Shown one piece after another: positions 1 through 64,000 of a DNA stretch of 64,000 nt (its first letter is position 1; every line of letters starts with the position of its first letter). Position numbers and translations under genes: made by a program. The stretch comes from Gottfriedia acidiceleris (GTDB lineage: Bacteria > Bacillota > Bacilli > Bacillales > Bacillaceae_G). The stretch is from assembly GCF_002128425.1 (NCBI RefSeq), contig NZ_NESS01000005.1, positions 124,001 to 188,000 on the forward strand. The letters run 5' to 3'. Below the pieces are notes generated by a model. That model was given only the letters and a program-made list of their open reading frames with translations. It did not search any database and was not told the DNA's origin.

Positions 1-168
1 AACAACAACTAAGTCTTCTCTTGCTAACCTCGGGTTTCGACTAGAAAATGAATCATACTCTTCAAATAGCTGAGGATGAAATGGGATATAACCTCGCTCT
101 AGTGCATAATCTTCCATTTTTCTTTTATATCGATAATTGACTAATGACTGCTTTAATTTCCCATCCAA
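1..168 (-). CDS. hisZ: Probable HisZ, ATP phosphoribosyltransferase regulatory subunit (N-terminal 56 aa)
   Basis: This frame runs off the left edge. It starts at TTG (166-168), placed 9 nt after AAGGGGG, and no ATG in this frame is better placed. The 56 visible residues contain GYIPFHPQLFEEYDSF, resembling the class-II HisRS-like start of HisZ (GY..I.TP.LE..D.F). HisZ is the non-catalytic partner that makes short-form HisG active and feedback-controlled in the first step of histidine synthesis. The main support is context: an HHH leader peptide and attenuator lie directly upstream, so the gene should be the first of a his operon. Another his gene cannot be excluded from 56 residues. Confidence 0.55.
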   Translation of the reverse strand, partial: MDGKLKQSLVNYRYKRKMEDYALERGYIPFHPQLFEEYDSFSSRNPRLAREDLVVV

Positions 169-190
169 TTGAACATTCCCCCTTCTAGAA

Positions 191-228
191 AAACAAAAAG
201 ACCATACAGGTTAAATGCCTGTATGGCC
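191..228 (-). terminator. Attenuator terminator ahead of hisZ
   Basis: On the minus strand GCCATACAGG pairs with CCTGTATGGT around a 7-nt loop and is followed directly by TTTTTGTTTTT, a strong intrinsic terminator. It sits between the His-rich leader peptide and the first structural gene, so it is the regulated terminator of the attenuator. Confidence 0.8.
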
Positions 229-274
229 TTCTGGCACGACACAAGCACCTTTTCGATACACGAATAGGGCTTGC

Positions 275-301
275 ATCTACGGTCAATTTTTGTCCATAGA
301 T
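275..301 (-). promoter_or_regulatory. His attenuator, leader-proximal hairpin
   Basis: Immediately after the leader peptide stop, the minus strand has ATCTATGG (294-301) able to pair with CCGTAGAT (275-282), an 8-bp stem with one G-U pair. A further arm pairing (CAAGC with GCTTG) lies between this and the terminator. This gives the alternating-hairpin layout expected when ribosome stalling at the His codons decides between terminator and antiterminator. The exact mutually exclusive pairings were judged by eye. Confidence 0.55.
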
Positions 302-358
302 TCAAACCCTGGGTGGATGATGATGTTGTAGCCCATTATTCGTGCGTGCGAAAATCAT
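302..358 (-). CDS. Histidine operon leader peptide (18 aa, HHH)
   Basis: An 18-codon reading frame, MIFARTNNGLQHHHPPRV, with three consecutive CAT histidine codons (317-325) followed by two prolines. A GGAG ribosome site lies 8 nt upstream of the chosen ATG; an earlier in-frame ATG at 364 is too close to that site. Runs of histidine codons in a short ORF ahead of a hairpin cascade and terminator are the hallmark of ribosome-mediated attenuation (compare enteric hisL). It probably has no function as a peptide: its translation rate senses charged tRNA-His. The downstream frame looks like hisZ, which agrees. Confidence 0.75.
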   Translation of the reverse strand: MIFARTNNGLQHHHPPRV

Positions 359-391
359 GTTCATGTCTCCTTTTTCGTTTTATTTTTATTC

Positions 392-420
392 ATCTTAATG
401 AATTTGTTATAAGTTGTCAA
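392..420 (-). promoter_or_regulatory. Sigma-A-type promoter of the his leader
   Basis: Read on the minus strand, a perfect -35 box TTGACA (415-420) is followed by a 17-nt spacer and a -10 box TAAGAT (392-397). Transcription would start about 25 nt upstream of the leader peptide start at 358. Spacing and position fit a vegetative promoter for the attenuator-controlled operon that runs off the left edge. Confidence 0.7.
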
Positions 421-581
421 TCCCTTTTGAAAAATAAAAATTTTGAAAGGGTTCTCATTAGGGTTTTTTAATTTTTTTAATCTTTTAAACTGAAAAGCGT
501 TTTTTATTCTAAGACTCTATTATAGTACGGTGTTGATATTTACTATAAAAAAAGACTTCTTAAATTGAAAAGTAATTATTT

Positions 582-1081
582 CTAACACTCTATCCAAACC
601 CAACATTTGTTTTCGTCTTGTTTTTCAATAACTCCTCCGTTTTTCATCGCAACTTTCAATGAGTTTATATTGTTTTTATGGATAGTTAGTAAAACTTTAT
701 CAATTCCGATTTCTTTAGCTCTTTCAAGCAACAATTTTAATTGAAGTTTACCATATCCTTTCCTCTTTCAGAAGAGCGAATTGAATATCCAATATGTCCT
801 CCATCATCTAACAACTTTTCAGTTAATCTGTGACGGATTTTACCGTAACCGATTGGTACTTCACCTGCATAAAGCCAATAGATATTTTGAGGAATTCTTC
901 CTTCCCCAATTCCAATCCCCTTCGATTCGTTATCCCGTTTAATCAACCACGCCTTAAATTCCTCTAAAGTTGCTCCCTTCATATCATTCAAAAAGCCATT
1001 TTCATCATAAGGAATTTCTTGAAGCATTGCGTAAATTTCTTGACCATCATTAATTGATAATTTTTTTAAATTGAATTCCAT
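582..1081 (-). pseudogene. GNAT N-acetyltransferase broken by a one-base frameshift
   Basis: The open part (737-1081, 114 aa) is an acetyltransferase N-terminus ending abruptly after SERGKD. Adding one base near 760 (GGAAAGGA read as GGAAAGGGA) restores RGKGYGKLQLKLLLERAKE, the acetyl-CoA-binding R-x-x-G-x-G/A loop. The frame then continues with a typical GNAT end (NNINSLKVAMKNGG..., then WVWIEC) to a TAG at 582-584. The intact protein would be about 166 aa, normal for GNATs. It is either a recent pseudogene or an indel sequencing error. Its substrate is not predictable. Confidence 0.8.
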
Positions 1082-1146
1082 AGCTTCAACTCTCTTTTTA
1101 TTTTATACACCAGATTTCAATTACATTAAATTGCTATCTGTGAAAT

Positions 1147-1839
1147 TTAGATATCAAAAGAAAATGTTTCTTTAAATCCTTTTTTCCCCTCAAAAGTAAT
1201 TTTTATTGCTCTTGTTTTTGGCAAACGTTGAATCCAATTTAAATCTAAAAATCTTTCTAGAAGAGCATTTCCCAATGCCCCTCCAAGGTGGTAACGTCTT
1301 TCACTCCAATCTAAACATTTATGTGAAAATGATCGACGCTTCTTCTTAATCTTTTCAAGATCAATTTGAAAATCAGTAAAGAATCTCTCACCTTTTTCCG
1401 TAACAATAAATCCTTGCTTTTCTTCGTTTATAACTCCCAAGTTCATTAAAGAATCAGTTAATAGTACCCCAAACTTACCAGCAGGATGATCATAACATGT
1501 TCTAGCATGTCGTATTGCTGTATTTTCTGAAGCTTGTTTTAATGACTTAATTTCGATTGGAGGAGCTATTGATAATAATGTCTCCAATATTTGAGCGACT
1601 TCCTGATTTTGAATACCGTAGTAACGATGTCTCCCTTGTTTTTCTACACTAACTAATTTCGCATCGACCATTTTTGCTAAATGGAAACTAGCCGTTTGTG
1701 GCTTTATTCCAGCCATATATGCTAGTTCGCTAGCAGGATGGAATCTACCATCTAAAAGGACAGTTAATATTGCTGCACGTGAAGTTTCACTTACAAGCGT
1801 AGCAACTATGGCTATATTAGGATTTGCATTCATTTTCAT
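1147..1839 (-). CDS. ArsR-type winged-helix regulator
   Basis: A 230-aa protein with an N-terminal ArsR-like winged helix (about residues 12-95; ELAYMAGIKPQTASFHLAKMVDAKLV is the recognition region, GRHRYYGI the wing). A longer C-terminal region follows, with a second basic segment near 165-185. The usual ArsR metal-binding cysteine pair is absent: the few cysteines lie in the C-terminal half. It is transcribed divergently from the flavin-reductase-like gene at 1934 across about 95 bp, the usual arrangement of a regulator and its target. The ligand is unknown. Confidence 0.75.
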   Translation of the reverse strand: MKMNANPNIAIVATLVSETSRAAILTVLLDGRFHPASELAYMAGIKPQTASFHLAKMVDAKLVSVEKQGRHRYYGIQNQEVAQILETLLSIAPPIEIKSLKQASENTAIRHARTCYDHPAGKFGVLLTDSLMNLGVINEEKQGFIVTEKGERFFTDFQIDLEKIKKKRRSFSHKCLDWSERRYHLGGALGNALLERFLDLNWIQRLPKTRAIKITFEGKKGFKETFSFDI

Positions 1840-1933
1840 TCTCCTCTCATTATGTAATCCATATTTCGATGATAATTGAATTATTTATATTCTACAATAA
1901 ATTTAGAATTGAAAAATAATTAGGAGGAAAAAA

Positions 1934-2545
1934 ATGAGTCATTTTACAAATACAAAGTTGATTAAACCTAAAATTCTATACTATGGAACACCTGTGATTT
2001 TACTAAATACGTTGAATGAAGACGGAACAGTTAATATTAGCCCTATGTCATCATCATGGGCTTTAGGAGATTGCATAATATTAGGAATTGGACTTGGCGG
2101 GAAAGCCATTGAAAATTTACAGCGTCATCCTGAATGTGTCATCAATGTACCTAGCCCTTTATTATGGGAGAATGTAGAATTGTTAGCCCCTTACACGGGA
2201 AAAGATCCCGTTCCAGATTCTAAGAAAAATATAGGATTTACATATGAAAAAGAAAAATACAATATCAGTAAATTAACTGCTACAGAGTCACAAACCGTAA
2301 AACCTACAAGAATTACAGAATGCCCAATTCAAATTGAGGCAATCGTAAAAAACATTCGAATACCTGAACATTCACCTGATTTTGCAATTGTTGAGACACA
2401 TGTTATACATGTCCATGCTCATAATGAAATCATAATTGATGAAAATCATATTGATCCAAATAAATGGAGTCCACTAATATACAATTTCCGTCATTATTTC
2501 GGTCTCGGAAATAATTTAGGCAAAACTTTTCGTTCGGAAATTTAA
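1934..2545 (+). CDS. Flavin reductase-like (split-barrel FMN-binding) protein
   Basis: 203 aa with the flavin reductase-like fold: an early strand region (TPVILLNTLNEDGTVNISPMS, then SSWALGD) and a second conserved block (GLGGKAIENLQRHPECVINV). Members bind FMN and act as reductases or oxygenase partners. A strong TAGGAGGA ribosome site precedes the ATG. It is divergent from the ArsR-type gene at 1147-1839, so probable regulation is by that repressor. Its sequence differs from the tyrosine-cluster flavin reductase at 20887-21498, so the two are not recent duplicates. Confidence 0.75.
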   Translation: MSHFTNTKLIKPKILYYGTPVILLNTLNEDGTVNISPMSSSWALGDCIILGIGLGGKAIENLQRHPECVINVPSPLLWENVELLAPYTGKDPVPDSKKNIGFTYEKEKYNISKLTATESQTVKPTRITECPIQIEAIVKNIRIPEHSPDFAIVETHVIHVHAHNEIIIDENHIDPNKWSPLIYNFRHYFGLGNNLGKTFRSEI

Positions 2546-2585
2546 ATATGATTTAGCCAGTTTCAATAATGCTTAAAATATAAAT

Positions 2586-2626
2586 GTCAGATTCCAGTTT
2601 GTAAGGAATCTGACTTCATTGTTTTT
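2586..2626 (+). terminator. Intrinsic terminator after the flavin reductase gene
   Basis: GTCAGATTCC (2586-2595) pairs perfectly with GGAATCTGAC (2605-2614) around a 9-nt loop, followed by a T-rich stretch (TTCATTGTTTTT). It lies 41 bp after the stop at 2545. Confidence 0.75.
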
Positions 2627-2709
2627 ATAAAATTCAACTCCTTTTTTTAACTTCCGCATTGAGTTAGTTTACATAAGATAATTAGTCGTACATGCCTAGG
2701 AAAAGGAAC

Positions 2710-2988
2710 TCACATTTTTAAAGCATCAACATATTGTTTAGCTTCTAATAAAGAAAGGCCTAAAATAGCTCTAACCTCTTTAATTGCTTGAATTTCTTTT
2801 CCTTCTTTTAATAGTTTACGCAATTCATTATTAATCGGATGTTCGGGTACTTCTACTACGTTAGCAATCTGATCTAACGTAACCTTAATATTTTTCATTC
2901 GATTCTCTAGTTTGTTAAGTTTATCAATAACAGTTTTAATAAATACAAAAACAATGACTAACAATAATACAAGAAACGTATATTCCAT
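2710..2988 (-). CDS. Membrane-anchored protein with L7/L12 C-terminal-like domain
   Basis: 92 aa: a single N-terminal transmembrane helix (about residues 4-21), a short heptad-like linker (VIDKLNKLENRMKN), then LLKEGKEIQAIKEVRAILGLSLLEAKQYVDAL. That segment matches the core of the ribosomal protein L7/L12 C-terminal domain (K.GK.I.AIK.VR...GL.L.EAK..VD). In ribosomes this domain contacts translational GTPases, but free-standing membrane-anchored versions have no established role. A TAGGAGATTAGG ribosome site precedes the ATG. The gene at 3029 lies 40 bp upstream on the same strand, so the two may be co-transcribed. Confidence 0.65.
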   Translation of the reverse strand: MEYTFLVLLLVIVFVFIKTVIDKLNKLENRMKNIKVTLDQIANVVEVPEHPINNELRKLLKEGKEIQAIKEVRAILGLSLLEAKQYVDALKM

Positions 2989-3028
2989 CCTAATCTCCTA
3001 CCAATCTATCTATTTATATTAGCTAGCA

Positions 3029-3244
3029 TTAATGAATATCGTTAAATATTTTTTCAAAAAGTTCTAATGGAATCGTAAACTTAGTTGTTTTTTCATTCTT
3101 CCAATAAGTGATAATTTCTACTAGATTCCCTTTTTTCTCAACTTCAAGTAAAGCATTCTCCCCTTTATCTCTTACAGAGACAAATCGGTTACCATTTTTC
3201 TTTTCTTTTTGTTTGTATTCGAAATTTAAATTTATATGGTTCAT
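3029..3244 (-). CDS. Small hypothetical protein (71 aa)
   Basis: A 71-aa basic, soluble-looking protein preceded by TAGGAGGAATTAAAT-ATG, a strong ribosome site, which is the main reason to accept it. The sequence (RFVSVRDKGENALLEVEKK... then TKFTIPLELFEKIF) suggests a small beta-rich fold. I do not recognise a family and assign no function. It lies just upstream of the L7/L12-like membrane protein on the same strand. Confidence 0.55.
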   Translation of the reverse strand: MNHINLNFEYKQKEKKNGNRFVSVRDKGENALLEVEKKGNLVEIITYWKNEKTTKFTIPLELFEKIFNDIH

Positions 3245-3453
3245 ATTTAATTCCTCCTAATACAAATTGGATATTTTAATATTACCATATATTGGTATTA
3301 TCTGTTTTTTAATAAATACTTTTATATAAAATGTTATTTTGACATAAAAAAACTGTCCATTTAGACAGCCTTAAGTAAATTTTATTGAACTAACTCATGC
3401 ATAAAGATAGAGATGTCCGAAATCATTCTCGAAAATGAATATATTTACTAGAT

Positions 3454-3495
3454 ATAAAAAAGAATATCAGACACTTTTTTTACCGTCTGATATTC
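3454..3495 (-). terminator. Intrinsic terminator after the FMN reductase gene
   Basis: GAATATCAGAC (3462-3472) pairs with GTCTGATATTC (3485-3495), 11 bp. On the minus strand it is followed by a T-rich tract, 24 bp downstream of the stop at 3519. Confidence 0.8.
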
Positions 3496-3518
3496 GTAAC
3501 ATAGTTCACTTAATAAAA

Positions 3519-4073
3519 CTATTTTCTCAAGGTTTTTAATGCACCACTCCAAGCAACAACTTGGTCAAGCATTGCATTTACATTATTAAGGTGTAATTCA
3601 GCTGGCTTGAAAGTAGAATAGTTTTCAAAATCGGTAAATAGGGACAATGTAGGGTGAACACGAACATCTGCAATCATTAGCTCACCCATGATTCCTCGTA
3701 AATGTTCAGCTGCACGAGCACCGCCCGTTGAACCATAACTAACGATACCTGCTGCTTTGTTATTCCACGCTTCACGAGCTAAATCAAGTGCATTTTTTAA
3801 GGCTCCTGTTATACTGTGATTATATTCCTGAACGATAAATACGAATCCATCCAAGCTGTTAAGTTTTTCGTTCCAAGCTGCAATACCTGGTTCAGTTCCA
3901 TCAGTTGTTCCAAAAAAAGGTAATTGATAATCAGCAATATCTACAATTTCATAGTTTGCACCATCTCCACGTTTGTCAGCAATTCCTTTAACCCATTCTC
4001 CCACTTGTGGGCTAACTCGTCCCTTTCTTGTACTCCCTAAAATAATACCTACATTTAATTTTTCATTTGTCAT
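3519..4073 (-). CDS. NAD(P)H-dependent FMN reductase family protein
   Basis: 184 aa with the flavodoxin-like fold of NADPH:FMN/azo reductases: GIILGSTRKGRVSPQVGEW is the phosphate-binding N-terminal loop, PFFGTTDGTEP and VQEYNHSITGALKNALD the second flavin-binding segment, and SYGSTGGARAAEHLR the third. Family members reduce FMN, quinones or azo compounds. AGGAGGAAAAAACA precedes the ATG. Immediately upstream (4090-4375) is a decayed marR gene whose stop is 16 bp from this start, so the pair was once a regulator-enzyme operon and this gene may have lost its repressor. Confidence 0.8.
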   Translation of the reverse strand: MTNEKLNVGIILGSTRKGRVSPQVGEWVKGIADKRGDGANYEIVDIADYQLPFFGTTDGTEPGIAAWNEKLNSLDGFVFIVQEYNHSITGALKNALDLAREAWNNKAAGIVSYGSTGGARAAEHLRGIMGELMIADVRVHPTLSLFTDFENYSTFKPAELHLNNVNAMLDQVVAWSGALKTLRK

Positions 4074-4089
4074 TGTTTTTTCCTCCTAT

Positions 4090-4375
4090 TTAGCTCAAAA
4101 ATTTATTTTTCCAAATTTTGTGCACCAATTCCAATTCCCTTAAATTAATCAATTAGCTAATCTTTTCATGATTCGAGATAAATAATAAGTTTTGAGAAAT
4201 GGTCGGAACGTGTTTGGGAAAAATCTTGTCAAATAATGCTCTTCATTCTTCTATCAGTACGACATTAAAAACCCTTCTATCATTTGAGTTTGGTTGTCTT
4301 TTTACAAGATCTTTCTTTTCTAAATTATCTACGTGTAAGTATGTGTTCGCTCACTTGGCTTAAATGTAGCTCGAA
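4090..4375 (-). pseudogene. Decayed MarR-family regulator
   Basis: In one minus-strand frame the text reads VDNLEKKDLVKRQPNSNDRR, then VFNVVLIEE, a stop codon, RALFDKIFPKHVPTI, a second stop, and LINLRELELVHKIW ending at TAA (4090-4092). This is the wing-DR(R) motif and C-terminal dimerisation helix pattern of MarR proteins (DNLEKKGLVKR...NDRR...L.EEGRALF..IFP.H). At least two in-frame stops lie in it, and the N-terminal half is gone. It directly precedes the FMN reductase gene. Confidence 0.75.
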
Positions 4376-4720
4376 CCAAATTTGAACCCTTCAGTCACTT
4401 ATATATACTCATGGCTTTTAATTTTTTTTGGATAATTCTCCCATAAAATAAAGATTTCTCTATAATTAGTAAATATCCTTTTATATTCAAAATCTTTATT
4501 GAAATCCCTGGCTTTTACAAAATAAAAAAAGCCGCATATTTGCAGCTCGTGTTGTGCACTAACACATGCGTTAGCCAACCATGAATCCTCAGATTCAGCA
4601 CAGTGAATGGAAGTTTATATCGTACTTATATAGTAGACATCCATGCCGCATTTGCCTCCATTCCTTTTCACATCATAAACGTGCCAATATTATTTGCGGA
4701 ATTAAATGATTAAGAGTTTT
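4376..4720. repeat. Non-coding stretch with hairpin repeats
   Basis: No gene is visible. It contains a copy of the CTAAC-CATG-GTTAG palindrome (CTAACACATGCGTTAG, 4559-4574), preceded by a T-rich minus-strand tract. After it come CCATG plus a small hairpin (GAATC-CTCA-GATTC, 4590-4603) and a second block TAGACATCCATGCCGC. Both blocks recur near 10695-10910 beside the IS110 gene, so this looks like a remnant of the same repeat family. Confidence 0.45.
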
Positions 4721-6073
4721 TTATTTTTTATTCATCTTAAACTTATATACAATCAGAATAATAACATGCAGGATAGTCAATACAATGAAAATGTTACTGT
4801 AGATAATGCCATTCAATGACTGAAGCAATGGATTCCATGTAGTACTTGCTTTAATATCAATGGCTTTCCCATATATCCCGATTGCAATGGAACCTGAAAT
4901 GAAATTTTGCATCATTAGTAGGCCCATTCCAACACCTGCATGCTCTTTTGGCAAGGTTGTTGAGATCGTTTTTGACATGGCAATCATCATAAACGATTGG
5001 CCGACATTGCCGAAGATTAAAAATAGCGCTAGTAGCAAAGTATTTGAATCAATTAAAGTTGAAAGTAGGAAAAAGCATACTATTAATAAACTTGATGCTA
5101 AAAAGAATAAATAGGGTGTACTCTTTGAATCCGCAAGCTTACCACCTATTCTATTCAAAATAGCCGATGCAGTTGCAGCGGGTACCATCGCTAAACCAAT
5201 CAAGCTAGGAGGGAGTTTTTGAATATCTGCTAAAAATAAAGGAGTTAAAAAAAATATTGAATAACCAATTCCAGTTATAAAGAATGCTAACACTAAATAA
5301 GATGAATATTTTTTGTTCTTAAATAACTTGGGTTGAACAAAAGGATCCCTCGCAGAGTGAATTCGTATTATGAATAGAATCAACGTAATAATCCCTCCAA
5401 TAAACCATGCTGTTCCATTCGTTACACCTAATAAAACCTGAGTAATTGTTAATCCCAGTAGTGCTCCGCCTAACCAATCGAGAGCCGTATCAACTTTTAG
5501 TTCTTGCTCATTTCCTAAATATTTTATATAAAACGGCAACGTCAAAAGAAGTAATAAAGGGATACAGAAAAGCCAACGCCAATCCAAAACACTGACAACT
5601 AATGAAGAAATAACAGGTCCAAGTGCACCACCTAATGCTGTTCCTACAAACACCGTTCCCATGGCTGTACCTCTTCGTTCGATAGGAAAGTATCGAATTG
5701 GTATAAGCGTAGCTGTTGCCGGAATTGTCGCTGCGCCAACTGCTTGTAAACATCTCGCAACGAGCAAAAGCCAATAGGAAGTAGAAAAGAAACCTAATAA
5801 TGACGCAAAACTAAAAAGAATTAATCCAAAGGTTAATAAATTTTTTAGTTTGTACCGATCTGCTAATTTCCCATAAATTGCTGTTCCAATTCCATAAATA
5901 AGTGTATAAGCTGATGTAACCCAGCTTACTTGAGAATTTGTGAGCTGAAATTCTTTGCTAATGAGGGGAAGTACAAAATTGAAGAGTAATATACTCATAG
6001 ATGAAAGAGTCACCGTGAGCATGGCAGTAATTAGTAACTTTTCACTTGCTTGTTTTTGTATTGTATTTTCCAT
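4721..6073 (-). CDS. MFS drug/proton antiporter, DHA2-type
   Basis: 450 aa and almost entirely transmembrane. Motif A (GKLADRYKLKNLL, about residues 68-80) and antiporter motif C (FVGTALGGALGPVISS, about 142-157) place it among drug/H+ exporters of the QacA/Tet(K)-like DHA2 group. Length and hydrophobic pattern fit about 14 helices. The ATG follows GGAGGAAACATAA. It lies 67 bp downstream of a TetR-family gene, with a repressor-like operator at 6104-6117 in the gap. Export of a toxic compound sensed by that TetR is the likely role; the substrate is unknown. Confidence 0.85.
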   Translation of the reverse strand: MENTIQKQASEKLLITAMLTVTLSSMSILLFNFVLPLISKEFQLTNSQVSWVTSAYTLIYGIGTAIYGKLADRYKLKNLLTFGLILFSFASLLGFFSTSYWLLLVARCLQAVGAATIPATATLIPIRYFPIERRGTAMGTVFVGTALGGALGPVISSLVVSVLDWRWLFCIPLLLLLTLPFYIKYLGNEQELKVDTALDWLGGALLGLTITQVLLGVTNGTAWFIGGIITLILFIIRIHSARDPFVQPKLFKNKKYSSYLVLAFFITGIGYSIFFLTPLFLADIQKLPPSLIGLAMVPAATASAILNRIGGKLADSKSTPYLFFLASSLLIVCFFLLSTLIDSNTLLLALFLIFGNVGQSFMMIAMSKTISTTLPKEHAGVGMGLLMMQNFISGSIAIGIYGKAIDIKASTTWNPLLQSLNGIIYSNIFIVLTILHVIILIVYKFKMNKK

Positions 6074-6103
6074 TTATGTTTCCTCCCTTGTGAAGTAAAA
6101 GAA

Positions 6104-6117
6104 AGTCTGTACTGACT
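6104..6117. promoter_or_regulatory. TetR operator candidate upstream of the MFS gene
   Basis: AGTCTGTACTGACT differs at one position from the perfect palindrome AGTCAGTACTGACT at 6761-6774 upstream of the tetR gene. Finding the same 14-bp dyad ahead of both genes strongly suggests the binding site of the local TetR-family repressor. Confidence 0.65.
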
Positions 6118-6140
6118 GACATTTTGGGGTGGAAAACATA

Positions 6141-6731
6141 CTAGGGAGTTAATCCCCTAGTAAATAATGCTACACTTTCTTCAATTAATTTAGTGAACCT
6201 TTCGCTAGTAAATGCAGGATCTTCGCTCATTCTTCCATGAGCCAATCCATAATTCATATAAAGAAAGGTTATCGCAACTTTTTCTGAATCAACGGAAATA
6301 ATATTTTTTCTATTTGCCATTTCTGCAAAATAGTTAATTAAAAATTCTTTTAATGTCTGTGGATGTCTGTGAGAATACTCGCGCAAGCCAGGAACATTCT
6401 CTCCTACTTTCATAATGATTCGGAGCAATTTTCGATTACGATACATAATTTTATGATAATTTTGGCTAATTAACAGTAAATCATCATTGAGGTTCCAGTT
6501 GAGCTTACTTTCAAAAATGGCTCGCATTTCCTCAGCATAATGATATCGATCAATTGCTTGCTCCAATAAGTTTTGCTTACTTTTAAAATGTCTAAATAGG
6601 GTCTTCTCACTAAACCCAGCTTCTTTTGCAATTGCCTCAGTTGTAACCCCGTTATATCCGTTTTTAGAAAAAAGCTCTATCGCTGCAGTTATGATTTTTT
6701 CTGTTGTATCTTGTTTTCGATTTGAAGACAT
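6141..6731 (-). CDS. TetR-family transcriptional regulator
   Basis: 196 aa from the ATG beginning MSSNRKQDTTEKI; a longer in-frame start at 6830 would add an atypical hydrophobic extension spanning the operator. The N-terminal TetR helix-turn-helix is clear (residues about 8-55: IITAAIELFSKNGYNGVTT, EAIAKEAGFSEKTLFRHFKS), followed by an all-helical ligand domain. The MFS pump gene lies directly downstream on the same strand. The perfect palindrome at 6761-6774 overlaps its promoter region, indicating autoregulation and co-control of the pump. Confidence 0.85.
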   Translation of the reverse strand: MSSNRKQDTTEKIITAAIELFSKNGYNGVTTEAIAKEAGFSEKTLFRHFKSKQNLLEQAIDRYHYAEEMRAIFESKLNWNLNDDLLLISQNYHKIMYRNRKLLRIIMKVGENVPGLREYSHRHPQTLKEFLINYFAEMANRKNIISVDSEKVAITFLYMNYGLAHGRMSEDPAFTSERFTKLIEESVALFTRGLTP

Positions 6732-6760
6732 GGCTATTAGTTCACACCTCACTATAATAA

Positions 6761-6774
6761 AGTCAGTACTGACT
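6761..6774. promoter_or_regulatory. TetR operator candidate upstream of tetR
   Basis: AGTCAGTACTGACT is a perfect 14-bp palindrome 29 bp upstream of the TetR-family start codon. A near-identical dyad precedes the adjacent MFS gene. This is the expected layout for an autoregulated TetR repressor. Confidence 0.7.
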
Positions 6775-6941
6775 AACATTAATATATGCAGTTTATAAAA
6801 TATGTTAACCAACAATTGCTTGTAAATCACAAAATTATTATATGTTATAAGGCATTGCCCCTGAGTGAAGGATGATTAAACAGATCTATTTATCTTTAAA
6901 AGCTAACTATTTTATATATTCTTATTTAACTAACGCTTAAA

Positions 6942-7028
6942 GATTACGTTGCAGTTGATTTATATGATGGAAGTATTTTATATGTTTTTACAAAAGATCA
7001 AACAACTATTTGTGATATTGATTTTTAA
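6942..7028 (+). pseudogene. Fragment of an aminoglycoside-phosphotransferase-like protein
   Basis: A 28-codon plus-strand stretch ending in TAA reads DYVAVDLYDGSILYVFTKDQ followed by TTICDIDF. This pattern (vaVD.YDGS.LYdF....ICDiD) is the metal-binding region of small APH-fold kinases. No start or upstream kinase lobe is present. It lies just outside the left end of the 7.6-kb element, in otherwise gene-free DNA from 6832 to 7231 that also has a terminator-like palindrome at 7168-7185. Confidence 0.4.
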
Positions 7029-7231
7029 GTTAGTTCTATCTGGTATCGGTATTTAATTTGTGATTAAAGTAATTAAATTCATGAATGCAAAAATAACATT
7101 GGACCAAAAAAGAAATGAAAAGATTGATAAATTAAAAATAGACTGCCGAAGCAGCCTTTAACAATTGACTAACGCATGCGTTAGTTGAAACAAAAATATT
7201 CATTAAAATTTATATTTTTAGAACCCTTCCT

Positions 7232-7239
7232 TTTGAAAA
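7232..7239. repeat. Left 8-bp target-site duplication of the 7.6-kb element
   Basis: TTTGAAAA lies directly outside the left inverted repeat and is repeated exactly at 14830-14837 directly outside the right one. Confidence 0.85.
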
Positions 7240-7275
7240 GGCTCTGTTAAACTAAAATGTTGATTTTTTGCGTAC

Positions 7276-7307
7276 TAAAAAAAACTGTTTTCACCAAACA
7301 GTCTTTT
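7276..7307 (-). terminator. Intrinsic terminator for the GN.LQA-repeat protein gene
   Basis: ACTGTTT pairs with AAACAGT (7284-7302) around TCACC, followed on the minus strand by eight T residues. It lies about 100 bp beyond the stop at 7408 and just inside the left end of the element. Confidence 0.75.
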
Positions 7308-7319
7308 TAATGCTTATTC

Positions 7320-7339
7320 AACTAAAGCATGCGTTAGTT
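7320..7339. repeat. AACTAA-GCATGC-GTTAGTT palindrome
   Basis: AACTAAAGCATGCGTTAGTT, one copy of a dispersed imperfect palindrome. Others are at 4559-4574, 7168-7185, 9579-9599 and 10033-10052. On the minus strand most are followed by a short hairpin plus T-run, as here (7276-7307), so the unit looks like a palindrome-plus-terminator module behind genes. Confidence 0.65.
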
Positions 7340-7407
7340 CAATAAGATAGTAACGTTTATTTTTTAAAGGTGCGTTTATAATTTTGTCTTAAAGAAGACT
7401 AGAAATC

Positions 7408-8094
7408 TTACGGACTATTCAATTGCATATCTTGAGTAGCTTCTTTTATTGTCCCAATCACCGAAATGACTGATCCTATTGCTTGGATCCAACTACCTGT
7501 CACTACTAATGTTTCTGAATTCTCATTTTTATTTTTTAAATAAGGCTCATAACCAAAACCATTCTTTTTCTTTTTATTTACTACTCCATCAGGACTAAAT
7601 GAATTTCCATTTTCATTGTCATCATCGTTGTTTCCGCTTTTATTTAATTCATATGTTCCACCTATAGCCTGCAATGAGTTTCCTGTGGCTTGCAAAAAGT
7701 TTCCTATAAGGTTTTCTGAATGCCCAGGAAAGGGGGCGAGCTCAAGTCCATGGCCAAAATTAATTGCTCCACCTAAAGCTTGTATCCAGTTACCAGTGAT
7801 GAATAGTTTTTGGTCTATTTCTTTTTTAAAGTCAATAACCAATCCCGTAACTACAATAGAATTTCCAATTGACTGAAATTCCTTCCCAACTGTTCTTAGG
7901 ACATTCCCTTGTACATCAGCTTGTAAAGCATTTCCACCTGCCTGTAAAACATTTCCCAATAAATTTAAGTCATTTCGCAAATTACTTTTTATAAAGTACA
8001 ATGGCGTAGAACCGAGTGCAGCTGAAATCGTTCCGACAGCTACGATCACAGAACCAAATATTGATATAAATACGCTTCCCATGTCAACCGCCAA
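7408..8094 (-). CDS. GN.LQA-repeat protein (DUF6944-like)
   Basis: 228 aa with an N-terminal hydrophobic segment (about 8-35) and a degenerate repeat. LLGNVLQAGGNALQA (about 46-60), GKEFQSIGNSIVVTG (about 70-84), TGNWIQALGGAINFG (about 99-113), IGNFLQATGNSLQAIGG (about 129-145) and TGSWIQAIGSVISVIG (about 198-213) share a GN.(L/I)QA.G pattern. A charged Asn/Asp/Lys-rich insert (about 150-190) separates the last copy. It resembles the repetitive DUF6944 proteins of Bacillus, whose function I do not know. It follows oxalate decarboxylase on the same strand 38 bp downstream, so the two may be co-transcribed. Confidence 0.65.
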   Translation of the reverse strand: MAVDMGSVFISIFGSVIVAVGTISAALGSTPLYFIKSNLRNDLNLLGNVLQAGGNALQADVQGNVLRTVGKEFQSIGNSIVVTGLVIDFKKEIDQKLFITGNWIQALGGAINFGHGLELAPFPGHSENLIGNFLQATGNSLQAIGGTYELNKSGNNDDDNENGNSFSPDGVVNKKKKNGFGYEPYLKNKNENSETLVVTGSWIQAIGSVISVIGTIKEATQDMQLNSP

Positions 8095-8132
8095 CCTGCC
8101 AATAGGTCATATAATTTGTAATGCTTTTTCAA

Positions 8133-9323
8133 TCATTTAGGTATATAGGAAAAACCAGGATATTTCACTACAGGCCATTTCTCTTTGCGTAAAGCACTTA
8201 TTAATTCTGGTCCTACATTTAAGTTACTTTGTACTAATTCATTTGGAGTTAGTGTCATCCATTGATTCAGTGACAAGTCTTCAAAACGGTTGCTTTTGAA
8301 CATCTCTAAAAACCATAATGTTTCGGTACCAGTGTTTTGAATATAGTGTCCAGTAGCAAAGGGTACGTATCCGACATCACCAGCCCGATAGTCAAATGTG
8401 CGAGCTGATCCGTTTCCAGTAAATACAGTCATTCGCCCTTGTCCGGTAAGGTAATACTGCCACTCGTCGTTAGTGGGATGCCAATGAAGTTCTCTCATTG
8501 CACCCGGTTCAATCTCAACAAGTGCTGCTGCAATTGTTTTAGAAATTGGAAAGTTAGAAGAATCTACAATTCGTACACTACCACCAGGCGTTTTGATGGG
8601 TGTTTGTTTCAACAGTTCGTGCTTGAAGGTTAACGGGACTTCTCCGTAGGGTGACTGGACTTCTTGACTTTTCATTGAACCTGGTACCTCCCCCTGATAG
8701 ATATATACCTGTTTAGAAGGAATGGAGTTAAAAGCACTCTCTGGTACTCCGAAATTGGCCGACAGAACATCTTTTGGAGTATGTGCAAACCAGTCGGAGA
8801 TAGATAAGGTGGAAAGATCGGAAAAGTTTCCGTCATCGAAGACGAGTAGAAATTCGCAATGTTCCAGCCCTTGAATCGAATGTGGGATACCTGGGGGGAA
8901 GTACCATAGATCGCCTGGGCCCACGTCGGCAATAAAATTTCGTCCTTGTTGGTCAACCGAGGTTATACGCGCCCGTCCCAATAGCATATAAGACCATTCT
9001 GCCTGTTTATGCCAATGGAGTTCACGAACTCCGCCTGCCGTTAAGCTCATATTTACTCCAGCAAGAGTAGTCGCTATCGGAAGTTCCCGAGCGGTGATCT
9101 CTCGTGACCATCCCCCGTGATTTAATGTCATAGAAGTGTCTGAAAATGAGAATTTCAAATTAGGAACTAAACCTGCATCTGTAATAGGGGGGACGAGCAT
9201 ATTCGGATTTTGAATATCTCTCAAAACATTCCGCGGGCCTGAGTCGATTCCTCCAGCTCCATCACTTCGGATAGGCTGTGGCACATTTCCGCCCACTTGA
9301 TTAATGGTTCGGTTTTCCATCAT
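8133..9323 (-). CDS. oxdC: Oxalate decarboxylase (bicupin)
   Basis: 396 aa, slightly longer than B. subtilis OxdC (385). Converts oxalate to formate and CO2 with two Mn sites. Cupin 1 ligands: H103, H105, E109 ([10 protein letters not shown]) and H148 ([11 protein letters not shown]). Cupin 2 ligands: H280, H282, E287 ([11 protein letters not shown]) and H326 ([12 protein letters not shown]). The flexible active-site lid, SENS in OxdC (general-acid Glu162), reads S168-D-L-S here, a Glu-to-Asp change next to an Asn-to-Leu change that could alter decarboxylase/oxidase balance. The gene is visibly GC-richer than its neighbours, fitting transfer as cargo of the 7.6-kb element. OxdD-type spore enzymes are an alternative assignment. 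Confidence 0.9.
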
Positions 9324-9543
9324 AATACTCCCCTTCTATGGAATTTATCATTGAAAATCCTTTATCATAGGGTATGACCTGGGCTTCGAATTGTTACTGC
9401 ATATTGATAAAACATATGGGCATCCTTTTTTTAAAGAAATGCTCCCTTTAGTTATAGATTAAGATTAATTTAATAACCCACTTATGATCTTTTAATTTCT
9501 GAAAGTAAAATTTCTTGTTCAACTAATCTTCCATTTAGCTCAA

Positions 9544-9599
9544 TAAAAAAATCGACCATACAGTCGATCATGTTGTTCAACTAAAGCACTGCGTTAGTT
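9544..9599 (-). terminator. Palindrome plus terminator module behind the 9607 gene
   Basis: On the minus strand AACTAACGCAGTGCTTTAGTT (9579-9599) is followed by the hairpin ATCGAC-TGTATG-GTCGAT (9551-9568) and seven T residues. It begins 8 bp after the stop at 9607. Same architecture as 7276-7339, showing that the palindrome and the terminator travel as one unit. Confidence 0.7.
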
Positions 9600-9606
9600 G
9601 AATAAG

Positions 9607-9978
9607 TTAAATACTATATGATGTTTTTCTTATATCTAAAACTTCAGCTTTTGAACAATAAAAATGTAATCTATCGTCTTCAAAATCCGTCACTTCAAGA
9701 CTTAAATTCTCCCATCTCCGTTCGCTAATGTCTATTATATCTAACGATATTTGGAGAAAGTTTCCACCAGCTTCAAATTTGATTTTTTGAGGATCATAAA
9801 ACCTAATAATTGTTTTATACCAAGTTCCAGTTCTTTCAATTACAAATTCAATATCAAGAACAGCTTTCTTTTCAAATGCCTCTTTAAACATTTTTAAATG
9901 AAAATCAGTAATTAATTTAACATCAAAAAAAGAAAAATCGCTTATTTTTCTTTTTTCTAAGTCTATATTTTTATTCAT
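9607..9978 (-). CDS. Hypothetical protein (123 aa)
   Basis: A soluble, acidic/aromatic protein with alternating beta-strand pattern (AVLDIEFVIERTGTWYKTII, then FEAGGNFLQISLDIIDI, then DDRLHFYCSKAEVLDIRK). The ATG at 9978 is chosen because GGAGG lies 5 nt upstream; the longer frame to 9999 has no such site. I do not recognise it. Size and strand pattern resemble small immunity-like or DUF proteins, but no toxin is adjacent. It is followed by a palindrome-terminator module. Confidence 0.55.
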   Translation of the reverse strand: MNKNIDLEKRKISDFSFFDVKLITDFHLKMFKEAFEKKAVLDIEFVIERTGTWYKTIIRFYDPQKIKFEAGGNFLQISLDIIDISERRWENLSLEVTDFEDDRLHFYCSKAEVLDIRKTSYSI

Positions 9979-10032
9979 TTTTACCTCCAGATGAACCACT
10001 TAAATAATAACACCCATTATCAAATAATATTG

Positions 10033-10052
10033 AACTAACGCAAGCGTTAGTT
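10033..10052. repeat. AACTAACGCAAGCGTTAGTT palindrome
   Basis: A near-perfect 20-bp palindrome of the dispersed family described at 7320-7339, lying 38 bp after the stop of the 24-aa peptide gene on the minus strand. No T-run hairpin follows this copy. Confidence 0.65.
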
Positions 10053-10089
10053 GCATAAGATATTTTGCTTTTATTTATACAAGAACATA

Positions 10090-10164
10090 TCACTTCTTTT
10101 TTCGTGTATATAGTGAATAAGCTACCAATAGAAATCCAATTATTATAGCTGGCGTAGCATTCAA
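10090..10164 (-). CDS. 24-aa single-helix membrane peptide, TTG start
   Basis: TTG (10162-10164) is preceded 6 nt upstream by GGAGGGG, a very strong ribosome site. The frame encodes MNATPAIIIGFLLVAYSL followed by a basic tail YTRKKK and TGA. One transmembrane helix plus a positive C-terminus is the classic design of small bacterial membrane peptides. It is too short for ordinary gene calling; support is the ribosome site and clean hydrophobic-then-basic layout. Function unknown; a toxin-like or membrane-modulator peptide is possible. Confidence 0.4.
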   Translation of the reverse strand: MNATPAIIIGFLLVAYSLYTRKKK

Positions 10165-10262
10165 GCAATTCCCCTCCAAAATTCCGTTGTTTTTTATAAA
10201 CGTAATGTAATGAAAAAAGAGCCTTGATCGACTCAATTAAGTTCTTTAACTTTTACACAACA

Positions 10263-10571
10263 TTAGTTGAACAAGGGAACTAAAAAACTGAAAATCAGTA
10301 TAAATAAGTAAAAAATCCCCAAAAACATTACCAATCCAACAGTATAGTCATACCTTTTTTTAATCGGGTTAAAATGATTTTTTAAGTCTGTAATTGGCTT
10401 TTCTTCTGTTTTTATAGTTTTAAAAAATTGATTACGTATGAATCCTATGGTAGCAAAAAGTAGACCAATTAATCCAAAAGTACTAGGACTAATTTTATGC
10501 GTTATCCTTAAATAAATGGCAACTAACATTATTAGTAGTAGTACAGGAATAAAATATTTCTTTATTTTCAT
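10263..10571 (-). CDS. Small integral membrane protein (102 aa)
   Basis: Three predicted transmembrane helices: about residues 6-24 (FIPVLLLIMLVAIYL), 32-49 (TFGLIGLLFATIGFI) and 77-100 (VGLVMFLGIFYLFILIFSFL), with a cytoplasmic-type charged loop between helices 2 and 3. The ATG at 10571 has GGAGA five nt upstream; a TTG four codons earlier overlaps that site. No family recognised. A partial copy of the TTAGTTGAA repeat abuts its stop. Confidence 0.55.
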   Translation of the reverse strand: MKIKKYFIPVLLLIMLVAIYLRITHKISPSTFGLIGLLFATIGFIRNQFFKTIKTEEKPITDLKNHFNPIKKRYDYTVGLVMFLGIFYLFILIFSFLVPLFN

Positions 10572-10583
10572 TTGTATCTCCAA

Positions 10584-10940
10584 ATTTTTTTATTTAATTA
10601 TATCATTTGAGATGTATTTGTAATTTGGGGAATTTTTACCTTTTTTAGATAGAATTTAAGATAATTCTTATGCAACTAAACTGCCATTTAGCCACCCATG
10701 CAGCGCAAGCGCTGCACCACAGCGAATGAAAATGTATGGGAAGTGTCTATACTGATACTGACTTTTATCCAGTCAACTGTAATCACTAGGCTTTTTAGTT
10801 AACTCTACTCTTTTTTTTAAGATTGAGCAGAGTTTTCTTTAGTATTGTCATTTATCTGTTGATGAAGAAACTAATTTTCATGATAGACATCCATGCCGCG
10901 TCTGCGGCACCATCAAATGAATGAAAATGTTTTTTATACT
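10584..10940. repeat. Gene-free stretch with two CCATG-hairpin repeats upstream of IS110
   Basis: No coding signal. Two short hairpins follow a CCATG motif: GCAGCG-CAAG-CGCTGC (10703-10718) and GCCGC-GTCT-GCGGC (10895-10908). Both are followed by CACCA and, a little further, AATGAAAATG. A diverged relative is at 4585-4650. Stems differ in sequence but keep pairing, so the fold seems conserved. Such palindromic repeats are frequent targets of IS110/IS1111 elements, which may explain the adjacency. The left end of the IS110 element is not resolved. Confidence 0.45.
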
Positions 10941-11085
10941 AGTCTATCTCCCGACCACCCTGTCAATCCTGTTAATACGGCTGGCGAAGGAAGGTCGATC
11001 AACTATGGTGCTTTAAGCCCGCATGGTAGACTGATTCACTACGACCAGGTGCACCACAAATTGTTGCTCTCAATAGAGAAGCACG
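10941..11085 (+). ncRNA. Candidate IS110 bridge RNA region
   Basis: Upstream of the IS110 gene, AGTCTATC (10941-10948) can pair with GGTAGACT (11025-11032). This encloses CGACC/GGTCG (10952-10956 with 10993-10997). A separate hairpin TGC-TCTC-AATA-GAGA-AGCA follows near 11066-11084. IS110-group elements such as IS621 encode a structured bridge RNA between the left end and the recombinase that chooses donor and target DNA, and this segment has the right place and size. A 66-codon open frame across it has no ribosome site and is taken as non-coding. Loops that bind donor and target were not assigned. Confidence 0.5.
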
Positions 11086-11156
11086 CAGGATAGATTAATC
11101 TAATATGGTTGTTGCACCAGCCTTAATTTTTAATCAGCCTAGGAAGGATAATATGA

Positions 11157-12383
11157 ATGGACGTTGTTAATAATCACTGCTGTGGACTTGATGTTCACAA
11201 AAAGAGCATTACTGCTTGTGCAATTACACCAAAAGGTAAAGAAATAAAAACCTTCGGTACAATGACACATGACCTATTTCAAATGGTGGATTGGATTAAA
11301 ACTAAAGGTTGTACTCAAGTTGCCATGGAAAGTACAGGTGTATATTGGAAGCCAATTTACAATCTACTTGAACTTGAGGAAATACAACCGATGGTTGTAA
11401 ACGCAGCTCATATCAAGGCTGTACCAGGACGAAAAACCGACGTAAAAGATGCAGAATGGATTGCGAAGTTACTTCGTCATGGTCTTCTTCAACACAGTTA
11501 TGTCCCTAATCGGGAACAAAGAGAACTACGTGAGTTAGTTCGTTACCGTCGCAGTCTCGTTGAGGAAAGAGCTAGGGAGATTAGTAGAATTCAAAAAGTT
11601 CTTGAAGGTGCAAATATTAAACTGTCCTCGGTTGCATCTGACATAATGGGTGTCTCAGGTCGTGCGATGATTGAAGCAATTATTAACGGTGTAAATGATC
11701 CTGAAATTTTATCCAGTTTAGCTAAAAGAAGTTTGAAGAAGAAAAAGGATCAATTGGAACGTGCATTAGTAGGTTCCGTCGGACCTCATCAAAAAATGAT
11801 GTTAAAAACACAACTCTCACACATTGAATTTATTGATCAACAGATTGAACTCTTAAGTGTAGAAGTCCAACAACGTATGCAGCCTTATGAAGAAGATATT
11901 GAATTACTTGATACGATTCCTGGAATAGGTAGAGGTCATGCCGAACAACTTTTGGCTGAAATCGGAATCGGTATGGAAATTGCAAATCAATTCCCTTCAG
12001 CTCCGCATATATGTTCGTGGGCTGGGATGGTCCCTGGAAACAATGAAAGTGCTGGAAAAAAAAAGTCTGGAAAAACAAGAAAAGGTAATAAAAAATTACG
12101 CTCAGCACTTGTCGAAGCAGCTCATTCAGCAGCAAAGACTAAAAACACCTATCTTTCTGCTCAGTACCAGCGTTTAGCTGCACGAATTGGAAAAAAACGA
12201 GCAGCAGTCGCGGTTGGACACACTATATTAACTATTGCTTATCACATTTTAAACAGAAGAGTCCCCTATATTGAATTGGGCGCAGATTACTTTGATAAAC
12301 GGAAGAAAGAAATTGTTATCAAGCAATCTATTAAACGATTAGAGACTCTTGGATGTAAAGTTTCAATTGAAGCAATAGCTTAA
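11157..12383 (+). CDS. IS110-family transposase (DEDD recombinase)
   Basis: 408 aa. N-terminal DEDD RuvC-like domain: D in GLDVHKKSITACAI, E in MESTGVYWKP, and the D..D pair in KTDVKDAEWIAKLLRHGLL. A coiled-coil linker (about 115-230) follows. The C-terminal Tnp_20 domain has DTIPGIGRGHAEQLLAEIG and the serine region NNESAGKKKSGKTRKGNKKLR. IS110 enzymes use an RNA guide and a serine nucleophile and make no conventional inverted repeats. AGGAAGG precedes the ATG. The gene looks intact. It is part of the cargo of the 7.6-kb element, next to the IS1595 insertion. Confidence 0.95.
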   Translation: MDVVNNHCCGLDVHKKSITACAITPKGKEIKTFGTMTHDLFQMVDWIKTKGCTQVAMESTGVYWKPIYNLLELEEIQPMVVNAAHIKAVPGRKTDVKDAEWIAKLLRHGLLQHSYVPNREQRELRELVRYRRSLVEERAREISRIQKVLEGANIKLSSVASDIMGVSGRAMIEAIINGVNDPEILSSLAKRSLKKKKDQLERALVGSVGPHQKMMLKTQLSHIEFIDQQIELLSVEVQQRMQPYEEDIELLDTIPGIGRGHAEQLLAEIGIGMEIANQFPSAPHICSWAGMVPGNNESAGKKKSGKTRKGNKKLRSALVEAAHSAAKTKNTYLSAQYQRLAARIGKKRAAVAVGHTILTIAYHILNRRVPYIELGADYFDKRKKEIVIKQSIKRLETLGCKVSIEAIA

Positions 12384-12421
12384 TTTGATCTAAATAAATT
12401 TATTAAAAAAAGACCCGTTTT

Positions 12422-12429
12422 TAAAAATA
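12422..12429. repeat. Left 8-bp target duplication of the IS1595-type element
   Basis: TAAAAATA directly outside the left terminal repeat, repeated exactly at 14719-14726 outside the right one. Confidence 0.85.
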
Positions 12430-12658
12430 GGCTGTTTTCTGAAAGATTGTTGCTCTCTGGATTAAAAACAAACCACTTGTATTTTATGATAAAATATAAG
12501 TGGTTCGAATTATACAAACGGGCAGGATTGTGGAAGAATTGAAGTTATTTCATCTTCAACGAACGTGGATATTAAGTCAATGTATATAAATTATTAAATA
12601 CGTTATATGTACCAACTACCTAGATATATATTTATAAATAAATAGGGAGCGATGCAGA

Positions 12659-13417
12659 TTGGGTGCTTGGGGAGTAGCAATTTTATCCGACGATATAGCC
12701 GAAGATGTTAGCTTAAGATATAAAGACTTATTAGGCGATAATTACTCAAGTGAAGAAGCAAGTAGATTAGTAATTGATGAATTTCAAAATGAGCTAGATG
12801 AAGAAGAGATCACAGCTTTTTGGTTATCGTTTGCTTTAATACAATGGAAATTAGGAAGACTCCAAGACGAAGTAAAATATAAAGCACTTCAAATTATCGA
12901 TAGTGGTAATGATCTTGTACGTTGGGAAGAAGACCCTAAACTAAAAAAGAAACGTCAAGCAGTTCTACTTAAACTAAAAGAACAATTAAATTTACCTCAA
13001 CCACAAGCTAAAAAAGTACCAAAGAGGTTTATAACTGATACATATTTAAAAGCTGGTGATGCCATTAGTTATCAATTACTATCAGGAAATTATATTATTC
13101 TGAAGGTAATTGGCATTATTGAACAATGGAATGGAGATAGATACCCCCTCTTTGAAGTTTGTGATTGGGAAGGTAAGGTATTACCTTCTAAAGAAAAAAT
13201 CAGGCAATTACCACTTAAAGAGTGGACTTGGGAAAATGGAAGTAAAGAAATAAACAAATTGGCAATTTTCCCAGCAGGAAAAAAAGATGACCCAACAAAA
13301 CGGATTGAAGTAGTAGATGAAGATGTAAAAACAATATTAAATATGGAAGCACCATACACTTTATTTACTTGGAAAGAGTTTGATGAAAAATTAAAGCAAT
13401 TTTATCATTTAAAGTAG
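12659..13417 (+). CDS. DUF4259-type protein, passenger of the IS1595 element
   Basis: 252 aa from a TTG start; GGGAG lies 9 nt upstream and the next residues GAWGVAILSDDIAEDV are the DUF4259 signature (MGAWG.....DDA.D). The first ~90 residues are helical (DUF4259-like). The rest has a beta-rich region (AGDAISYQLLSGNYIILKVIG, then YPLFEVCDWEGKVLP) and an acidic end. DUF4259 proteins are often found near polymorphic-toxin immunity genes, but no biochemical role is established that I know. It lies inside the IS1595-type element, opposite to the transposase, so it is cargo that moves with it. Confidence 0.75.
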   Translation: MGAWGVAILSDDIAEDVSLRYKDLLGDNYSSEEASRLVIDEFQNELDEEEITAFWLSFALIQWKLGRLQDEVKYKALQIIDSGNDLVRWEEDPKLKKKRQAVLLKLKEQLNLPQPQAKKVPKRFITDTYLKAGDAISYQLLSGNYIILKVIGIIEQWNGDRYPLFEVCDWEGKVLPSKEKIRQLPLKEWTWENGSKEINKLAIFPAGKKDDPTKRIEVVDEDVKTILNMEAPYTLFTWKEFDEKLKQFYHLK

Positions 13418-13629
13418 TGCAATATAGAGAAAGTAAGAAAGGATCCCAAGTTTGTTAGCTCGCAAACAGGTTAGCAAAGTTTGATATTCTAGTAAATTTC
13501 AGAAAATTATATGTAAGGATCCTAATTTAAATAGGGGGGGCTTTAATGGAGTAGCCGGATCACTTGTATTATAACGCTTAGAGTAAAAATGCTCTGAGAG
13601 TTTTTTGTACAACAAATTACCAAAGGCGG

Positions 13630-14640
13630 TTAACTTCTGATCATTTCAACAGTATAATAATTTGATCTTTGGCAAGCTGAGATAATCATTTGTTCAACTC
13701 GTTTATCAAATGCCAAATTCTTTCCTATTTCTAGCCAGCGAAACCAGTTAAGGTAATTATCCAGATAATATGTTCCGACTCCTTGAAAACGCTCCAACCA
13801 ACCCTTTAGTCTGTTGTGGAAGTTATTAACGTGCTGTATATGATATATACCTTTTTTTACACGTTGCTGCTGACGTTCATTAATCGTCTCGTGCAGCAAG
13901 CCTTTTATCTTAGCGAATTTTTTATAGTTTGTTGCAGTATCAGTGCATAACAAAGCAGATGGGTGAATAAAATCACCTATCACTGCATCAATTTCTTCAG
14001 CTTTAACCCGCCCTGTCCCTGCTTTGCGTGCAATCATATTTCCATTACGGTCTTGAGCCACTACGACAGCAACCTTAAGATTGGAAATTCCTCTTTTTTT
14101 ATCCTTTTCTCCTCTTTTTTTTGCTTTTCTATGATTGATTACGCGGCGGCCTTTTAATGACTCACGAAAGAATGTTTCATCACTCTCGACAATACCTTCT
14201 AACTGTTTGAAGCCGAGGCTCCCTAGTGCGTTCAAGATTTTATGTCTCCAATAAAATGCAGTGGAGATATGTATTTTTAAGCGTTTAGCGATCTTGGGTA
14301 AAGTAACACCCTCAATCATAAGCTCAAAATATTTCACCCATTTTTCTGGATATTTAGAGCCTGAAAAAGGAGTATTAGTCATATCATTGAAAGTTTTATT
14401 GCAATCCTTACATAAATAACGTTGCCTTGAACGATATTTCCCATTGCGTTTTACAGACGTACTTCCACAATGAACGCAACCTATACCTGAAGAAAATCGA
14501 GCTTCACGTATAGATCTGAGTAATTTATCAAATCTATCAGGACTTTCTGGAAACAAATCTTGTTTTATGGCCTTAAATAATGCCATTTGCTGTGACTTAG
14601 TTAGTTCGTTGAAACCCTCGTATACATTTTCCCACATCAA
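13630..14640 (-). CDS. IS1595-family (ISXO2-like) transposase
   Basis: 336 aa. An N-terminal zinc ribbon has two C-x2-C pairs (CVHCG and CKDCN, about residues 56-81), followed by a helix-turn-helix (TLPKIAKRLKIHISTAFYWRHKI). The catalytic ISXO2 domain shows GIVESDETFF, LCTDTATNYKKFA and HVNNFHNRLKGWLERFQGV, the D-D-N/H pattern of this family. The reading frame is intact. TAGGAGGCGTTTATTG precedes the ATG. It sits within its own terminal repeats (12430-14718), and the similarity of those repeats to the outer element's ends suggests it might act on both. Confidence 0.9.
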   Translation of the reverse strand: MMWENVYEGFNELTKSQQMALFKAIKQDLFPESPDRFDKLLRSIREARFSSGIGCVHCGSTSVKRNGKYRSRQRYLCKDCNKTFNDMTNTPFSGSKYPEKWVKYFELMIEGVTLPKIAKRLKIHISTAFYWRHKILNALGSLGFKQLEGIVESDETFFRESLKGRRVINHRKAKKRGEKDKKRGISNLKVAVVVAQDRNGNMIARKAGTGRVKAEEIDAVIGDFIHPSALLCTDTATNYKKFAKIKGLLHETINERQQQRVKKGIYHIQHVNNFHNRLKGWLERFQGVGTYYLDNYLNWFRWLEIGKNLAFDKRVEQMIISACQRSNYYTVEMIRS

Positions 14641-14718
14641 TAAACGCCTCCTATAGAACTGATTATATCAACGTTCAATTAGTATGTGGAAAAAACAACA
14701 ATCTATACGAAAACAGCC

Positions 14719-14726
14719 TAAAAATA
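14719..14726. repeat. Right 8-bp target duplication of the IS1595-type element
   Basis: TAAAAATA, identical to 12422-12429. Confidence 0.85.
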
Positions 14727-14829
14727 AAATAGACAGGGTCTAGTTTCGTATTGCCAAAAAAGTGTAATTATTGATTTATATTTTCAGGATAGTTGAATAA
14801 GAAAATCAACAATCTTCTTTAACAGAGCC

Positions 14830-14837
14830 TTTGAAAA
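14830..14837. repeat. Right 8-bp target-site duplication of the 7.6-kb element
   Basis: TTTGAAAA, identical to 7232-7239, immediately outside the right terminal repeat ending at 14829. Confidence 0.85.
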
Positions 14838-14873
14838 TAGAGTCAGATAATCTTAAAAAATCTCAAATAATAC

Positions 14874-15842
14874 TCAAGGAAATTTTAAATTGGCTAATCG
14901 CTCTTCCAAAATCACGCGCAGCTCATTAGGAATCCTCTCAAATTCGACCCCTTTTCCCAAAAACAAAAGCCAATCCGCATAATACTCTATCGCCTCAACA
15001 TCGGTTACATCCAGCTGAACATTGAAAATCCCACTCGACTGAAACATCCCAGTAAATGACAAAACAATACCCGGCGGGTGCATACGCTTAAAGCGCTGAA
15101 TCCCAGTTGAATCAAGCTTCACAACTAGATTGGACTCACGTGCATAAATCAGTTTTTTGTTTAAAATCTCTTGCTCAGACCATTTCATCTCCTGCTCAGA
15201 AATTGCAGAATCCCGCAGCATCTCAACAGGTAAATAACGAAACTCATCCGAATCGAAATCATAAACCTCAACCAGCCACTGAGCGTTCGAGTTAAAAATA
15301 TGCAATAAAAAAACGTCCATCAACTCTGGCAAGCCAGGAGTCAGCTCATAAGTCACGCGCAAATGCTTATCCCGTACAGCAAGAGTAATCAGTTTATTCA
15401 GCTCCGTAGGCGCAGCGTCATCGAGTTCCAAAAGATTCGGATTGGCAGGATTTGTATTTTCAAAAAGCAAGATATTATTCAACTCGATCAACTCGTCTTG
15501 CTGGGTTTGCGACGCGATGCCGATGAGTTTTTCAGTGATTGAGCGACGATTTTGCAGATAAGGCAGCTGCGAATTTTTCGAGGCGATAAAGCTGATAAAC
15601 ATCGCCTTCAGCTCTTCTGCCGTGAAGCGGGTGGCGGGCAGATACTGATTTTGCAGGACATAGTAGCCACCACCACGACCAAGCTCGGACGTCAGCGGAA
15701 ATCCCATAGCCTGAATCTCGTTAATGTCGCGGATTGCCGTCGCGCGGGATATCTTGAACTCACGCTGAATCTCGGCAATCGTAAAATGTGCGCGATTATT
15801 TATGTAGCGCATGATCAGGTTCACTCGTTCTATTTTCTTCAT
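14874..15842 (-). CDS. YafY-type regulator (HTH_11 plus WYL domain)
   Basis: 322 aa. The N-terminal helix-turn-helix (IMRYINNRAHFTIAEIQREF, then KISRATAIRDINEIQAMGF) is followed by YYVLQNQYLPATRFTAEE and a C-terminal WYL-type ligand domain (LRVTYELTPG..., QWLVEVYDFDSDEFRYLPVEM). WYL regulators bind small ligands or nucleic acids and control neighbouring genes. It is divergent from two effector-binding-domain genes at 16089 and 16830. The base composition is clearly higher in GC than the rest of the window and stays so to about 17300, which suggests a block acquired from another Firmicute. Shared operator-like repeats flank its promoter. Confidence 0.85.
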   Translation of the reverse strand: MKKIERVNLIMRYINNRAHFTIAEIQREFKISRATAIRDINEIQAMGFPLTSELGRGGGYYVLQNQYLPATRFTAEELKAMFISFIASKNSQLPYLQNRRSITEKLIGIASQTQQDELIELNNILLFENTNPANPNLLELDDAAPTELNKLITLAVRDKHLRVTYELTPGLPELMDVFLLHIFNSNAQWLVEVYDFDSDEFRYLPVEMLRDSAISEQEMKWSEQEILNKKLIYARESNLVVKLDSTGIQRFKRMHPPGIVLSFTGMFQSSGIFNVQLDVTDVEAIEYYADWLLFLGKGVEFERIPNELRVILEERLANLKFP

Positions 15843-15850
15843 ATTTTTAT

Positions 15851-15867
15851 TGTATCAAAAATGTAGC
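15851..15867 (-). promoter_or_regulatory. Operator-like repeat near the WYL regulator start
   Basis: TGTATCAAAAATGTAGC lies 8 bp upstream of the regulator's start codon. A matching sequence (TGTATCAAAAAATGATAC on the minus strand, within 16018-16035) precedes the divergent genes. The second copy contains the dyad GTATCA-N5-TGATAC. A site shared by both promoters suggests the binding sequence of the WYL regulator. Confidence 0.45.
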
Positions 15868-16017
15868 AAATTAAATAACATTAATGACAGAGTTACATTT
15901 AATTACTCAAAATAAAAAATGCTATATAGTGCAAAGCAGCTTGTGCTGACCAGGTCTTTTAAAGTATGTAAGGGGAAAAGTTTATTAAAACTTTATTTTT
16001 TTGATTTTCGATAAAGA

Positions 16018-16034
16018 GTATCATTTTTTGATAC
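16018..16034. promoter_or_regulatory. GTATCA-N5-TGATAC dyad upstream of the effector-binding gene
   Basis: GTATCATTTTTTGATAC is a 6+5+6 dyad 55 bp upstream of the start at 16089. It is related to the repeat at 15851-15867 and is a candidate operator for the divergent WYL regulator. Confidence 0.45.
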
Positions 16035-16088
16035 ATTTGGCTAATAGAATCATCTTGTAAAGAATAAATCCACTAAGGAGAGAGCAAA

Positions 16089-16568
16089 ATGTCTAAATAC
16101 TCAATTAAAACAATCTCAGAAAACTACAAAATGACTGCCTTCGGTGTTTCACTTGAAGACTACAACGACTGGGCAGGTAATGCAGCAAAAACTGCAGCGA
16201 AAAAAGCTGAAATCACTGAAAATGGTAAGCTAGCTGAACTTCTCGCGATAGCTGACGGGCAAGAATATCAAATCAACTACAGCATCGACCACAAGGCTTG
16301 GCGAGGCTTTGGCGTGATGGGTGAGTTCGACGTTGTAGGCGCGGTCGTCCTTGATTTCCTCGCTGGCGACTACCTGGTCGTGCACGGCACAGGCACTAAC
16401 AAAGATCGCCTTGCTGATGAAATCACAGGCAAGGTTTTCAGCGGCATGTTGCAAGAAATCACAGACTATAAATACGTTGGTCCTGGTAACTCAACATTTG
16501 TCAAAGCAGATGAAAACGGTGAATTCTACTGCGAAATGTGGCTTCGTGTAAAAAAGGTCGAAGGCTAA
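16089..16568 (+). CDS. GyrI-like/AraC effector-binding domain protein (copy 1)
   Basis: 159 aa, a single effector-binding (GyrI-like) domain: two repeats of a beta-alpha-beta-beta type, ending in ITGKVFSGMLQEITDYKYVG, PGNSTFVKADENGEF and YCEMWLRV. Such stand-alone domains bind hydrophobic or cationic ligands and can sequester them or inhibit gyrase. AAGGAGAGAGCAAA precedes the ATG. Its C-terminal half aligns closely with the protein at 16830-17306 (ITDY.YVG..N.T..KA...G.FY.E.W..V), so the two arose by duplication. Control by the divergent WYL regulator is likely. High GC relative to the window. Confidence 0.75.
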   Translation: MSKYSIKTISENYKMTAFGVSLEDYNDWAGNAAKTAAKKAEITENGKLAELLAIADGQEYQINYSIDHKAWRGFGVMGEFDVVGAVVLDFLAGDYLVVHGTGTNKDRLADEITGKVFSGMLQEITDYKYVGPGNSTFVKADENGEFYCEMWLRVKKVEG

Positions 16569-16601
16569 ACTCTGTCAAATTTGTCAAAATCAAAAAACGA
16601 G

Positions 16602-16621
16602 GTCTGTCAAATTTGACAGAC
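16602..16621. promoter_or_regulatory. Perfect 20-bp palindrome between the two effector-binding genes
   Basis: GTCTGTCAAATTTGACAGAC is perfectly self-complementary with no loop. An incomplete copy (CTCTGTCAAATTTGTCA) lies 20-30 bp upstream at about 16570-16586. Absence of a loop and of a T-run argues against a terminator and for an operator (core TGTCAAATTTGACA). The cognate regulator is not identified. Confidence 0.5.
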
Positions 16622-16655
16622 TCTACTTTAAGAAGAAAAACTCACTAAATTCATC

Positions 16656-16811
16656 ATGAACAGAGCGCCCTTTGGGCAAAAGTCTCTAATTCTGAGAACA
16701 TTTTGGCAGAATACACTGGAAGCTTTTGGTGGTAATGAGGGCTCTTACTTGACCAATTTGGAATTCGTTGTTATTTTGAAGCGGAAACCGACCTCTCAGA
16801 AAAAAATCTGA
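16656..16811 (+). pseudogene. C-terminal gene fragment (51 codons) between the effector-binding genes
   Basis: An in-frame stretch contains TFWQNTLEAFGGNEGSYLTN followed by LEFVVILKRKPTSQ and a TGA. The helix-strand pattern ending in LEFVVILKRKP looks like the end of a larger enzyme (a SAM-methyltransferase-like C-terminus is one possibility). No ribosome site precedes the only ATG. It is most likely debris of a gene deleted between the two paralogues. Identification is uncertain. Confidence 0.35.
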
Positions 16812-16829
16812 AAAAAAAGGAGTACTTAC

Positions 16830-17306
16830 ATGGCAAATTACACACTTGAACATAAAAAAACATTCACATTGACCGCTTATGGTTTTTCAATCCAGTCGAA
16901 TTTCCAAGACATGCAAGCTTTACAAAAGGAAAAAGCTGAGTTTTGGGCTTTACTCAAGGCTGACGGGCGTTTTGATAAGCTCAAAGACGCAGCAAAAGAC
17001 GATCGCGAATGGTCAGTCAACGAAGTATATCAAGGCAAACCGTGGAATTATTTTGCGGTTGAAGCTGGCAAATCCGTGTCTGACGCAACTCGCATCATCG
17101 AGTTTCCAGAAAGCGAGTACATCGTGGTCGCAGGAAATGGCGACAAGGAAACTTTGTTTGATCAGCTAACATACCGTGCTTTTGGCGAAGTCTTGGCCCA
17201 AATCACTGACTACGCTTACGTTGGCGGTCCAAATGCGACTTATCGCAAAGCTAACGTGGACGGCACTTTCTATGGGGAATTTTGGGTACCTGTGGTTAAA
17301 AAATAA
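16830..17306 (+). CDS. GyrI-like/AraC effector-binding domain protein (copy 2)
   Basis: 158 aa, paralogue of the protein at 16089-16568. The shared end is LTYRAFGEVLAQITDYAYVG, GPNATYRKANVDGTF, YGEFWVPV. The first half differs more, with a Trp/Asp-rich segment (DDREWSVNEVYQGKPWNYF). AAAGGAGTACTTAC precedes the ATG. Ligand unknown. A strong terminator follows at 17349, closing the transcription unit. Confidence 0.75.
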   Translation: MANYTLEHKKTFTLTAYGFSIQSNFQDMQALQKEKAEFWALLKADGRFDKLKDAAKDDREWSVNEVYQGKPWNYFAVEAGKSVSDATRIIEFPESEYIVVAGNGDKETLFDQLTYRAFGEVLAQITDYAYVGGPNATYRKANVDGTFYGEFWVPVVKK

Positions 17307-17348
17307 TAATAAAAAATCATGTAAAAAAGGATTTTTTCAATTTGTTGT

Positions 17349-17385
17349 CAAAGCCTCGATTTTTCGAGGCTTTGTATTATTATTC
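17349..17385 (+). terminator. Intrinsic terminator after the effector-binding genes
   Basis: CAAAGCCTCG pairs with CGAGGCTTTG across a 5-nt loop (17350-17374), followed by the T-rich TATTATTATT. Confidence 0.8.
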
Positions 17386-17523
17386 CCCCTTCAAATATTC
17401 ATAAGTTAATTATATCAACTTAACGACTTTTATAATTTTGGGGAATTTCAAAGTTTTTCATATAAATTCAGTCAATTTTTATCTAACTAATGTACCATTT
17501 AATTTAAAAAATATATTAAGACA

Positions 17524-17560
17524 AAACAAAAACCGTCATTTTTAAAAATGACGATTTTCT
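17524..17560 (-). terminator. Intrinsic terminator after the HisC-type aminotransferase
   Basis: On the minus strand CGTCATTTTTAAAAATGACG, a near loopless hairpin, is followed by GTTTTTGTTTTG, 8-40 bp after the stop at 17567. Confidence 0.75.
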
Positions 17561-17566
17561 AATTAA

Positions 17567-18649
17567 TCAAATAGTAGAAGTATTTTTCGTTAATGCTGGC
17601 TTCAAATGTAAGATTAGACCTTCATTTTCTGCAGCAGTTCCAATTGTAATTCGAATTCCATTAGGGAACGCACGGATAATGTATCCTTTTGATTCTAGAT
17701 CCTTAAAGATTTCTTGGCTATTTTCAAGTGGGATAAATATAAAGTTAGCTTGTGATGGATAGTATTCGATTCCATAACTATCGAAAAACTCTTCATATTG
17801 TTCCATGCCTTTTTTATTTTCTTCCACACAGTTTTTTATAAAGACTTGGTCTTCAAGTGCTGCAATTGCTGCTACTTGAGATAGCATTGAAGTGTTGAAT
17901 GGAAGTCTAGCAATATTTAATTCTTGAATTAATTTGCTATTTGCGATACCATAACCGATTCTAAATGATGCTAGGCCGTAAGCTTTTGAAAATGTTCTTA
18001 AAACAATTAGATTTTCAAATTTATTTAGTAAAGAGATTGTATCAGGGAAATCTGATGCTGATACATATTCAACGTAAGCTTCGTCAACAACTACAAAAGT
18101 AGAACTTGGTACTTTTTCTAAAAACTCAACTAATTTGCGGCTACCAATATATGTACCTGTTGGGTTATTTGGATTACAAATCCAAACAATTTTAGTATTC
18201 GCATCTACTTGTTCTAGCATAGCATCTAAATCATGTACACCTTTAACTAAAGGAACAGCTCTAACTTCAGCTCCTTCAATTACCGCGTGATGGGAATATT
18301 GTGAAAAAGTTTGAGATGCTTGTACAACATTATGTTCTTTCGTTAGAAGCGCTCGACTAATCATTTGAATAACTTCGTCAGCACCACTTCCGAATATTAA
18401 TTGATCTGGCTGTATATTTAAGAAATTTGCTAGTTTCTTACTAATTTCTTCTGTTGCTCCATCTGGATAAATCGCAAACTTACTTACTACATTACGTAGT
18501 TCTTCAAAAACTTTAGGAGAACATCCGAATGGATTTTCATTTGATGCAAGTTTTACTACTTTGTCTAGACCATATTCACGCATGACTACTTCACTTGGTT
18601 TACCTGGTGTATATGCTTGAAGAGTCAAAATTTGTGGTTTCACGTACAT
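17567..18649 (-). CDS. hisC: HisC-type aminotransferase (histidinol-phosphate / aromatic)
   Basis: 360 aa, class-II PLP aminotransferase. SNENPFGCSP near residue 37, CNPNNPTGTY (158-167), VVDEAYVEY (187-195) and the PLP lysine K222 in RTFSKAYGLASFRIGYG are all present. HisC enzymes of Bacillus transaminate both histidinol phosphate and tyrosine/phenylalanine. The gene follows hmgA of the tyrosine-degradation cluster, though a terminator at the end of hmgA lies between them. It may supply 4-hydroxyphenylpyruvate to HppD or serve histidine synthesis, and the sequence does not decide. The start is ATG with AAAGGAG upstream. Confidence 0.85.
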   Translation of the reverse strand: MYVKPQILTLQAYTPGKPSEVVMREYGLDKVVKLASNENPFGCSPKVFEELRNVVSKFAIYPDGATEEISKKLANFLNIQPDQLIFGSGADEVIQMISRALLTKEHNVVQASQTFSQYSHHAVIEGAEVRAVPLVKGVHDLDAMLEQVDANTKIVWICNPNNPTGTYIGSRKLVEFLEKVPSSTFVVVDEAYVEYVSASDFPDTISLLNKFENLIVLRTFSKAYGLASFRIGYGIANSKLIQELNIARLPFNTSMLSQVAAIAALEDQVFIKNCVEENKKGMEQYEEFFDSYGIEYYPSQANFIFIPLENSQEIFKDLESKGYIIRAFPNGIRITIGTAAENEGLILHLKPALTKNTSTI

Positions 18650-18803
18650 ACTTATTTCTCCTTTTATTCAAAGTTTTGTATAATGTTGTCAGTTTATCAT
18701 ATTATTAAGCTGTTAATCTAGTACTATTTTCAAGAATATTGCAAATTATCTAGTTCCATATTGCCTGAGGTATGTTGAAAATAGCTTATTTCAAATTCAA
18801 ATA

Positions 18804-18831
18804 AAAAGTAGAATCAAAAGACTCTACTTTT
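18804..18831 (-). terminator. Intrinsic terminator overlapping the end of hmgA
   Basis: AAAAGTAGA pairs with TCTACTTTT, followed by a T-rich minus-strand tract. It overlaps the last codons of hmgA (stop at 18824) and separates it from the aminotransferase gene. Confidence 0.7.
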
Positions 18832-19975
18832 CAATCCAACTACCCATATAAGCCGGATCTTCATATTGATGTGCTTCTTTTACTACATATAGTGGTCTAA
18901 ATGTATCAATCATAACTGCTAGTTCTAATGTTTCTTTCTTTCCAATACTACCTTCAGTTTTACCTGGATGTGGTCCATGTGGAATACCTGATGGATGTAA
19001 TGTAATCGATTCTTGTTCAATTCCTTTTCTACTCATAAAGTTTCCTTCTACATAGTAAAGTACCTCATCACTGTTTACATTACTGTGTACATAAGGTGCC
19101 GGAATTGCTTCTGGATGGTAATCATACATCCTTGGAACAAATGAGCACACTACAAAATTATGACCTTCGAATGTTTGATGTACTGGAGGTGGCTGATGAA
19201 TTCTTCCTGTAATTGGTTCGAAATCTTCAATATTAAATGCCCATGGATATAAATACCCATCCCATCCTACTACATCAAAAGGATGATGTGTTAAGATATG
19301 TTTATAAAGGTTTCCTCTTGCTCTAGTTAAAACAGTAAATTCACCTTTTTCATCGTATGTCTCTAGTGTTTCTGGTCCTCTAAAATCACGTTCGCAAAAT
19401 GGACTATGCTCAAGCATTTGGCCATATTCATTTCGATAACGTCTTGGCGTTGTTAATTGGCTATTAGACTCAACAATTAAAAACTTCGTATCAGCATTCG
19501 GAACTACTTTGTAAATTGTTCCAATCGGGATCATAATATAATCCCCTTTATGGTAAGTAATTGTTCCAAACATTGTTTGGACTTCACCTGAACCGTAATG
19601 GACGAAGAACATTTCATCTCCTTCACCATTTCGATAAAAATGCTTGCTTTCTTCTGTCACGTTTGCAACTGCAATTAAAAGATCAGAGTTACCTAAAACA
19701 TATACCCTTCCTTCTAAAGCATCACCTGTACGCTCTAAATTGTTTGTACGAATATGTCGGTGTTGCAGGGATGTTTGTTCTTCAAATTCGATTTGAAGTG
19801 ATTTATAAAATGATGTTTCACTAACTGATGTAGGCATATTGTTATGATATAAAATGGATTGAGTACCTGAAAATCCTTTTGTACCCATTACCTGCTCTCT
19901 ATATAATGTCCCATCTTCTTTACGAAATTGAATATGTCTTTTCTTTGGAATTTTACCAAGACTACGATAATACAT
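18824..19975 (-). CDS. hmgA: Homogentisate 1,2-dioxygenase
   Basis: 383 aa. Opens homogentisate to 4-maleylacetoacetate with Fe(II). The N-terminus (MYYRSLGKIPKKRHIQFRKE) and the cupin blocks (DEMFFVHYGSGEVQTMFG; GDYIMIPIGTIYKV) are typical of the shorter bacterial enzymes. The C-terminal iron-binding region is SNVNSDEVLYYVEG and HPSGIPHGPHPGK, giving the His/Glu ligands. It sits 10 bp after the fumarylacetoacetase-like gene in the order hppD-flavin reductase-fah-hmgA, so it is in one operon. Cytosolic. Confidence 0.9.
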   Translation of the reverse strand: MYYRSLGKIPKKRHIQFRKEDGTLYREQVMGTKGFSGTQSILYHNNMPTSVSETSFYKSLQIEFEEQTSLQHRHIRTNNLERTGDALEGRVYVLGNSDLLIAVANVTEESKHFYRNGEGDEMFFVHYGSGEVQTMFGTITYHKGDYIMIPIGTIYKVVPNADTKFLIVESNSQLTTPRRYRNEYGQMLEHSPFCERDFRGPETLETYDEKGEFTVLTRARGNLYKHILTHHPFDVVGWDGYLYPWAFNIEDFEPITGRIHQPPPVHQTFEGHNFVVCSFVPRMYDYHPEAIPAPYVHSNVNSDEVLYYVEGNFMSRKGIEQESITLHPSGIPHGPHPGKTEGSIGKKETLELAVMIDTFRPLYVVKEAHQYEDPAYMGSWIEK

Positions 19976-19985
19976 ACGCTTCCCC

Positions 19986-20882
19986 TCACTTTCTAACAGT
20001 ATTTCGTAATGTACCTAAACCTGTAATGCTTAACTCTACGACGTCTCCATCTTCTAACCAGCGATGTTTTTCTTCGCCAAGTTCTAAGATACAACCTGTT
20101 CCAACAGTTCCGGAGCCAATTACATCACCTGGATATAGTGTTACATTTTTTGAAGCATGAGAAATTAATTCTGGAACGGAATAATAAATTGAAGAAAAAT
20201 TGCCAGTAGAAATGACTTTTCCATTAACTGCAGCTGTCATCTTCAAATCATAGCTTTTATTCGTTCTAAATTGTTCAATTTCATCTTTTGTTACAATGCA
20301 AGGTCCTAAAGAAGTAGCAAAATCCTTACCTTTAGAAGGACCTAAACCAACCTTTACTTCATGTGCTTGAATATCTCTAGCACTCCAGTCATTCAATATT
20401 GTATAGCCAAGAATATAATCATCAGCTTCTTCAACTGAGATATCTTTTCCTTCTTTACCGATAATACAAGCGATTTCTAATTCAAAATCCATCTTTTTGC
20501 AATTAGCTGGAATGCTTACGTGATCTTCAGGTCCAACAACCGCTCGATGATTCGTAAAATAGAAAACCGGTACGTCATACCACTCAGGTATCATCTCTAG
20601 ACCTCTTCTGCCACGAGCAGTTTTCACATGCTCCTCAAAGGCATAAAAATCACGGATACTTTGTGGTTTAGGTAATGGTGCTCGCAATTGAACGGAAGAA
20701 AGCGGAATACCTTCTCCTGTTAATTCTGCTATTTCATTTTTATATTTATCATAGTTTTCTAGAATCGTTATTAAATCTGCTGGGATTTTGCCATTACTAG
20801 CTTTATTTAGATCAATTACTTGATCTTCAACTAATAAACCTGCTCGCTCATTACCATCATATTGAAAAGTTATAAATTTCAT
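19986..20882 (-). CDS. Fumarylacetoacetate hydrolase family protein
   Basis: 298 aa from the ATG reading MKFITFQYDGNERAG, with AAAGGTG five nt upstream; the longer frame overlaps the preceding gene and is not used. FAH fold motifs: MDFELEIACIIGKEGKDI, GYTILNDWSARDIQAHEV, KGKDFATSLGPCIVT and GDVIGSGTVGTGCILE (metal-binding D/E residues). It should hydrolyse the ring-cleavage product to fumarate and acetoacetate. No maleylacetoacetate isomerase is in the cluster, so it may accept maleylacetoacetate directly, or the isomerase is elsewhere. Its start lies 4 bp after the stop of the flavin-reductase-like gene. Confidence 0.85.
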   Translation of the reverse strand: MKFITFQYDGNERAGLLVEDQVIDLNKASNGKIPADLITILENYDKYKNEIAELTGEGIPLSSVQLRAPLPKPQSIRDFYAFEEHVKTARGRRGLEMIPEWYDVPVFYFTNHRAVVGPEDHVSIPANCKKMDFELEIACIIGKEGKDISVEEADDYILGYTILNDWSARDIQAHEVKVGLGPSKGKDFATSLGPCIVTKDEIEQFRTNKSYDLKMTAAVNGKVISTGNFSSIYYSVPELISHASKNVTLYPGDVIGSGTVGTGCILELGEEKHRWLEDGDVVELSITGLGTLRNTVRK

Positions 20883-20886
20883 GCCT

Positions 20887-21498
20887 TCACCTTTTTCTTT
20901 CAATTGCAAAAGTATCAGAAATAGCACGTGTGTATGAATGTCCAGCAAGGCGGCCAACTGGTTTTAGTTTTTCAGTATTGATTTTGCCATCTGCATATAA
21001 TTCATCATTTATATGAACATTAACAACTTTACCAATTACTAAACTTCCAGCACCTTTGTTCTCGCCAAAATGTAGTAGGTCATGAAGCTCACATTCTAGT
21101 CCTACTAGACTTTCTTTAACTCGAGGAACTTTTACCATTGTCCCATCGATTTTTGTAAGACCCACTTGTTCAAATTCATCTACTCCATATGGAAAATCTG
21201 TGGCAGCATTATTAACTTGTTCGCAAATTTCTTCACTTACAATATTAATAATAAATCGTTTTGTCAGTTCAATATTTTTTAATGTGTCCTTTTTCTCGCC
21301 GTCTGTACCTCTAATCATTGGTGCAAAGCACACTAGCATCGGGTCAGCACAAATCGCTGTAAAGAAACTAAAAGGTGCAACATTCGCTACACCTTCTGAG
21401 TTTACAGTTGAAACAAATGCAATCGGACGAGGCAACACTGAACCAATTAACAGCTTATAAGCATCTTGCCATGGTAAAGTATCCGGTCTAATTTCCAT
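20887..21498 (-). CDS. Flavin reductase-like protein in the tyrosine cluster
   Basis: 203 aa, flavin reductase-like split barrel: IGSVLPRPIAFVSTVNSEGV, ANVAPFSFFTAICADP, then GADFPYGV-like and GECELHD-like segments (here TDFPYGVDEFEQ and LVGLECELHDLLHF). FMN-binding proteins of this type are common companions of aromatic degradation genes. It is 12 bp after hppD and 4 bp before the fah-like gene, so it is translationally coupled. Its exact step is unclear because neither HppD nor HmgA needs reduced flavin. Confidence 0.8.
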   Translation of the reverse strand: MEIRPDTLPWQDAYKLLIGSVLPRPIAFVSTVNSEGVANVAPFSFFTAICADPMLVCFAPMIRGTDGEKKDTLKNIELTKRFIINIVSEEICEQVNNAATDFPYGVDEFEQVGLTKIDGTMVKVPRVKESLVGLECELHDLLHFGENKGAGSLVIGKVVNVHINDELYADGKINTEKLKPVGRLAGHSYTRAISDTFAIERKR

Positions 21499-21510
21499 TG
21501 TTACAACTCC

Positions 21511-22626
21511 TTATAGATTTCCTCGAAGTTCTTGCTCACGCTCGATTGATTCGAATAATGCTTTGAAGTTACCATCACCGAATCCTCTAGCACCTTTACG
21601 TTGAATAATTTCAATAAATAAAGTTGGACGGTCAACGATTGGACGAGTGAAGATTTGTAATAAATACCCTTCATCATCACGGTCAACTAAAATCTTTAAT
21701 TCTCTTAATTTCTCAATATCTTCATCAATTTTTCCAACGCGTTCTGTTAACATATCATAATACGTATCTGGTGTTTTTAAGAATTCCACACCTAGAGCTC
21801 TAAGTTTAGTAACTGTATCAACAATATCCTCAGTTAATAAAGCAATATGTTGTACGCCTGGTCCATTGTTATAGTCTAGGTACTCTTGAATTTGTGATTT
21901 CTTTTTACCTTCAGCTGGCTCATTAATTGGGAATTTAATTCTGCTTCCATTTGTCATAACTTTTGACATTAATGCAGAATACTCAGTACTAATATCGTCA
22001 TCGTCGAAATGGATCATTGATTGGAATCCCATTACATTTTCATAGTAAGAAACCCATTCTTCCATTCTTTCAACGTTACCAACTACATGGTCTAATGCGA
22101 TTAATCCTGTTTCATTTACTGGAATTGTGAACGCACGATCTTTATATCCTGGTAAGAAAGGACCGTTGTAGTCGCCTTTTTCGATTAATGTGTGAATTGT
22201 ATCACCATAAGTTCCGATTACAGCTTTTTTAACTGTACCATATTCATCACTAACTTCAGTTGGAGGTAAAATTTTAATAGCTCCACGGCTTACTGCACCT
22301 TGATAAGCTGTTTCAATATCATCTACTAATAAAGCGATATCTTTAACACCATCGCCATGTTTTTTAATAAAGTCAGCAATTTTAGAATCTTCTTTTAAAG
22401 TTCCAGTAATAACTAGACGAATCGTACCATTTTTTAATACGTAAGAAACTTTATCACGTACTTTTGTTTCTAAACCAGAGTATGCTACTGGTGTAAATCC
22501 AAAAGTGTTTGCAAAGAAATAAGCTGTTTGTTTCGCGTTACCTACATATAATTCTAAATGATGTACATCTTGTACTGGAAAAACATCATAGCTAGTATTT
22601 GTTTGTTTTAATTCATCTTGTTTCAT
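21511..22626 (-). CDS. hppD: 4-Hydroxyphenylpyruvate dioxygenase
   Basis: 371 aa. Converts 4-hydroxyphenylpyruvate to homogentisate with Fe(II) and O2. Two VOC domains; the iron triad is H180 (ALDHVVGNV), H260 (GPGVQHIALLT) and E339 (LFIEIIQRKG). The C-terminal active-site helix GARGFGDGNFKALFESIE is intact. It is the first gene of the homogentisate operon. A CcpA-like site (22690-22703) lies 64 bp upstream, and a long inverted repeat (22807-22863) lies further up, suggesting catabolite repression plus specific control. Confidence 0.92.
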   Translation of the reverse strand: MKQDELKQTNTSYDVFPVQDVHHLELYVGNAKQTAYFFANTFGFTPVAYSGLETKVRDKVSYVLKNGTIRLVITGTLKEDSKIADFIKKHGDGVKDIALLVDDIETAYQGAVSRGAIKILPPTEVSDEYGTVKKAVIGTYGDTIHTLIEKGDYNGPFLPGYKDRAFTIPVNETGLIALDHVVGNVERMEEWVSYYENVMGFQSMIHFDDDDISTEYSALMSKVMTNGSRIKFPINEPAEGKKKSQIQEYLDYNNGPGVQHIALLTEDIVDTVTKLRALGVEFLKTPDTYYDMLTERVGKIDEDIEKLRELKILVDRDDEGYLLQIFTRPIVDRPTLFIEIIQRKGARGFGDGNFKALFESIEREQELRGNL

Positions 22627-22689
22627 TTTAATTTCCCCCTATAAAATACGAATTTTGTAAAGAAAAGAAAAAACTATGTAAGAGCGTTA

Positions 22690-22703
22690 AGTAAACGCTT
22701 ACA
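22690..22703 (-). promoter_or_regulatory. CcpA (cre) site candidate upstream of hppD
   Basis: On the minus strand TGTAAGCGTTTACT matches the cre consensus TGWAANCGNTNWCA at 13 of 14 positions. It lies 64-77 bp before the hppD start, in the promoter region of the tyrosine-degradation operon. Confidence 0.6.
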
Positions 22704-22806
22704 AAACAAATAAACCGCATAAAAAAAATTCTTAACAAGGTGACAATTCGCCAAGAATACCATTTGGAAATATATGGTAATTTCCCAAAACGAATACACA
22801 ACCTTT

Positions 22807-22863
22807 ACTACTATATAAATGTAATCATCGTTTTATGAATCGATTTTACATTTATATAGTAGT
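22807..22863. repeat. 18-bp perfect inverted repeat upstream of hppD
   Basis: ACTACTATATAAATGTAA (22807-22824) is exactly complementary to 22846-22863 with a 21-nt spacer. No T-run follows on either strand, so a simple terminator is unlikely. It lies in the 321-bp gap between the HxlR gene and hppD; apart from this and the cre site nothing else is evident there. An operator or an mRNA hairpin is possible. Confidence 0.6.
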
Positions 22864-22948
22864 CTCTAAAATAAATATTTCTACACTTCTTTTTAAATTC
22901 CTTCATAAAATTTTAAATTAAATAAATTTTTTGTCGTTTCTAAATTTT

Positions 22949-23269
22949 TTAATTCGTCTTGCTTTTCTTGAGATGATTTCCGCCCCATGCACATAAGAGA
23001 TCCAAAATTGGTTTCATTGATTTACCGTATTCATTTAATTCGTATTCCACTTTTGGTGGGATTTGATCATAAGCAATACGATTAATAAGTCCATCCGCTT
23101 CTAACTCTCTTAATTGTTGTGTTAACATTTTTTGAGTTATTTTAGGCATCAATTTTCTAAGCTCATTCGTTCTCTTTTTACCAGTTTCTAAATGGCATAG
23201 TATGATACATTTCCACTTACCACCAATTACCTCAATCGCTGCTTCGATTGGCATATTATATTCTTTCAT
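22949..23269 (-). CDS. HxlR-family (winged helix) regulator
   Basis: 106 aa, full-length HxlR domain: EAAIEVIGGKWKCIILCHLE, GKKRTNELRKLMPKITQKML, TQQLRELEADGLINRIAYDQ, PPKVEYELNEYGKSMKPIL. A cysteine in KWKCIILC occupies the position used for thiol sensing in some relatives (HypR/YodB type). It is divergent from the flavodoxin-fold reductase gene at 23606 across 336 bp, with a palindrome (23531-23540) near that promoter. Electrophile or redox sensing is a reasonable inference. Confidence 0.85.
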   Translation of the reverse strand: MKEYNMPIEAAIEVIGGKWKCIILCHLETGKKRTNELRKLMPKITQKMLTQQLRELEADGLINRIAYDQIPPKVEYELNEYGKSMKPILDLLCAWGGNHLKKSKTN

Positions 23270-23530
23270 ATATCCTCCAACATTGCTTCTTAACTATTTA
23301 ATTAAATTAACGGTTAATTTACTCAACTTTTTTAGTTCAAATGAAAACTTCAAAACTACCCAATTTTTAGATATTCTATCCATTGTCCTATCAATGATTT
23401 TACAGATTATAGTAAATGGTTCATAAAATATAGCATACAAATATTTTATAGTTCAAATAAATAACAGTTATAAAAAATTCAAACTTAGTTCTATTTACCC
23501 GATTAACAATACGTTTTATAGGCACTTTTT

Positions 23531-23540
23531 AGTACGTACT
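23531..23540. promoter_or_regulatory. AGTACGTACT palindrome upstream of the flavodoxin-fold gene
   Basis: A perfect 10-bp palindrome, 65 bp before the start at 23606 and just upstream of a CATAAT-like -10 box. HxlR-family repressors bind short dyads in such positions, so it is a candidate operator for the divergent HxlR gene. The remaining 23270-23605 interval shows only A/T-rich promoter DNA. Confidence 0.4.
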
Positions 23541-23605
23541 TTATTTTAAGATCGTTATCATTCATAATTACAATCATAATTTATTTAAAAAGGAGTGGGA
23601 ACAGT

Positions 23606-24142
23606 ATGTTTATCATTCATGGTAGTTCAAGGGAAAACGGGAATACAGAGCAACTAACAAATCTCATTACAAAAGATGTTGCAAAGACGGAAGTACAATT
23701 ACGACATAAAAATATTAAGGCGATTAACGACCAAAGACACGAGCCAACGGGCTTCCAACCAATTGATGATGATTACGGGGAAATTATTAAAGAAATGCTA
23801 GAACATGAGACGATTATTTTTTCAACGCCTTTATATTGGTATGGTATGAGTGGATATATGAAAAACTTTATTGATCGTTGGTCTCAAAGTCTTCGTGATA
23901 AAGATCTTCAATTCACTGAAAAAATAAAAAACAAAAAAATGTATGTCGTAATTGTTGGTGGCGATCAGCCAAAAATTAAAGCACTACCATTAATTTTACA
24001 ATTTAAACATATATTTGAATTTGTTGGAGCAACATTTGAAGGATATATTATTGGCCAAGGAAGTACACCTGGAGCAATTTTGGAAGATCAATTAGCAATT
24101 CAACAAGCCGAACTGTTAAATACAACATTAAAAAATAAGTAA
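23606..24142 (+). CDS. Flavodoxin-fold NAD(P)H-dependent reductase
   Basis: 178 aa. FIIHGSSRENGNTEQLTNLI is the FMN phosphate loop; IIFSTPLYWYGMSGYMKNFIDRW is the conserved NADPH:quinone/FMN reductase motif (P.YW..... K.f.DR). Likely two-electron reduction of quinones or nitro compounds. AAAAGGAGTGGGAACAGT precedes the ATG. It is followed 23 bp later by an alcohol dehydrogenase gene, with the divergent HxlR regulator upstream, forming a stress-response-like module. Confidence 0.8.
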   Translation: MFIIHGSSRENGNTEQLTNLITKDVAKTEVQLRHKNIKAINDQRHEPTGFQPIDDDYGEIIKEMLEHETIIFSTPLYWYGMSGYMKNFIDRWSQSLRDKDLQFTEKIKNKKMYVVIVGGDQPKIKALPLILQFKHIFEFVGATFEGYIIGQGSTPGAILEDQLAIQQAELLNTTLKNK

Positions 24143-24165
24143 GTACAACTAGAAGGAGCAAGACC

Positions 24166-25323
24166 TTGATTCCATTTTTACAACATAACCCAACTAAATT
24201 ATGGTTTGGGAAAAATCAAATTGAACAATTAGCAAATGAAGTACAAAATTATAATCGTATACTTGTCGTTTTTGGTGGTGGCAGTATTAAAAAAAATGGC
24301 GTATATGATGATGTAATGAACCAACTCAGTAGTAAAACGATTTTTGAACTTTCTGGTGTTGAACCAAACCCGAGACTTACAACGGTTCAAAAAGGTATTC
24401 ATATTTGTAGAGATGAAAAAATAGATTTTATTTTAGCTGTAGGTGGCGGAAGTGTAATCGATTGTGTTAAAGCTATAGCAATTGGCGTTCCATTCGAAGG
24501 AGATGTGTGGGATCTTATTACTAGAAAATCCCAACCTACTAGTGCAACTCCTTTTGGTACTGTTTTAACTTTAGCTGCAACTGGTTCAGAAATGAACTGC
24601 ACATCAGTCATATCAAATATGGATGTGAATGAAAAAAGAGGATGGAGTAATCCGCTCGTTTTTCCTAAATTTTCAATATTAGACCCTTCTTATACATTCT
24701 CGGTACCTTTAGATCAAACAATCTATGGTATTGTTGACATTATGTCACATGCATTAGAGCAATATTTCCACCGTGTTAGCAACACACCTATGATTGATCG
24801 CTTTATCGAAAGTTTATTAATTACAGTAATCGAAGCTGGTGGAAAGCTTGTTAAAGACTTAGAAAACTATGATTTACGTGAAACAATTATGTACGCTGGA
24901 ACGACAGCCTTTAATGATACGTTATTAAATGGTACGGATGGCGGCGACTGGGCATCACATCAAATTGAACATGCAGTATCTGCCATTTACGATATTCCAC
25001 ACGGCGGTGGATTAGCAATCATCTTCCCTAACTGGTTAAGTCACTGCTTAGAATATGATCCTAACAGAATTAAAATGCTTGCAACGAATGTTTTTGGAAT
25101 TTCTGAAGAAGGTAAAACAACAAAACAAGTTGCAGAAGAAGGAATCCAAGCACTAAGAAGTTTTTGGAATTCAATCGGTGCACCAAACCGTTTAGCAGAT
25201 TATCAAATTGATGACTCTCGTTTAGACGAATTAGTTGGAAAATCCTTCGTAAAACCAATAGTTGGTGGTTACAAAATTTTAGATAAGGAAAGTGTGAGAG
25301 ATATTTTAGTTTTCTCTCTTTAA
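24166..25323 (+). CDS. Iron-containing alcohol dehydrogenase (butanol dehydrogenase-like)
   Basis: 385 aa from TTG with AGAAGGAG eight nt upstream. GGGSIKKNGVYD and AVGGGSVIDCVKAIAIG bind NAD(P). The iron ligands are in DIMSHALEQYF (D and H) and HQIEHAVSAIYDIPHGGGLAI (two H). Resembles B. subtilis YugJ/YugK, NADPH-dependent aldehyde reductases. Co-transcribed with the flavodoxin-fold reductase and ended by the terminator at 25330. It may detoxify reactive aldehydes, an inference from family and context. Confidence 0.88.
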   Translation: MIPFLQHNPTKLWFGKNQIEQLANEVQNYNRILVVFGGGSIKKNGVYDDVMNQLSSKTIFELSGVEPNPRLTTVQKGIHICRDEKIDFILAVGGGSVIDCVKAIAIGVPFEGDVWDLITRKSQPTSATPFGTVLTLAATGSEMNCTSVISNMDVNEKRGWSNPLVFPKFSILDPSYTFSVPLDQTIYGIVDIMSHALEQYFHRVSNTPMIDRFIESLLITVIEAGGKLVKDLENYDLRETIMYAGTTAFNDTLLNGTDGGDWASHQIEHAVSAIYDIPHGGGLAIIFPNWLSHCLEYDPNRIKMLATNVFGISEEGKTTKQVAEEGIQALRSFWNSIGAPNRLADYQIDDSRLDELVGKSFVKPIVGGYKILDKESVRDILVFSL

Positions 25324-25329
25324 TGATCA

Positions 25330-25361
25330 AAAGAACCTTGCCATAAGTGAGGTTCTTTTTT
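25330..25361 (+). terminator. Intrinsic terminator after the alcohol dehydrogenase gene
   Basis: AAAGAACCT (25330-25338) pairs with AGGTTCTTT (25350-25358) and is followed by T residues. Confidence 0.85.
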
Positions 25362-25402
25362 GTAGAAGCAGTTTTTACTTTCTCAATATTATTAATTACC
25401 TT

Positions 25403-25431
25403 ACAAAAAAAAGAACCCTTTAAAAGGTTCT
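25403..25431 (-). terminator. Intrinsic terminator after the PfkB kinase gene
   Basis: On the minus strand GAACC pairs with GGTTC around TTTTAAAG, followed by eight T residues, just after the stop at 25436. Confidence 0.8.
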
Positions 25432-25435
25432 CAGG

Positions 25436-26389
25436 CTAAAATTGCATTTCTACCCAATTAAGTTCATTAATATGGTGATCAACAACGTTACAACACATAT
25501 TCGGGTTTATCGTATCGACATGTGAAATTGTAATAGAAGACATTGACACGGAAAATTTAACTGTATCAACAATGCTCATATTATTCATATAGCCATATCC
25601 GATACCGGCAACTAAAGCATCTCCCGCTCCCGTTACATTAACAACAGAAACACCATCTGCTTGGATAATTCCCTCTTCTATTCCATCATTATAATAAATT
25701 CCTTCAGCGTCTAAACTAATGAAAACATTCGTTACGCCTAATTCTCTAAAATATCTTCCTGCTTTTCGTACATCTTCAACTGAAGTAATATTAAATCCGC
25801 ATAATACTTCGGCTTCATGTCGATTTGGTTTAATCGTATGAAAATATTTAATATAATCTCTAATTTTTGAAGCTTTTGATGCAGATACAGGATCTAAAAT
25901 AAATTTAGTGTCTTTATGGAAATTTGTTAATAAATAAGCTAAAATACTAGGATTATCCGCGTCAACTACCATATATTCAGCATATCGAATAACATCTGCT
26001 TTAGAGTCTATAAACTCTTTTGTAAAATTGTTTGTAATATTTAAATCCACTACTGCTGAGACCATTTCTCCACTTTCATTTAAAATGGCTACGTATGTTG
26101 GAGTAGATTCACCTTTAATAATTAATGTATCTTCCATATCGATGTTTATATTTTTTGCATGATTTAACATGTTGATTCCATTGATATCGTCACCTATGAC
26201 AGAAATAAACTTTGTATTTAAGTTTACCTTTGCCATATTTTCTGCAATATTCCGGCAAACACCACCAAATGATACTTTTACACTGCCTGGATTTGAATCA
26301 TATGGACGATAATTTTTTTTCGTAAAACCGATAATATCACATATAGAAACACCAAATACTAAAATATATGGATTAGAAGGAATTGTCAT
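25436..26389 (-). CDS. psuK: PfkB-family kinase, probably pseudouridine kinase
   Basis: 317 aa ribokinase fold. The N-terminal signature VKVSFGGVCRNIAENMAKVN resembles the GGVGRNIAENLA motif of pseudouridine kinases. The ATP/anion-hole motif VNVTGAGDALVAGIGYGYM gives the catalytic Asp (GAGD). Pseudouridine kinase phosphorylates free pseudouridine for cleavage by PsuG. No psuG is adjacent, so ribokinase or another nucleoside kinase remains possible. Transcribed alone, divergent from queT. Confidence 0.7.
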   Translation of the reverse strand: MTIPSNPYILVFGVSICDIIGFTKKNYRPYDSNPGSVKVSFGGVCRNIAENMAKVNLNTKFISVIGDDINGINMLNHAKNINIDMEDTLIIKGESTPTYVAILNESGEMVSAVVDLNITNNFTKEFIDSKADVIRYAEYMVVDADNPSILAYLLTNFHKDTKFILDPVSASKASKIRDYIKYFHTIKPNRHEAEVLCGFNITSVEDVRKAGRYFRELGVTNVFISLDAEGIYYNDGIEEGIIQADGVSVVNVTGAGDALVAGIGYGYMNNMSIVDTVKFSVSMSSITISHVDTINPNMCCNVVDHHINELNWVEMQF

Positions 26390-26575
26390 TTTGTCAGTCC
26401 TTTCATTTTAAACTGAAAGAAAAATCTTTTGTTCTGTTTAGTTAATTATATCAGTATAGTATAATTTTTATAAAGTATTTTTTTGAACTTATTTTCACAA
26501 TTAATTTCTTTATTATTATTGACTAAAAATATTTTTAAGTATAATATTTAATCTTACGTTTAAAAAATATATTTT

Positions 26576-26614
26576 ACGTGGTTCGAGAACCTCCCACGAA
26601 AAAAAACTAAGGAG
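26576..26614 (+). promoter_or_regulatory. PreQ1-I riboswitch overlapping the queT ribosome site
   Basis: ACGTGG-TTCGAGAACCTCC-CCACG forms stem P1, and the A-rich tail AAAAAAAACTAAGGAG follows. This matches the small class-I preQ1 aptamer (stem, C-rich loop and an A-tail ending CTAAGGA). The GGAG of the tail is the ribosome site of queT (ATG at 26622), so preQ1 binding should hide it and stop translation. The downstream gene is a queuosine-precursor transporter, the expected target. Confidence 0.85.
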
Positions 26615-26621
26615 AAACAAA

Positions 26622-27107
26622 ATGAAGTTAAAGACAATTACTGTTAATGGAGTATTTGCTGCACTATATATTGCAGTAACGTACTTTATTCAGCCATTCG
26701 GATTTACGAATGTACAATTTCGTGTATCCGAAATATTTAACCATTTAGTCGTTTTTAATAAAAAGTACATATATGGAGTAGTTTTAGGAGTTATATTAGC
26801 TAATTTTTTCTTTTCTCCAATTATGGCATATGATTTAGTCTTTGGTGTTGGGCAATCAATTATTTCTTTATTCATTACAATTGCAACGTCAAAATTCATA
26901 AAAGGGATTATACCGAGAATGATTGTTAACACGATTGTTTTTACGATTACTATGTTCTTAATCGCAATCGAATTAAAACTAGCATTTCATTTACCTTTCC
27001 CAATGACTTATTTAACAACAGCCATTGGTGAATTTGTAGTGATGGTTATTGGTATACCAATTATGTACTATTTAAATAAACGAGTAAAATTCGAACATCT
27101 TATTTAA
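26622..27107 (+). CDS. queT: Queuosine precursor ECF transporter S component QueT
   Basis: 161 aa, five to six transmembrane helices: TVNGVFAALYIAVTYFIQPF, FGFTNVQFRVSEIFNHLVVF, YGVVLGVILANFFFSP and a C-terminal pair. This is the QueT family pattern (AALYVa.t....... ..QfRisE.l..L). It binds preQ1 or queuine for uptake through the shared ECF energising module. The preQ1 riboswitch directly upstream supports the assignment and gives feedback control. Confidence 0.88.
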   Translation: MKLKTITVNGVFAALYIAVTYFIQPFGFTNVQFRVSEIFNHLVVFNKKYIYGVVLGVILANFFFSPIMAYDLVFGVGQSIISLFITIATSKFIKGIIPRMIVNTIVFTITMFLIAIELKLAFHLPFPMTYLTTAIGEFVVMVIGIPIMYYLNKRVKFEHLI

Positions 27108-27109
27108 TT

Positions 27110-27150
27110 AAAAAGAGTTATTTCCTAAATGGAAACAACTCTTTTTTTTT
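27110..27150. terminator. Bidirectional terminator between queT and the VOC gene
   Basis: AAGAGTTATTTCC pairs with GGAAACAACTCTT around TAAAT. A- and T-runs on both sides allow it to stop convergent transcripts from 26622 (+) and 27534 (-). Confidence 0.8.
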
Positions 27151-27156
27151 TATGTA

Positions 27157-27534
27157 TTATTTGTCTTCTCTTAATAAATAGTCATTACCATCTTGGTCGT
27201 AGAAATTAAACATTGAACCGTATGGCATTTTCATCAAGTCATCAACTTTTACACCGTTTTGTTTCATTTTTTCATAAGCAGCTTCAATATCTGTTGTACT
27301 AAAAAGTACAGATGGATGAGCTATTTTTTCTGGTTTATGTTGTTCCATTGAAGATTTAGAGTAAAGAACTAAAGTAGTAAATTCACTTTCGCTTGGAGCT
27401 ACTTCAATCCATTTTGCATCAGGTCCCATTGGCATTTCTAATTTAAGAACAAACCCCATTTTATTAATCCAAAAATCTTTTGCCTGCTCTTGATCTTGTA
27501 CATAAACAGTAACTTTACCGATTTTATTAATCAT
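27157..27534 (-). CDS. VOC (glyoxalase/bleomycin-resistance) superfamily protein
   Basis: 125 aa from the ATG reading MINKIGKVTVYVQDQEQAKDF, with GAGGAG eight nt upstream; the longer frame to 27570 adds residues upstream of that ribosome site. Single VOC unit: V.V..QDQE.AKDFW...MGF at the start and KMPYGSMFNFYDQDGNDYLLRE at the end. The family includes glyoxalases, dioxygenases and antibiotic-binding proteins. A specific function cannot be assigned. Confidence 0.75.
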   Translation of the reverse strand: MINKIGKVTVYVQDQEQAKDFWINKMGFVLKLEMPMGPDAKWIEVAPSESEFTTLVLYSKSSMEQHKPEKIAHPSVLFSTTDIEAAYEKMKQNGVKVDDLMKMPYGSMFNFYDQDGNDYLLREDK

Positions 27535-27721
27535 AGAAAGATCTCCTCTACTGGTTAATTTTACTACCAATTTATTTTAGCAAACACAATTCCATAAAAC
27601 AAACTGATTAAGTACTACTTAATTTTAACTTCATACGTATGACTTTTTTCATGTAGAAGCATTTTTATAAAACATTACCATATACTTTTTTGAAACATTA
27701 AAAAGTAAGGGGGAAGAATTC

Positions 27722-28387
27722 TTGCCTAATAACGTAATTTGGAACGATGTTGATGCATATTTCATAGAAAAGCTAATTCCGAATGATCCAATCTTAGAAA
27801 ATGTATTACTTGCAAATCATCATGCTGGTCTACCTAGTATAGATGTATCTCCTACTCAAGGTAAATTACTTTATCTTTTAGCAAAAATTAAAGGCGCTAA
27901 AAATATATTAGAAATCGGTACTTTAGGTGGATATAGTAGTATTTGGTTAGCTCGTGCTCTTCCCGAAGATGGGAAATTAACAACTTTAGAAATTAGCCAA
28001 GACCATGCAAAAGTTGCTGAACAAAATATTAAGGAAGCAAAATTGCAAGATAAAGTGGAAATTATTATAGGAAAAGCGTTAGATACATTGCCAACTTTAA
28101 AAGACTCAAAGCCTTTATTTGATTTCATATTTATTGATGCCGATAAACCAAATAATCCTCACTATTTAAAATGGGCATTACAATTAGCAAACTCTGGCGC
28201 ATTAATTATTGTGGATAATGTTGTTCGAAACGGAGAAGTAATTTATGAAACGAGTCACGATGAAAGTGTCAAAGGTGTCCGTCAATTAATGGATCTAATA
28301 GCTACAGATTCTCGTATTGACACTACCGCAATTCAGACTGTTGGATTAAAAGGATATGATGGTTTTGTGATTGGAGTTGTTAAATAA
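27722..28387 (+). CDS. SAM-dependent O-methyltransferase
   Basis: 221 aa from TTG with GGGGGAAG upstream. Catechol-O-methyltransferase-like fold (Methyltransf_3): ILEIGTLGGYSSIWLARALP is the SAM-binding loop, LDTLPTL..... FDFIFIDADKPNNPHYL the metal-binding D region, and GALIIVDNVVRNGEV the catalytic end. Members methylate catechols or other hydroxyls. B. subtilis YrrM/TrmR-type tRNA methyltransferases are close relatives, so a tRNA substrate is possible. Confidence 0.82.
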   Translation: MPNNVIWNDVDAYFIEKLIPNDPILENVLLANHHAGLPSIDVSPTQGKLLYLLAKIKGAKNILEIGTLGGYSSIWLARALPEDGKLTTLEISQDHAKVAEQNIKEAKLQDKVEIIIGKALDTLPTLKDSKPLFDFIFIDADKPNNPHYLKWALQLANSGALIIVDNVVRNGEVIYETSHDESVKGVRQLMDLIATDSRIDTTAIQTVGLKGYDGFVIGVVK

Positions 28388-28391
28388 CATT

Positions 28392-28440
28392 AAAACGAGG
28401 GTGCCCTAAAAGTCTAACTTTTTACTGGAACACTCGTTTT
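28392..28440 (+). terminator. Terminator-like inverted repeat after the O-methyltransferase gene
   Basis: AAAACGAG (28392-28399) pairs with CTCGTTTT (28433-28440), 5 bp after the stop region; the loop is large. Confidence 0.55.
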
Positions 28441-28452
28441 AACAAAAGTGGA

Positions 28453-28504
28453 TAAAAAAAGGAGCAACCATATATCAGTTAACCTGATCTATGAGAAAGC
28501 TCCT
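28453..28504 (-). terminator. Terminator after mutL
   Basis: GGAGC/GCTCC arms (28461-28465 and 28499-28503) followed on the minus strand by seven T residues, 22 bp after the mutL stop. Confidence 0.65.
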
Positions 28505-28525
28505 TAAAAATTTAAAATTATTTTA

Positions 28526-30469
28526 TTACATTACACGCTTAAACATTTTTTCAAGCTCGTACGAACTAAAATGGATTACGATTGGTCGGCCATGAGGACA
28601 AGTAAATGGATTGCTTGATTTTCTCAACGATTCTAATAGATTAAAAATTTCATCGTTTGTTATATATTGATTTGCTTTTATTGATGCTTTACAGCTCATC
28701 ATGATGGCTTTTTCTTCACGCAGTTTTTTTATATTTATTGTACCGCGTTTTAATAGTTCTTGAATCATTTCATCGATTAATGTATCTTCTTGCCCTTCTG
28801 GAAACCAATTTGGATGTTCACGAATGACATAACTATTTGATCCGAACTTCTCGATAAATAGTCCAACTTCTTGAAGTTCATCATGATATTGGTCTAATAA
28901 AATAGCTTGCTCTGGTGAAACATCAAATGTAATTGGAATTAATAAAGTTTGTAGTTCTGATGCAATTTCCCCTATCTTTTCCTTAAAATATTCATAGTAA
29001 ACACGTTCCTGGGCAGCATGTTGATCAATTAAATATAATCCTTTTTCATTTTGAGCAATAATATATGTTCCGTGCATTTGACCGATTGGATATAAAGGAG
29101 GTAGTTGGTCTATATTTTGCTCATCATATACTTCTTCGTTAACAATGACCGTTTCTTCTATATTTGATTGGTCGTCCTCATTTACAAAATTTGAATAACC
29201 TACGTCTTTATTAGATCCATGTGTTTCAAAATAAAGACTCTCATAATCGGTTGGAATTGAAAAGTCATTTTGAATAGATTCATTGAATTCAATTGAATTT
29301 TCTTTACTTACTGTTTCATTAGTTTCATCCGAATAATTCGAATTAGTATTATAACGTTCTTGAAGCGAAAAAGGTAATTTCTTTTCTACGTCTTCTTTTA
29401 TAGAAGAATGTTCAAACGAAAATGTAGATTGTTCACTAAATACTTTTTCCTTTGGAGCTGTTCGGGTAATTTCAGGAATAAGAGAACGACCCCTAAAAAC
29501 TTTTTTTATACTTTCAGTAATTAATGTAAATAATTGATCCTCTTTACTAAAACGAACTTCTTGTTTTGTTGGATGAACATTTACATCGACTAATTGAGGG
29601 TCCATTTTAATAAATAACGAAACGATTGGAAAACGGCCAATTGGTAGCAAAGTATGATAGCCTTCGCTAATCGATTTATTTACGCCATAGTGTTTTACAT
29701 ATCTTCCATTTACATATAGTGAAATATAGTTTCTAGTTGCTCTTGTATATTCAGGCATTGATAAATAGCCTTCAATTTGAAAGTCTAATGACTCGCCTTT
29801 AAAATGAACCATATTTTTAGCAATTTGTAGGCCGTATAATGAAGCAAGAATTTGTCTTGCGTCTCCATTTCCATTACTTCGGAACATTAATTTATCATTA
29901 TGTTTTAAATCAAAAGCGATTTGTGGATTTGCTAAGGCTAGACGATAGACAACGTCTGTCACATTACTTAATTCTGTTTGGACTGTTCTCATATATTTTA
30001 ATCTAGCTGGTGTATTAAAAAATAAATTTGAAACTTCAATACTTGTCCCTTTGGATTTAGCAATTTCTTTTTGAGATTGCAAAACTCCACCTTTTAAAAT
30101 TGTTTCAATTCCCGGGCCAACTTCTGTTGAAGTTTTTACCGTTACATAACTTACAGATGCAATACTCGGCAATGCTTCACCGCGGAAGCCTAATGTCCGT
30201 ATTCGAAATAAGTCATTTTCATCTTTTATTTTACTAGTTGCATGACGCTCAAATGCAAGTATACTATCTTGCTTTGTCATCCCTTCGCCATTATCACTTA
30301 CAAAAATTCGTGAGAGTCCACCGTCATTAATTTCAACTGTAATACGTGTACTAATCGCATCAATTGCATTCTCAAGTAATTCCTTAACAACTGATGCAGG
30401 ACGTTCTACAACTTCACCAGCTGCTATTTGATTGGCTAAAATTTCATCTAACTTCTGTATCTTTGACAT
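28526..30469 (-). CDS. mutL: DNA mismatch repair protein MutL
   Basis: 647 aa. GHKL ATPase at the N-terminus: [41 protein letters not shown]. Variable acidic linker about 340-440. The C-terminal dimerisation/endonuclease domain shows [12 protein letters not shown] (DQHA(X)2E(X)4E metal site), [10 protein letters not shown] and [11 protein letters not shown]. It nicks the unmethylated-type strand after MutS signals a mismatch. It follows mutS, from which it is separated by a terminator, so it may also have its own promoter. Confidence 0.97.
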
Positions 30470-30553
30470 AAGTGAACCTCCTCTCTCAAATAAATGAACT
30501 ATACAATTAATAAGGTATAGTTCATTACGCTATTAACATAATTTTAACTATTA

Positions 30554-30582
30554 ATAAAAAGAAAGGCCAATTGGCCCTCTTT
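30554..30582 (-). terminator. Terminator between mutS and mutL
   Basis: AAGAGGGCCAATTGGCCTTT followed by TTTTT on the minus strand, adjacent to the mutS stop at 30583. Confidence 0.7.
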
Positions 30583-33225
30583 TCATTTTTTAACTTGCTT
30601 TTGAAGTTCATATAATAAATTAAATGCTTCCATTGGATTTAATTCTAATATATTAATTCCCTTTAATTGATCGATTACAGGATGGTTTTTAACAACTTCT
30701 TTAACCATCGGTTGAGGATCGTCAAATAAGCTTAACTGGGATCCAGCATCTTCTTTATCGGTTGTTTGATCAATTTCTTTTATCAGTTCTTGATTATTTA
30801 CAATCTCTTTTTCTTTATTTTCAATTTCCTCTTTAACATAAGAATGATTATTTGATTCTAGATCACTTAATAGTTCTTTTGCTCGAATGATGACATCTTT
30901 CGGAAGATTTGCTAATTCAGCAACATGGATTCCGTAACTTTGATCCGCTGCACCTTCAAAGATTTTATGAAGAAATAATACTTTTCCTTCTTGCTCTTTT
31001 GCCGCTACATGAATGTTCTTTAAAAACTTAAGTTGATTTGCTAATACCGTTAATTCATGGTAATGGGTAGAAAAAAGTGTTTTTGCTCCGATATGATCAT
31101 GTATATATTCAATCATTGCTTGTGCTAAAGCCATTCCATCATACGTTGATGTTCCCCTACCAATTTCATCAAATAAGATTAAACTTTTTTCTGTAGCATT
31201 CGTGATTGCATAATTAGCTTCTAGCATTTCGACCATGAATGTACTCTGTCCAGAGATTAAATCATCTGCAGCTCCAATACGAGTAAATATTTGATCAAAA
31301 ATAGGTAGTTTTGCATATTCAGCAGGTACATAGCATCCAATTTGAGCCAATATACTTATTAATGCAACTTGTTTCATATACGTACTTTTACCAGCCATAT
31401 TAGGTCCAGTAATTAAAAATTGATGGGTATCAACATCGAAATTTGTATCGTTCGGAATATATTCTGAACCTAGTAATACCTTTTCGACTACTGGATGTCT
31501 TCCATTCTTCACGATATATTCTCTATCTGCGGTAAATGTTGGTCTTACATATCCATTTTTTTCACTTACTACAGAAAAACTTTGTAATACGTCAATTTGG
31601 CTAATTACTTGTCCTAATGTTTGAAGTCTAGATAAATATTGTTTTACTTGTTCTCGTATTGAAATAAATAACTCATATTCCAACCCAATCATTTTTTCTT
31701 CGGCTTCTAGAATCATCGTTTCTTTTTCTTTTAGCTCTTCCGTAATAAAGCGTTCTGCATTCGCTAACGTTTGTTTACGCTCGTAACGTCCTTCTGGTAT
31801 TTGATTAATATTTGATCTAGTTACCTCGATAAAGTAGCCGAAAATTCGATTATATCCAATTTTTAAGGACTTAATCCCCGTAATTTCTCTTTCTCTTTGC
31901 TCTAATTCCATTAGCCAATTTTTACCGTTCTTACTAACGAATCGATATTCATCTAATGTTTTATGAAAGCCATCTTTAATAATGTTTCCTTCTTTAATTG
32001 ATAAAGGAGCATCTTCAATAATTGCATTTTCTAAAAGCATTTGAAGCTCTTCGCATGGATCTATTTGATTAATTAGTTCATCAATATTTTCATGATTAAT
32101 TGATTTTAAAGCATGAACAATTGAAGGTACTGTTTGAAGTGAACGTTTTAATTGTAATAAATCTCTTGCATTTACATTACCAAATGAGACTTTACCAGCT
32201 AAGCGCTCTAAATCATATACATCTTTTAATAATTCCTTCAGATCTTCACGTATAAAATAGTTTTCCATAAGCAATTCCACAATGGTCAAACGGTGCTCGA
32301 TTTGTTTAGTACTTACTAGTGGACGTTGAATCCATTTTTTTAGTAATCTTCCACCCATCGCTGTTTTCGTTTCATCTAATAACCAATTCAACGATCCTTG
32401 CTTATTTTTTGAACGTTGAGTTTCAACTAACTCTAGGTTTCTCATCGAATACATGTCCATATTTAAAAAATCATGCTGATTAATAACAACGATTTCTTGA
32501 AGATGAGATAGTGTTCGTTTTTGCGTTCTCGATAAATAGTTTAATAATCTTGCTGCAGTTGTTTTTAAACTAGTTTGTTCAATTGATCTTACAACATTTG
32601 TAAATTCCTCTGTTAAACGATCATTCTCCTCGAATGAAACAGTAATTGAAAAGCTTTTTTCAAGTGTTTGAATCGCTTTAGATGAAAAATCTTCATTTAC
32701 AACAACTTCTTTTGTACCTGTAGCTGCAATTTTTAAAACTGCTTCTTCAATTGATCCACTAAGTAATAAAGCATTGCCTTCACCAGTCGTCAAATCAATC
32801 CAAGCTAAAGCATATGAACTTGGCGTTACTTCTGATAATGTTGAGATATAATGATTTTGCTTTTCATCAATCGATCTACCTTCCATTTGCGTCCCTGGAG
32901 TAATCAACTGAACAACCTCTCTTTTTACTACTCCTTTTGCGACCGTTGGATCCTCGACCTGTTCACAAATCGCTACTTTATATCCTTTTTCAACCAATTG
33001 TTCTATATATCCAGCAGCAGAATGGAATGGTACACCACACATAGGAATTCGTTCATCAGTTCCTCCTGCTCGTCCGGTTAAAGTAATTTCTAAAACTTGA
33101 GATGCCTTTATTGCATCTTCAAAAAACATTTCATAAAAATCACCAAGTCTAAAAAACAAAAATGCATCTTGGTAATTTTTCTTTATATTTAAATATTGCT
33201 CAATCATTGGCGTATAAGTTGCCAT
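30583..33225 (-). CDS. mutS: DNA mismatch repair protein MutS
   Basis: 880 aa from the ATG reading [16 protein letters not shown], with GAGAGG six nt upstream. The mismatch-reading F-x-E is in [14 protein letters not shown]. Walker [10 protein letters not shown], Walker B and signature [16 protein letters not shown], and the [10 protein letters not shown] switch are complete. The C-terminus ends in a short helical tail ([16 protein letters not shown]) that mediates tetramerisation and beta-clamp contacts in relatives. Located between cotE and mutL as in B. subtilis. Confidence 0.97.
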
Positions 33226-33342
33226 TTGTATCCTCTCCATCAAAAAACATTCTTCGCATATTATATCACATTTTGACGAAGCCTCTAGAAAGTTCGAAAG
33301 TTAAGACAAAGAAAACTTTCGATTGATTGATGAATGGCAAAA

Positions 33343-33374
33343 TAAAAAAGCTAGGAAGTATCACCTCCCTAGCC
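33343..33374 (-). terminator. Terminator after cotE
   Basis: GCTAGG/CCTAGC arms (33350-33355, 33368-33373) followed on the minus strand by TTTTTTATTTTG. Confidence 0.8.
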
Positions 33375-33378
33375 TAAC

Positions 33379-33924
33379 TTACTCTTCTTCGCCCTCTAAA
33401 ACAAAATCTGGATCTAAATCTTCAAACTCATCATCTACATCAAAGAAATCGTCATCGTCGTGTACACCATGTGGTGCAACAAGTACGACTACTTTCGTTT
33501 CACCTACAACTTCAACTAATACTTCTTTCTCTACTGTTACAATAAATCGATTACCATTTGGAGAAATAATTGCATCTAAACAATTTGGATGTTTTAATGA
33601 TCTAGCAATAACTTCACAATCTTCGCCAGTAAAATTTTCATCTCTGTGTCTTAATTTTACTACTTCATGATACTTAACAGCCTCTGGAACTACTTCTGTT
33701 TTCGTATTATCACCATAGGAGTACCAAATATTAATATCATATTTACCAGATACTTCTACTCCATCTTTACATTTTTTTGCATCATATACATGGTTTATAA
33801 CCCAGCAGCCTAAAATACTTGATGGAGTATGATTTGGTGTGATTGTATGTGTGACTTTGTTATATTTCTTGCCTCTTCCTACGACTGCCTTCGTTATAAT
33901 CTCTCTATGTTCGCGTTCAGACAT
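33379..33924 (-). CDS. cotE: Outer spore coat morphogenetic protein CotE
   Basis: 181 aa, the usual CotE length. It begins [20 protein letters not shown] and contains [30 protein letters not shown] and [25 protein letters not shown], followed by an acidic Asp/Glu tail. CotE forms the ring between inner and outer spore coat and recruits outer coat proteins through SpoIVA and other partners. It lies between ricA and mutS as in B. subtilis. Expression by mother-cell sigma factors is expected; the promoter was not resolved. Confidence 0.95.
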
Positions 33925-34144
33925 AGGTGTGACCCTCCTCGTTCCATTTTCATTTCATTCTATGCGTGACATATGCGGAATGTGTTAATGACATGAAAAT
34001 TCTTTTATACAAGTTAAAAAAACATGTGATGATAAATTGTATGACGACAGCCTAATAAAGTTGACTCTAAATTGAAGAATTTAAAAAATAAACATAAAAA
34101 TTATGATATTTAGGCTATTTAGTAATTACTTTATTAGCTTTACA

Positions 34145-34190
34145 TAAAAAAAAGACTCAGGCAGCAAAATTAATTGCATGTCTGAGTCTT
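34145..34190 (-). terminator. Terminator after ricA
   Basis: AAGACTCAG pairs with CTGAGTCTT (34152-34190) and is followed on the minus strand by eight T residues. Confidence 0.85.
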
Positions 34191-34196
34191 AAATAA

Positions 34197-34643
34197 TTAA
34201 TGGCTGCAGCTATCTGTTTTGCAAGCATCAGGGCCATGTGCTACTTTTGAACCTGTCTCACCACTTAATAAGTTGCCACCTGTTGATTTAATGATTTCGT
34301 CTGTCACACCATTAGAGATCGTGTGAGCGATTAATTGAAGTAAATCGTTAACTTCTACTTGAGAAGATTGAAATTCTTGTACAACTGGAATTGTTTCTAA
34401 TTTTTCATTTAATTCATCAAGCTCTTGTTCAACCTTTTTAAGTGCTTCTTTTTTACCCCAGTGCTCTAAATTAACTGCTTGTTTTTGTAATGACTTAATT
34501 TCTTCAATATAAGCTCTTACAGTTTCACTCTCGTTAATTTGTGCTTCAGCACGTTTAAAAAAGTCTACTTCTTCTGTTTCAGAAATCATTACTGCTAATT
34601 CTTTTGCACGTTCAACGATATCAGTTTTTGTATATTTTCCCAT
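34197..34643 (-). CDS. ricA: RicA (YmcA), RNase Y regulatory protein
   Basis: 148 aa from the ATG reading [22 protein letters not shown] lies upstream and the miaB stop overlaps by one base (TAATG). YlbF/YmcA helical domain (SETEEVDFFKRAEAQINESE, IEEIKSLQKQAVNLEHWGK). The C-terminal CKTDSCSH pair of cysteines fits the Fe-S ligands reported for the RicA-RicF-RicT complex. That complex stimulates RNase Y and is needed for competence, biofilm and sporulation. Translational coupling to miaB is as in B. subtilis (ymcB-ymcA). Confidence 0.9.
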   Translation of the reverse strand: MGKYTKTDIVERAKELAVMISETEEVDFFKRAEAQINESETVRAYIEEIKSLQKQAVNLEHWGKKEALKKVEQELDELNEKLETIPVVQEFQSSQVEVNDLLQLIAHTISNGVTDEIIKSTGGNLLSGETGSKVAHGPDACKTDSCSH

Positions 34644-36172
34644 TATAGCACCTCTACTGTTTCTTCTACTAATTCTCCATCTAATGACCAAGTTTTTGCT
34701 TTTGTAACTTTTACTTTTACAATTTGACCAACGATTGATTTAGGACCTCTAAAGTTAACAAGTTTATTATAAGGAGTATACCCAGCAAGTACATCAGGGT
34801 TTTTCTTACTTTCTCCTTCTACCAATACATCAAGTATTTGACCTTCAAAACGTTTATTAAATTCATTAGATTTTTCATTTACAAGATTGTTAAGACGTTG
34901 TAATCTTTCCTTTTTCACACTCTCTGGTACATTATCTACCATTTTTGCAGCCGGTGTACCTTCACGTGGTGAATAAATGAATGTAAATGCTAAATCAAAA
35001 CCAACTTCTTCATATAATGTCATCGTTTCTTCGAATTGCTCATCAGTTTCATTTGGGAATCCAACAATGATATCTGTTGTAAATGAAATATGTGGCATTG
35101 CTGTTTTTAATTTTCTTACAAGTTCTAGGTATTGTTCACGATCATATTTACGTGACATTAGTTTTAGAACTTCAGAGCTACCAGATTGAACTGGTAAATG
35201 AATATGTGGCATTAAGTTGCCACCTTTTGCTAAAACTTCTATTAAATGATCATCAAAATCACGTGGATGGCTTGTAGTAAAGCGAACACGTGGGATACCA
35301 ATTTTACGGATTTCATCCATTAAATGACCTAATCCATATTTACCATCATCTAAGTCTTTACCATAAGCATTTACATTTTGACCTAATAAAGTAACTTCTT
35401 TATAGCCCAGTCTAGCTAATTCACGTACTTCATTGATGATATCTTCAGGTTGACGACTACGTTCTTTACCACGTGTGTAAGGAACAATACAGTACGTACA
35501 GAATTTATCACAGCCATACATAATATTAACCCAAGCTTTAATTTCTCCACGACGCACTTTTGGAAGGTTCTCGATTACATCCCCTTCTTTTGACCATACT
35601 TCAATAACCATTTCTTTACTAAACATCGCTTCTTGTATAATAAATGGTAATCTATGAATATTATGTGTACCAAATACCATATCTATAAATGAATGTTTTT
35701 GTAAGATTCGATTAACGACTGCTTCTTCTTGAGACATACAACCGCAAATTCCAATTAATAGATCCGGTCTTTGAAGTTTTAACGGTTTTAAGTGACCAAT
35801 TTCACCAAACACTTTATTTTCAGCATTTTCTCGAATTGCACATGTATTTAATAGAATAATATCAGCATCTTCAGCAGATGTAGCTACTTCATAACCCATC
35901 GTCGTTAAAATACCTGCCATTACTTCTGTGTCATGCTCATTCATTTGGCAGCCATAAGTACGGATTAAGAATTTCTTACCTACACCTGAATTTCTCATTT
36001 CTTCAGGAATTTCGAAACCACGATCATACGTAACTTCTTCTTTACCTCGACGCTTTGCATCAGCTAAAGACGGAGCTTGGTAAACTTTTTCAAAGTATTT
36101 ACTATAATCTTTATCGTTTTTATCTTTTGAATTATTTATATTAGTGCCTTGAAGGCGTTGTTGTTCATTCAT
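34643..36172 (-). CDS. miaB: tRNA-2-methylthio-N6-dimethylallyladenosine synthase MiaB
   Basis: 509 aa from [10 protein letters not shown], with AAAGGAG eight nt upstream. UPF0004 domain with three Cys ([32 protein letters not shown]); radical SAM core [15 protein letters not shown] (C-x3-C-x2-C); C-terminal TRAM domain ([11 protein letters not shown]... LVNFRGP). It adds the methylthio group at position 37 of tRNAs reading UNN codons. Followed by ricA with a one-base overlap. Confidence 0.96.
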
Positions 36173-36205
36173 GAAACAATCTCCTTTCATCTCGAGCGTC
36201 CACAC

Positions 36206-36584
36206 ATTACTTAAGTATATAACGTTATTCTACAATATACAATGTGCGTTACGCAAAAAAGAAAGCCGATAATAGTAGTATATTTGAATAATTTTATTCA
36301 TTATTGAAAAAACAATTCTTTAAATAATAAAGCGCTTTAATTAATAATAGAAGAATGTTGATTTCCAAAATAGGTTACTCACTCGTGAAATGTGACCTGA
36401 GGTTCGCTAAGAGTGTTAAAAGCACCTTTTATTCCATCCAACTGTCTTTAATAATGAAATGTCTAAATGGCAAATCACTTTAATAGAACAAGTCTAAACT
36501 TAGACATATAATTGCAACATAAAAAGAGAATCCATCATAGGATCCTCACAAAAATATTCATTATGATAACTGTTGGTACTTAAA
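36206..36584. other. Gene-free interval between miaB and the mraY-like gene
   Basis: A/T-rich DNA with no convincing open frame. The only feature is a hairpin near its left end of transcription, GAGGATCC/GGATTCTC (36520-36547), followed on the minus strand by CTTTTTATG, a likely terminator for the mraY-like gene. Confidence 0.55.
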
Positions 36585-37534
36585 TTACATAAAAAAATAA
36601 AAATATAAATAGCTTAAGAAACAACCTGTCCAAGAAACAATCGTAAAATTCATGACAATGATATTTTCTGACCAACCATATTTAATTCCATAGTGAAAAT
36701 GTATAGGGGCCATAAGAAATAGTCGTTTTTTCGTTTTTTAAAGTAGAAAACTTGAAAAATAACGGAAAACTGTTCAGCTAAATAAATGAAAAACAACAAT
36801 GGAATCAAGATTTCGACTTTTTCAATTATCGCTAAAAAAGATAAAGAACCACCAATTGCCATTGATCCTGTATCGCCCATAAATGCCTTAGCTGGATATA
36901 AGTTATATATTAAAAAACCAGCTAAACTAGCGATCATGATTAGACTAAAAATTTTCACTTCAATATGATCAGAAATCAGAAAAAAGAAAAAGAAGGTAGG
37001 GATTGATACCATACCAAGCAGTCCGTCCATTCCGTCAGTAAAATTAATTGCATTAGCTGATCCTACAATAAACAAAGTGATTAGGGCCAAATAAATCCAT
37101 AATGGTAAAAATATACTTATAGAATCCGTAATACGAAAGGTTGTGTCTATATCAAAAAAATTAATTAATACGATAAGTAAAAAAATAGTAAAAGAAAATT
37201 GAAAAACTAGTTTTGTCTTAGCCGATATTCCTCCTGGATCCTGTTTTGATGCTTTCCAAAAGTCATCAAAAAAACCAACAACACTGAATAAAATAAAAGT
37301 TCCAACTAAAAAAAGCATAAGTGGACTTGAATAATTAACGAACGCTACTAAAATACCAACCAAAAATATACTTCCAAGCATTAAAGGCGTTCCCTTTTTA
37401 TTTTGGTGTTCAGCTGGTAATTCCACTCTTATAGGTTGAGTCAACTTCAATCTTCTTAATGTAGCAATTAAAAAGGGTGAAAGAATACTTACCAAAACAA
37501 AAGTTATTAAAGCAGGTACGAGTGAGAATATCAA
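36585..37534 (-). pseudogene. MraY-family glycosyl-1-phosphate transferase with a C-terminal frameshift
   Basis: The open part (36650-37534, 294 aa) has the MraY/WecA motifs HQNKKGTPLMLG, GFFDDFWKASKQDPGG, SANAINFTDGMDGLLG and AFMGDTGSMAIGGSL, with about nine helices. It then ends with unrelated residues. Adding one A in the A6 run near 36725 gives [19 protein letters not shown], then [11 protein letters not shown], the MraY motif (FLMSPIHHHFE..GWSE), and the frame continues to TAA at 36585-36587. The repaired length is about 316 aa, normal for MraY. It is not in the division cluster, so it is a second copy, possibly making another undecaprenyl-linked sugar. True mutation or homopolymer error cannot be told apart. 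Confidence 0.8.
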
Positions 37535-37755
37535 GACTTTTCTCCTTTCAATTATTTTTAATTAAGAAATTCGATAATATGAAGCTATATCCTTTATTTG
37601 CCTATTTTTTAATTTAAGAATTTATTTAAGTGTTATTTTGTAATTAAAGAATGGAGGATGTCTGTCCAAAATTAGAACCCTCCATTTAATTTTGTGAATA
37701 TGTAGGATAAACTTAGATCAAAGAAGGTTAGTGATAAACAAAAGACTAGGCTTTG

Positions 37756-38301
37756 CTATATTAATATATCGCTGACTTTAATTTTCCAAATCATATGATC
37801 ATACCCCTTTCCCCAATAGTCCTTTAATAAATAATCAGGTTCCCCAAATTTCTTTTTCCAGATTTTTTGGGCATTACAATAGCCACTATCTAAACAAAAT
37901 TCTTCTATCCCTTTATTCTGTAGCGTAACGTACATATTCTTTAATAATAAATTTCCTATTCCATTTTTTTGATAGTGCGGATGTACAAATACAGTACCGA
38001 CCTCAGGTATGCCTTTTAATGCATGGTTTGTACAATTTAAAATAAGATCACTAGTTGGACCATATTCAATCGACCCAATAATTTTTTCGTTTTCTAGAGC
38101 AATCAAAAAAAATCGTTTTTCACCATTACTTTCAAAATAATTTTCTAAATAAATTCCTTTTGTTTCGATTTCTTCATTCATACTTTCCACCTGATTGCTA
38201 ATACCTTCTTTTGCAAAAGTGTCTGTAATTACTATTTTAAAAAATTGATTTAACTCTTTCATGTCCTCTATTCTTGGTCTTCTTATTTTAATATTCATCA
38301 T
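37756..38301 (-). CDS. GNAT-family N-acetyltransferase
   Basis: 181 aa from ATG at 38301, with AGGAGTG six nt upstream. IKIRRPRIEDMKELNQFF start; acetyl-CoA site VGTVFVHPHYQKNGIGNLLLKNM (Q-x-x-G-I-G) and the C-terminal GIEEFCLDSGYCNAQKIWKKKFGEP. The substrate is unknown. It is an isolated gene between the mraY-like gene and korB. Confidence 0.82.
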   Translation of the reverse strand: MMNIKIRRPRIEDMKELNQFFKIVITDTFAKEGISNQVESMNEEIETKGIYLENYFESNGEKRFFLIALENEKIIGSIEYGPTSDLILNCTNHALKGIPEVGTVFVHPHYQKNGIGNLLLKNMYVTLQNKGIEEFCLDSGYCNAQKIWKKKFGEPDYLLKDYWGKGYDHMIWKIKVSDILI

Positions 38302-38372
38302 CAAAACACTCCTAACTACAAACTACTTCAACATTAAATTGAAGTATCCTTCACAATAAATTGTCATGCAAA

Positions 38373-38410
38373 ATAAAAAAACTCCTCAAAAAATGAGGAG
38401 TTTTTCTTTT
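38373..38410. terminator. Bidirectional terminator after korB
   Basis: ACTCCTCA/TGAGGAGT (38381-38401) flanked by A-run and T-run, immediately after the korB stop at 38413. Confidence 0.85.
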
Positions 38411-38412
38411 TA

Positions 38413-39279
38413 TTACATGAATTCAGCAACTAATTTTTCGAATTGTGCTTTTTCTAATTGAAGTTCTGATTCTACTAATGGTTGTTCACTGTAACCAGAA
38501 ATTAATTGTTGGTAAGATTTTTGCTCTTTATTTTGGTAAATAAGACCAGTTACTAAACCTTTATTTTGCATTAATGTTTGCATAGCCATTTCTTTGTTTG
38601 ATGGATCATATCCCTCAACATCAGAAAGTTTAACAAGATTTTCTTTAAACCAGTCATATGTGTTTACTTTATTGTAAGTTACACATGGGCTGAATACGTT
38701 AATTAAAGAGAAACCTTTATGGTTAATACCTTGCTCAATTAATGAAGTTAACTCTTTTAAATCACTTGAGAAACTTTGAGCTACGAATGTTCCACCAGCT
38801 GTTAATGCCATTTCCATTACTGAAAGTGCAGATTCAACAGAACCTTGTGGCGTACTCTTAGTTTTGAAACCTACATCACTACGAGGTGATGTTTGACCTT
38901 TTGTAAGACCATAGATTTGGTTATCCATTACGATATACGTAATGTCGATGTTACGACGAATTGCATGGATTGTGTGACCTAAACCGATTGCGAATCCATC
39001 TCCGTCACCACCTGAAGCGATAACAGTTAGATCACGGTTAGCCATTTTTACACCTTGTGCAATTGGAAGTGAACGACCATGGATACCATGTAAACCGTAA
39101 GAGTTAATATATCCAGAAATACGACCAGAACATCCAATACCAGAAATTACTGCAAGGTTATCAGGTTCTAAACCAACATTTGCCGCTGCACGTTGAATAG
39201 ATGCTTGTACAGAGAAGTCTCCACATCCTGGGCACCAGTTTGGTTTGATATTATTACGAAATTCTTTAAATGTTGCCAT
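38413..39279 (-). CDS. korB: 2-Oxoacid:ferredoxin oxidoreductase, beta subunit
   Basis: 288 aa TPP-binding subunit: WCPGCGDFSVQASI (cluster/TPP region), GIGCSGRISGYI, SGGDGDGFAIGLGH (Mg-TPP motif GDGD) and YGLTKGQTSP. Works with KorA to oxidise a 2-oxoacid (probably 2-oxoglutarate) to the acyl-CoA with ferredoxin reduction. Its start overlaps the end of korA by 14 nt, indicating translational coupling. Confidence 0.93.
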   Translation of the reverse strand: MATFKEFRNNIKPNWCPGCGDFSVQASIQRAAANVGLEPDNLAVISGIGCSGRISGYINSYGLHGIHGRSLPIAQGVKMANRDLTVIASGGDGDGFAIGLGHTIHAIRRNIDITYIVMDNQIYGLTKGQTSPRSDVGFKTKSTPQGSVESALSVMEMALTAGGTFVAQSFSSDLKELTSLIEQGINHKGFSLINVFSPCVTYNKVNTYDWFKENLVKLSDVEGYDPSNKEMAMQTLMQNKGLVTGLIYQNKEQKSYQQLISGYSEQPLVESELQLEKAQFEKLVAEFM

Positions 39280-41023
39280 TTAGAACAACTCCTTCCTTGC
39301 AAGTATTGTAAATTTCTTTTGGTAAGAAAGGATTTCCATCATATTTTAGTAAGCTTGAAATCTTTTCTGCATGACCACAATTCATTTTAATAATGCTTGC
39401 TAATTGTCCAGTAGCATTATTTTCAACAACGATTACGCGTTTAGCTTTTTTAAGCTCAGGCATTAATTCGTTTGTTGGGAATGGGTGAATTAGACGTATA
39501 TGAGCGTGGTTAACTTTGATACCATCTTGCTCTAAGCGAACCATTGCTTCTTCAATCGCACCACGAGTTGAGTTGAAACCAACTAGTAATACATCAGCAT
39601 CGTCGTGTTTAGAGTTCACTAACACTGGGTTAGGGAATTTTAGGTTGTTTAACTTACGCATACGTTTATCCATTTGTTGGTTACGGTTGATTGGTGATTC
39701 AGATGGTTTACCCATTTCATCATGCTCAACACCAGTTACGTGGTGAATTCCACCTTTCATACCTGGTACTACACGAGGAGAAACTCCATCTTCAGTCACT
39801 TGATAACGTTTGAAGTATTCTTTGTTTTCAGATACAGGTAATTCTTGTTTATAATCAAACTTACCACGGCGAATTTGTACTTTTTCAAATTGAAGTGGTT
39901 CAACAGTTTGTTTACCTAAAGAAAGTTGTAAGTCAGTAATTACGATAACTGGTACTTGGAATTCTTCAGCTACGTTAAACGCTTCCACCATATCGTAGAA
40001 TCCTTCTTCTACTGTACTTGGAGCGATTACTACTTTTGGAATCTCACCGTGAGTTCCGTAGATCATAGCCATTAAGTCTGATTGCTCTTGTTTAGTTGGA
40101 AGACCAGTACTTGGACCACCACGTTGAGTATCAACGATTACTAAAGGAACTTCAGTCATACCAGAAAGACCGATTGCTTCCATCATTAATGAAAGACCAG
40201 GACCTGCAGAAGATGTTAATGTACGAACACCAGCATAGTTAGCACCGATTGCCATTGTACATGCAGCAATTTCGTCTTCAGTTTGAATAACTGCTCCACC
40301 ATACTGAGGTAATTTTTTAATTAAGTATTCCATAATTTCAGATGCTGGCGTAATTGGATACGCTGCCATAAAACGAGAACCACCAGCTAATGCACCCATT
40401 GCGATTGCATCATTACCGATTAAGAACATACGTTTTTTACCATCAGCTTCTGATAATTGCATTTTATTTACATTCACGCCAAGCATCTCTCTCATTTCTT
40501 CTGCTCCACGTGCGATTGCTTCTATGTTTTTCTCAACAATTTGTTGACCTTTTTTACCAAAAATTTCATCTACAACTTCTCTGAACACTTCAATTGAAAG
40601 ACCTAAAATTGCACTTGAAGCTCCAACTGCAACCATGTTTTTCATTAATGAAGTACCTAGTTCAGTAGCTAATTCTGTAAATGGAATTGAATAAAGTGTT
40701 ACGTCAGTTGAATCTGGAATTGTCGGATTAAATTTAGCATCAGCGATTACAATACCGCCTTTGCGCAATTCATAAAAGTTTACATCGATTGTTTCTTGGT
40801 CAAATGCTACTAAAATATCTAAGTCATCTGAAATAGCACGAACTTCAGTTGTACTTACACGAATTTTGTTATTAGTGTGACCACCTTTAATACGAGAAGA
40901 GAAATGACGATATCCGTATAAGTAGTAACCTAAACGGTTTAACGCAATTGCAAAAATCTCACCTGTACTTTCGATACCTTCACCCTGTTGTCCTCCAACT
41001 TTCCACGAAAGTTGTTCAATCAT
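39266..41023 (-). CDS. korA: 2-Oxoacid:ferredoxin oxidoreductase, alpha subunit with fused gamma domain
   Basis: 585 aa. The N-terminal gamma-type domain (about 1-190: WKVGGQQGEGIESTGEIFAI, RHFSSRIKGGHTNNKIRVS) is fused to the pyrimidine-binding alpha domain (about 205-430: ALAGGSRFMAAYPITPASEI, TSSAGPGLSLMMEAIGLSG) and a C-terminal domain II (DADVLLVGFNSTRGAIEEA). This fusion is typical of Bacillus KorA. It lies between the M19 dipeptidase and korB-miaB. Confidence 0.93.
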   Translation of the reverse strand: MIEQLSWKVGGQQGEGIESTGEIFAIALNRLGYYLYGYRHFSSRIKGGHTNNKIRVSTTEVRAISDDLDILVAFDQETIDVNFYELRKGGIVIADAKFNPTIPDSTDVTLYSIPFTELATELGTSLMKNMVAVGASSAILGLSIEVFREVVDEIFGKKGQQIVEKNIEAIARGAEEMREMLGVNVNKMQLSEADGKKRMFLIGNDAIAMGALAGGSRFMAAYPITPASEIMEYLIKKLPQYGGAVIQTEDEIAACTMAIGANYAGVRTLTSSAGPGLSLMMEAIGLSGMTEVPLVIVDTQRGGPSTGLPTKQEQSDLMAMIYGTHGEIPKVVIAPSTVEEGFYDMVEAFNVAEEFQVPVIVITDLQLSLGKQTVEPLQFEKVQIRRGKFDYKQELPVSENKEYFKRYQVTEDGVSPRVVPGMKGGIHHVTGVEHDEMGKPSESPINRNQQMDKRMRKLNNLKFPNPVLVNSKHDDADVLLVGFNSTRGAIEEAMVRLEQDGIKVNHAHIRLIHPFPTNELMPELKKAKRVIVVENNATGQLASIIKMNCGHAEKISSLLKYDGNPFLPKEIYNTCKEGVVLNGNI

Positions 41024-41253
41024 TTCCTACACCCCTTTGAATGCCCTCATTCGTAATAAATTAAATTATAAATGGATAATTTTTTTGCATATCATTCATT
41101 TCATGATAAAAGAATGAAAGCGATTTAAGACATATCTTTTGATATGAGTTAATTCGCTTTCAATTCTAGACCTATTAACCAAAAAAATCAATGATTTTGA
41201 AAGAAATTATTCCTTTAATTTTTATATTTTTATTATTCTGAACTAGTAACATG

Positions 41254-42180
41254 TTATTTGTAATGGATATATGATGAATAATTCTCATACATAAAGCCTT
41301 TAACCTGCTGTTCTGTATAGTGTTTAAGCAATTCATTTGTTAAATTTTGATAAAGTCCTACGTGATGTAAATTTGTTGGATGAGTATCTATTCCATCAAA
41401 ATCTGATCCCATCGCGATAAATTTTTCTCCACCGAGTGAGCACATATAATCGATATGTTTAATAATATCTGAAATCGTTGCAACACCTTCATCGACTAAA
41501 AATGTAGGATAGAAATTAATCCCTACAATTGCACCTCTATTAAACATAGCCTTTAGTTGTTCATCATTTAAGTTTCTTGGATTTTTACAAATCGCTTTAG
41601 CATTTGAATGAGTCGCAGTTGGATATTTTGCATGTTCAAATGCATCCCAAAACGCGGCTTCAGTACAATGAGAAAGATCACACCACATATTATGCTCATT
41701 TAAGTAATGAACTACACTTCTTCCAAAATTAGTTAATCCCCCATTTCTTTCTTCAAGAATTCCATCTGCAGCTTCATTTGCATAATTCCATACTAAACCG
41801 ACACTACGTACCCCTAGACGATGTAATATCTTTAGGCGATTAATATCACCTAAAAGTGCGTCACAGCCCTCTAGCGTCAAAATAGCACCCATTTCATGTC
41901 TTTTTAATCCAACTTCATCTTCTTTTGTTCGAATAACTTTAATATTATTATTTTCTGTAACTATTTTTTCATAAAAAAGAGTGACACATTGAAGAGCTGC
42001 ATCAAATTTGATTAGTTTATGTACATTTTCGGGAATATAAATGGCATAACATTGTATTTTACTATTCCCTTGTCTTAATCGATTAACTGAAACTTGTAGT
42101 GAATCATCATTTTCAAAATTGATCGAAGGCTTTTCTAGTAATTTCATCAGTACATCACAATGAGCATCAAACACTTTCAT
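41254..42180 (-). CDS. M19 membrane-dipeptidase-type peptidase
   Basis: 308 aa renal-dipeptidase family metalloenzyme. Zinc ligands: DAHCDVL (residues 5-11, H-x-D), the bridging Glu in ILTLEGCDAL, WCDLSHCTE and ATHSNAKAICKNPRNL histidines, and GSDFDGID near the end. No signal peptide, so it is cytosolic despite the family name. Hydrolyses dipeptides, possibly with D-residues. An imperfect long hairpin (41117-41163) lies downstream, between it and korA. Confidence 0.88.
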   Translation of the reverse strand: MKVFDAHCDVLMKLLEKPSINFENDDSLQVSVNRLRQGNSKIQCYAIYIPENVHKLIKFDAALQCVTLFYEKIVTENNNIKVIRTKEDEVGLKRHEMGAILTLEGCDALLGDINRLKILHRLGVRSVGLVWNYANEAADGILEERNGGLTNFGRSVVHYLNEHNMWCDLSHCTEAAFWDAFEHAKYPTATHSNAKAICKNPRNLNDEQLKAMFNRGAIVGINFYPTFLVDEGVATISDIIKHIDYMCSLGGEKFIAMGSDFDGIDTHPTNLHHVGLYQNLTNELLKHYTEQQVKGFMYENYSSYIHYK

Positions 42181-42263
42181 AAATTAACACCCTTCCTTTT
42201 TTTTGACTATTGAAACTAGTGTAACATATTAATAAATTCCATGAATAAACGTAATAAATATAC

Positions 42264-42290
42264 ACAAAAAAACTCGTCTTCCGACGAGCC
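42264..42290 (-). terminator. Second terminator between spoVS and the dipeptidase
   Basis: CTCGTC/GACGAG (42273-42288) around TTCC, followed on the minus strand by seven T residues. Confidence 0.75.
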
Positions 42291-42367
42291 TTTAGTCGAA
42301 GCTAAAGTCATAGTTCCACTTTTTTAATGACAAACTTAGGTAATCTTAATCGTGTTTCTTAAAGTAA

Positions 42368-42404
42368 AAATAAAACAACCTGTCGCTTTAGGCTACAGGT
42401 TGTT
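42368..42404 (-). terminator. Terminator after spoVS
   Basis: AACAACCTGT/ACAGGTTGTT arms (42374-42404), followed on the minus strand by TTATTTTTAC, 5 bp after the spoVS stop. Confidence 0.85.
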
Positions 42405-42408
42405 ATTA

Positions 42409-42669
42409 TTAACGAGGTTCTACGATTAATTTAATCGCTGTACGCTCTTCCCCATCGATTTGAATATCTGTAAATGCAGGGATACAAATAAGGTCTACAC
42501 CACTTGGTGCAACAAATCCTCTTGCAATTGCAACTGCTTTTACAGCTTGGTTTAACGCGCCAGCACCAATTGCTTGGATTTCTGCTGAACCACGCTCTCT
42601 CAATACACCTGCAAGTGCTCCTGCTACAGAATTAGGGTTTGACTTTGCTGAAACTTTTAATATTTCCAT
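42409..42669 (-). CDS. spoVS: Stage V sporulation protein S
   Basis: 86 aa from MEILKVSAKSNPNSVAGALA, with AGGAGG seven nt upstream, the exact usual SpoVS length. The Alba-like core GVLRERGSAEIQAIGAGALN and QAVKAVAIARGFVAPSGVD is intact. SpoVS is a small Alba-fold protein needed for late sporulation and for septum and engulfment control. Located between ymdB and the dipeptidase and bounded by its own terminator. Confidence 0.96.
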   Translation of the reverse strand: MEILKVSAKSNPNSVAGALAGVLRERGSAEIQAIGAGALNQAVKAVAIARGFVAPSGVDLICIPAFTDIQIDGEERTAIKLIVEPR

Positions 42670-42795
42670 TCCTGATCCTCCTTGTACTAACAAAGCTATT
42701 ATTGTGTACAATAAAAACTATTCTCGATAACAAGAAGTTATTCCTGCAAATATTTAAAAGTTTTTTAAAAATTTTCACAATTCATTTAATTAATA

Positions 42796-43587
42796 TTAAA
42801 GCTCTTGATGATCATCATTTATTTGTATTCTCTTAATGGATTTTGCTAGCCCAGTTTGTTTGTCTAATTCGATGATTACACCACTTAGCTGACCTCTACC
42901 TTCATCTACTTCGAATCTCACTGGTAAGTTCGTTAAGAATTTTTTAATGACAGCTTCTTTCGTAACACCTAGAATCCCATCATATGGACCAGTCATTCCA
43001 ACATCCGTAATAAACGCCGTACCAGCAGGTAAAACTCGCTCATCAGCTGTTTGGACATGTGTATGTGTACCAACAACCGCTGTTACTTTTCCATCTAAAT
43101 ACCAGCCCATAGCAATTTTTTCACTTGTTGCTTCAGCATGAAAATCAACAAAAATGATGTTTGTTCTTTTTTTAGCGATTTTTATTAGGTCATCAGCTTT
43201 TTTAAAAGGACAATCAAGTGGTGGTAAAAATGTTCTACCTTGCAAATTAATAACGGCTATTTCAACATCATTAAAATTTAAAAATACTAATCCATTACCA
43301 GGTGTACCTTCAGGGAAATTAGCTGGTCTAACTAAGTACTTTGCTTGATCAATAAATTCAAAAATATCTTTTTTATCCCAAGCATGGTTACCAAGCGTTA
43401 CTGCTTGAGCACCTAATTCTAAAAATTCTCGGTAAATTTTTTCTGTTATTCCTTTACCGTGCGCTGCATTTTCACCATTAATGATTGTTACTGAAGGATT
43501 ATATTTCCTTTTTAAAGCTTGAATATTAGCCTTTACCATTGCCCTACCATTTGAACCAACTACATCGCCTATAAACATTATTCTCAT
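42796..43587 (-). CDS. ymdB: YmdB metallophosphodiesterase
   Basis: 263 aa from MRIMFIGDVVGSNGR; GGAAGGATG lies upstream. Metal-binding motifs: GDVVG, INGENAAHG, LGNHAWDKKD, VDFHAEATSEKIAMG and VGTHTHVQTAD. YmdB hydrolyses 2',3'-cyclic nucleotides (and cAMP in vitro) and steers biofilm versus motility in B. subtilis. It lies downstream of rny as in B. subtilis, from which it is separated by a terminator. Confidence 0.93.
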   Translation of the reverse strand: MRIMFIGDVVGSNGRAMVKANIQALKRKYNPSVTIINGENAAHGKGITEKIYREFLELGAQAVTLGNHAWDKKDIFEFIDQAKYLVRPANFPEGTPGNGLVFLNFNDVEIAVINLQGRTFLPPLDCPFKKADDLIKIAKKRTNIIFVDFHAEATSEKIAMGWYLDGKVTAVVGTHTHVQTADERVLPAGTAFITDVGMTGPYDGILGVTKEAVIKKFLTNLPVRFEVDEGRGQLSGVIIELDKQTGLAKSIKRIQINDDHQEL

Positions 43588-43772
43588 TTCGTTACATCCT
43601 TCCAACTTGCCACTGTATATGTACAGCATTGATTTTACTTTTAGATTACCCAAAAATACGAAAAGCCCCATTACTAGCACAATCTGAATCTTTCATGTAT
43701 TGCCATTCAACTAAGATTCAATTCAGATATGTATTAGTTGGAGCTATTTAAAAAAATACTTTATTTTGTTAC

Positions 43773-43809
43773 AAAAAAGAAAATAAAGTGGCATATACCA
43801 CTTTATTTT
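43773..43809 (-). terminator. Terminator overlapping the rny stop codon
   Basis: AAATAAAGTGG/CCACTTTATTT (43781-43809) around CATATA; the minus-strand T-run (CTTTTTTGT) follows. The stop at 43803 lies within the stem. Confidence 0.8.
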
Positions 43810-45374
43810 GCATACTCAACAGCTCGAGTTTCACGAATAACCGTAACTTTTATATGACCTGGATAATCCAGTTCATCTTCAATACGTTTTCTAATATCTC
43901 TCGCTAATCTATGAGCTTGTAAATCATCAATTGTATCTGGTTTTACCATAATTCGTACTTCACGACCTGCTTGAATAGCGAATGATTTTTCTACACCTTC
44001 GTATGATTCAGAAATCTCTTCAAGTTTTTCTAAACGACGGATATAGTTTTCTAATGTTTCGCTACGTGCTCCTGGTCTAGCAGCAGATAATGCATCTGCA
44101 GCAGCTACAAGAACAGCAATAATTGAAGTTGGCGCAGCATCTCCATGATGAGATGCAATACTATTGATAACTACTGGGTGTTCTTTATATTTCGTTGCTA
44201 ATTCAACACCGATTTCAACGTGACTTCCTTCTACCTCATGGTCAATTGCTTTACCAATATCGTGAAGTAAACCTGCACGTTTTGCAAGTTTCGTATCCTC
44301 ACCAAGTTCAGCAGCCATAAGTCCAGCTAGGTTCGCTACTTCCATCGAATGCTTTAACACATTTTGACCATAACTAGTTCTAAATTTCAGACGACCTAAT
44401 ATTTTAATTAAGTCAGGGTGAATTCCATGAACACCAACTTCAAAAGTAGTTTGTTCACCGACTTCACGTATGTACTCATCTACTTCTCTTCTTGATTTTT
44501 CAACCATTTCTTCAATTCGTGCAGGATGGATTCGACCATCTTGTACTAATTTATCTAGTGCAATTCGTGCAGTTTCACGACGAATTGGATCAAAACCTGA
44601 TAATATTACAGCTTCAGGCGTATCATCAATAATTAAATCTATACCAGTTAACGTTTCTAAAGTACGTATATTTCGTCCTTCACGGCCAATAATACGACCT
44701 TTCATTTCATCATTTGGAAGATTTACAACTGAAACAGTTGTTTCAGCAACATGATCTGCAGCACATCGCTGGATTGCTAATGATAAAATATCTTTTGCTT
44801 TCTTATCTGCTTCTTCTTTTGCTCGAGCTTCTGTTTCTTTTACTAGTATTGCTGTTTCATGGGATAATTCATTTTCGACTTTAGTAAGTATTAATTGTCT
44901 TGCTTCTTCACGATTTAAGCTAGAAATTCTCTCTAACTCTTCTTGTTGAGCAGCAATTAATGCTTCTATCTTGCTTTCCATTTCTTCTATCTGCTGTTGT
45001 TTTAAAACAAGAGATTCCTCTTTTCTTTCAAGAACAGACTCACGTTTTGAAAGTCCTTCATCTTTACGATCTAAGTTCTCTTCTTTTTGCATTAAACGAT
45101 TTTCTGACTTTTGTAGTTCACTACGACGGTCTCGAATTTCGTTTTCTGCATCTGTACGAATTTTGAAAATTTCGTCCTTTGCTTCCAATAAAGCTTCTTT
45201 TTTAATTGTTTCTGAATCACGTTTTGCATCTTCAATAATTTGATTTGCATGATTAGTTGCGCCATTTATTTTAGCTTCTGCAATGGACTTACGGACAAAA
45301 AATCCGACAGCATAACCGACTCCGAATGTGGCAAGCAATGCGAAGATGATCAAAATTATAGTATTTGCACCCAT
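43803..45374 (-). CDS. rny: Ribonuclease Y
   Basis: 523 aa. N-terminal membrane helix (about 5-25), long Glu/Lys-rich coiled coil (about 30-205), KH domain [19 protein letters not shown], and HD phosphohydrolase domain ([12 protein letters not shown]..., [19 protein letters not shown]). RNase Y is the main endonuclease starting mRNA decay in Bacillus, anchored to the membrane. Upstream of ymdB, with a 625-bp gap to recA. Confidence 0.97.
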
Positions 45375-45937
45375 GATTTCACCTCCTCTTGCTATTTAGT
45401 TAGTTTCATTTTTGTCGGCTGTTATATTGTATAAATAATTGCATCAACATACAGCACACTTCAATTCAATTTTTCACAAAATAGTAATATTTTTTTAGAA
45501 TATACACTTAAATATTAAATCTCTTACCAAATGATGTCAAGCCTTGTAAATCGCTTACTTACTTGATTTATCAATATTTATTACATTTTTACTAGATTTC
45601 ATACATGAGAATCTAAATTTTATTCATTAATTTATTTATTAAGATGTGATTAGTAAGTTAATTGATAGAATTTTTCATTTATAAAGTACTACTTATAAAT
45701 ATAAAAATATATTTGATATCGTGTGTTTTTTGATTTGGCTACTTACCATGAGTGACTTGATTTTTCCTCTTAAAGTCCGGTTCCTAAAGGGTCCTGTTTA
45801 TCATTTCCCCAAGGAGTCGTGCAATCCTTCCGCTTTATCAGCCTTTGCACGTTAGTAAAATTATTCTCTATTTATTTAATAACAATTTGAATATCAATAA
45901 ATACTGCTTTTAGAAAAATCAATGAAATATAAAAATA
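45375..45937. other. Long intergenic region upstream of rny
   Basis: No protein gene visible; B. subtilis has pbpX here, and this genome does not. A/T-rich except for a GC-richer block at 45745-45852, described separately. The rny promoter must lie here but was not pinned down. Confidence 0.5.
45745..45852 (-). repeat. Decayed copy of a Bacillaceae dispersed repeat
   Basis: On the minus strand GCGGAAGGATTGCACGACTC, CTTGGGGAAATGATAAACAG, GACCCTTTAGGAACCGGAC and TTTAAGAGG resemble the abundant Bacillaceae intergenic repeat (GCGGAAGG.. GCGACTCCTG.GGGAA..A...ACAGGTGAGACCC...), with several deletions. A 7-bp stem CGTGCAA/TTGCACG (45818-45824, 45845-45851) frames one end. This identification is from memory of the repeat; no comparison was run. 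Confidence 0.45.
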
Positions 45938-45975
45938 AAAAAATGCAGGCACTTTTAATAAGCGCCCACATTTTT
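45938..45975 (-). terminator. Terminator after recA
   Basis: On the minus strand ATGTGGGCGCTT pairs with AAGTGCCTGCAT around ATTAA, followed by seven T residues, about 25 bp after the recA stop. Confidence 0.85.
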
Positions 45976-45999
45976 TGTTTGTTTCAAACTAAGTTATGC

Positions 46000-47043
46000 T
46001 TACTCTTCTAATAAAGAGAATTGTTCTTCGTCATCTGTTTCTGTTACAGTAACAGGGTTGTCTAAACCATGGTGAAGACGGATCGATTGTTTAATCGTAT
46101 CACGTATTTCTTTATTTTCTTTTAAGAATTGCTTAGCATTCTCACGGCCTTGACCAAGACGTTCTTCATTGTAAGAATACCATGCTCCACTCTTAAGAAC
46201 GATATCTAAATCAGATCCAATATCAAGAATTTCTCCTTCTTTAGAAATACCTTCTCCATACATAATGTCTACATCTGCTTGTCTAAATGGTGGTGCTACT
46301 TTATTTTTAACTACTTTAATCTTCGTTTTATTACCTACAATATCATTACCTTGTTTTAATTGTTCAGCACGACGTACTTCTAGACGAATTGTAGAATAGA
46401 ATTTTAACGCACGTCCACCTGGGGTCGTTTCAGGATTACCGAACATAACCCCAACTTTTTCACGAATTTGGTTAATGAAGATTGCAATCGTTTTTGACTT
46501 GTTAATTGCACCTGAAAGTTTACGTAGTGCTTGGGACATTAATCGAGCTTGTAGACCTACGTGAGCATCACCCATCTCACCTTCAATTTCAGCTTTTGGT
46601 ACTAATGCAGCTACTGAGTCAATTACGATAATATCAATTGCACCACTACGTACTAATGCTTCTGCGATTTCAAGTGCTTGTTCCCCTGTATCTGGTTGAG
46701 ATAATAATAACTCATCAATGTTTACACCTAATTTTTGAGCATAAACCGGATCTAATGCATGCTCAGCATCTATAAACGCTGCTTGTCCTCCATTTGCTTG
46801 AACTTCAGCGATTGCATGTAATGCTACAGTTGTTTTACCTGAACTTTCAGGACCATATACTTCAATAATTCGTCCTCTTGGATATCCACCTACACCTAAT
46901 GCTACATCTAGTGCTAACGACCCACTAGAAATAGTTGAAATTTGGCGTTCTGATTGTTCTCCGAGTTTCATAATTGAACCTTTACCGAATTGTTTTTCGA
47001 TTTGTTTTAAAGCCATATCTAATGCAGCTTGACGATCACTCAT
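46000..47043 (-). CDS. recA: Recombinase RecA
   Basis: 347 aa from [34 protein letters not shown] precedes the ATG. Walker [10 protein letters not shown], loop regions [17 protein letters not shown] and [20 protein letters not shown], and the acidic C-terminus are complete. Central to homologous recombination and to LexA cleavage in the SOS response. A LexA-box-like sequence lies at 47120-47133. Order cinA-recA-rny is conserved. Confidence 0.98.
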
Positions 47044-47119
47044 TAAGATTCCTCCTCTAGGATTCATTTTCTCTTAACTATATAATAACTGTTTTTTGTT
47101 CGTTTGCCAACAAAAAAAT

Positions 47120-47133
47120 AGAACATTTATTCG
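47120..47133 (-). promoter_or_regulatory. LexA (SOS) box candidate upstream of recA
   Basis: CGAATAAATGTTCT on the minus strand matches the Bacillus box CGAAC-N4-GTTCG at 8 of 10 fixed positions, 77 bp upstream of the recA start, where an SOS operator is expected. Confidence 0.5.
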
Positions 47134-47234
47134 ATATTTTTCGTATTTAAACTTATTTTTTAAAGAATAGAAACGCTTGTTTCGTATTTTTTGACCTATA
47201 AAACTAGATTTTTATTAATATCGAAACTATAAAA

Positions 47235-47270
47235 TTAAAAAACTCGGCTAAATTAACCGAGCTTTTTTAT
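47235..47270. terminator. Terminator between cinA and recA
   Basis: CTCGG/CCGAG (47243-47261) with internal CTAAATTAA, A-run and T-run on both sides; it separates cinA and recA into different transcripts. Confidence 0.8.
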
Positions 47271-47291
47271 TATAAAATATTCTATTTCATT

Positions 47292-48551
47292 TTATAAGTC
47301 TTGACTTTCAAAACTTGAATTAATTAATTTTATCAATAAGTTTGCACCATTTTTGACACTTGATAACCTTATTTGTTCTCTAGTGCCACTGAATTGAAAC
47401 TCTTTTACAATCGAATCAGAATCACCAATTTTAATACCGATAAATACTTTTCCTACCGGCACATCTTCTAATGTAGAAGGTCCTGCTTCACCAGTAAAAC
47501 TAATTGAAATATTGCTTTCTGTTATTCTTTGAATATTTTCAACTAGTGATTTTGCACATTCTGAACTTACTGCGCCATTTTTATTAAGAATATCTGATGG
47601 CACATTTAAAAGTTTTTGTTTCATTTCATTAGAATAACAAACAACACTACCTTTAAAAACGGACGAGTTACCAGGAATATCTGTCACTCTTTTACTGAAC
47701 AGACCCCCAGTTAAACTTTCAGCAGCAGATATAGTCAGTTTATAATCTTTTAATTTTCTTGATAAAACTGTAAACAAGTTATCGTTATTTGTACCATATA
47801 TAAACTGTCCAACACGCTCACGTATTTTATCTTCAGCTTGTCCAATTAGTTTTTCTGCCTCTTGTTCATTACTGGCACTAGCAGTAACTCGAAGCATTAC
47901 TTCTCCCTCACTAGCTAAGGGCGCAATTGTTGGATTTGATTGATTTTCAAGTAAATCAAGAATTTCAGTTTCTAAAATAGATTCACCGATGCCAAAAAAC
48001 TTAAGCTCTTTCGAAATAATAGTACTTGCTTGTTTCCCTTTTAAAAAATAAGGAATTAGTTCATTCTCAACCATTGGAATCATTTCTTTAGGTGGCCCTG
48101 GTAATAATACATATTGTTTATCTTTCGCTTCATAAACCATTCCAGGTGCCATACCGTTTTTATTCAATAAAACATGTGAGTTATTAATGACTAATGCTTG
48201 TTTTTTGTTATTCTCAGTCATTTGTCGATTAACTTTAATAAAATATTGTTCAATATACTGTAGTGATTGATCATGGTAAACAAGAGACTCTTGAACATAT
48301 TCAGAGACAACTTCTTTCGTTAAATCATCCTTTGTTGGTCCAAGTCCACCAGTTAAGATGATTAAATCGCTTCTTGATGAAGCAATTTCTAATGCACTTT
48401 TAAGTCGTTCGGAATTGTCTCCTACAACTGTTTGGAAATGATGGTGATATCCTAAAGCAGATAAATGTTTAGCTAAAAATTGTGCATTCGTATTTGCAAT
48501 TTGGCCTAAAAGTAGCTCAGTTCCTACTGCGATAATTTCAGCTCGTTTCAT
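47292..48551 (-). CDS. cinA: CinA (competence/damage-inducible, NMN amidohydrolase family)
   Basis: 419 aa. N-terminal MoCF-like domain (ELLLGQIANTNAQFLAKHLS; ILTGGLGPTKDDLTKEVV) and C-terminal nicotinamide-nucleotide amidase domain (TISAAESLTGGLFSKRVTDI, GAVSSECAKSLVEN, VGKVFIGIKI). Recycles NMN and probably hydrolyses pyridine nucleotides; competence-induced in Bacillus. Downstream of pgsA, just before recA. Confidence 0.95.
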   Translation of the reverse strand: MKRAEIIAVGTELLLGQIANTNAQFLAKHLSALGYHHHFQTVVGDNSERLKSALEIASSRSDLIILTGGLGPTKDDLTKEVVSEYVQESLVYHDQSLQYIEQYFIKVNRQMTENNKKQALVINNSHVLLNKNGMAPGMVYEAKDKQYVLLPGPPKEMIPMVENELIPYFLKGKQASTIISKELKFFGIGESILETEILDLLENQSNPTIAPLASEGEVMLRVTASASNEQEAEKLIGQAEDKIRERVGQFIYGTNNDNLFTVLSRKLKDYKLTISAAESLTGGLFSKRVTDIPGNSSVFKGSVVCYSNEMKQKLLNVPSDILNKNGAVSSECAKSLVENIQRITESNISISFTGEAGPSTLEDVPVGKVFIGIKIGDSDSIVKEFQFSGTREQIRLSSVKNGANLLIKLINSSFESQDL

Positions 48552-48574
48552 ATCATTTCCCCCTATATTATTAA

Positions 48575-49153
48575 TTACATTGATTTAAGAAGAACATCTC
48601 TATTTTTATAAAAATAATCCCAACCAGAATATACTGTAAAGAATAATGCGACCCAAAGTGCTACATCAGCAATCGAAAAAGGTAAGAAATTTAATGGGAA
48701 GTCATGTAAGAAATAAGCTGAAATCGCAACTATTTGAGCCCAAGTCTTAATTTTACCTAGCATTGCTGCAGCATGTACTTCTCCTGAGCCAGCTAAAATC
48801 ATTCGTAAACCGGTTACAGCAAACTCTCTACTTATTATGACAATCGTAATCCACGCAGGAACATAATGAAAATCAGTTAATATAATTAATGCTGAAGAAA
48901 CAAGCAATTTATCAGCAAGTGGATCTAAAAACTTACCAAAGTTAGTGACTAAATTATATTTTCTTGCGTAATAACCGTCTATAAAATCAGTAACAGAGGC
49001 AATAATAAAAATTGCAGCTCCTACTAAATGATTAACTGGTATCGAATCACCAATTAATGTAATATTTCCCCATCCAAAATCTATTAAAACGGAAATCATA
49101 AATAATGGAATTAGACAAACCCTTGAAACTGTGATCTTATTTGGTAAATTCAT
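48575..49153 (-). CDS. pgsA: CDP-diacylglycerol--glycerol-3-phosphate 3-phosphatidyltransferase
   Basis: 192 aa from MNLPNKITVSRVCLIPLF, with GGAGG about nine nt upstream. The CDP-alcohol phosphotransferase motif D-G-x2-A-R-x8-G-x3-D-x3-D is DGYYARKYNLVTNFGKFLDPLADK. Four or more membrane helices. It makes phosphatidylglycerophosphate, the committed step to phosphatidylglycerol, in the cell membrane. Between rodZ and cinA as in B. subtilis. Confidence 0.95.
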   Translation of the reverse strand: MNLPNKITVSRVCLIPLFMISVLIDFGWGNITLIGDSIPVNHLVGAAIFIIASVTDFIDGYYARKYNLVTNFGKFLDPLADKLLVSSALIILTDFHYVPAWITIVIISREFAVTGLRMILAGSGEVHAAAMLGKIKTWAQIVAISAYFLHDFPLNFLPFSIADVALWVALFFTVYSGWDYFYKNRDVLLKSM

Positions 49154-49225
49154 GGTAAAACCCTCCAAAACTTTCTAAAAAATGAAGCATTTATAATAAA
49201 TGAATAAAAGCCATCTTAAAGATGA

Positions 49226-50122
49226 CTATTGATTCATTTTTAAATTTTTAATCGTAATCTTTTGGTGAACAGCATTTGTTGGACTAACTGGATATTTAAA
49301 TACCTCATCGTTAATTCGTAGCTCAACATTATTAGAAGCACCAATATTTACAGTTACTTCATTTTCTTCTGTTAAGTCGTAGTTTTGAGTTTGTCCTTGT
49401 TTTAAAATTCCGCTATAGAACATTTTTCCCTCAGCATTTTTTAAGTCTACATAACTTTCACCATTTGCAACTACTTCTAATTTAAATACATCCGTACCAG
49501 ATAACGAAATAGTAGTTCGTTTACCCGCTGCAGAGTCGACAGTAATTTTTTGCGCTGGCGTTTGCTCAGTCACTTCATTTTTCGGTTTCTCTGTTTTTTT
49601 CGTATTATTATTTTTAGCTTGATCTAGCGCATTATTTTTTGGTTTTTCAATTTCAGAATTAGAGTTAGATTGAGATTGATTCGTATCCGCAGATTTTTCA
49701 TCATTTTTTGATGGGAACATCATATAAATAGCAATGCAGATTCCAATAATAAGAATCGCTACTAGTATCCTTGGTAAATAATCCATTACTCGTGATGATT
49801 TCACATTGCTTAATGGTTCTTTAAGCTTTGATGATCTACTAGGGATCTCTTCATGCTTTACTTCTTCTGCAACTGTATTTGCCACAGTTGATTCCTCTAC
49901 CACTGGCTTTTCAGTTAGAAATCCAGAAACGTCAACACCAATTGTTTCTGCATATTGTCTAATAAATGCACGTACATAAAATTGCCCTGGCAATATTTCA
50001 TAATTGCCTTCTTCAATTGCTTCAAGATAACGTTTTTGAATCTTCGTTAACTCTTGTACATCGTCAATTGATAAGCCTTTAGCTTCTCTTGCTTCTCGTA
50101 AATATTTTCCTAATTCTGTCAC
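49226..50122 (-). CDS. rodZ: RodZ-type cell-shape protein (YmfM)
   Basis: 298 aa. N-terminal HTH_25 (LGKYLREAREAKGLSIDDVQ, KRYLEAIEEGNYEILPGQFY), one transmembrane helix (about 115-135, ILVAILIIGICIAIYMMF), a low-complexity Asn/Lys/Glu linker, and a C-terminal DUF4115 beta domain (ISLSGTDVFKLEVVANGESY). RodZ links MreB filaments to the cell-wall elongation complex. Located between ymfK and pgsA. Confidence 0.9.
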   Translation of the reverse strand: MTELGKYLREAREAKGLSIDDVQELTKIQKRYLEAIEEGNYEILPGQFYVRAFIRQYAETIGVDVSGFLTEKPVVEESTVANTVAEEVKHEEIPSRSSKLKEPLSNVKSSRVMDYLPRILVAILIIGICIAIYMMFPSKNDEKSADTNQSQSNSNSEIEKPKNNALDQAKNNNTKKTEKPKNEVTEQTPAQKITVDSAAGKRTTISLSGTDVFKLEVVANGESYVDLKNAEGKMFYSGILKQGQTQNYDLTEENEVTVNIGASNNVELRINDEVFKYPVSPTNAVHQKITIKNLKMNQ

Positions 50123-50142
50123 AAATTACACCCCAACTAACT

Positions 50143-50934
50143 TTAAAAATCAAACATTGAGAACGAGTTGTGTCCATTTTTATCCATTTGGTCTACTAGT
50201 TCATATTTAATTTCTTCATTTTCATCATTTCTTAATTCAATTATGTAATCAAAATCTTCTAAAGAGTATTCAGTTTGCTGTACAAATACATCAGGATGCT
50301 CTACTACTTTCACAGAAGACATTGCCATAATTTCGCGAACCAATTGCCAATGTTGCTCATTTGCTCTTCTATGAGAAAGAATGCCATCAATAATAAATAC
50401 ATTATCTGAATTATATTCGTCTTCTATTAATTGACTTCTTAACGTTTGTTTTATTAATGTTGATGAAACAAATAACCAGCGTTTATTTGCACATACACTC
50501 GCTGCAACAACTGATTCTGTTTTGCCAACACGGGGCATACCCCTAATTCCGATTAGCTTATGGCCTGGCATTTTAAATAACTCTGCCATAAAATCAACAA
50601 GCATACCTAAGTCATCGCGTACAAAGCGAAAAGTTTTTTTATCATCTACGTCTCGTTGGATATAAGTACCATGTCTTACAGCTAAACGATCTCTTAGAGT
50701 TGGCTTTCTAAGTTTAATTATTGTTATATTGTCCATAGTATTTAAAATTGATTCAAATCTTGTAATTTGATCGTCGTTATCGCAACCAAGTAACATGCCG
50801 CGTCTCATTGTGTCGACACCATTGATTGTTAAAATATTAATCCCTAGCATACCGATTAGCGATGCAATATCTCCAAGTAGTCCAGGGCGATTCTTATGTA
50901 TTTCATATTCAAAATACCATTCGATTAATTCCAT
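50143..50934 (-). CDS. ymfK: YmfK-type DUF3388 protein
   Basis: 263 aa. N-terminal ACT-like domain (YEIHKNRPGLLGDIASLIGM) followed by a P-loop-like segment (IGIRGMPRVGKTESVVAASV). The family (DUF3388) is conserved in Bacilli with no known activity. The ACT-like start suggests small-molecule sensing. In the conserved slot between ymfI and rodZ; 20 bp before rodZ, so probably co-transcribed. Confidence 0.85.
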   Translation of the reverse strand: MELIEWYFEYEIHKNRPGLLGDIASLIGMLGINILTINGVDTMRRGMLLGCDNDDQITRFESILNTMDNITIIKLRKPTLRDRLAVRHGTYIQRDVDDKKTFRFVRDDLGMLVDFMAELFKMPGHKLIGIRGMPRVGKTESVVAASVCANKRWLFVSSTLIKQTLRSQLIEDEYNSDNVFIIDGILSHRRANEQHWQLVREIMAMSSVKVVEHPDVFVQQTEYSLEDFDYIIELRNDENEEIKYELVDQMDKNGHNSFSMFDF

Positions 50935-51046
50935 ACCTATACCCCCTATTTGTTAACTACTTAACTCTCCATTTAATAATAAACGATTTCGCCATAATAT
51001 AAAAGGTAAAATATGTGAAATAAATAACTTTCGACTGGAAATTTTA

Positions 51047-51775
51047 CTAAGAAGTATGCCAACCTCCATTTACTCCAAGGATTTGGCCAGTTATATAAGA
51101 AGATTGTTCGGAAATTAGGAAATTTACCGTATTCGCAATTTCACTTGGAAGAGCTAATCGATTCATTGGAATTTCATTTGCTATTTCTTTTAAATCTTCT
51201 TCACTAAAGGAATTTAACATATTCGTTTTTACGGCACCTGGAGCAACAGCATTTACTCTTATTCCACTTGGACCTAATTCTTTAGCTAATGCCATTACAT
51301 AAGCATTTTGAGCACCTTTTGTAGTTGAATACAACACCTCACATGATGCACCAATTTGTCCCCATATAGACGAAATAACGACAATACTACCAGTTTTTTT
51401 AGCAACCATATTAGGTAGAAAATAATTAACTACTTTGATTAAACTTTTGATATGTAATTGAGTCATTCGATCAATTTCTTCATCGCTTACATCGTTAATC
51501 AAACCAAAGATTGAAAAACCAGAAGCATATACAATTGAATCAATTTTATCAGTTATTTGTGATGTTAAAATTTCAACTCCATTTTTTACTGATAAATCCG
51601 CTTGAACGAATTGGCAATTTATATTATTTTCATTAGCCAATTCAATCAGTTCATTAAGAGGCTCTTTCTTACTATTGTAATGGACAACTAAATCATATTT
51701 TTCATTGATTAATTTTTTTGATATTGCTAAGCCAATGTCACCACTAGCTCCAATTACTAGAATTCTTTTTCTCAT
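51047..51775 (-). CDS. ymfI: Short-chain dehydrogenase/reductase YmfI
   Basis: 242 aa classical SDR. Cofactor loop GASGDIGLAIS (T-G-x3-G-x-G type), NAG-equivalent VYASGFSIFG, catalytic Ser in VVISSIWGQIG and Y-x3-K in LYSTTKGAQNAY, with C-terminal GQILGVNGGWHT. Resembles FabG but its real substrate is unknown. Downstream of ymfH as in B. subtilis. Confidence 0.88.
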   Translation of the reverse strand: MRKRILVIGASGDIGLAISKKLINEKYDLVVHYNSKKEPLNELIELANENNINCQFVQADLSVKNGVEILTSQITDKIDSIVYASGFSIFGLINDVSDEEIDRMTQLHIKSLIKVVNYFLPNMVAKKTGSIVVISSIWGQIGASCEVLYSTTKGAQNAYVMALAKELGPSGIRVNAVAPGAVKTNMLNSFSEEDLKEIANEIPMNRLALPSEIANTVNFLISEQSSYITGQILGVNGGWHTS

Positions 51776-51910
51776 TTATTATAATCTCCATTTATTCGAG
51801 GTTTTAATGCAGGTTTAAAATATAAAGATAAAAGAGCAGCGAGGTACGCACTTAAAAATTCATTATTAATAAATAGTACACTTAAATTCTTTATAAACCC
51901 TTAAAATTTC

Positions 51911-51938
51911 AAAAAAGCATCCCATAAAGGATGCTTTT
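51911..51938 (-). terminator. Terminator after ymfH
   Basis: AAAGCATCC/GGATGCTTT on the minus strand, followed by a T-run (TTTTTTG), 8 bp after the ymfH stop. Confidence 0.85.
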
Positions 51939-51945
51939 AATTCAT

Positions 51946-53229
51946 TCAATGAGGAAGAACGAAAAATTCACTCATATAGTCTTCATTTATTAGATGACTA
52001 GCGCTTTCTTTTAAATCCTCTACAGTGATAGATTGTAACACAGATACGATGTCAAATAAATGCATATCTAGGAACGCGTATCGTGTAAATTGGTTTGCAA
52101 TATATTCTGGAGAATTTAATGAGCGTAAGAATCCTCCAATTTTCTTTTTAACTACGCGATCGACAATTTCTTTTTCCCACTGATGATTTTTTGAATCTAA
52201 TAATACTTCTTTTATTTTTTCAGAAAGTTTTTCAGGTGAAGTTGAATCTCCTCCGATGATTGCAAAAGCAAAACCATTTTCTGCAGAGTAATCATAAGAG
52301 AATGTATCATCGATTAATCCATCTTCATACATTTGTTGATACGTATTTGAGCCTTTGCCAAATAAATAATCAAGTAATACGGAAATTGATAATTCATGCT
52401 TTAATAATTCGCTTCCTCCTCTAGGTGCAGAAAAGTCTTTTACGCCAACGAGTACTTTCGATGATTGGACATTCATATGTAACACTTTTTTCTTTTCTGC
52501 AGATTCAGGAGTTTCTTCTGGGAAAAATCTCTTTATTTCATTTGCTTCTTTGAACGTTTTTTTGCTTTGGTTATCTCTAATTAAATTCATTGTCTGTTCA
52601 GGGTCTACTGGACCTACAACAAAAAACAACATATTACTTGGGTGATAAAACGTTTCGTAACAAGTATATAGTAATTCTTTTGTAATTTTTGAAATTGATT
52701 CAACCGTACCAGCAATATCAGTTCTAACAGGATGTTTACCATATAAATTTGCAATCATCCCAAAATATTGTCTCCAATCAGGATTATCTTCGTACATTTT
52801 AATTTCTTGACCAATGATCCCTTTTTCCTTTTCAACACTTTGATCAGAAAAATATGGATCTTGAACAAAATCAATTAAAGTCATTAAATTTTGTTCTACA
52901 TTATTCGTTGCAGAAAATAAATAGGCAGTTCGTGTAAAACTTGTAAACGCATTAGAGGAGGCTCCTTGTTTACTAAAAACCTGGAATACATCCCCATCTT
53001 TCTTTTCAAACAATTTGTGCTCTAAAAAGTGAGCAATCCCATCTGGTACAACTAATTTTTCATCTTTTCCTAAAGGAATAAATTCAGAATCAATGGAACC
53101 GTATTTAGTTGTAAAGGTCGCATATGTTTTGTTGTAGCCTTGTTTAGGAAGAATATATACTTTTAATCCGTTTTCAAGCTCTTCGAAATAAAGCGTTTCA
53201 TTCAATTGTTCAAAATACTTTTTTTCCAT
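51946..53229 (-). CDS. ymfH: M16-family zinc peptidase YmfH
   Basis: 427 aa insulinase/processing-peptidase fold with an intact zinc motif H-x2-E-H (AHFLEHKLFEKKDGD, near residue 67) and the distal Glu region (EKEKGIIGQEIKMYED). Pairs with YmfF, which overlaps by one base and lacks the motif. Such active/inactive pairs act as heterodimeric peptidases. Substrate unknown. Confidence 0.88.
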   Translation of the reverse strand: MEKKYFEQLNETLYFEELENGLKVYILPKQGYNKTYATFTTKYGSIDSEFIPLGKDEKLVVPDGIAHFLEHKLFEKKDGDVFQVFSKQGASSNAFTSFTRTAYLFSATNNVEQNLMTLIDFVQDPYFSDQSVEKEKGIIGQEIKMYEDNPDWRQYFGMIANLYGKHPVRTDIAGTVESISKITKELLYTCYETFYHPSNMLFFVVGPVDPEQTMNLIRDNQSKKTFKEANEIKRFFPEETPESAEKKKVLHMNVQSSKVLVGVKDFSAPRGGSELLKHELSISVLLDYLFGKGSNTYQQMYEDGLIDDTFSYDYSAENGFAFAIIGGDSTSPEKLSEKIKEVLLDSKNHQWEKEIVDRVVKKKIGGFLRSLNSPEYIANQFTRYAFLDMHLFDIVSVLQSITVEDLKESASHLINEDYMSEFFVLPH

Positions 53230-54506
53230 TATGCTCCCTCCTGACCTTTTAAGAAATATGTTGTATGAAGTTTTATTTTATTAGCTACTGCCACAATTTC
53301 ATCTTTTGTAACTTTTTCGATTTCAGGGAACCAGTCCTCGATCGGACGTTCATTTCCCGCAGCTTGGTCATTGAATAATGTTTCAATGATTCCATAAGCA
53401 GTATCCATACTTTCTAATAAACTGTTTTTGATTACTAATTTTGTTTGAGCAATTTCATCTTCGGTGAAATTTCCCTTTTTCATTTCTTCAAGTTGTTCAG
53501 CAATTATTGTTGTTGCTTTTTCATAGTTTTCACTTGCTATACCTGACATGACCATTAAGATTGATTTATGACTTTCAAAACGAGAAGCAGCATAGTATGC
53601 TAAGCTATTTTTTTCTCGAACATTAATAAATAATTTTGAATGAGAGAATCCGCCAAAAAGCCCATTAAACACTTGAAGTGCAAAGTAATCTGGGTCTTTA
53701 ATCGAAATTTCAGTAGTATAACCGATGTGTAGTTTAGCCTGATTTAATTTTTGCTCTTCAATTACTTCATTAGGAGAAATGACTGGCGTTGCTTTTTTTG
53801 TTTCAACAGTCAATTTTCCACTAGATGTGTTTTTAAAGTTCTCTTCAACTAGTTGTTTACATTCGTCAAATGCAACATCACCAACTATATAAAGATCAAC
53901 TAAATCTTGCTGCAAAGCCTTTTCATAGTATTTATATAGTGACTCAGCTGTAATTGAATTGACATCTTCTGTTTTTCCATTTGCAAGTAACGCATAAGGT
54001 TCATCCTTAAACATTTCTTCCACAAGTCGTTGATTTGCATATTTCAATTTATCATCATTAATAGACTGAATTCTTTGTACTTGGGTTCTTTTTTGAGTTT
54101 CAACATGCTTAGCTGAGAATACCCCATTTTCTAAAAATGGATTTTGCCATATTGAAGAAATAAGCAAGAGCGCTTCATTTAATAATGAACCTTGATTTGA
54201 AAGGTATTTTTCATTTGCAATATCAATTGTAAATGACATAACATGATAATCACCCTTTTTTGATACGTCTACAAAGAAGGTCGCCCCAAATAATTCTTCT
54301 AATTTTCTTCTAATTTCACCATTAGTAGGAAGATCTTTTGTTCCACTTTGCAATACATAAGGTAAAATTCCGCGATACGATACTGTTTCTTCTTCAAGTT
54401 TTCCACGTACTTTTAACGTAATCGAATTTGTTTTAAACTTTTCAGTTGTTACCACATGTAGTTTAATACCGTTAATATCACTATTTTTGTACTGTAACAA
54501 ATTCAA
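53229..54506 (-). CDS. ymfF: M16-like inactive partner peptidase YmfF
   Basis: 425 aa M16 fold. At the position of the zinc motif it reads YVLQSGTKDLP, so H-x2-E-H is lost; the C-terminal substrate-binding half is kept (GYTTEISIKDPDYFALQVFN; KNSLAYYAASRFESHK with the conserved R/Y pair). Expected to dimerise with YmfH. Its stop and the ymfH start share position 53229. Confidence 0.87.
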   Translation of the reverse strand: MNLLQYKNSDINGIKLHVVTTEKFKTNSITLKVRGKLEEETVSYRGILPYVLQSGTKDLPTNGEIRRKLEELFGATFFVDVSKKGDYHVMSFTIDIANEKYLSNQGSLLNEALLLISSIWQNPFLENGVFSAKHVETQKRTQVQRIQSINDDKLKYANQRLVEEMFKDEPYALLANGKTEDVNSITAESLYKYYEKALQQDLVDLYIVGDVAFDECKQLVEENFKNTSSGKLTVETKKATPVISPNEVIEEQKLNQAKLHIGYTTEISIKDPDYFALQVFNGLFGGFSHSKLFINVREKNSLAYYAASRFESHKSILMVMSGIASENYEKATTIIAEQLEEMKKGNFTEDEIAQTKLVIKNSLLESMDTAYGIIETLFNDQAAGNERPIEDWFPEIEKVTKDEIVAVANKIKLHTTYFLKGQEGA

Positions 54507-54834
54507 ATTGAACCCTCCTTAGACAATTGCTATTTACTCATATTTATTTCCAATATCTTCATTGTATCTCTAATTTTACCAAAAATAAAACCTACTGCTT
54601 AGTTTACCCAAAATAATTATTTCAAATAAAAAGAAGCTTCCTAATTTAATAAAGGAAACTTCTTTATGATGTTGAAAAAGAACTTTGTCCATTAATTGTG
54701 GTAATTTATCATCGAAAGGAAGTTGTGTGATCTTAATTTTCACTACAGTGTGCTCGCTTTCCATGGGCTTTAATTTATATTTCAACAAATAAAAAAGCTC
54801 CCTAACTAAATAGGAAGCTTCTAAAAACAATTAT
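54507..54834 (-). other. Interval between nupQ and ymfF with two terminators
   Basis: Two hairpin-T-run terminators: GAAG-TTTCC/GGAAG-CTTC type arms at 54622-54665 and AGCTTCCTA/TAGGGAGCT at 54788-54822, both for minus-strand transcripts ending after nupQ. An 84-codon open frame across them has no ribosome site and overlaps both hairpins, so it is not called. Confidence 0.7.
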
Positions 54835-55782
54835 TTATCGTTTACCTTTTTCATACGCAACACCAACTGATTTTGGTGCTTGAGATGATTTTGAGAATAT
54901 AACTAATGCGATTAAAGTTACAACGTATGGGAATAACTTTAATGCTAATGGTGGTATATGAGCTAAACTTGGGATAACTTGCGATACATTGGCAATAGTT
55001 GTAGCTACACCAAAGAATAATGTCGCTGCTAAAATTCCAAGTGGTTTCCATTGTCCAAAAATTAATGCAGCAATTGCTAAGAAACCAAGACCTGCAACAC
55101 TTCCTGTAAATTCGCCAGAGTATGTTACTAAAATAATTGCTCCACCTAATCCAGAAAATGCGCCTGAAATAATGACGCCTAGATAACGAATGCGGTATAC
55201 ATTAATACCTGCTGCATCAGCTGCTTGTGGGTATTCACCACATGCGCGTAGACGTAACCCTAATCGAGTTTTATAAAGTACGAATGTACTAATGATTAGA
55301 ATAGCGATTACTAACCAGGTTGTAGAATACGTGTTTTTAAAGAACAAATCCCCAAGAATTGGAATGTCCTTTAATAAAGGAATATCACTACGTGTAAGAC
55401 CATTAATACTAATATTTCCTGATCCAGTAATATTTCTTGCTAAGAAGATTGTTAAAGCACCTGCAATCATATTAATTGCGATACCACTAATAACTTGATC
55501 TGCATGTAAGTTGATACTTGCAAATGCATGTAGTAAAGAAAATAAAGCACCTGTAAGAACTGCTACAAGAATTCCTACCCAGATTACCCAAACTTCACCT
55601 TGATGTGTTTCTTGTAGTTTTGAAATTGTTAAGGCACTAGAGAAACCACCAACAACCATTAAACCTTCTAAACCAATATTTACGACACCGCTTCGCTCAG
55701 AAAATAAACCACCCAATGCTACGATTAATAACGGAATCGTATAGGCAATTGCATACGGGAAAATTTGTATAATTAAATCCAT
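54835..55782 (-). CDS. nupQ: Nucleoside ABC transporter permease NupQ
   Basis: 315 aa, about nine membrane helices; BPD_transp_2 family. FSERSGVVNIGLEGLMVVGG and GLGGAIILVTYSGEFTGSVAGLGFLAIAALIFG (given as family landmarks) are typical of BmpA-type systems. Four bp after nupP. With NupP, NupO and NupN it imports guanosine and other nucleosides in B. subtilis (yufNOPQ). Confidence 0.9.
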   Translation of the reverse strand: MDLIIQIFPYAIAYTIPLLIVALGGLFSERSGVVNIGLEGLMVVGGFSSALTISKLQETHQGEVWVIWVGILVAVLTGALFSLLHAFASINLHADQVISGIAINMIAGALTIFLARNITGSGNISINGLTRSDIPLLKDIPILGDLFFKNTYSTTWLVIAILIISTFVLYKTRLGLRLRACGEYPQAADAAGINVYRIRYLGVIISGAFSGLGGAIILVTYSGEFTGSVAGLGFLAIAALIFGQWKPLGILAATLFFGVATTIANVSQVIPSLAHIPPLALKLFPYVVTLIALVIFSKSSQAPKSVGVAYEKGKR

Positions 55783-55785
55783 GCC

Positions 55786-56853
55786 TTATTTCACCTTCTC
55801 TCCTACATTGCTGTTTTTGTACTTGCGTGATTTGGTTACTCGATCTATAACTTTTTTAATTAAAATACTAGTTGCAGAGAAATAAATAATGATTGCAATG
55901 ATAACATCAGCAATGTCTGGTGGAATTGAAGTCATTGCACTCATAAAGCCTTTACCAGAATATAATAGTCCAAAGAAAATAGCTGAGAAAAATACGCCAA
56001 TTGGAGTATTCATTCCTAAAAGCGCCACGGCAATTCCGTCGAATCCTTCAGTTGGTAAAACACCAATTTGAATTAATGATGCGTTACCAGCGAATTGAAC
56101 AACACCTGCTAAACCGGCAAGTCCACCTGAAATCATCATTGATAAAATAACATTTCTATTTACAGAAATACCTGCATACTCAGCAGCACTACGGTTGTAA
56201 CCTACTGCCTTTAATTCATATCCTAATACTGTACGATTAATAATAAATGAAATTACGATAACCATAATTACTGCAATAAATAAACCGAAGTTAATATATG
56301 AATCTCCAAATAAACTAGATAAAAATGGCATTTTTAATGTTGCAGAATCTGCAAGCATTTTTGACTCTGTTTCAGTACTACCTTTAAAGTATTGCGGAAC
56401 TAAATAATAAACAGTCCAATATGCGATCCAGTTCATCATAATTGTCGAAACTACTTCGTGAACATTAAATTTAGCTTTTAATAGACCGGGAATAAATGCC
56501 CAAGCAGCACCTGCAATAAAAGCTACAATTACCATAATCGGAACTAAGATAAGAGTAGGTAAATCGACAGTTAAACCAACTGCAGAAGCACAAAATCCTG
56601 CGAAAAGCATTTGTCCAGCTGCACCTATATTAAATAAGCCAGTTCTGAATGCAAAAGCAACAGAAAGTCCTGTTAAAATTAACGGGGTAGCCGTAGCTAG
56701 CGTATTACCAATACGCTCCGAATCTTTTAATCCACCTTGGAATAAATAAGTAAATCCTTCTACTGGATCATTACCTGTTACAAAAATTAACAATGCTCCA
56801 GCTAGTAAACCTAATAATATGGCAATTAGAGAAATGATTCCTCCCTTTTTCAT
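55786..56853 (-). CDS. nupP: Nucleoside ABC transporter permease NupP
   Basis: 355 aa, BPD_transp_2 permease with about ten helices: FRTGLFNIGAAGQMLFAGFC, FNVHEVVSTIMMNWIAYW and GGLAGLAGVVQFAG. It overlaps nupO by 4 bp. Companion permease to NupQ in the nucleoside importer. Confidence 0.9.
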   Translation of the reverse strand: MKKGGIISLIAILLGLLAGALLIFVTGNDPVEGFTYLFQGGLKDSERIGNTLATATPLILTGLSVAFAFRTGLFNIGAAGQMLFAGFCASAVGLTVDLPTLILVPIMVIVAFIAGAAWAFIPGLLKAKFNVHEVVSTIMMNWIAYWTVYYLVPQYFKGSTETESKMLADSATLKMPFLSSLFGDSYINFGLFIAVIMVIVISFIINRTVLGYELKAVGYNRSAAEYAGISVNRNVILSMMISGGLAGLAGVVQFAGNASLIQIGVLPTEGFDGIAVALLGMNTPIGVFFSAIFFGLLYSGKGFMSAMTSIPPDIADVIIAIIIYFSATSILIKKVIDRVTKSRKYKNSNVGEKVK

Positions 56854-58373
56854 GCCCCTTCACCTCTCCTTATACCAGCCATCATTAATCCTAATTCATC
56901 TTCATTTGTGTCTTTAGCATTAACGACATCAATAATTTCACCAGCATTTACGATTGCAATGCGGTCTGATAAATTAAGAACTTCATCTAGCTCTAAAGAA
57001 ATTAGTAGAACTGCTTTTCCACTATCTCTTTGCTCTATTAATCTCTTATGAATATACTCAATCGAACCAACATCTAATCCACGCGTTGGCTGACAAGCAA
57101 TTAACAACTCAGGTTTAAGCTCAATTTCACGACCAATGATTGCTTTTTGTTGGTTTCCACCAGACATTGATTCAACAACTGTTTTTGCACCTTCACCTGA
57201 ACGAACATCAAATTCTTCAATAATTTTTTTAGCATGTTTGGCAATTGCCGCTTTATCTAAAACACCATATTTAGAAAATGGTTCTTGATTATAAATCTCT
57301 AAAACTACGTTTTCTTCGATTGTATATTCAAGAACAAGACCTCTTTTTTGACGATCTTCTGGAATATGAGCAATACCGCTGTGAATTCGCTCGCGTATGC
57401 TATTTTTTGTAATATCTTGTCCTTTTAATAAAATAGTACCTTCTTCAATAGGTCTTAAACCTGTAATTGCCTCAACAAGTTCAGACTGACCATTACCTTC
57501 AACTCCGGCAATCCCAACGATTTCACCTGCTCGCACTTGAAGAGAAGCATTTTTTAAACCTAAAACTTTTTTATTATTTTTAACACTTAAATTGTTTACA
57601 TCTAGTACAACTTCACCTGGCTTTGATTCAACCTTATCTACCTTGAAAGACACCTGACGTCCGACCATCATAGATGCCATTTCAGATTCAGAAGTTTGTT
57701 TTACATCAACTGTACCAATGTATTTCCCATGACGAATGACTGTACATTGATCTGCAACAGCTTTAATTTCTTTTAATTTATGTGTAATGATAATGATTGA
57801 CTTACCTTCATTAATCAAGTTCTTAATAATCTTCATTAAATCTTGTATCTCTTGTGGAGTTAGTACTGCTGTTGGCTCATCTAGGATTAGTACTTCAGCA
57901 TTACGGTATAAAGTTTTTAAAATTTCGACTCTTTGTTGCATCCCTACTGTTATATCTTCAATCTTTGCATATGGATCAACATTTAAACCGTAAGTTTTAG
58001 AAAGCTCTTCAATACGTTTTGCTGCTGTCTTAATATCTACAACTAGACCTTTTTTAGGTTCAAGACCAAGGATAATATTTTCTGTTACTGTAAAGTTTGA
58101 AACTAATTTAAAATGTTGGTGAACCATTCCAATTCCTAGTTCATTTGCAACATTTGGATTTGAAATTTTAACTTCTTTACCCTTTACTTTTATAATCCCT
58201 TTTTCAGGAGTGTACATTCCAAAAAGGACGGACATTAAAGTTGATTTCCCTGCTCCGTTTTCACCTAATAAAGCATGAACTTCACCTTTTTTTAATCGTA
58301 GTGTAATATTATCGTTCGCTATAATGCCAGGAAACTCTTTTGTTATATTTAGCATCTCCACTACATATTCCAT
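56850..58373 (-). CDS. nupO: Nucleoside ABC transporter ATPase NupO
   Basis: 507 aa tandem ABC ATPase. Domain 1: Walker A GENGAGKST, Q-loop GMVHQHFKLV, signature VGMQQRVEIL, Walker B VLILDEPTAVLTPQE. Domain 2: degenerate Walker A GVEGNGQSEL, signature MSGGNQQKAIIGRE and LLIACQPTRGLD. This layout (MglA/XylG-like) is typical of nucleoside and sugar importers of the Bmp group. A weak hairpin lies between it and nupN. Confidence 0.92.
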   Translation of the reverse strand: MEYVVEMLNITKEFPGIIANDNITLRLKKGEVHALLGENGAGKSTLMSVLFGMYTPEKGIIKVKGKEVKISNPNVANELGIGMVHQHFKLVSNFTVTENIILGLEPKKGLVVDIKTAAKRIEELSKTYGLNVDPYAKIEDITVGMQQRVEILKTLYRNAEVLILDEPTAVLTPQEIQDLMKIIKNLINEGKSIIIITHKLKEIKAVADQCTVIRHGKYIGTVDVKQTSESEMASMMVGRQVSFKVDKVESKPGEVVLDVNNLSVKNNKKVLGLKNASLQVRAGEIVGIAGVEGNGQSELVEAITGLRPIEEGTILLKGQDITKNSIRERIHSGIAHIPEDRQKRGLVLEYTIEENVVLEIYNQEPFSKYGVLDKAAIAKHAKKIIEEFDVRSGEGAKTVVESMSGGNQQKAIIGREIELKPELLIACQPTRGLDVGSIEYIHKRLIEQRDSGKAVLLISLELDEVLNLSDRIAIVNAGEIIDVVNAKDTNEDELGLMMAGIRRGEGA

Positions 58374-58635
58374 AATTTTCCTCCTTGTATATTACGAAGT
58401 CATTTATTTTTAAAGTTTTACTTGATTTCGAAATATTTTTCTATATTTTTATTTAGGTAGGGCTTTACTCTCTCACCCAATAGTCACGCCCTAATCAATT
58501 ATAAGCTTTACCAATATAAGTGCTTACAATTGATTAAAACATGAATAGTTATAATCATTTATAGGGTAGAAGAAGCATATAAAAGGATTTCCTTTCCTAT
58601 GCTTCTTCTTCATTTATTAATTAGAAACTTAATAA

Positions 58636-59739
58636 TTATTTAATTAAACTTCCTCTTTCGCTTGCTACTACAATTTCACCAGACTTAATTTTATTGAAAA
58701 CATCAGATACTGTTGTTAAAGTTTCATCACTTAAGTTTGGATTTTCTTTTGGTAAACCAATACCATCATTTTTCGCATCGTAAGTTAAAGTTTGTCCACC
58801 AGGGAATTTTTTATCTTTTTCAGCTTTTACCATATCAGAAGCAGCCTTAGCTACACCTTTCATAGCAGAAGTTAAGATTACTGATTTGTTATCTTTATAA
58901 ACACCATCAGCGTACTGATCTACGTCAACACCGACAACCCAAACTTCTTTTCCACTAGCTACTCTGTTTTTAGCTTCTGTAATCGCACCTTGTCCAACTC
59001 CACCTGCTGCAGTGAAAATTGCTTTAACGCCACGGTCATACATTTGAGCTGCAATTTGTTGTCCTGCTGCTTTGTCTGTAAAGCTTCCAGAATATACTAC
59101 ATTATTAGCTTTTAAAGAAATGCTTGTTCCAAGTTTTTCGTTTGCATATTTAATACCTTGTTGGAATCCCCAGTTATATTTTTGTACTGCAGGAATTTCC
59201 ATACCACCGATAAATCCTACATCACCAGTTTTTAATTGAACTGCTGTTGCGATACCAGCTAAGTAACCAGCTTCATGTTCTGAGAAGAAAATTGAAACTG
59301 TGTTCTTTTTTACATTTGGTGTCATATCATCTGCAGTGTGTGGTGTACCATCAATAATTACAAATTTATCATCTTTATATTTATCTTGCGCTTTATTAAT
59401 AGCTGTTTCAAATTTATAACCAGGAGTAATAATAAATTCAAATCCTGCGTCATTTAAGTTACCGATTTCTTTTAAGTAATCAGCTTCAGTTTCACCAGCT
59501 GGTTTTAAGTATTTTGTATCTTTCTTAAGATCAAAACCTAAATCTTTTGCTCCAGCTTGGATTCCTTCCCAAGTACCTTGGTTAAATGACTTATCATCGA
59601 TTGTACCTGAGTCAGTTACCATCCCTACTTTAAATGCACCTTTTGCGTCTTTAGTATCTCCACCTTTACCACAAGCACCTAAAATTGTACCTGCTGCTAA
59701 GGCCATTGAAAGAACAAGACCAACTTTTTTCATCTTCAT
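58636..59739 (-). CDS. nupN: Nucleoside-binding lipoprotein NupN (BmpA-type)
   Basis: 367 aa. Lipoprotein signal peptide MKMKKVGLVLSMALAAGTIL with lipobox LGAC (Cys about 23). The Bmp/PnrA domain follows: KVGMVTDSGTIDDKSFNQGT, YKFETAINKAQDKYKD, VGFIGGMEIPAV. It binds nucleosides outside the membrane. First gene of the nupNOPQ unit, with AAGGGGG upstream of the ATG; a GntR regulator (ymfC) lies directly upstream on the same strand. Confidence 0.93.
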   Translation of the reverse strand: MKMKKVGLVLSMALAAGTILGACGKGGDTKDAKGAFKVGMVTDSGTIDDKSFNQGTWEGIQAGAKDLGFDLKKDTKYLKPAGETEADYLKEIGNLNDAGFEFIITPGYKFETAINKAQDKYKDDKFVIIDGTPHTADDMTPNVKKNTVSIFFSEHEAGYLAGIATAVQLKTGDVGFIGGMEIPAVQKYNWGFQQGIKYANEKLGTSISLKANNVVYSGSFTDKAAGQQIAAQMYDRGVKAIFTAAGGVGQGAITEAKNRVASGKEVWVVGVDVDQYADGVYKDNKSVILTSAMKGVAKAASDMVKAEKDKKFPGGQTLTYDAKNDGIGLPKENPNLSDETLTTVSDVFNKIKSGEIVVASERGSLIK

Positions 59740-59903
59740 AAAAATTTTTGCCCCCTTAAATTTTTATTTACATTTGTACTAGCTTGGTTTATAATCGTTA
59801 CCTTAACGATCCACCTCCCTAATAATTTCATGAAATTTTCAGTAAACAATAGTTGAAAACCAGCCAAAACTATTTTTCCTATATGTAATTTTGGCTATTC
59901 AAT

Positions 59904-60629
59904 TTAATTTCTTTTTCTTAAGACATTAAAGCTGAACTGATCCGCTCTGAAGTAATTATAAGAATGTAAAACAGCACGGTTTAAGTCGTCAAAATGTAAT
60001 TGTTCAATTAATAATAATGAAACATCTGGTTCACACTGTAATAAAGGAGATACTTTATCGTGATAACCTATTGGTTCAATTCTTGCACTTGAATATTCGA
60101 TATTTCGACCAGTTTCTTTTTTGATGAATGAAAAAAACGAATGATCTTCATATGATGGAACCTGTTTAAAATAATTAGTCGGTAATTTATCAATGCAATA
60201 AACTACAGGTTCACCATTCGCTGTTCGAATTCTTTCTACTACGTGCATACGATCATCTTCTGTGATTGTGAAGCTTTTTAAATCTTCTTTCGTAGGAACT
60301 AGTAGTTTAGAAGATAGGAAGATTGTACCAGGCTCTTTACCTGCTTCAACAATCATTTCTGAGACACTACTTAATTGTTCAATGCCTGTCCTAAAAATTG
60401 GTTTCGGTTTCACAAATGTCCCGACTCCGTGTCTTCTAACTAAGATATTTTCTTCTTCTAAAACTCTCAATGCTTCTCTTAATGTTGCTCTGCTAACCCC
60501 AAATATTTTAGATAACTCATACTCTGATGGTAACTTATGATGTGGCAAATAAATACCATTCTCAATATCCTGCTTTATTCGATCCATCACCTGGAGATAA
60601 AGTAATCTGGTATCTGTTTTAATCTTCAT
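59904..60629 (-). CDS. ymfC: GntR-family regulator YmfC (HutC type)
   Basis: 241 aa. N-terminal GntR winged helix (IKQDIENGIYLPHHKLPSEY, ELSKIFGVSRATLREALRVL) and a C-terminal UTRA ligand domain (VVERIRTANGEPVVYCIDKL; LLIEQLHFDDLNRAVLHSYN). Because it precedes nupNOPQ, it may regulate nucleoside uptake. The repeat AGACATC (60657-60662 and 60670-60676) upstream is a possible operator. Confidence 0.88.
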   Translation of the reverse strand: MKIKTDTRLLYLQVMDRIKQDIENGIYLPHHKLPSEYELSKIFGVSRATLREALRVLEEENILVRRHGVGTFVKPKPIFRTGIEQLSSVSEMIVEAGKEPGTIFLSSKLLVPTKEDLKSFTITEDDRMHVVERIRTANGEPVVYCIDKLPTNYFKQVPSYEDHSFFSFIKKETGRNIEYSSARIEPIGYHDKVSPLLQCEPDVSLLLIEQLHFDDLNRAVLHSYNYFRADQFSFNVLRKRN

Positions 60630-60654
60630 TTCCCATCCCCCAAACTTCGGATTT

Positions 60655-60676
60655 CAGACATCAGTTGTTAGACATC
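60655..60676. promoter_or_regulatory. Possible GntR operator upstream of ymfC
   Basis: Two AGACATC direct repeats, with TTGTTAGACA between them fitting the loose GntR pattern (GT-N-TA/AC). It lies about 25-45 bp before the ymfC start, where an autoregulatory site would be. Confidence 0.3.
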
Positions 60677-60790
60677 TGTCGTATAATCCTTCTTTACTAT
60701 ACTGTTATTTTTTAATCATTTCAACACTTTTTTGAAAACGCTTTATTTTTTATTTCGATAATGAATAAATTGTTCATATATAACATAAAA

Positions 60791-60844
60791 AAACTCTTAT
60801 AATCTACACTTCCACTTAGTGAAAAAGCTAGATTATAAGAGTTT
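60791..60844 (-). terminator. Long terminator hairpin downstream of spoIIIE
   Basis: AAACTCTTATAATCTA (60791-60806) pairs perfectly with 60829-60844, followed on the minus strand by T residues. The 60630-61034 interval otherwise holds only A/T-rich promoter DNA for ymfC; a 72-codon open frame that spans the hairpin lacks a ribosome site. Confidence 0.75.
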
Positions 60845-61034
60845 TGATTTCGTAAATATGAATCATTTCTCCATAATAATGCCTTTTCCCCATAGTATTG
60901 CAAATATTGGTTGCAATGTAGAAACTTCCGACCCATCATGTCGATATTATATGAGGACTATCAATTTATCTGAAGAAATAATATCATTCTATGTCTAAAA
61001 ATGTCAATAATGTTTCGACAATTTTTTCTTTTTG

Positions 61035-63419
61035 TTAAGACAAGGCTTGCTCATCTTCTACTGGTTTACTAATTAATACTTCCCTAGGTTTGCTACCTTC
61101 ATACGGACCGACTATTCCATTATCTTCCATAGCATCAATTAATCTTGCAGCTCTTGTATAACCAATTCTAAATCTTCTTTGAAGTAGTGAAACTGAGGCT
61201 GATTGCATATTTGTTACTAACTCAACAGCTTCATTATAAAGATCGTCATTCACCTCAGATTTCCCATCTTTTTCCTCTTTTACCATCATCTCTTCTTGGT
61301 ATTGAGCTTTTTGTTGAGAGATTGAAAACTCGACTACTCTTTCAACTTCATCATCAGATAAAAATGCTCCTTGTACTCGGATTGGTTTAGATGCACCGAT
61401 TGGTTGATAAAGCATATCTCCTCTTCCTAGTAGTTTTTCTGCTCCACCAGTATCAAGTATAGTACGAGAATCTGTTTGAGAAGATACACTAAAAGCAATT
61501 CGTGATGGTATATTTGCTTTAATGACACCAGTAATAACGTCAACGGATGGTCTTTGTGTAGCAATAATTAAATGGATTCCCGCTGCACGAGCCATTTGAG
61601 CTAATCTGGTGATTGAATCTTCCACATCACTCGAAGCTACCATCATTAAATCAGCTAACTCATCAACTATCACGACGATAAATGGTAGTAAAGGTTGTTT
61701 AGAATCAGTCATCGTGTTATTTTGTTTAGTTAATTCATTATAACCTTCAATATTTCGAGTACCTGAATGAGAAAATAGCTCATATCTTCTTTCCATTTCA
61801 CTAACAACTTTTCGTAACGCTTGTGAAGCCTTTTTAGGATTCGTTACAACCGGTGTTAGCAAATGAGGAATACCATTATAAACATTCAATTCAACCATTT
61901 TCGGATCAATTAACATTAGCTTTACTTCAGACGGTTTTGCATTCATTAAGATACTAACAATGATTCCATTTATACATACACTTTTCCCACTACCTGTCGC
62001 CCCAGCTACTAATAAATGCGGCATTTTATTAAGCTCTGCAAATACAGCATCACCTGCGATATCTTTCCCTAACGATACAGCTAATGGATTTTGTAATTTC
62101 GGATTTTTCGCTTCGAGAACTTCTCTAAGTAATACAGTCGTTATATTCGTATTAGGCACTTCAATTCCAACTGCAGATTTACCTGGAATCGGAGCTTCTA
62201 TTCGAATATCTTTAGCTGCAAGTGCTAGTGCTAAATCATCACTAAGGTTTACAATACGACTAACTTTTACCCCTGCTTCTGGATATACTTCATATTTTGT
62301 TACCGCAGGTCCATGATGTACTTTTGTTACTGTAGCCTTTACACCAAAGCTTTGAAATGTTCTTTCAAGCTTGTCCGCATTTTCCTTTAATTTAGACTCA
62401 TTTTCACGTTTTTTAGCACCCTTTGGGTAGGCTAATAAGTCCATTGAAGGCAATACGTAATCTACCTTATCATCAATTCCTACTTCTGCAACTGGCAATT
62501 CGATTGACTGATCGTCTTCCTCTGCAAAATGAGCCTGAATTTGATTCGAATTATTTGCGATTATCAATTCTGGTTCCTTTGGTGGTTGATATGTAGGAGA
62601 GTATTCAATTTGAATCTCTTTTTTCGGCTCGATGGTCTCATCTTCAAATGAATTTTTAGCTTGATAATTTAGACTATTACTGTCTGTCACTTCTTCATCA
62701 TTATCTTCGTAAGCATCTTTCTTTGCTTTTCTCTTTTGCTTAGCTTCAGCTCGTCTACTAGTCGTTTTTTGTTCACGACCACGTTTCCAGAAATTTGCAA
62801 AATCCTTCCAGCTATCTGAAATTAAATTTCTTACTTTTGGCATTATATATTGATATATATAACCGCCAAGTGGCTTACCAGTAATAAATAAAACGCCAGC
62901 AACAATTGCAATAATACCGAATAAAATCGCACCGGTTCGATCAAATAAGAAATATAAAACTGCAAAAAGTATCGCTCCAATCATCCCTCCACCAAGATCG
63001 ACTGTACTAATTTTACCTTTGGCTTCAATTAAGAATAAATCTAGCGTACTTTTTATGACAGATTGATCATGAAATTGATTATTTTTTGCTAATAAATCAA
63101 ATAGAGTAACATGACTAAACATCAATATACTAAAGAAGATTAACAATCCACCAATCGTAATGCTCGAAACAAATGGAGGTCTTTTTCGATAAATAATGCT
63201 ATATGCAGATAAACCGATAATAAAAAGAAAGCTAAGCATGTACCATTCTCCAAAGAAGAATCTCAAGAATAATACAAAGGCTTTACCTACAATACCAAGC
63301 TTTAAAATTGTTACGATTGATAGTGCTAAAAATATTAATCCACTAATTTCATACCATATTGAACCATTTCCACTTACTGATTTTCGAGCTTTTGACTTTT
63401 GCTGCTTCTGCTTTGCCAT
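61035..63419 (-). CDS. spoIIIE: DNA translocase SpoIIIE
   Basis: 794 aa from [20 protein letters not shown] lies six nt upstream. Four N-terminal membrane helices (about 25-180), an acidic linker, then the FtsK motor: [20 protein letters not shown] (Walker A), [13 protein letters not shown] (Walker B) and [19 protein letters not shown]-terminal gamma winged helix ([20 protein letters not shown]) reads SRS sequences. Pumps the chromosome into the forespore and clears septum-trapped DNA. Near-identical layout to B. subtilis SpoIIIE, in the same slot next to ylzJ-tepA. Confidence 0.96.
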
Positions 63420-63451
63420 GTAATTCACCCCCATCTAAATTTGCAGATTCG

Positions 63452-63482
63452 CCAAAGAAAGCAGCCTTTTGGCTGCTTTCTT
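63452..63482. terminator. Terminator between ylzJ and spoIIIE
   Basis: GAAAGCAGCC-TTTT-GGCTGCTTTC, a perfect 10-bp stem (63457-63480) with T-rich flanks; it ends the tepA-ylzJ transcript. Confidence 0.85.
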
Positions 63483-63542
63483 AAATTGAATTTATTATAA
63501 CATATCAGAACATATGTTTACCATGTATTGTTAATAATTACC

Positions 63543-63755
63543 TCATGTTGGAAGAACTAAAATTCTTTGACCAGGTGTATATTGCATATAATGCTCGGGA
63601 TCAGTACTTACAATTCTTTTAATTTCAAAAGCTGTACCCCCAACACTATCAACCAACATTGGAACACCATTGTATTCCAAAAACTGCTGCGATGTGAACT
63701 CTTGTTGATCAACAGGAAAAATCGATTCAATTGGCATAATTGTATAAAGAATCAA
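63543..63755 (-). CDS. ylzJ: YlzJ-like protein
   Basis: 70 aa; [20 protein letters not shown] start and the end [12 protein letters not shown] match the small YlzJ family found in this position in Bacillus. Function unknown. It overlaps the tepA stop by 4 bp, so it is translationally coupled. Confidence 0.85.
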
Positions 63756-64000
63756 AACTCATTCTCCTCTTTATTAGACTTTTCTTTTCGTTCGTCAATC
63801 AATTCTTGCAATTTACTTAGTGCTTGCCCAATCCCACCTACATCATCAATTAGTCCATATTTTACTGCATCTCCACCGACCACATTTGAGCCAATATCTC
63901 TTGTTAAATTACCTTTTGTAAACATTAATTCCTTGAAACGTTCTTCAGTAATATTTGAATGCTTCGTAACAAAACGAGTTACCCTTTCTTGCATTTTATC
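63752..64000 (-). CDS. tepA: TepA, ClpP-like/SppA-type protease (C-terminal part)
   Basis: The right edge cuts the gene; about 82 C-terminal codons are present, including [40 protein letters not shown] and an acidic-basic tail. This fits the ClpP-fold end of TepA (translocation-enhancing protein), which aids protein export in B. subtilis. The catalytic residues lie outside the window. The gene order tepA-ylzJ-spoIIIE supports it. Confidence 0.85.

Follow-up and report, generated by a model that had tools for sequence, protein, structure and literature searches.

Integrons consist of arrays of small genes separated by palindromic sites, the attC boxes of which follow the pattern RYYYAAC...GTTRRRY, and class 1 integrons are carried by Tn402. 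In the pdif modules of Acinetobacter plasmids genes are bounded by Xer-type sites, and the IS1111-attC elements belong to the IS110 family. Siguier reportedly described the IS1595 family and its 'transporter IS', which contain passenger genes, in 2009. Mobile insertion cassettes have IS-type ends and passenger genes, lack a transposase of their own, and are activated by a cognate transposase, according to the parts of two papers that deal with them (PMC3129680, PMC2266710). One example is MIC231 of Bacillus cereus, which has IS231/IS4 ends. For the Firmicutes, the pertinent part of another paper calls integrons extremely rare, with one complete integron in Limnochorda pilosa and a few attC clusters without an integrase (PMC9024848). 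Among the matches listed for titles and abstract beginnings of open-licence articles in PubMed Central, neither arrays of the kind discussed here nor IS1595-ended cassettes are described for Bacillales.

The window analysed here, 64,000 nucleotides of the genome of Gottfriedia acidiceleris, contains an island that spans positions 7240-14829 (Table 1). The original prediction of a 7.6-kb island with inverted ends and 8-bp target duplications was confirmed: the 28-bp ends are identical at 24 of 28 positions, and TTTGAAAA is present on both borders. A search of the region 6500-15600 for 8/8 direct repeats combined with inverted ends of at least 20/28 returned two pairs, given as a count alone, and the second is taken to be the nested element; 200 block-wise shuffles of the same region yielded no such pair in total. 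As predicted, the island has no transposase of its own besides those of the insertions within it, because the only such enzymes inside are an IS110 transposase and a clade-1 IS1595 transposase, neither of them cognate to the outer ends.

Table 1. Features of the island and of the insertions inside it (positions in the window)
Feature	Position	Strand	Basis or remark
Left target-site duplication TTTGAAAA	7232..7239	.	sequence; single copy TTTGAAAG in G001 empty site
Left terminal inverted repeat, terminator/B side, IS1595 GTTAAA subgroup	7240..7267	+	
Terminator-like hairpin and T-run adjoining left end	7284..7308	-	sequence
Site B, palindrome TTATTCAACTAA-8-TTAGTTcAATAA	7314..7345	.	32/34, best of 300 shuffles 21
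Cargo: DUF6944 protein	7408..8094	-	PF22116 3.6e-51
Cargo: bicupin, oxalate decarboxylase family	8133..9323	-	TIGR03404 577.8 bits, cut-off 254.2
Site A, core TCTTCCAT = ATGGAAGA on minus strand	9515..9546	-	
Site B with one extra base, beside terminator-like hairpin ~9551-9568	9573..9606	.	sequence
Cargo: 123-130 aa protein, no family	9607..9978	-	array cassette in G001, 89.8% DNA identity
Site B	10027..10058	.	identity to G001 cassette ends 29 bp beyond
Cargo: small protein of 106 aa, membrane-like as judged by eye, without a specific family	10263..10583	-	
Site A, gene-side part, formerly abutting right end, cut by IS110	10666..10691	-	
IS110-family element in site A, split by nested IS1595	10692..14791	+	approximate ends
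IS110 transposase	11157..12383	+	NF033542 278.2 bits, cut-off 140
Nested IS1595, left target duplication TAAAAATA	12422..12429	.	right copy 14719-14726
Nested IS1595-family element, other clade, ends GGCTGTTTTC...GATTGTTG	12430..14718	.	
Nested-element passenger ORF, 252 aa	12659..13417	+	no Pfam, NCBIfam or PADLOC match
Nested-element transposase, IS1595 family	13630..14640	-	NF033547 209.5 bits, cut-off 75; PF12762
Site A, right-end part of split (CTTATTCAAC..)	14792..14801	-	
Right terminal inverted repeat, A side	14802..14829	-	
Right target-site duplication TTTGAAAA	14830..14837	.	

Comparison with related genomes revealed the unoccupied target, and everything between the borders was thus inserted as one unit, as had been proposed. 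In G001 the left flank (L280 1429-1499) aligns to window positions 7168-7238 with 91.5% identity and the right flank (L280 1493-4005) to 14830-17323 with 89.7%. The 7-bp overlap of the two alignments is the target, which reads CCTTCCTTTTGAAAGTATAGTCAG in G001, and the 8-mer differs by one base. For G007, the alignment of the right flank reaches window position 14830 and the same target continues uninterrupted, with a short left homology that was recognised by eye and is unaligned. G004 and G005 diverge ahead of the junction (at 14853 and 14860), five further genomes have weak matches to the flank, and three genomes have none.

The same ends were found in all 13 genomes of the genus, including that of the window. 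Across the order, 99 of 348 genomes have them, representing 51 of 126 genera, and a reversed-pattern control gave 0 in every row listed. A search for elements with these ends and different cargo had been proposed as a check, and such elements exist: fifteen cargo-bearing elements were verified in six genomes of the genus, a set that excludes MITEs and pairs without matching duplication (G001 C2, G003 C23). Seven elements with matching ends reside in the genome of the window itself, with duplications of 8/8 in five cases and 7/8 in two, and they carry unrelated single genes or small gene sets; the 17 end matches in this genome also include four unpaired single ends (C12, C11, and two on C23) and an internal one (C45:147125). 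One element of this genome, C3:42222-42948, has flanks and the duplication TAAAAATA in common with an element on C7 of G001, while the interiors differ; the pair apparently represents one orthologous vehicle that is loaded differently in the two species. Two further candidate pairs, C43 with an element of G002 and C3b with one of G004, were not counted and may be independent insertions, because duplications or right flanks do not match. At least 15 MITEs with lengths of 95-282 bp and a further one of 554 bp share these ends. They were rejected as empty platforms, as no A or B sites were seen by eye and nearly all have a GC-rich core; when seven MITE loci were searched against Rfam, the MITEs themselves had no match. 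In a plasmid search the whole island matched two records, both in the IS1595 transposase part, and the right flank matched nothing.

From what is cited about MIC231, the island resembles it in ends, passengers and the lack of an own transposase, but it differs in its IS1595-type ends, its 8-bp duplication, its larger size and its site-bounded cassettes, and also in that island-type copies with different genes occur in many genomes of one genus. With the IS1595 'transporter IS' it shares the transposase family of the cognate elements, the GGC ends and the 8-bp duplication; however, it has no cognate transposase of its own and carries several cassettes where those elements have a single passenger gene.

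Rather than random DNA, the cargo comprises cassettes bounded by two palindromic sites, A and B, into which the IS110 element and then the nested IS1595 element were inserted. The same sites that bracket the island genes separate genes in long arrays, in which same-strand cassettes alternate with sites, as in integrons; CP053689 has 34 sites in 28.9 kb, compared to one in the reversed control. Site A faces inward beside the end repeat in 12 of the 15 elements of the genus, scoring above all 300 shuffles, and is located within 1 bp of the repeat in 11 cases and at 41 bp in one. It stays below the shuffle test in the window element, where it is split by IS110, in C3b and in G011, and site B at the far end passes the test ungapped in only 4 of the 15 elements. 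The A-terminator-B junction at 9507-9610 matches junctions in arrays and in other elements with 75-88% identity. A hairpin module similar to that at the left end adjoins the ends of other elements, with 87.6-88.9% identity over 101-137 bp in L076, L080 and L094 and 73-78% in further elements. B-terminator-A junctions resemble the box order of attC sites, and folding of five of them gave z-scores of -3.0, -1.0, -5.7, -3.0 and -4.3, which stem partly from the terminator hairpin.

Of the cargo genes named originally, the oxalate decarboxylase was upheld at the family level by TIGR03404, while the supposed 'GN.LQA-repeat protein' is a DUF6944 protein (PF22116). In a search for defence genes among the cargo, PADLOC gave no match for four proteins, the oxalate decarboxylase not being one of them. 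The cassette at 9560-10087 is 89.8% identical to a cassette in an array of G001, and the identity ends close to B sites. The occurrence of cargo genes in relatives without these ends had been named as evidence against the island; one gene does occur in this way. Because the G001 copy sits in an array of cassettes with the same sites, this gene is read as modular and not as a refutation.

One array contains a gene for a XerA-type tyrosine recombinase, P0002, which is itself bounded by sites; a copy on a plasmid shares these borders and matches it with 91.3% identity over 1036 bp. It scores below the XerA cut-off (NF040815, 208.6 versus 220) and far below that for integron integrases (TIGR02249, 90.2 versus 265 bits). 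The site A that adjoins the gene (L055:4008), where an integron would have its attI site, is indistinguishable from other A sites. In several other genera, sites that agree in their arms and differ in their cores are found close to homologues of P0002, and sites are scarce or absent near the homologues of Peribacillus simplex (0), Niallia taxi (1) and Cytobacillus spongiae (2). The system is similar to integrons in its arrays of small, mostly same-strand genes divided by recombination-like palindromes with RYYYAAC...GTTRRRY boxes, in a recombinase gene opposite to the cassettes, in the sharing of cassettes between replicons, and in transposon carriage, for which Tn402 with its class 1 integrons is an analogy to the IS1595-ended transposons. 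In contrast to integrons, the recombinase resembles XerA/XerD and stays below the cut-off of the IntI model, and each junction appears to consist of two 12-8-12 palindromes, B followed by A, and not of a canonical attC. Compared to pdif modules, the A/B system is chromosome- and array-based, has its own recombinase, and has a different site sequence.

The island is probably an IS1595-ended vehicle loaded with integron-like cassettes, i.e., a non-autonomous transposon with Xer-type exchange at A and B sites, as judged from sequence comparison. It would be a non-autonomous DDE transposon, or mobile insertion cassette, the 28-bp ends of which would be recognised by a transposase of the IS1595 GTTAAA subgroup that is supplied in trans. 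This enzyme would cut out or copy the unit and join it to a staggered target, generating the 8-bp TTTGAAAA duplication. The cargo would be a short run of cassettes like those that make up the long arrays at other places in these genomes; from one end repeat it would pass through site A, a gene, site B and a terminator, and so on to the other end repeat. The array-encoded recombinase P0002 most likely exchanges cassettes at the A and B sites, and the transposon would therefore act as a movable docking platform. Later, IS110 would have landed in the site A next to the right end, and after it an IS1595 element of the other subgroup in IS110. A wider proposal, which we make tentatively as plausible though not quite probable, is that the Bacillales possess an integron-like system of their own, in which an XerA-type recombinase shuffles cassettes at paired A/B sites, in arrays on chromosomes as well as plasmids, and IS1595-ended transposons serve as movable, reloadable platforms. 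If true, the Bacillales would have a counterpart to integrons that combines a recombinase of its own with dozens of sites in each genome and a carrier able to transpose. It would explain the movement of single accessory genes in soil bacilli, and its clear sites and small recombinase would offer a Gram-positive model for the origin of cassette systems from Xer enzymes.

It seems unlikely that the island is a plain mobile insertion cassette with random neighbouring genes, in which A and B would be transcription-related or REP-like repeats and genes would be exchanged by homologous recombination. The ends, the duplication and the empty site require nothing more than that, B sites lie beside terminators, both sites are palindromic, and many elements lack one recognisable site. 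However, the core of site A is asymmetric, and of the 39 A sites with an ORF nearby, 34 face one on the same strand and five one on the opposite strand (four more A sites have none nearby); of all 112 sites, only 2 fall within an ORF. Shared cassettes also break near sites more often than expected by chance: 18 of the 48 ends of 24 shared stretches lie at most 40 bp from a site of their own record, compared to 15.4% of all bases, although the stretches are not independent, because several are IS110 copies or element flanks. Both ends are near sites in 7 of the 24 stretches with the sites of either record, and in 6 with those of the own record only. A site-bounded tyrosine recombinase gene, with homologues near same-arm sites in several genera, likewise argues against a plain cassette. 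The same is true for the insertion of IS110 into site A, both borders of which are found in the window, while each recurs at one other place (C11:55.4 kb and C12:507 kb). As an IS110-family insertion in a cassette site, with borders that agree at all three places, it resembles the IS1111-attC elements, but the target here is site A and apparently not a canonical attC.

As for the enzyme that would move the cassette-loaded vehicle in trans, the outer ends are of a type (GGCTCTGTTAAA...TGTTGAT) that belongs to a distinct IS1595-family subgroup. Sister-clade IS1595 transposases in other genera carry island-type ends, and in G121 an element that encodes an IS1595 transposase is bordered by these ends and by an 8/8 duplication. 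From 107 transposase loci examined, 53 without a clear end pair were dropped; among the 54 kept, GTTAA ends occur at 18 of 18 loci closer to the G121 enzyme and at 0 of 36 closer to the nested enzyme, which have TTTC/TTTC (34), TTTC/TTTA (1) or GTTCG (1) ends. The predicted mobilisation in trans by an IS1595-type enzyme is thus supported by the type of the ends, whereas the nested enzyme is of the wrong subgroup. The latter was rejected on end type and probably does not mobilise the island. Among the IS1595 transposases found in the genome of the window it alone is full-length, and its own ends show partial similarity to the outer right end (75% over 24 nt); that it also moves the island is nevertheless quite improbable, as its clade has TTTC on both sides in 34 of 36 paired loci and never GTTAA, and as it lies in an element with its own duplication inside IS110. 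In this draft genome no clade-2 (cognate) transposase was found, the best match being the nested enzyme with 39%, and the present mobility of the island is therefore doubtful. An origin as a composite transposon or genomic island between two IS copies, or as an IS6- or Tn3-type element, is highly improbable. IS6 elements share 8-bp duplications and GG ends, and a same-ended element in G002 has an IS3-like transposase pair near its left end (L079:1017-2404, identified by eye, without a family search), so that an end-adjacent transposase need not be IS1595. However, no IS transposase ORF is present at either outer border of the window element, and a transposase that recurs between these ends with 8/8 duplications is IS1595, at loci that were retrieved by IS1595 searches, other families having been sought only within individually opened elements.

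The nested IS1595 element, which had also been predicted, arrived later, because it has its own duplication TAAAAATA and is located inside IS110. A related stretch at C12:507 kb (87% over 253 bp, 3 gaps) is uninterrupted by this insertion.

The original prediction had placed a single transposon-like unit, the island, at positions 7240-14829 of the window, and this is borne out by the 8-mer TTTGAAAA, which flanks it on the left and on the right, and by its 28-bp ends, which agree at 24 of 28 positions. In the island region two real pairs of ends with duplications were found, versus none in 200 block shuffles. The search for an empty site in relatives, proposed as the decisive test, was also positive: the island is absent from G001 of the same genus, in which the left-flank sequence joins the right-flank sequence directly, with a single target copy TTTGAAAG. 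The right flank, used as query, has matches in 10 of 13 genus genomes, the own genome included (five strong, five weak). In G007 the target is uninterrupted as well, with a short left homology that was judged by eye, and in G004 and G005 homology is lost before the junction.

The end pattern has 17 matches in the own genome, and a weight matrix resolved the ends into seven elements, five with 8/8 and two with 7/8 duplications; one internal and four solitary ends remained unpaired. The pattern was found in 13 of 13 genus genomes and, with at most one mismatch, in 99 of 348 sampled genomes of the order, representing 51 of 126 genera; a control with the pattern reversed gave no match in the order genomes listed. 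In G262, a genome of the order, the end pattern matches 95 times.

Elements with matching ends in the own genome (G000), and features of the cassette array
Feature	Location	Strand	Evidence or remark
Island	window 7240-14829		weight matrix and duplication
Element	C45:143098-147967		weight matrix and duplication
Element	C43:115133-117232		weight matrix and duplication
Element	C42:275161-276025		weight matrix and duplication
Element	C3:42222-42948		weight matrix and duplication
Element	C3:117208-117694		weight matrix and duplication
Element	C1:579960-580729		weight matrix and duplication
Integron-like cassette array	L055:1500-20000 (G000:C12:191.5-210 kb)		contains a tyrosine recombinase gene
P0002, tyrosine recombinase of 292 aa	L055:3074-3952	minus	beside a site A, opposed to the array direction

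Loci with IS1595 transposases, 107 in all (77 + 30), were each assigned by bit score to the closer of two enzymes. One is encoded in G121 by a 3.0-kb element that has these ends and an 8/8 duplication (NF033547, 214.2 bits), the other is the nested enzyme, which lies inside the island's IS110 element. An 8/8 duplication with matching ends was sought around each gene, and such a pair was present at 54 of the 107 loci. GTTAA-type ends were found at 18 of 18 paired loci closer to the G121 enzyme and at none of the 36 closer to the nested enzyme, which have TTTC on both sides (34), TTTC on one side (1), or GTTCG (1). Therefore, the island ends belong with the sister clade, clade 2, and the nested enzyme is from the other clade. 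The suggested link to an IS1595-type enzyme is thus supported, and elements with the same ends but different cargo, for which a search had been proposed, were indeed found. A search of the own genome with the clade-2 enzyme retrieved nothing but fragments at C1:732 kb and the nested enzyme itself (39%), and G012, of the same genus, retains a broken clade-2 gene (56-61%).

In the elements that were opened, the cargo is unrelated from one to the next. In the island it consists of a DUF6944 protein, an oxalate decarboxylase and two small proteins, and the others carry a plsY-like acyltransferase, a YCII protein, a Cys-rich CWC protein, a HIT protein, GNAT enzymes, a cell wall hydrolase, and a sigma factor with an adjoining probable anti-sigma gene, the latter recognized by eye. 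An IS3-like transposase pair, found by eye in the G002 element (L079:1017-2404, 68 bp from the left end), is taken as a later insertion. MITEs with GTTAAA ends (L087-L092, L216, L217, L220-L222, L229, L230:2533-2662) contain a GC-rich, GACTCCTGCGGGAG-like core in place of cassettes; they are mostly about 130-280 bp long, one has 554 bp, and many have 7/8 or 8/8 duplications.

Between the two ends of the elements two kinds of palindromes occur. Site B, TTATTCAACTAA-CGCATGCG-TTAGTTGAATAA, follows a gene with a terminator-like hairpin, and site A, whose arms are the same and whose core, ATGGCAGA, is asymmetric, precedes a gene. Among 15 elements with matching duplications from six genus genomes (own 7, G001 2, G002 1, G003 1, G004 3, G011 1), 12 have an inward-facing site A beside one end, each exceeding all 300 shuffles, at a distance to the end repeat of at most 1 bp in 11 and of 41 bp in one. 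The three without a passing site A are the island, the second own element on contig C3, and the G011 element. An ungapped site B at the opposite end passes in four of the 15; in some others it has an inserted base or is worn, a judgement made solely by eye. Beyond the genus, the G121 element has a perfect A-like hairpin directly at its end, but such hairpins were found at only two of 29 ends scanned in single-end loci of the order, one of the two within the genus; many of the remaining ends are MITEs. A B-like palindrome is present in the island's left flank (window 7162-7193), roughly 45 bp away from the insertion point; the empty site of G001 has it too.

The site A beside the island's right end is split by an IS110-family element (window 10692-14791). 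Both borders between A and IS110 are present in the window, and one recurs at C11:55.4 kb (L003), the other at C12:507 kb (L074). The nested IS1595 element lies in the 3' part of IS110 and is absent from the C12 copy. Accordingly, the order was the vehicle, i.e., the IS1595-ended element, with its cassettes, then IS110, then the nested IS1595. The IS1111 group of the IS110 family targets attC sites, and the insertion of an IS110-family element into a cassette-type site, here site A, resembles it. The nested element also contains a passenger of 252 aa that falls into no known family (window 12659-13417), and related DNA (75% identity) is found at C12:227 kb.

The arm pattern occurs in 12-123 copies per genus genome, and the reversed control gave none in 12 of these genomes and two in one. 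In the own genome, sites cluster at C12:191-212 kb, C44:174-181 kb, C25, C23:437-443 kb and elsewhere, and these clusters are series of small genes separated by B or by B-terminator-A. The arrays noted besides that of C12 lie at C44, C25, C23 and C1 contig ends. In nine array loci, only two of 112 sites fall within ORFs of at least 60 aa, and for the 43 A sites the ORF faced within 350 bp is on the same strand in 34 cases and on the opposite strand in five; four have none. P0002 matches the XerA/XerD models, scoring below the XerA cut-off and far below the integron integrase cut-off. Its closest plasmid relative (93.5% identical) is on CP053689.1, filed as Arthrobacter citreus NEB 577, in an array stretch (L301, 113788-142663) with 34 sites in 28.9 kb versus one in the reversed control. 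The stretch containing P0002 that both records share (1036 bp, 91.3%) starts and stops at sites in both, and thus the P0002 gene itself is bounded like a cassette. L301 also has stretches at about 90% DNA identity. The species label (Actinomycetota) looks wrong. The high identity suggests kinship with the window's host, and the strain probably belongs to the Bacillales.

Ten further loci in other genera were checked for sites with the same arms and other cores, with a shuffle expectation of 0-0.25 sites. Near seven recombinase homologues (48-64% identity) 7, 0, 4, 1, 3, 7, and 2 sites were found, near two distant ones (39% and 35%) one and none, and a plasmid stretch of Bacillus arachidis that had been picked up by its site has three; CP053689 had 25 in the same scan versus 0.4 by shuffling. 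On plasmids of Metabacillus dongyingensis (L308) and Cytobacillus spongiae (L309), the homologues (48-50%) lie in series of single genes whose functions are diverse, most of them on the same strand, with an IS110 gene in each stretch. These stretches look like further arrays, with few recognizable sites (seven and two, respectively).

Movement of cassettes is suggested by the window gene 9607-9978, which recurs in a G001 array (89.8% DNA identity, 529 bp); the homology stops 13 bp beyond one B site and 29 bp beyond the next. Among 24 stretches of at least 250 bp shared between own loci and other records, several of which are IS110 copies or element flanks, 18 of 48 ends lie within 40 bp of a site of the own record (21 with the sites of either record), where 15.4% of the bases lie, and six have both ends near sites (seven with either record). 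The element C3:42222-42948 (727 bp, one gene) and an element on G001 contig C7 (5863 bp, several genes) have both flanks, orientation, the duplication TAAAAATA, and end modules in common, and their interiors have no homology except for the end modules and a 74-bp stretch. The simplest reading of this comparison is a single old insertion with the cargo swapped in place; less probably, the two elements stem from separate insertions into one 8-mer.

We commit ourselves to the view that the island is an IS1595-ended mobile insertion cassette (MIC), which a clade-2 enzyme would move in trans and into which a XerA-type recombinase would load cassettes. The former part is based on direct comparison, the latter on co-occurrence, on borders and on a single exchanged vehicle; against the cassette mechanism speak B sites that are worn or missing and recombinase homologues that have no sites near them. 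P0002 fails the IntI model, which counts against the name integron. MICs and insertion sequences with passenger genes are already known, as excerpts of two articles state (PMC3129680, PMC2266710), and the excerpt on IntegronFinder 2.0 gives one complete integron and a few integrase-less attC clusters for Firmicutes (PMC9024848). Among the literature matches listed, none describes this system. Elsewhere, the window contains a PreQ1 riboswitch (26572-26616) and a purine riboswitch (60873-60974).
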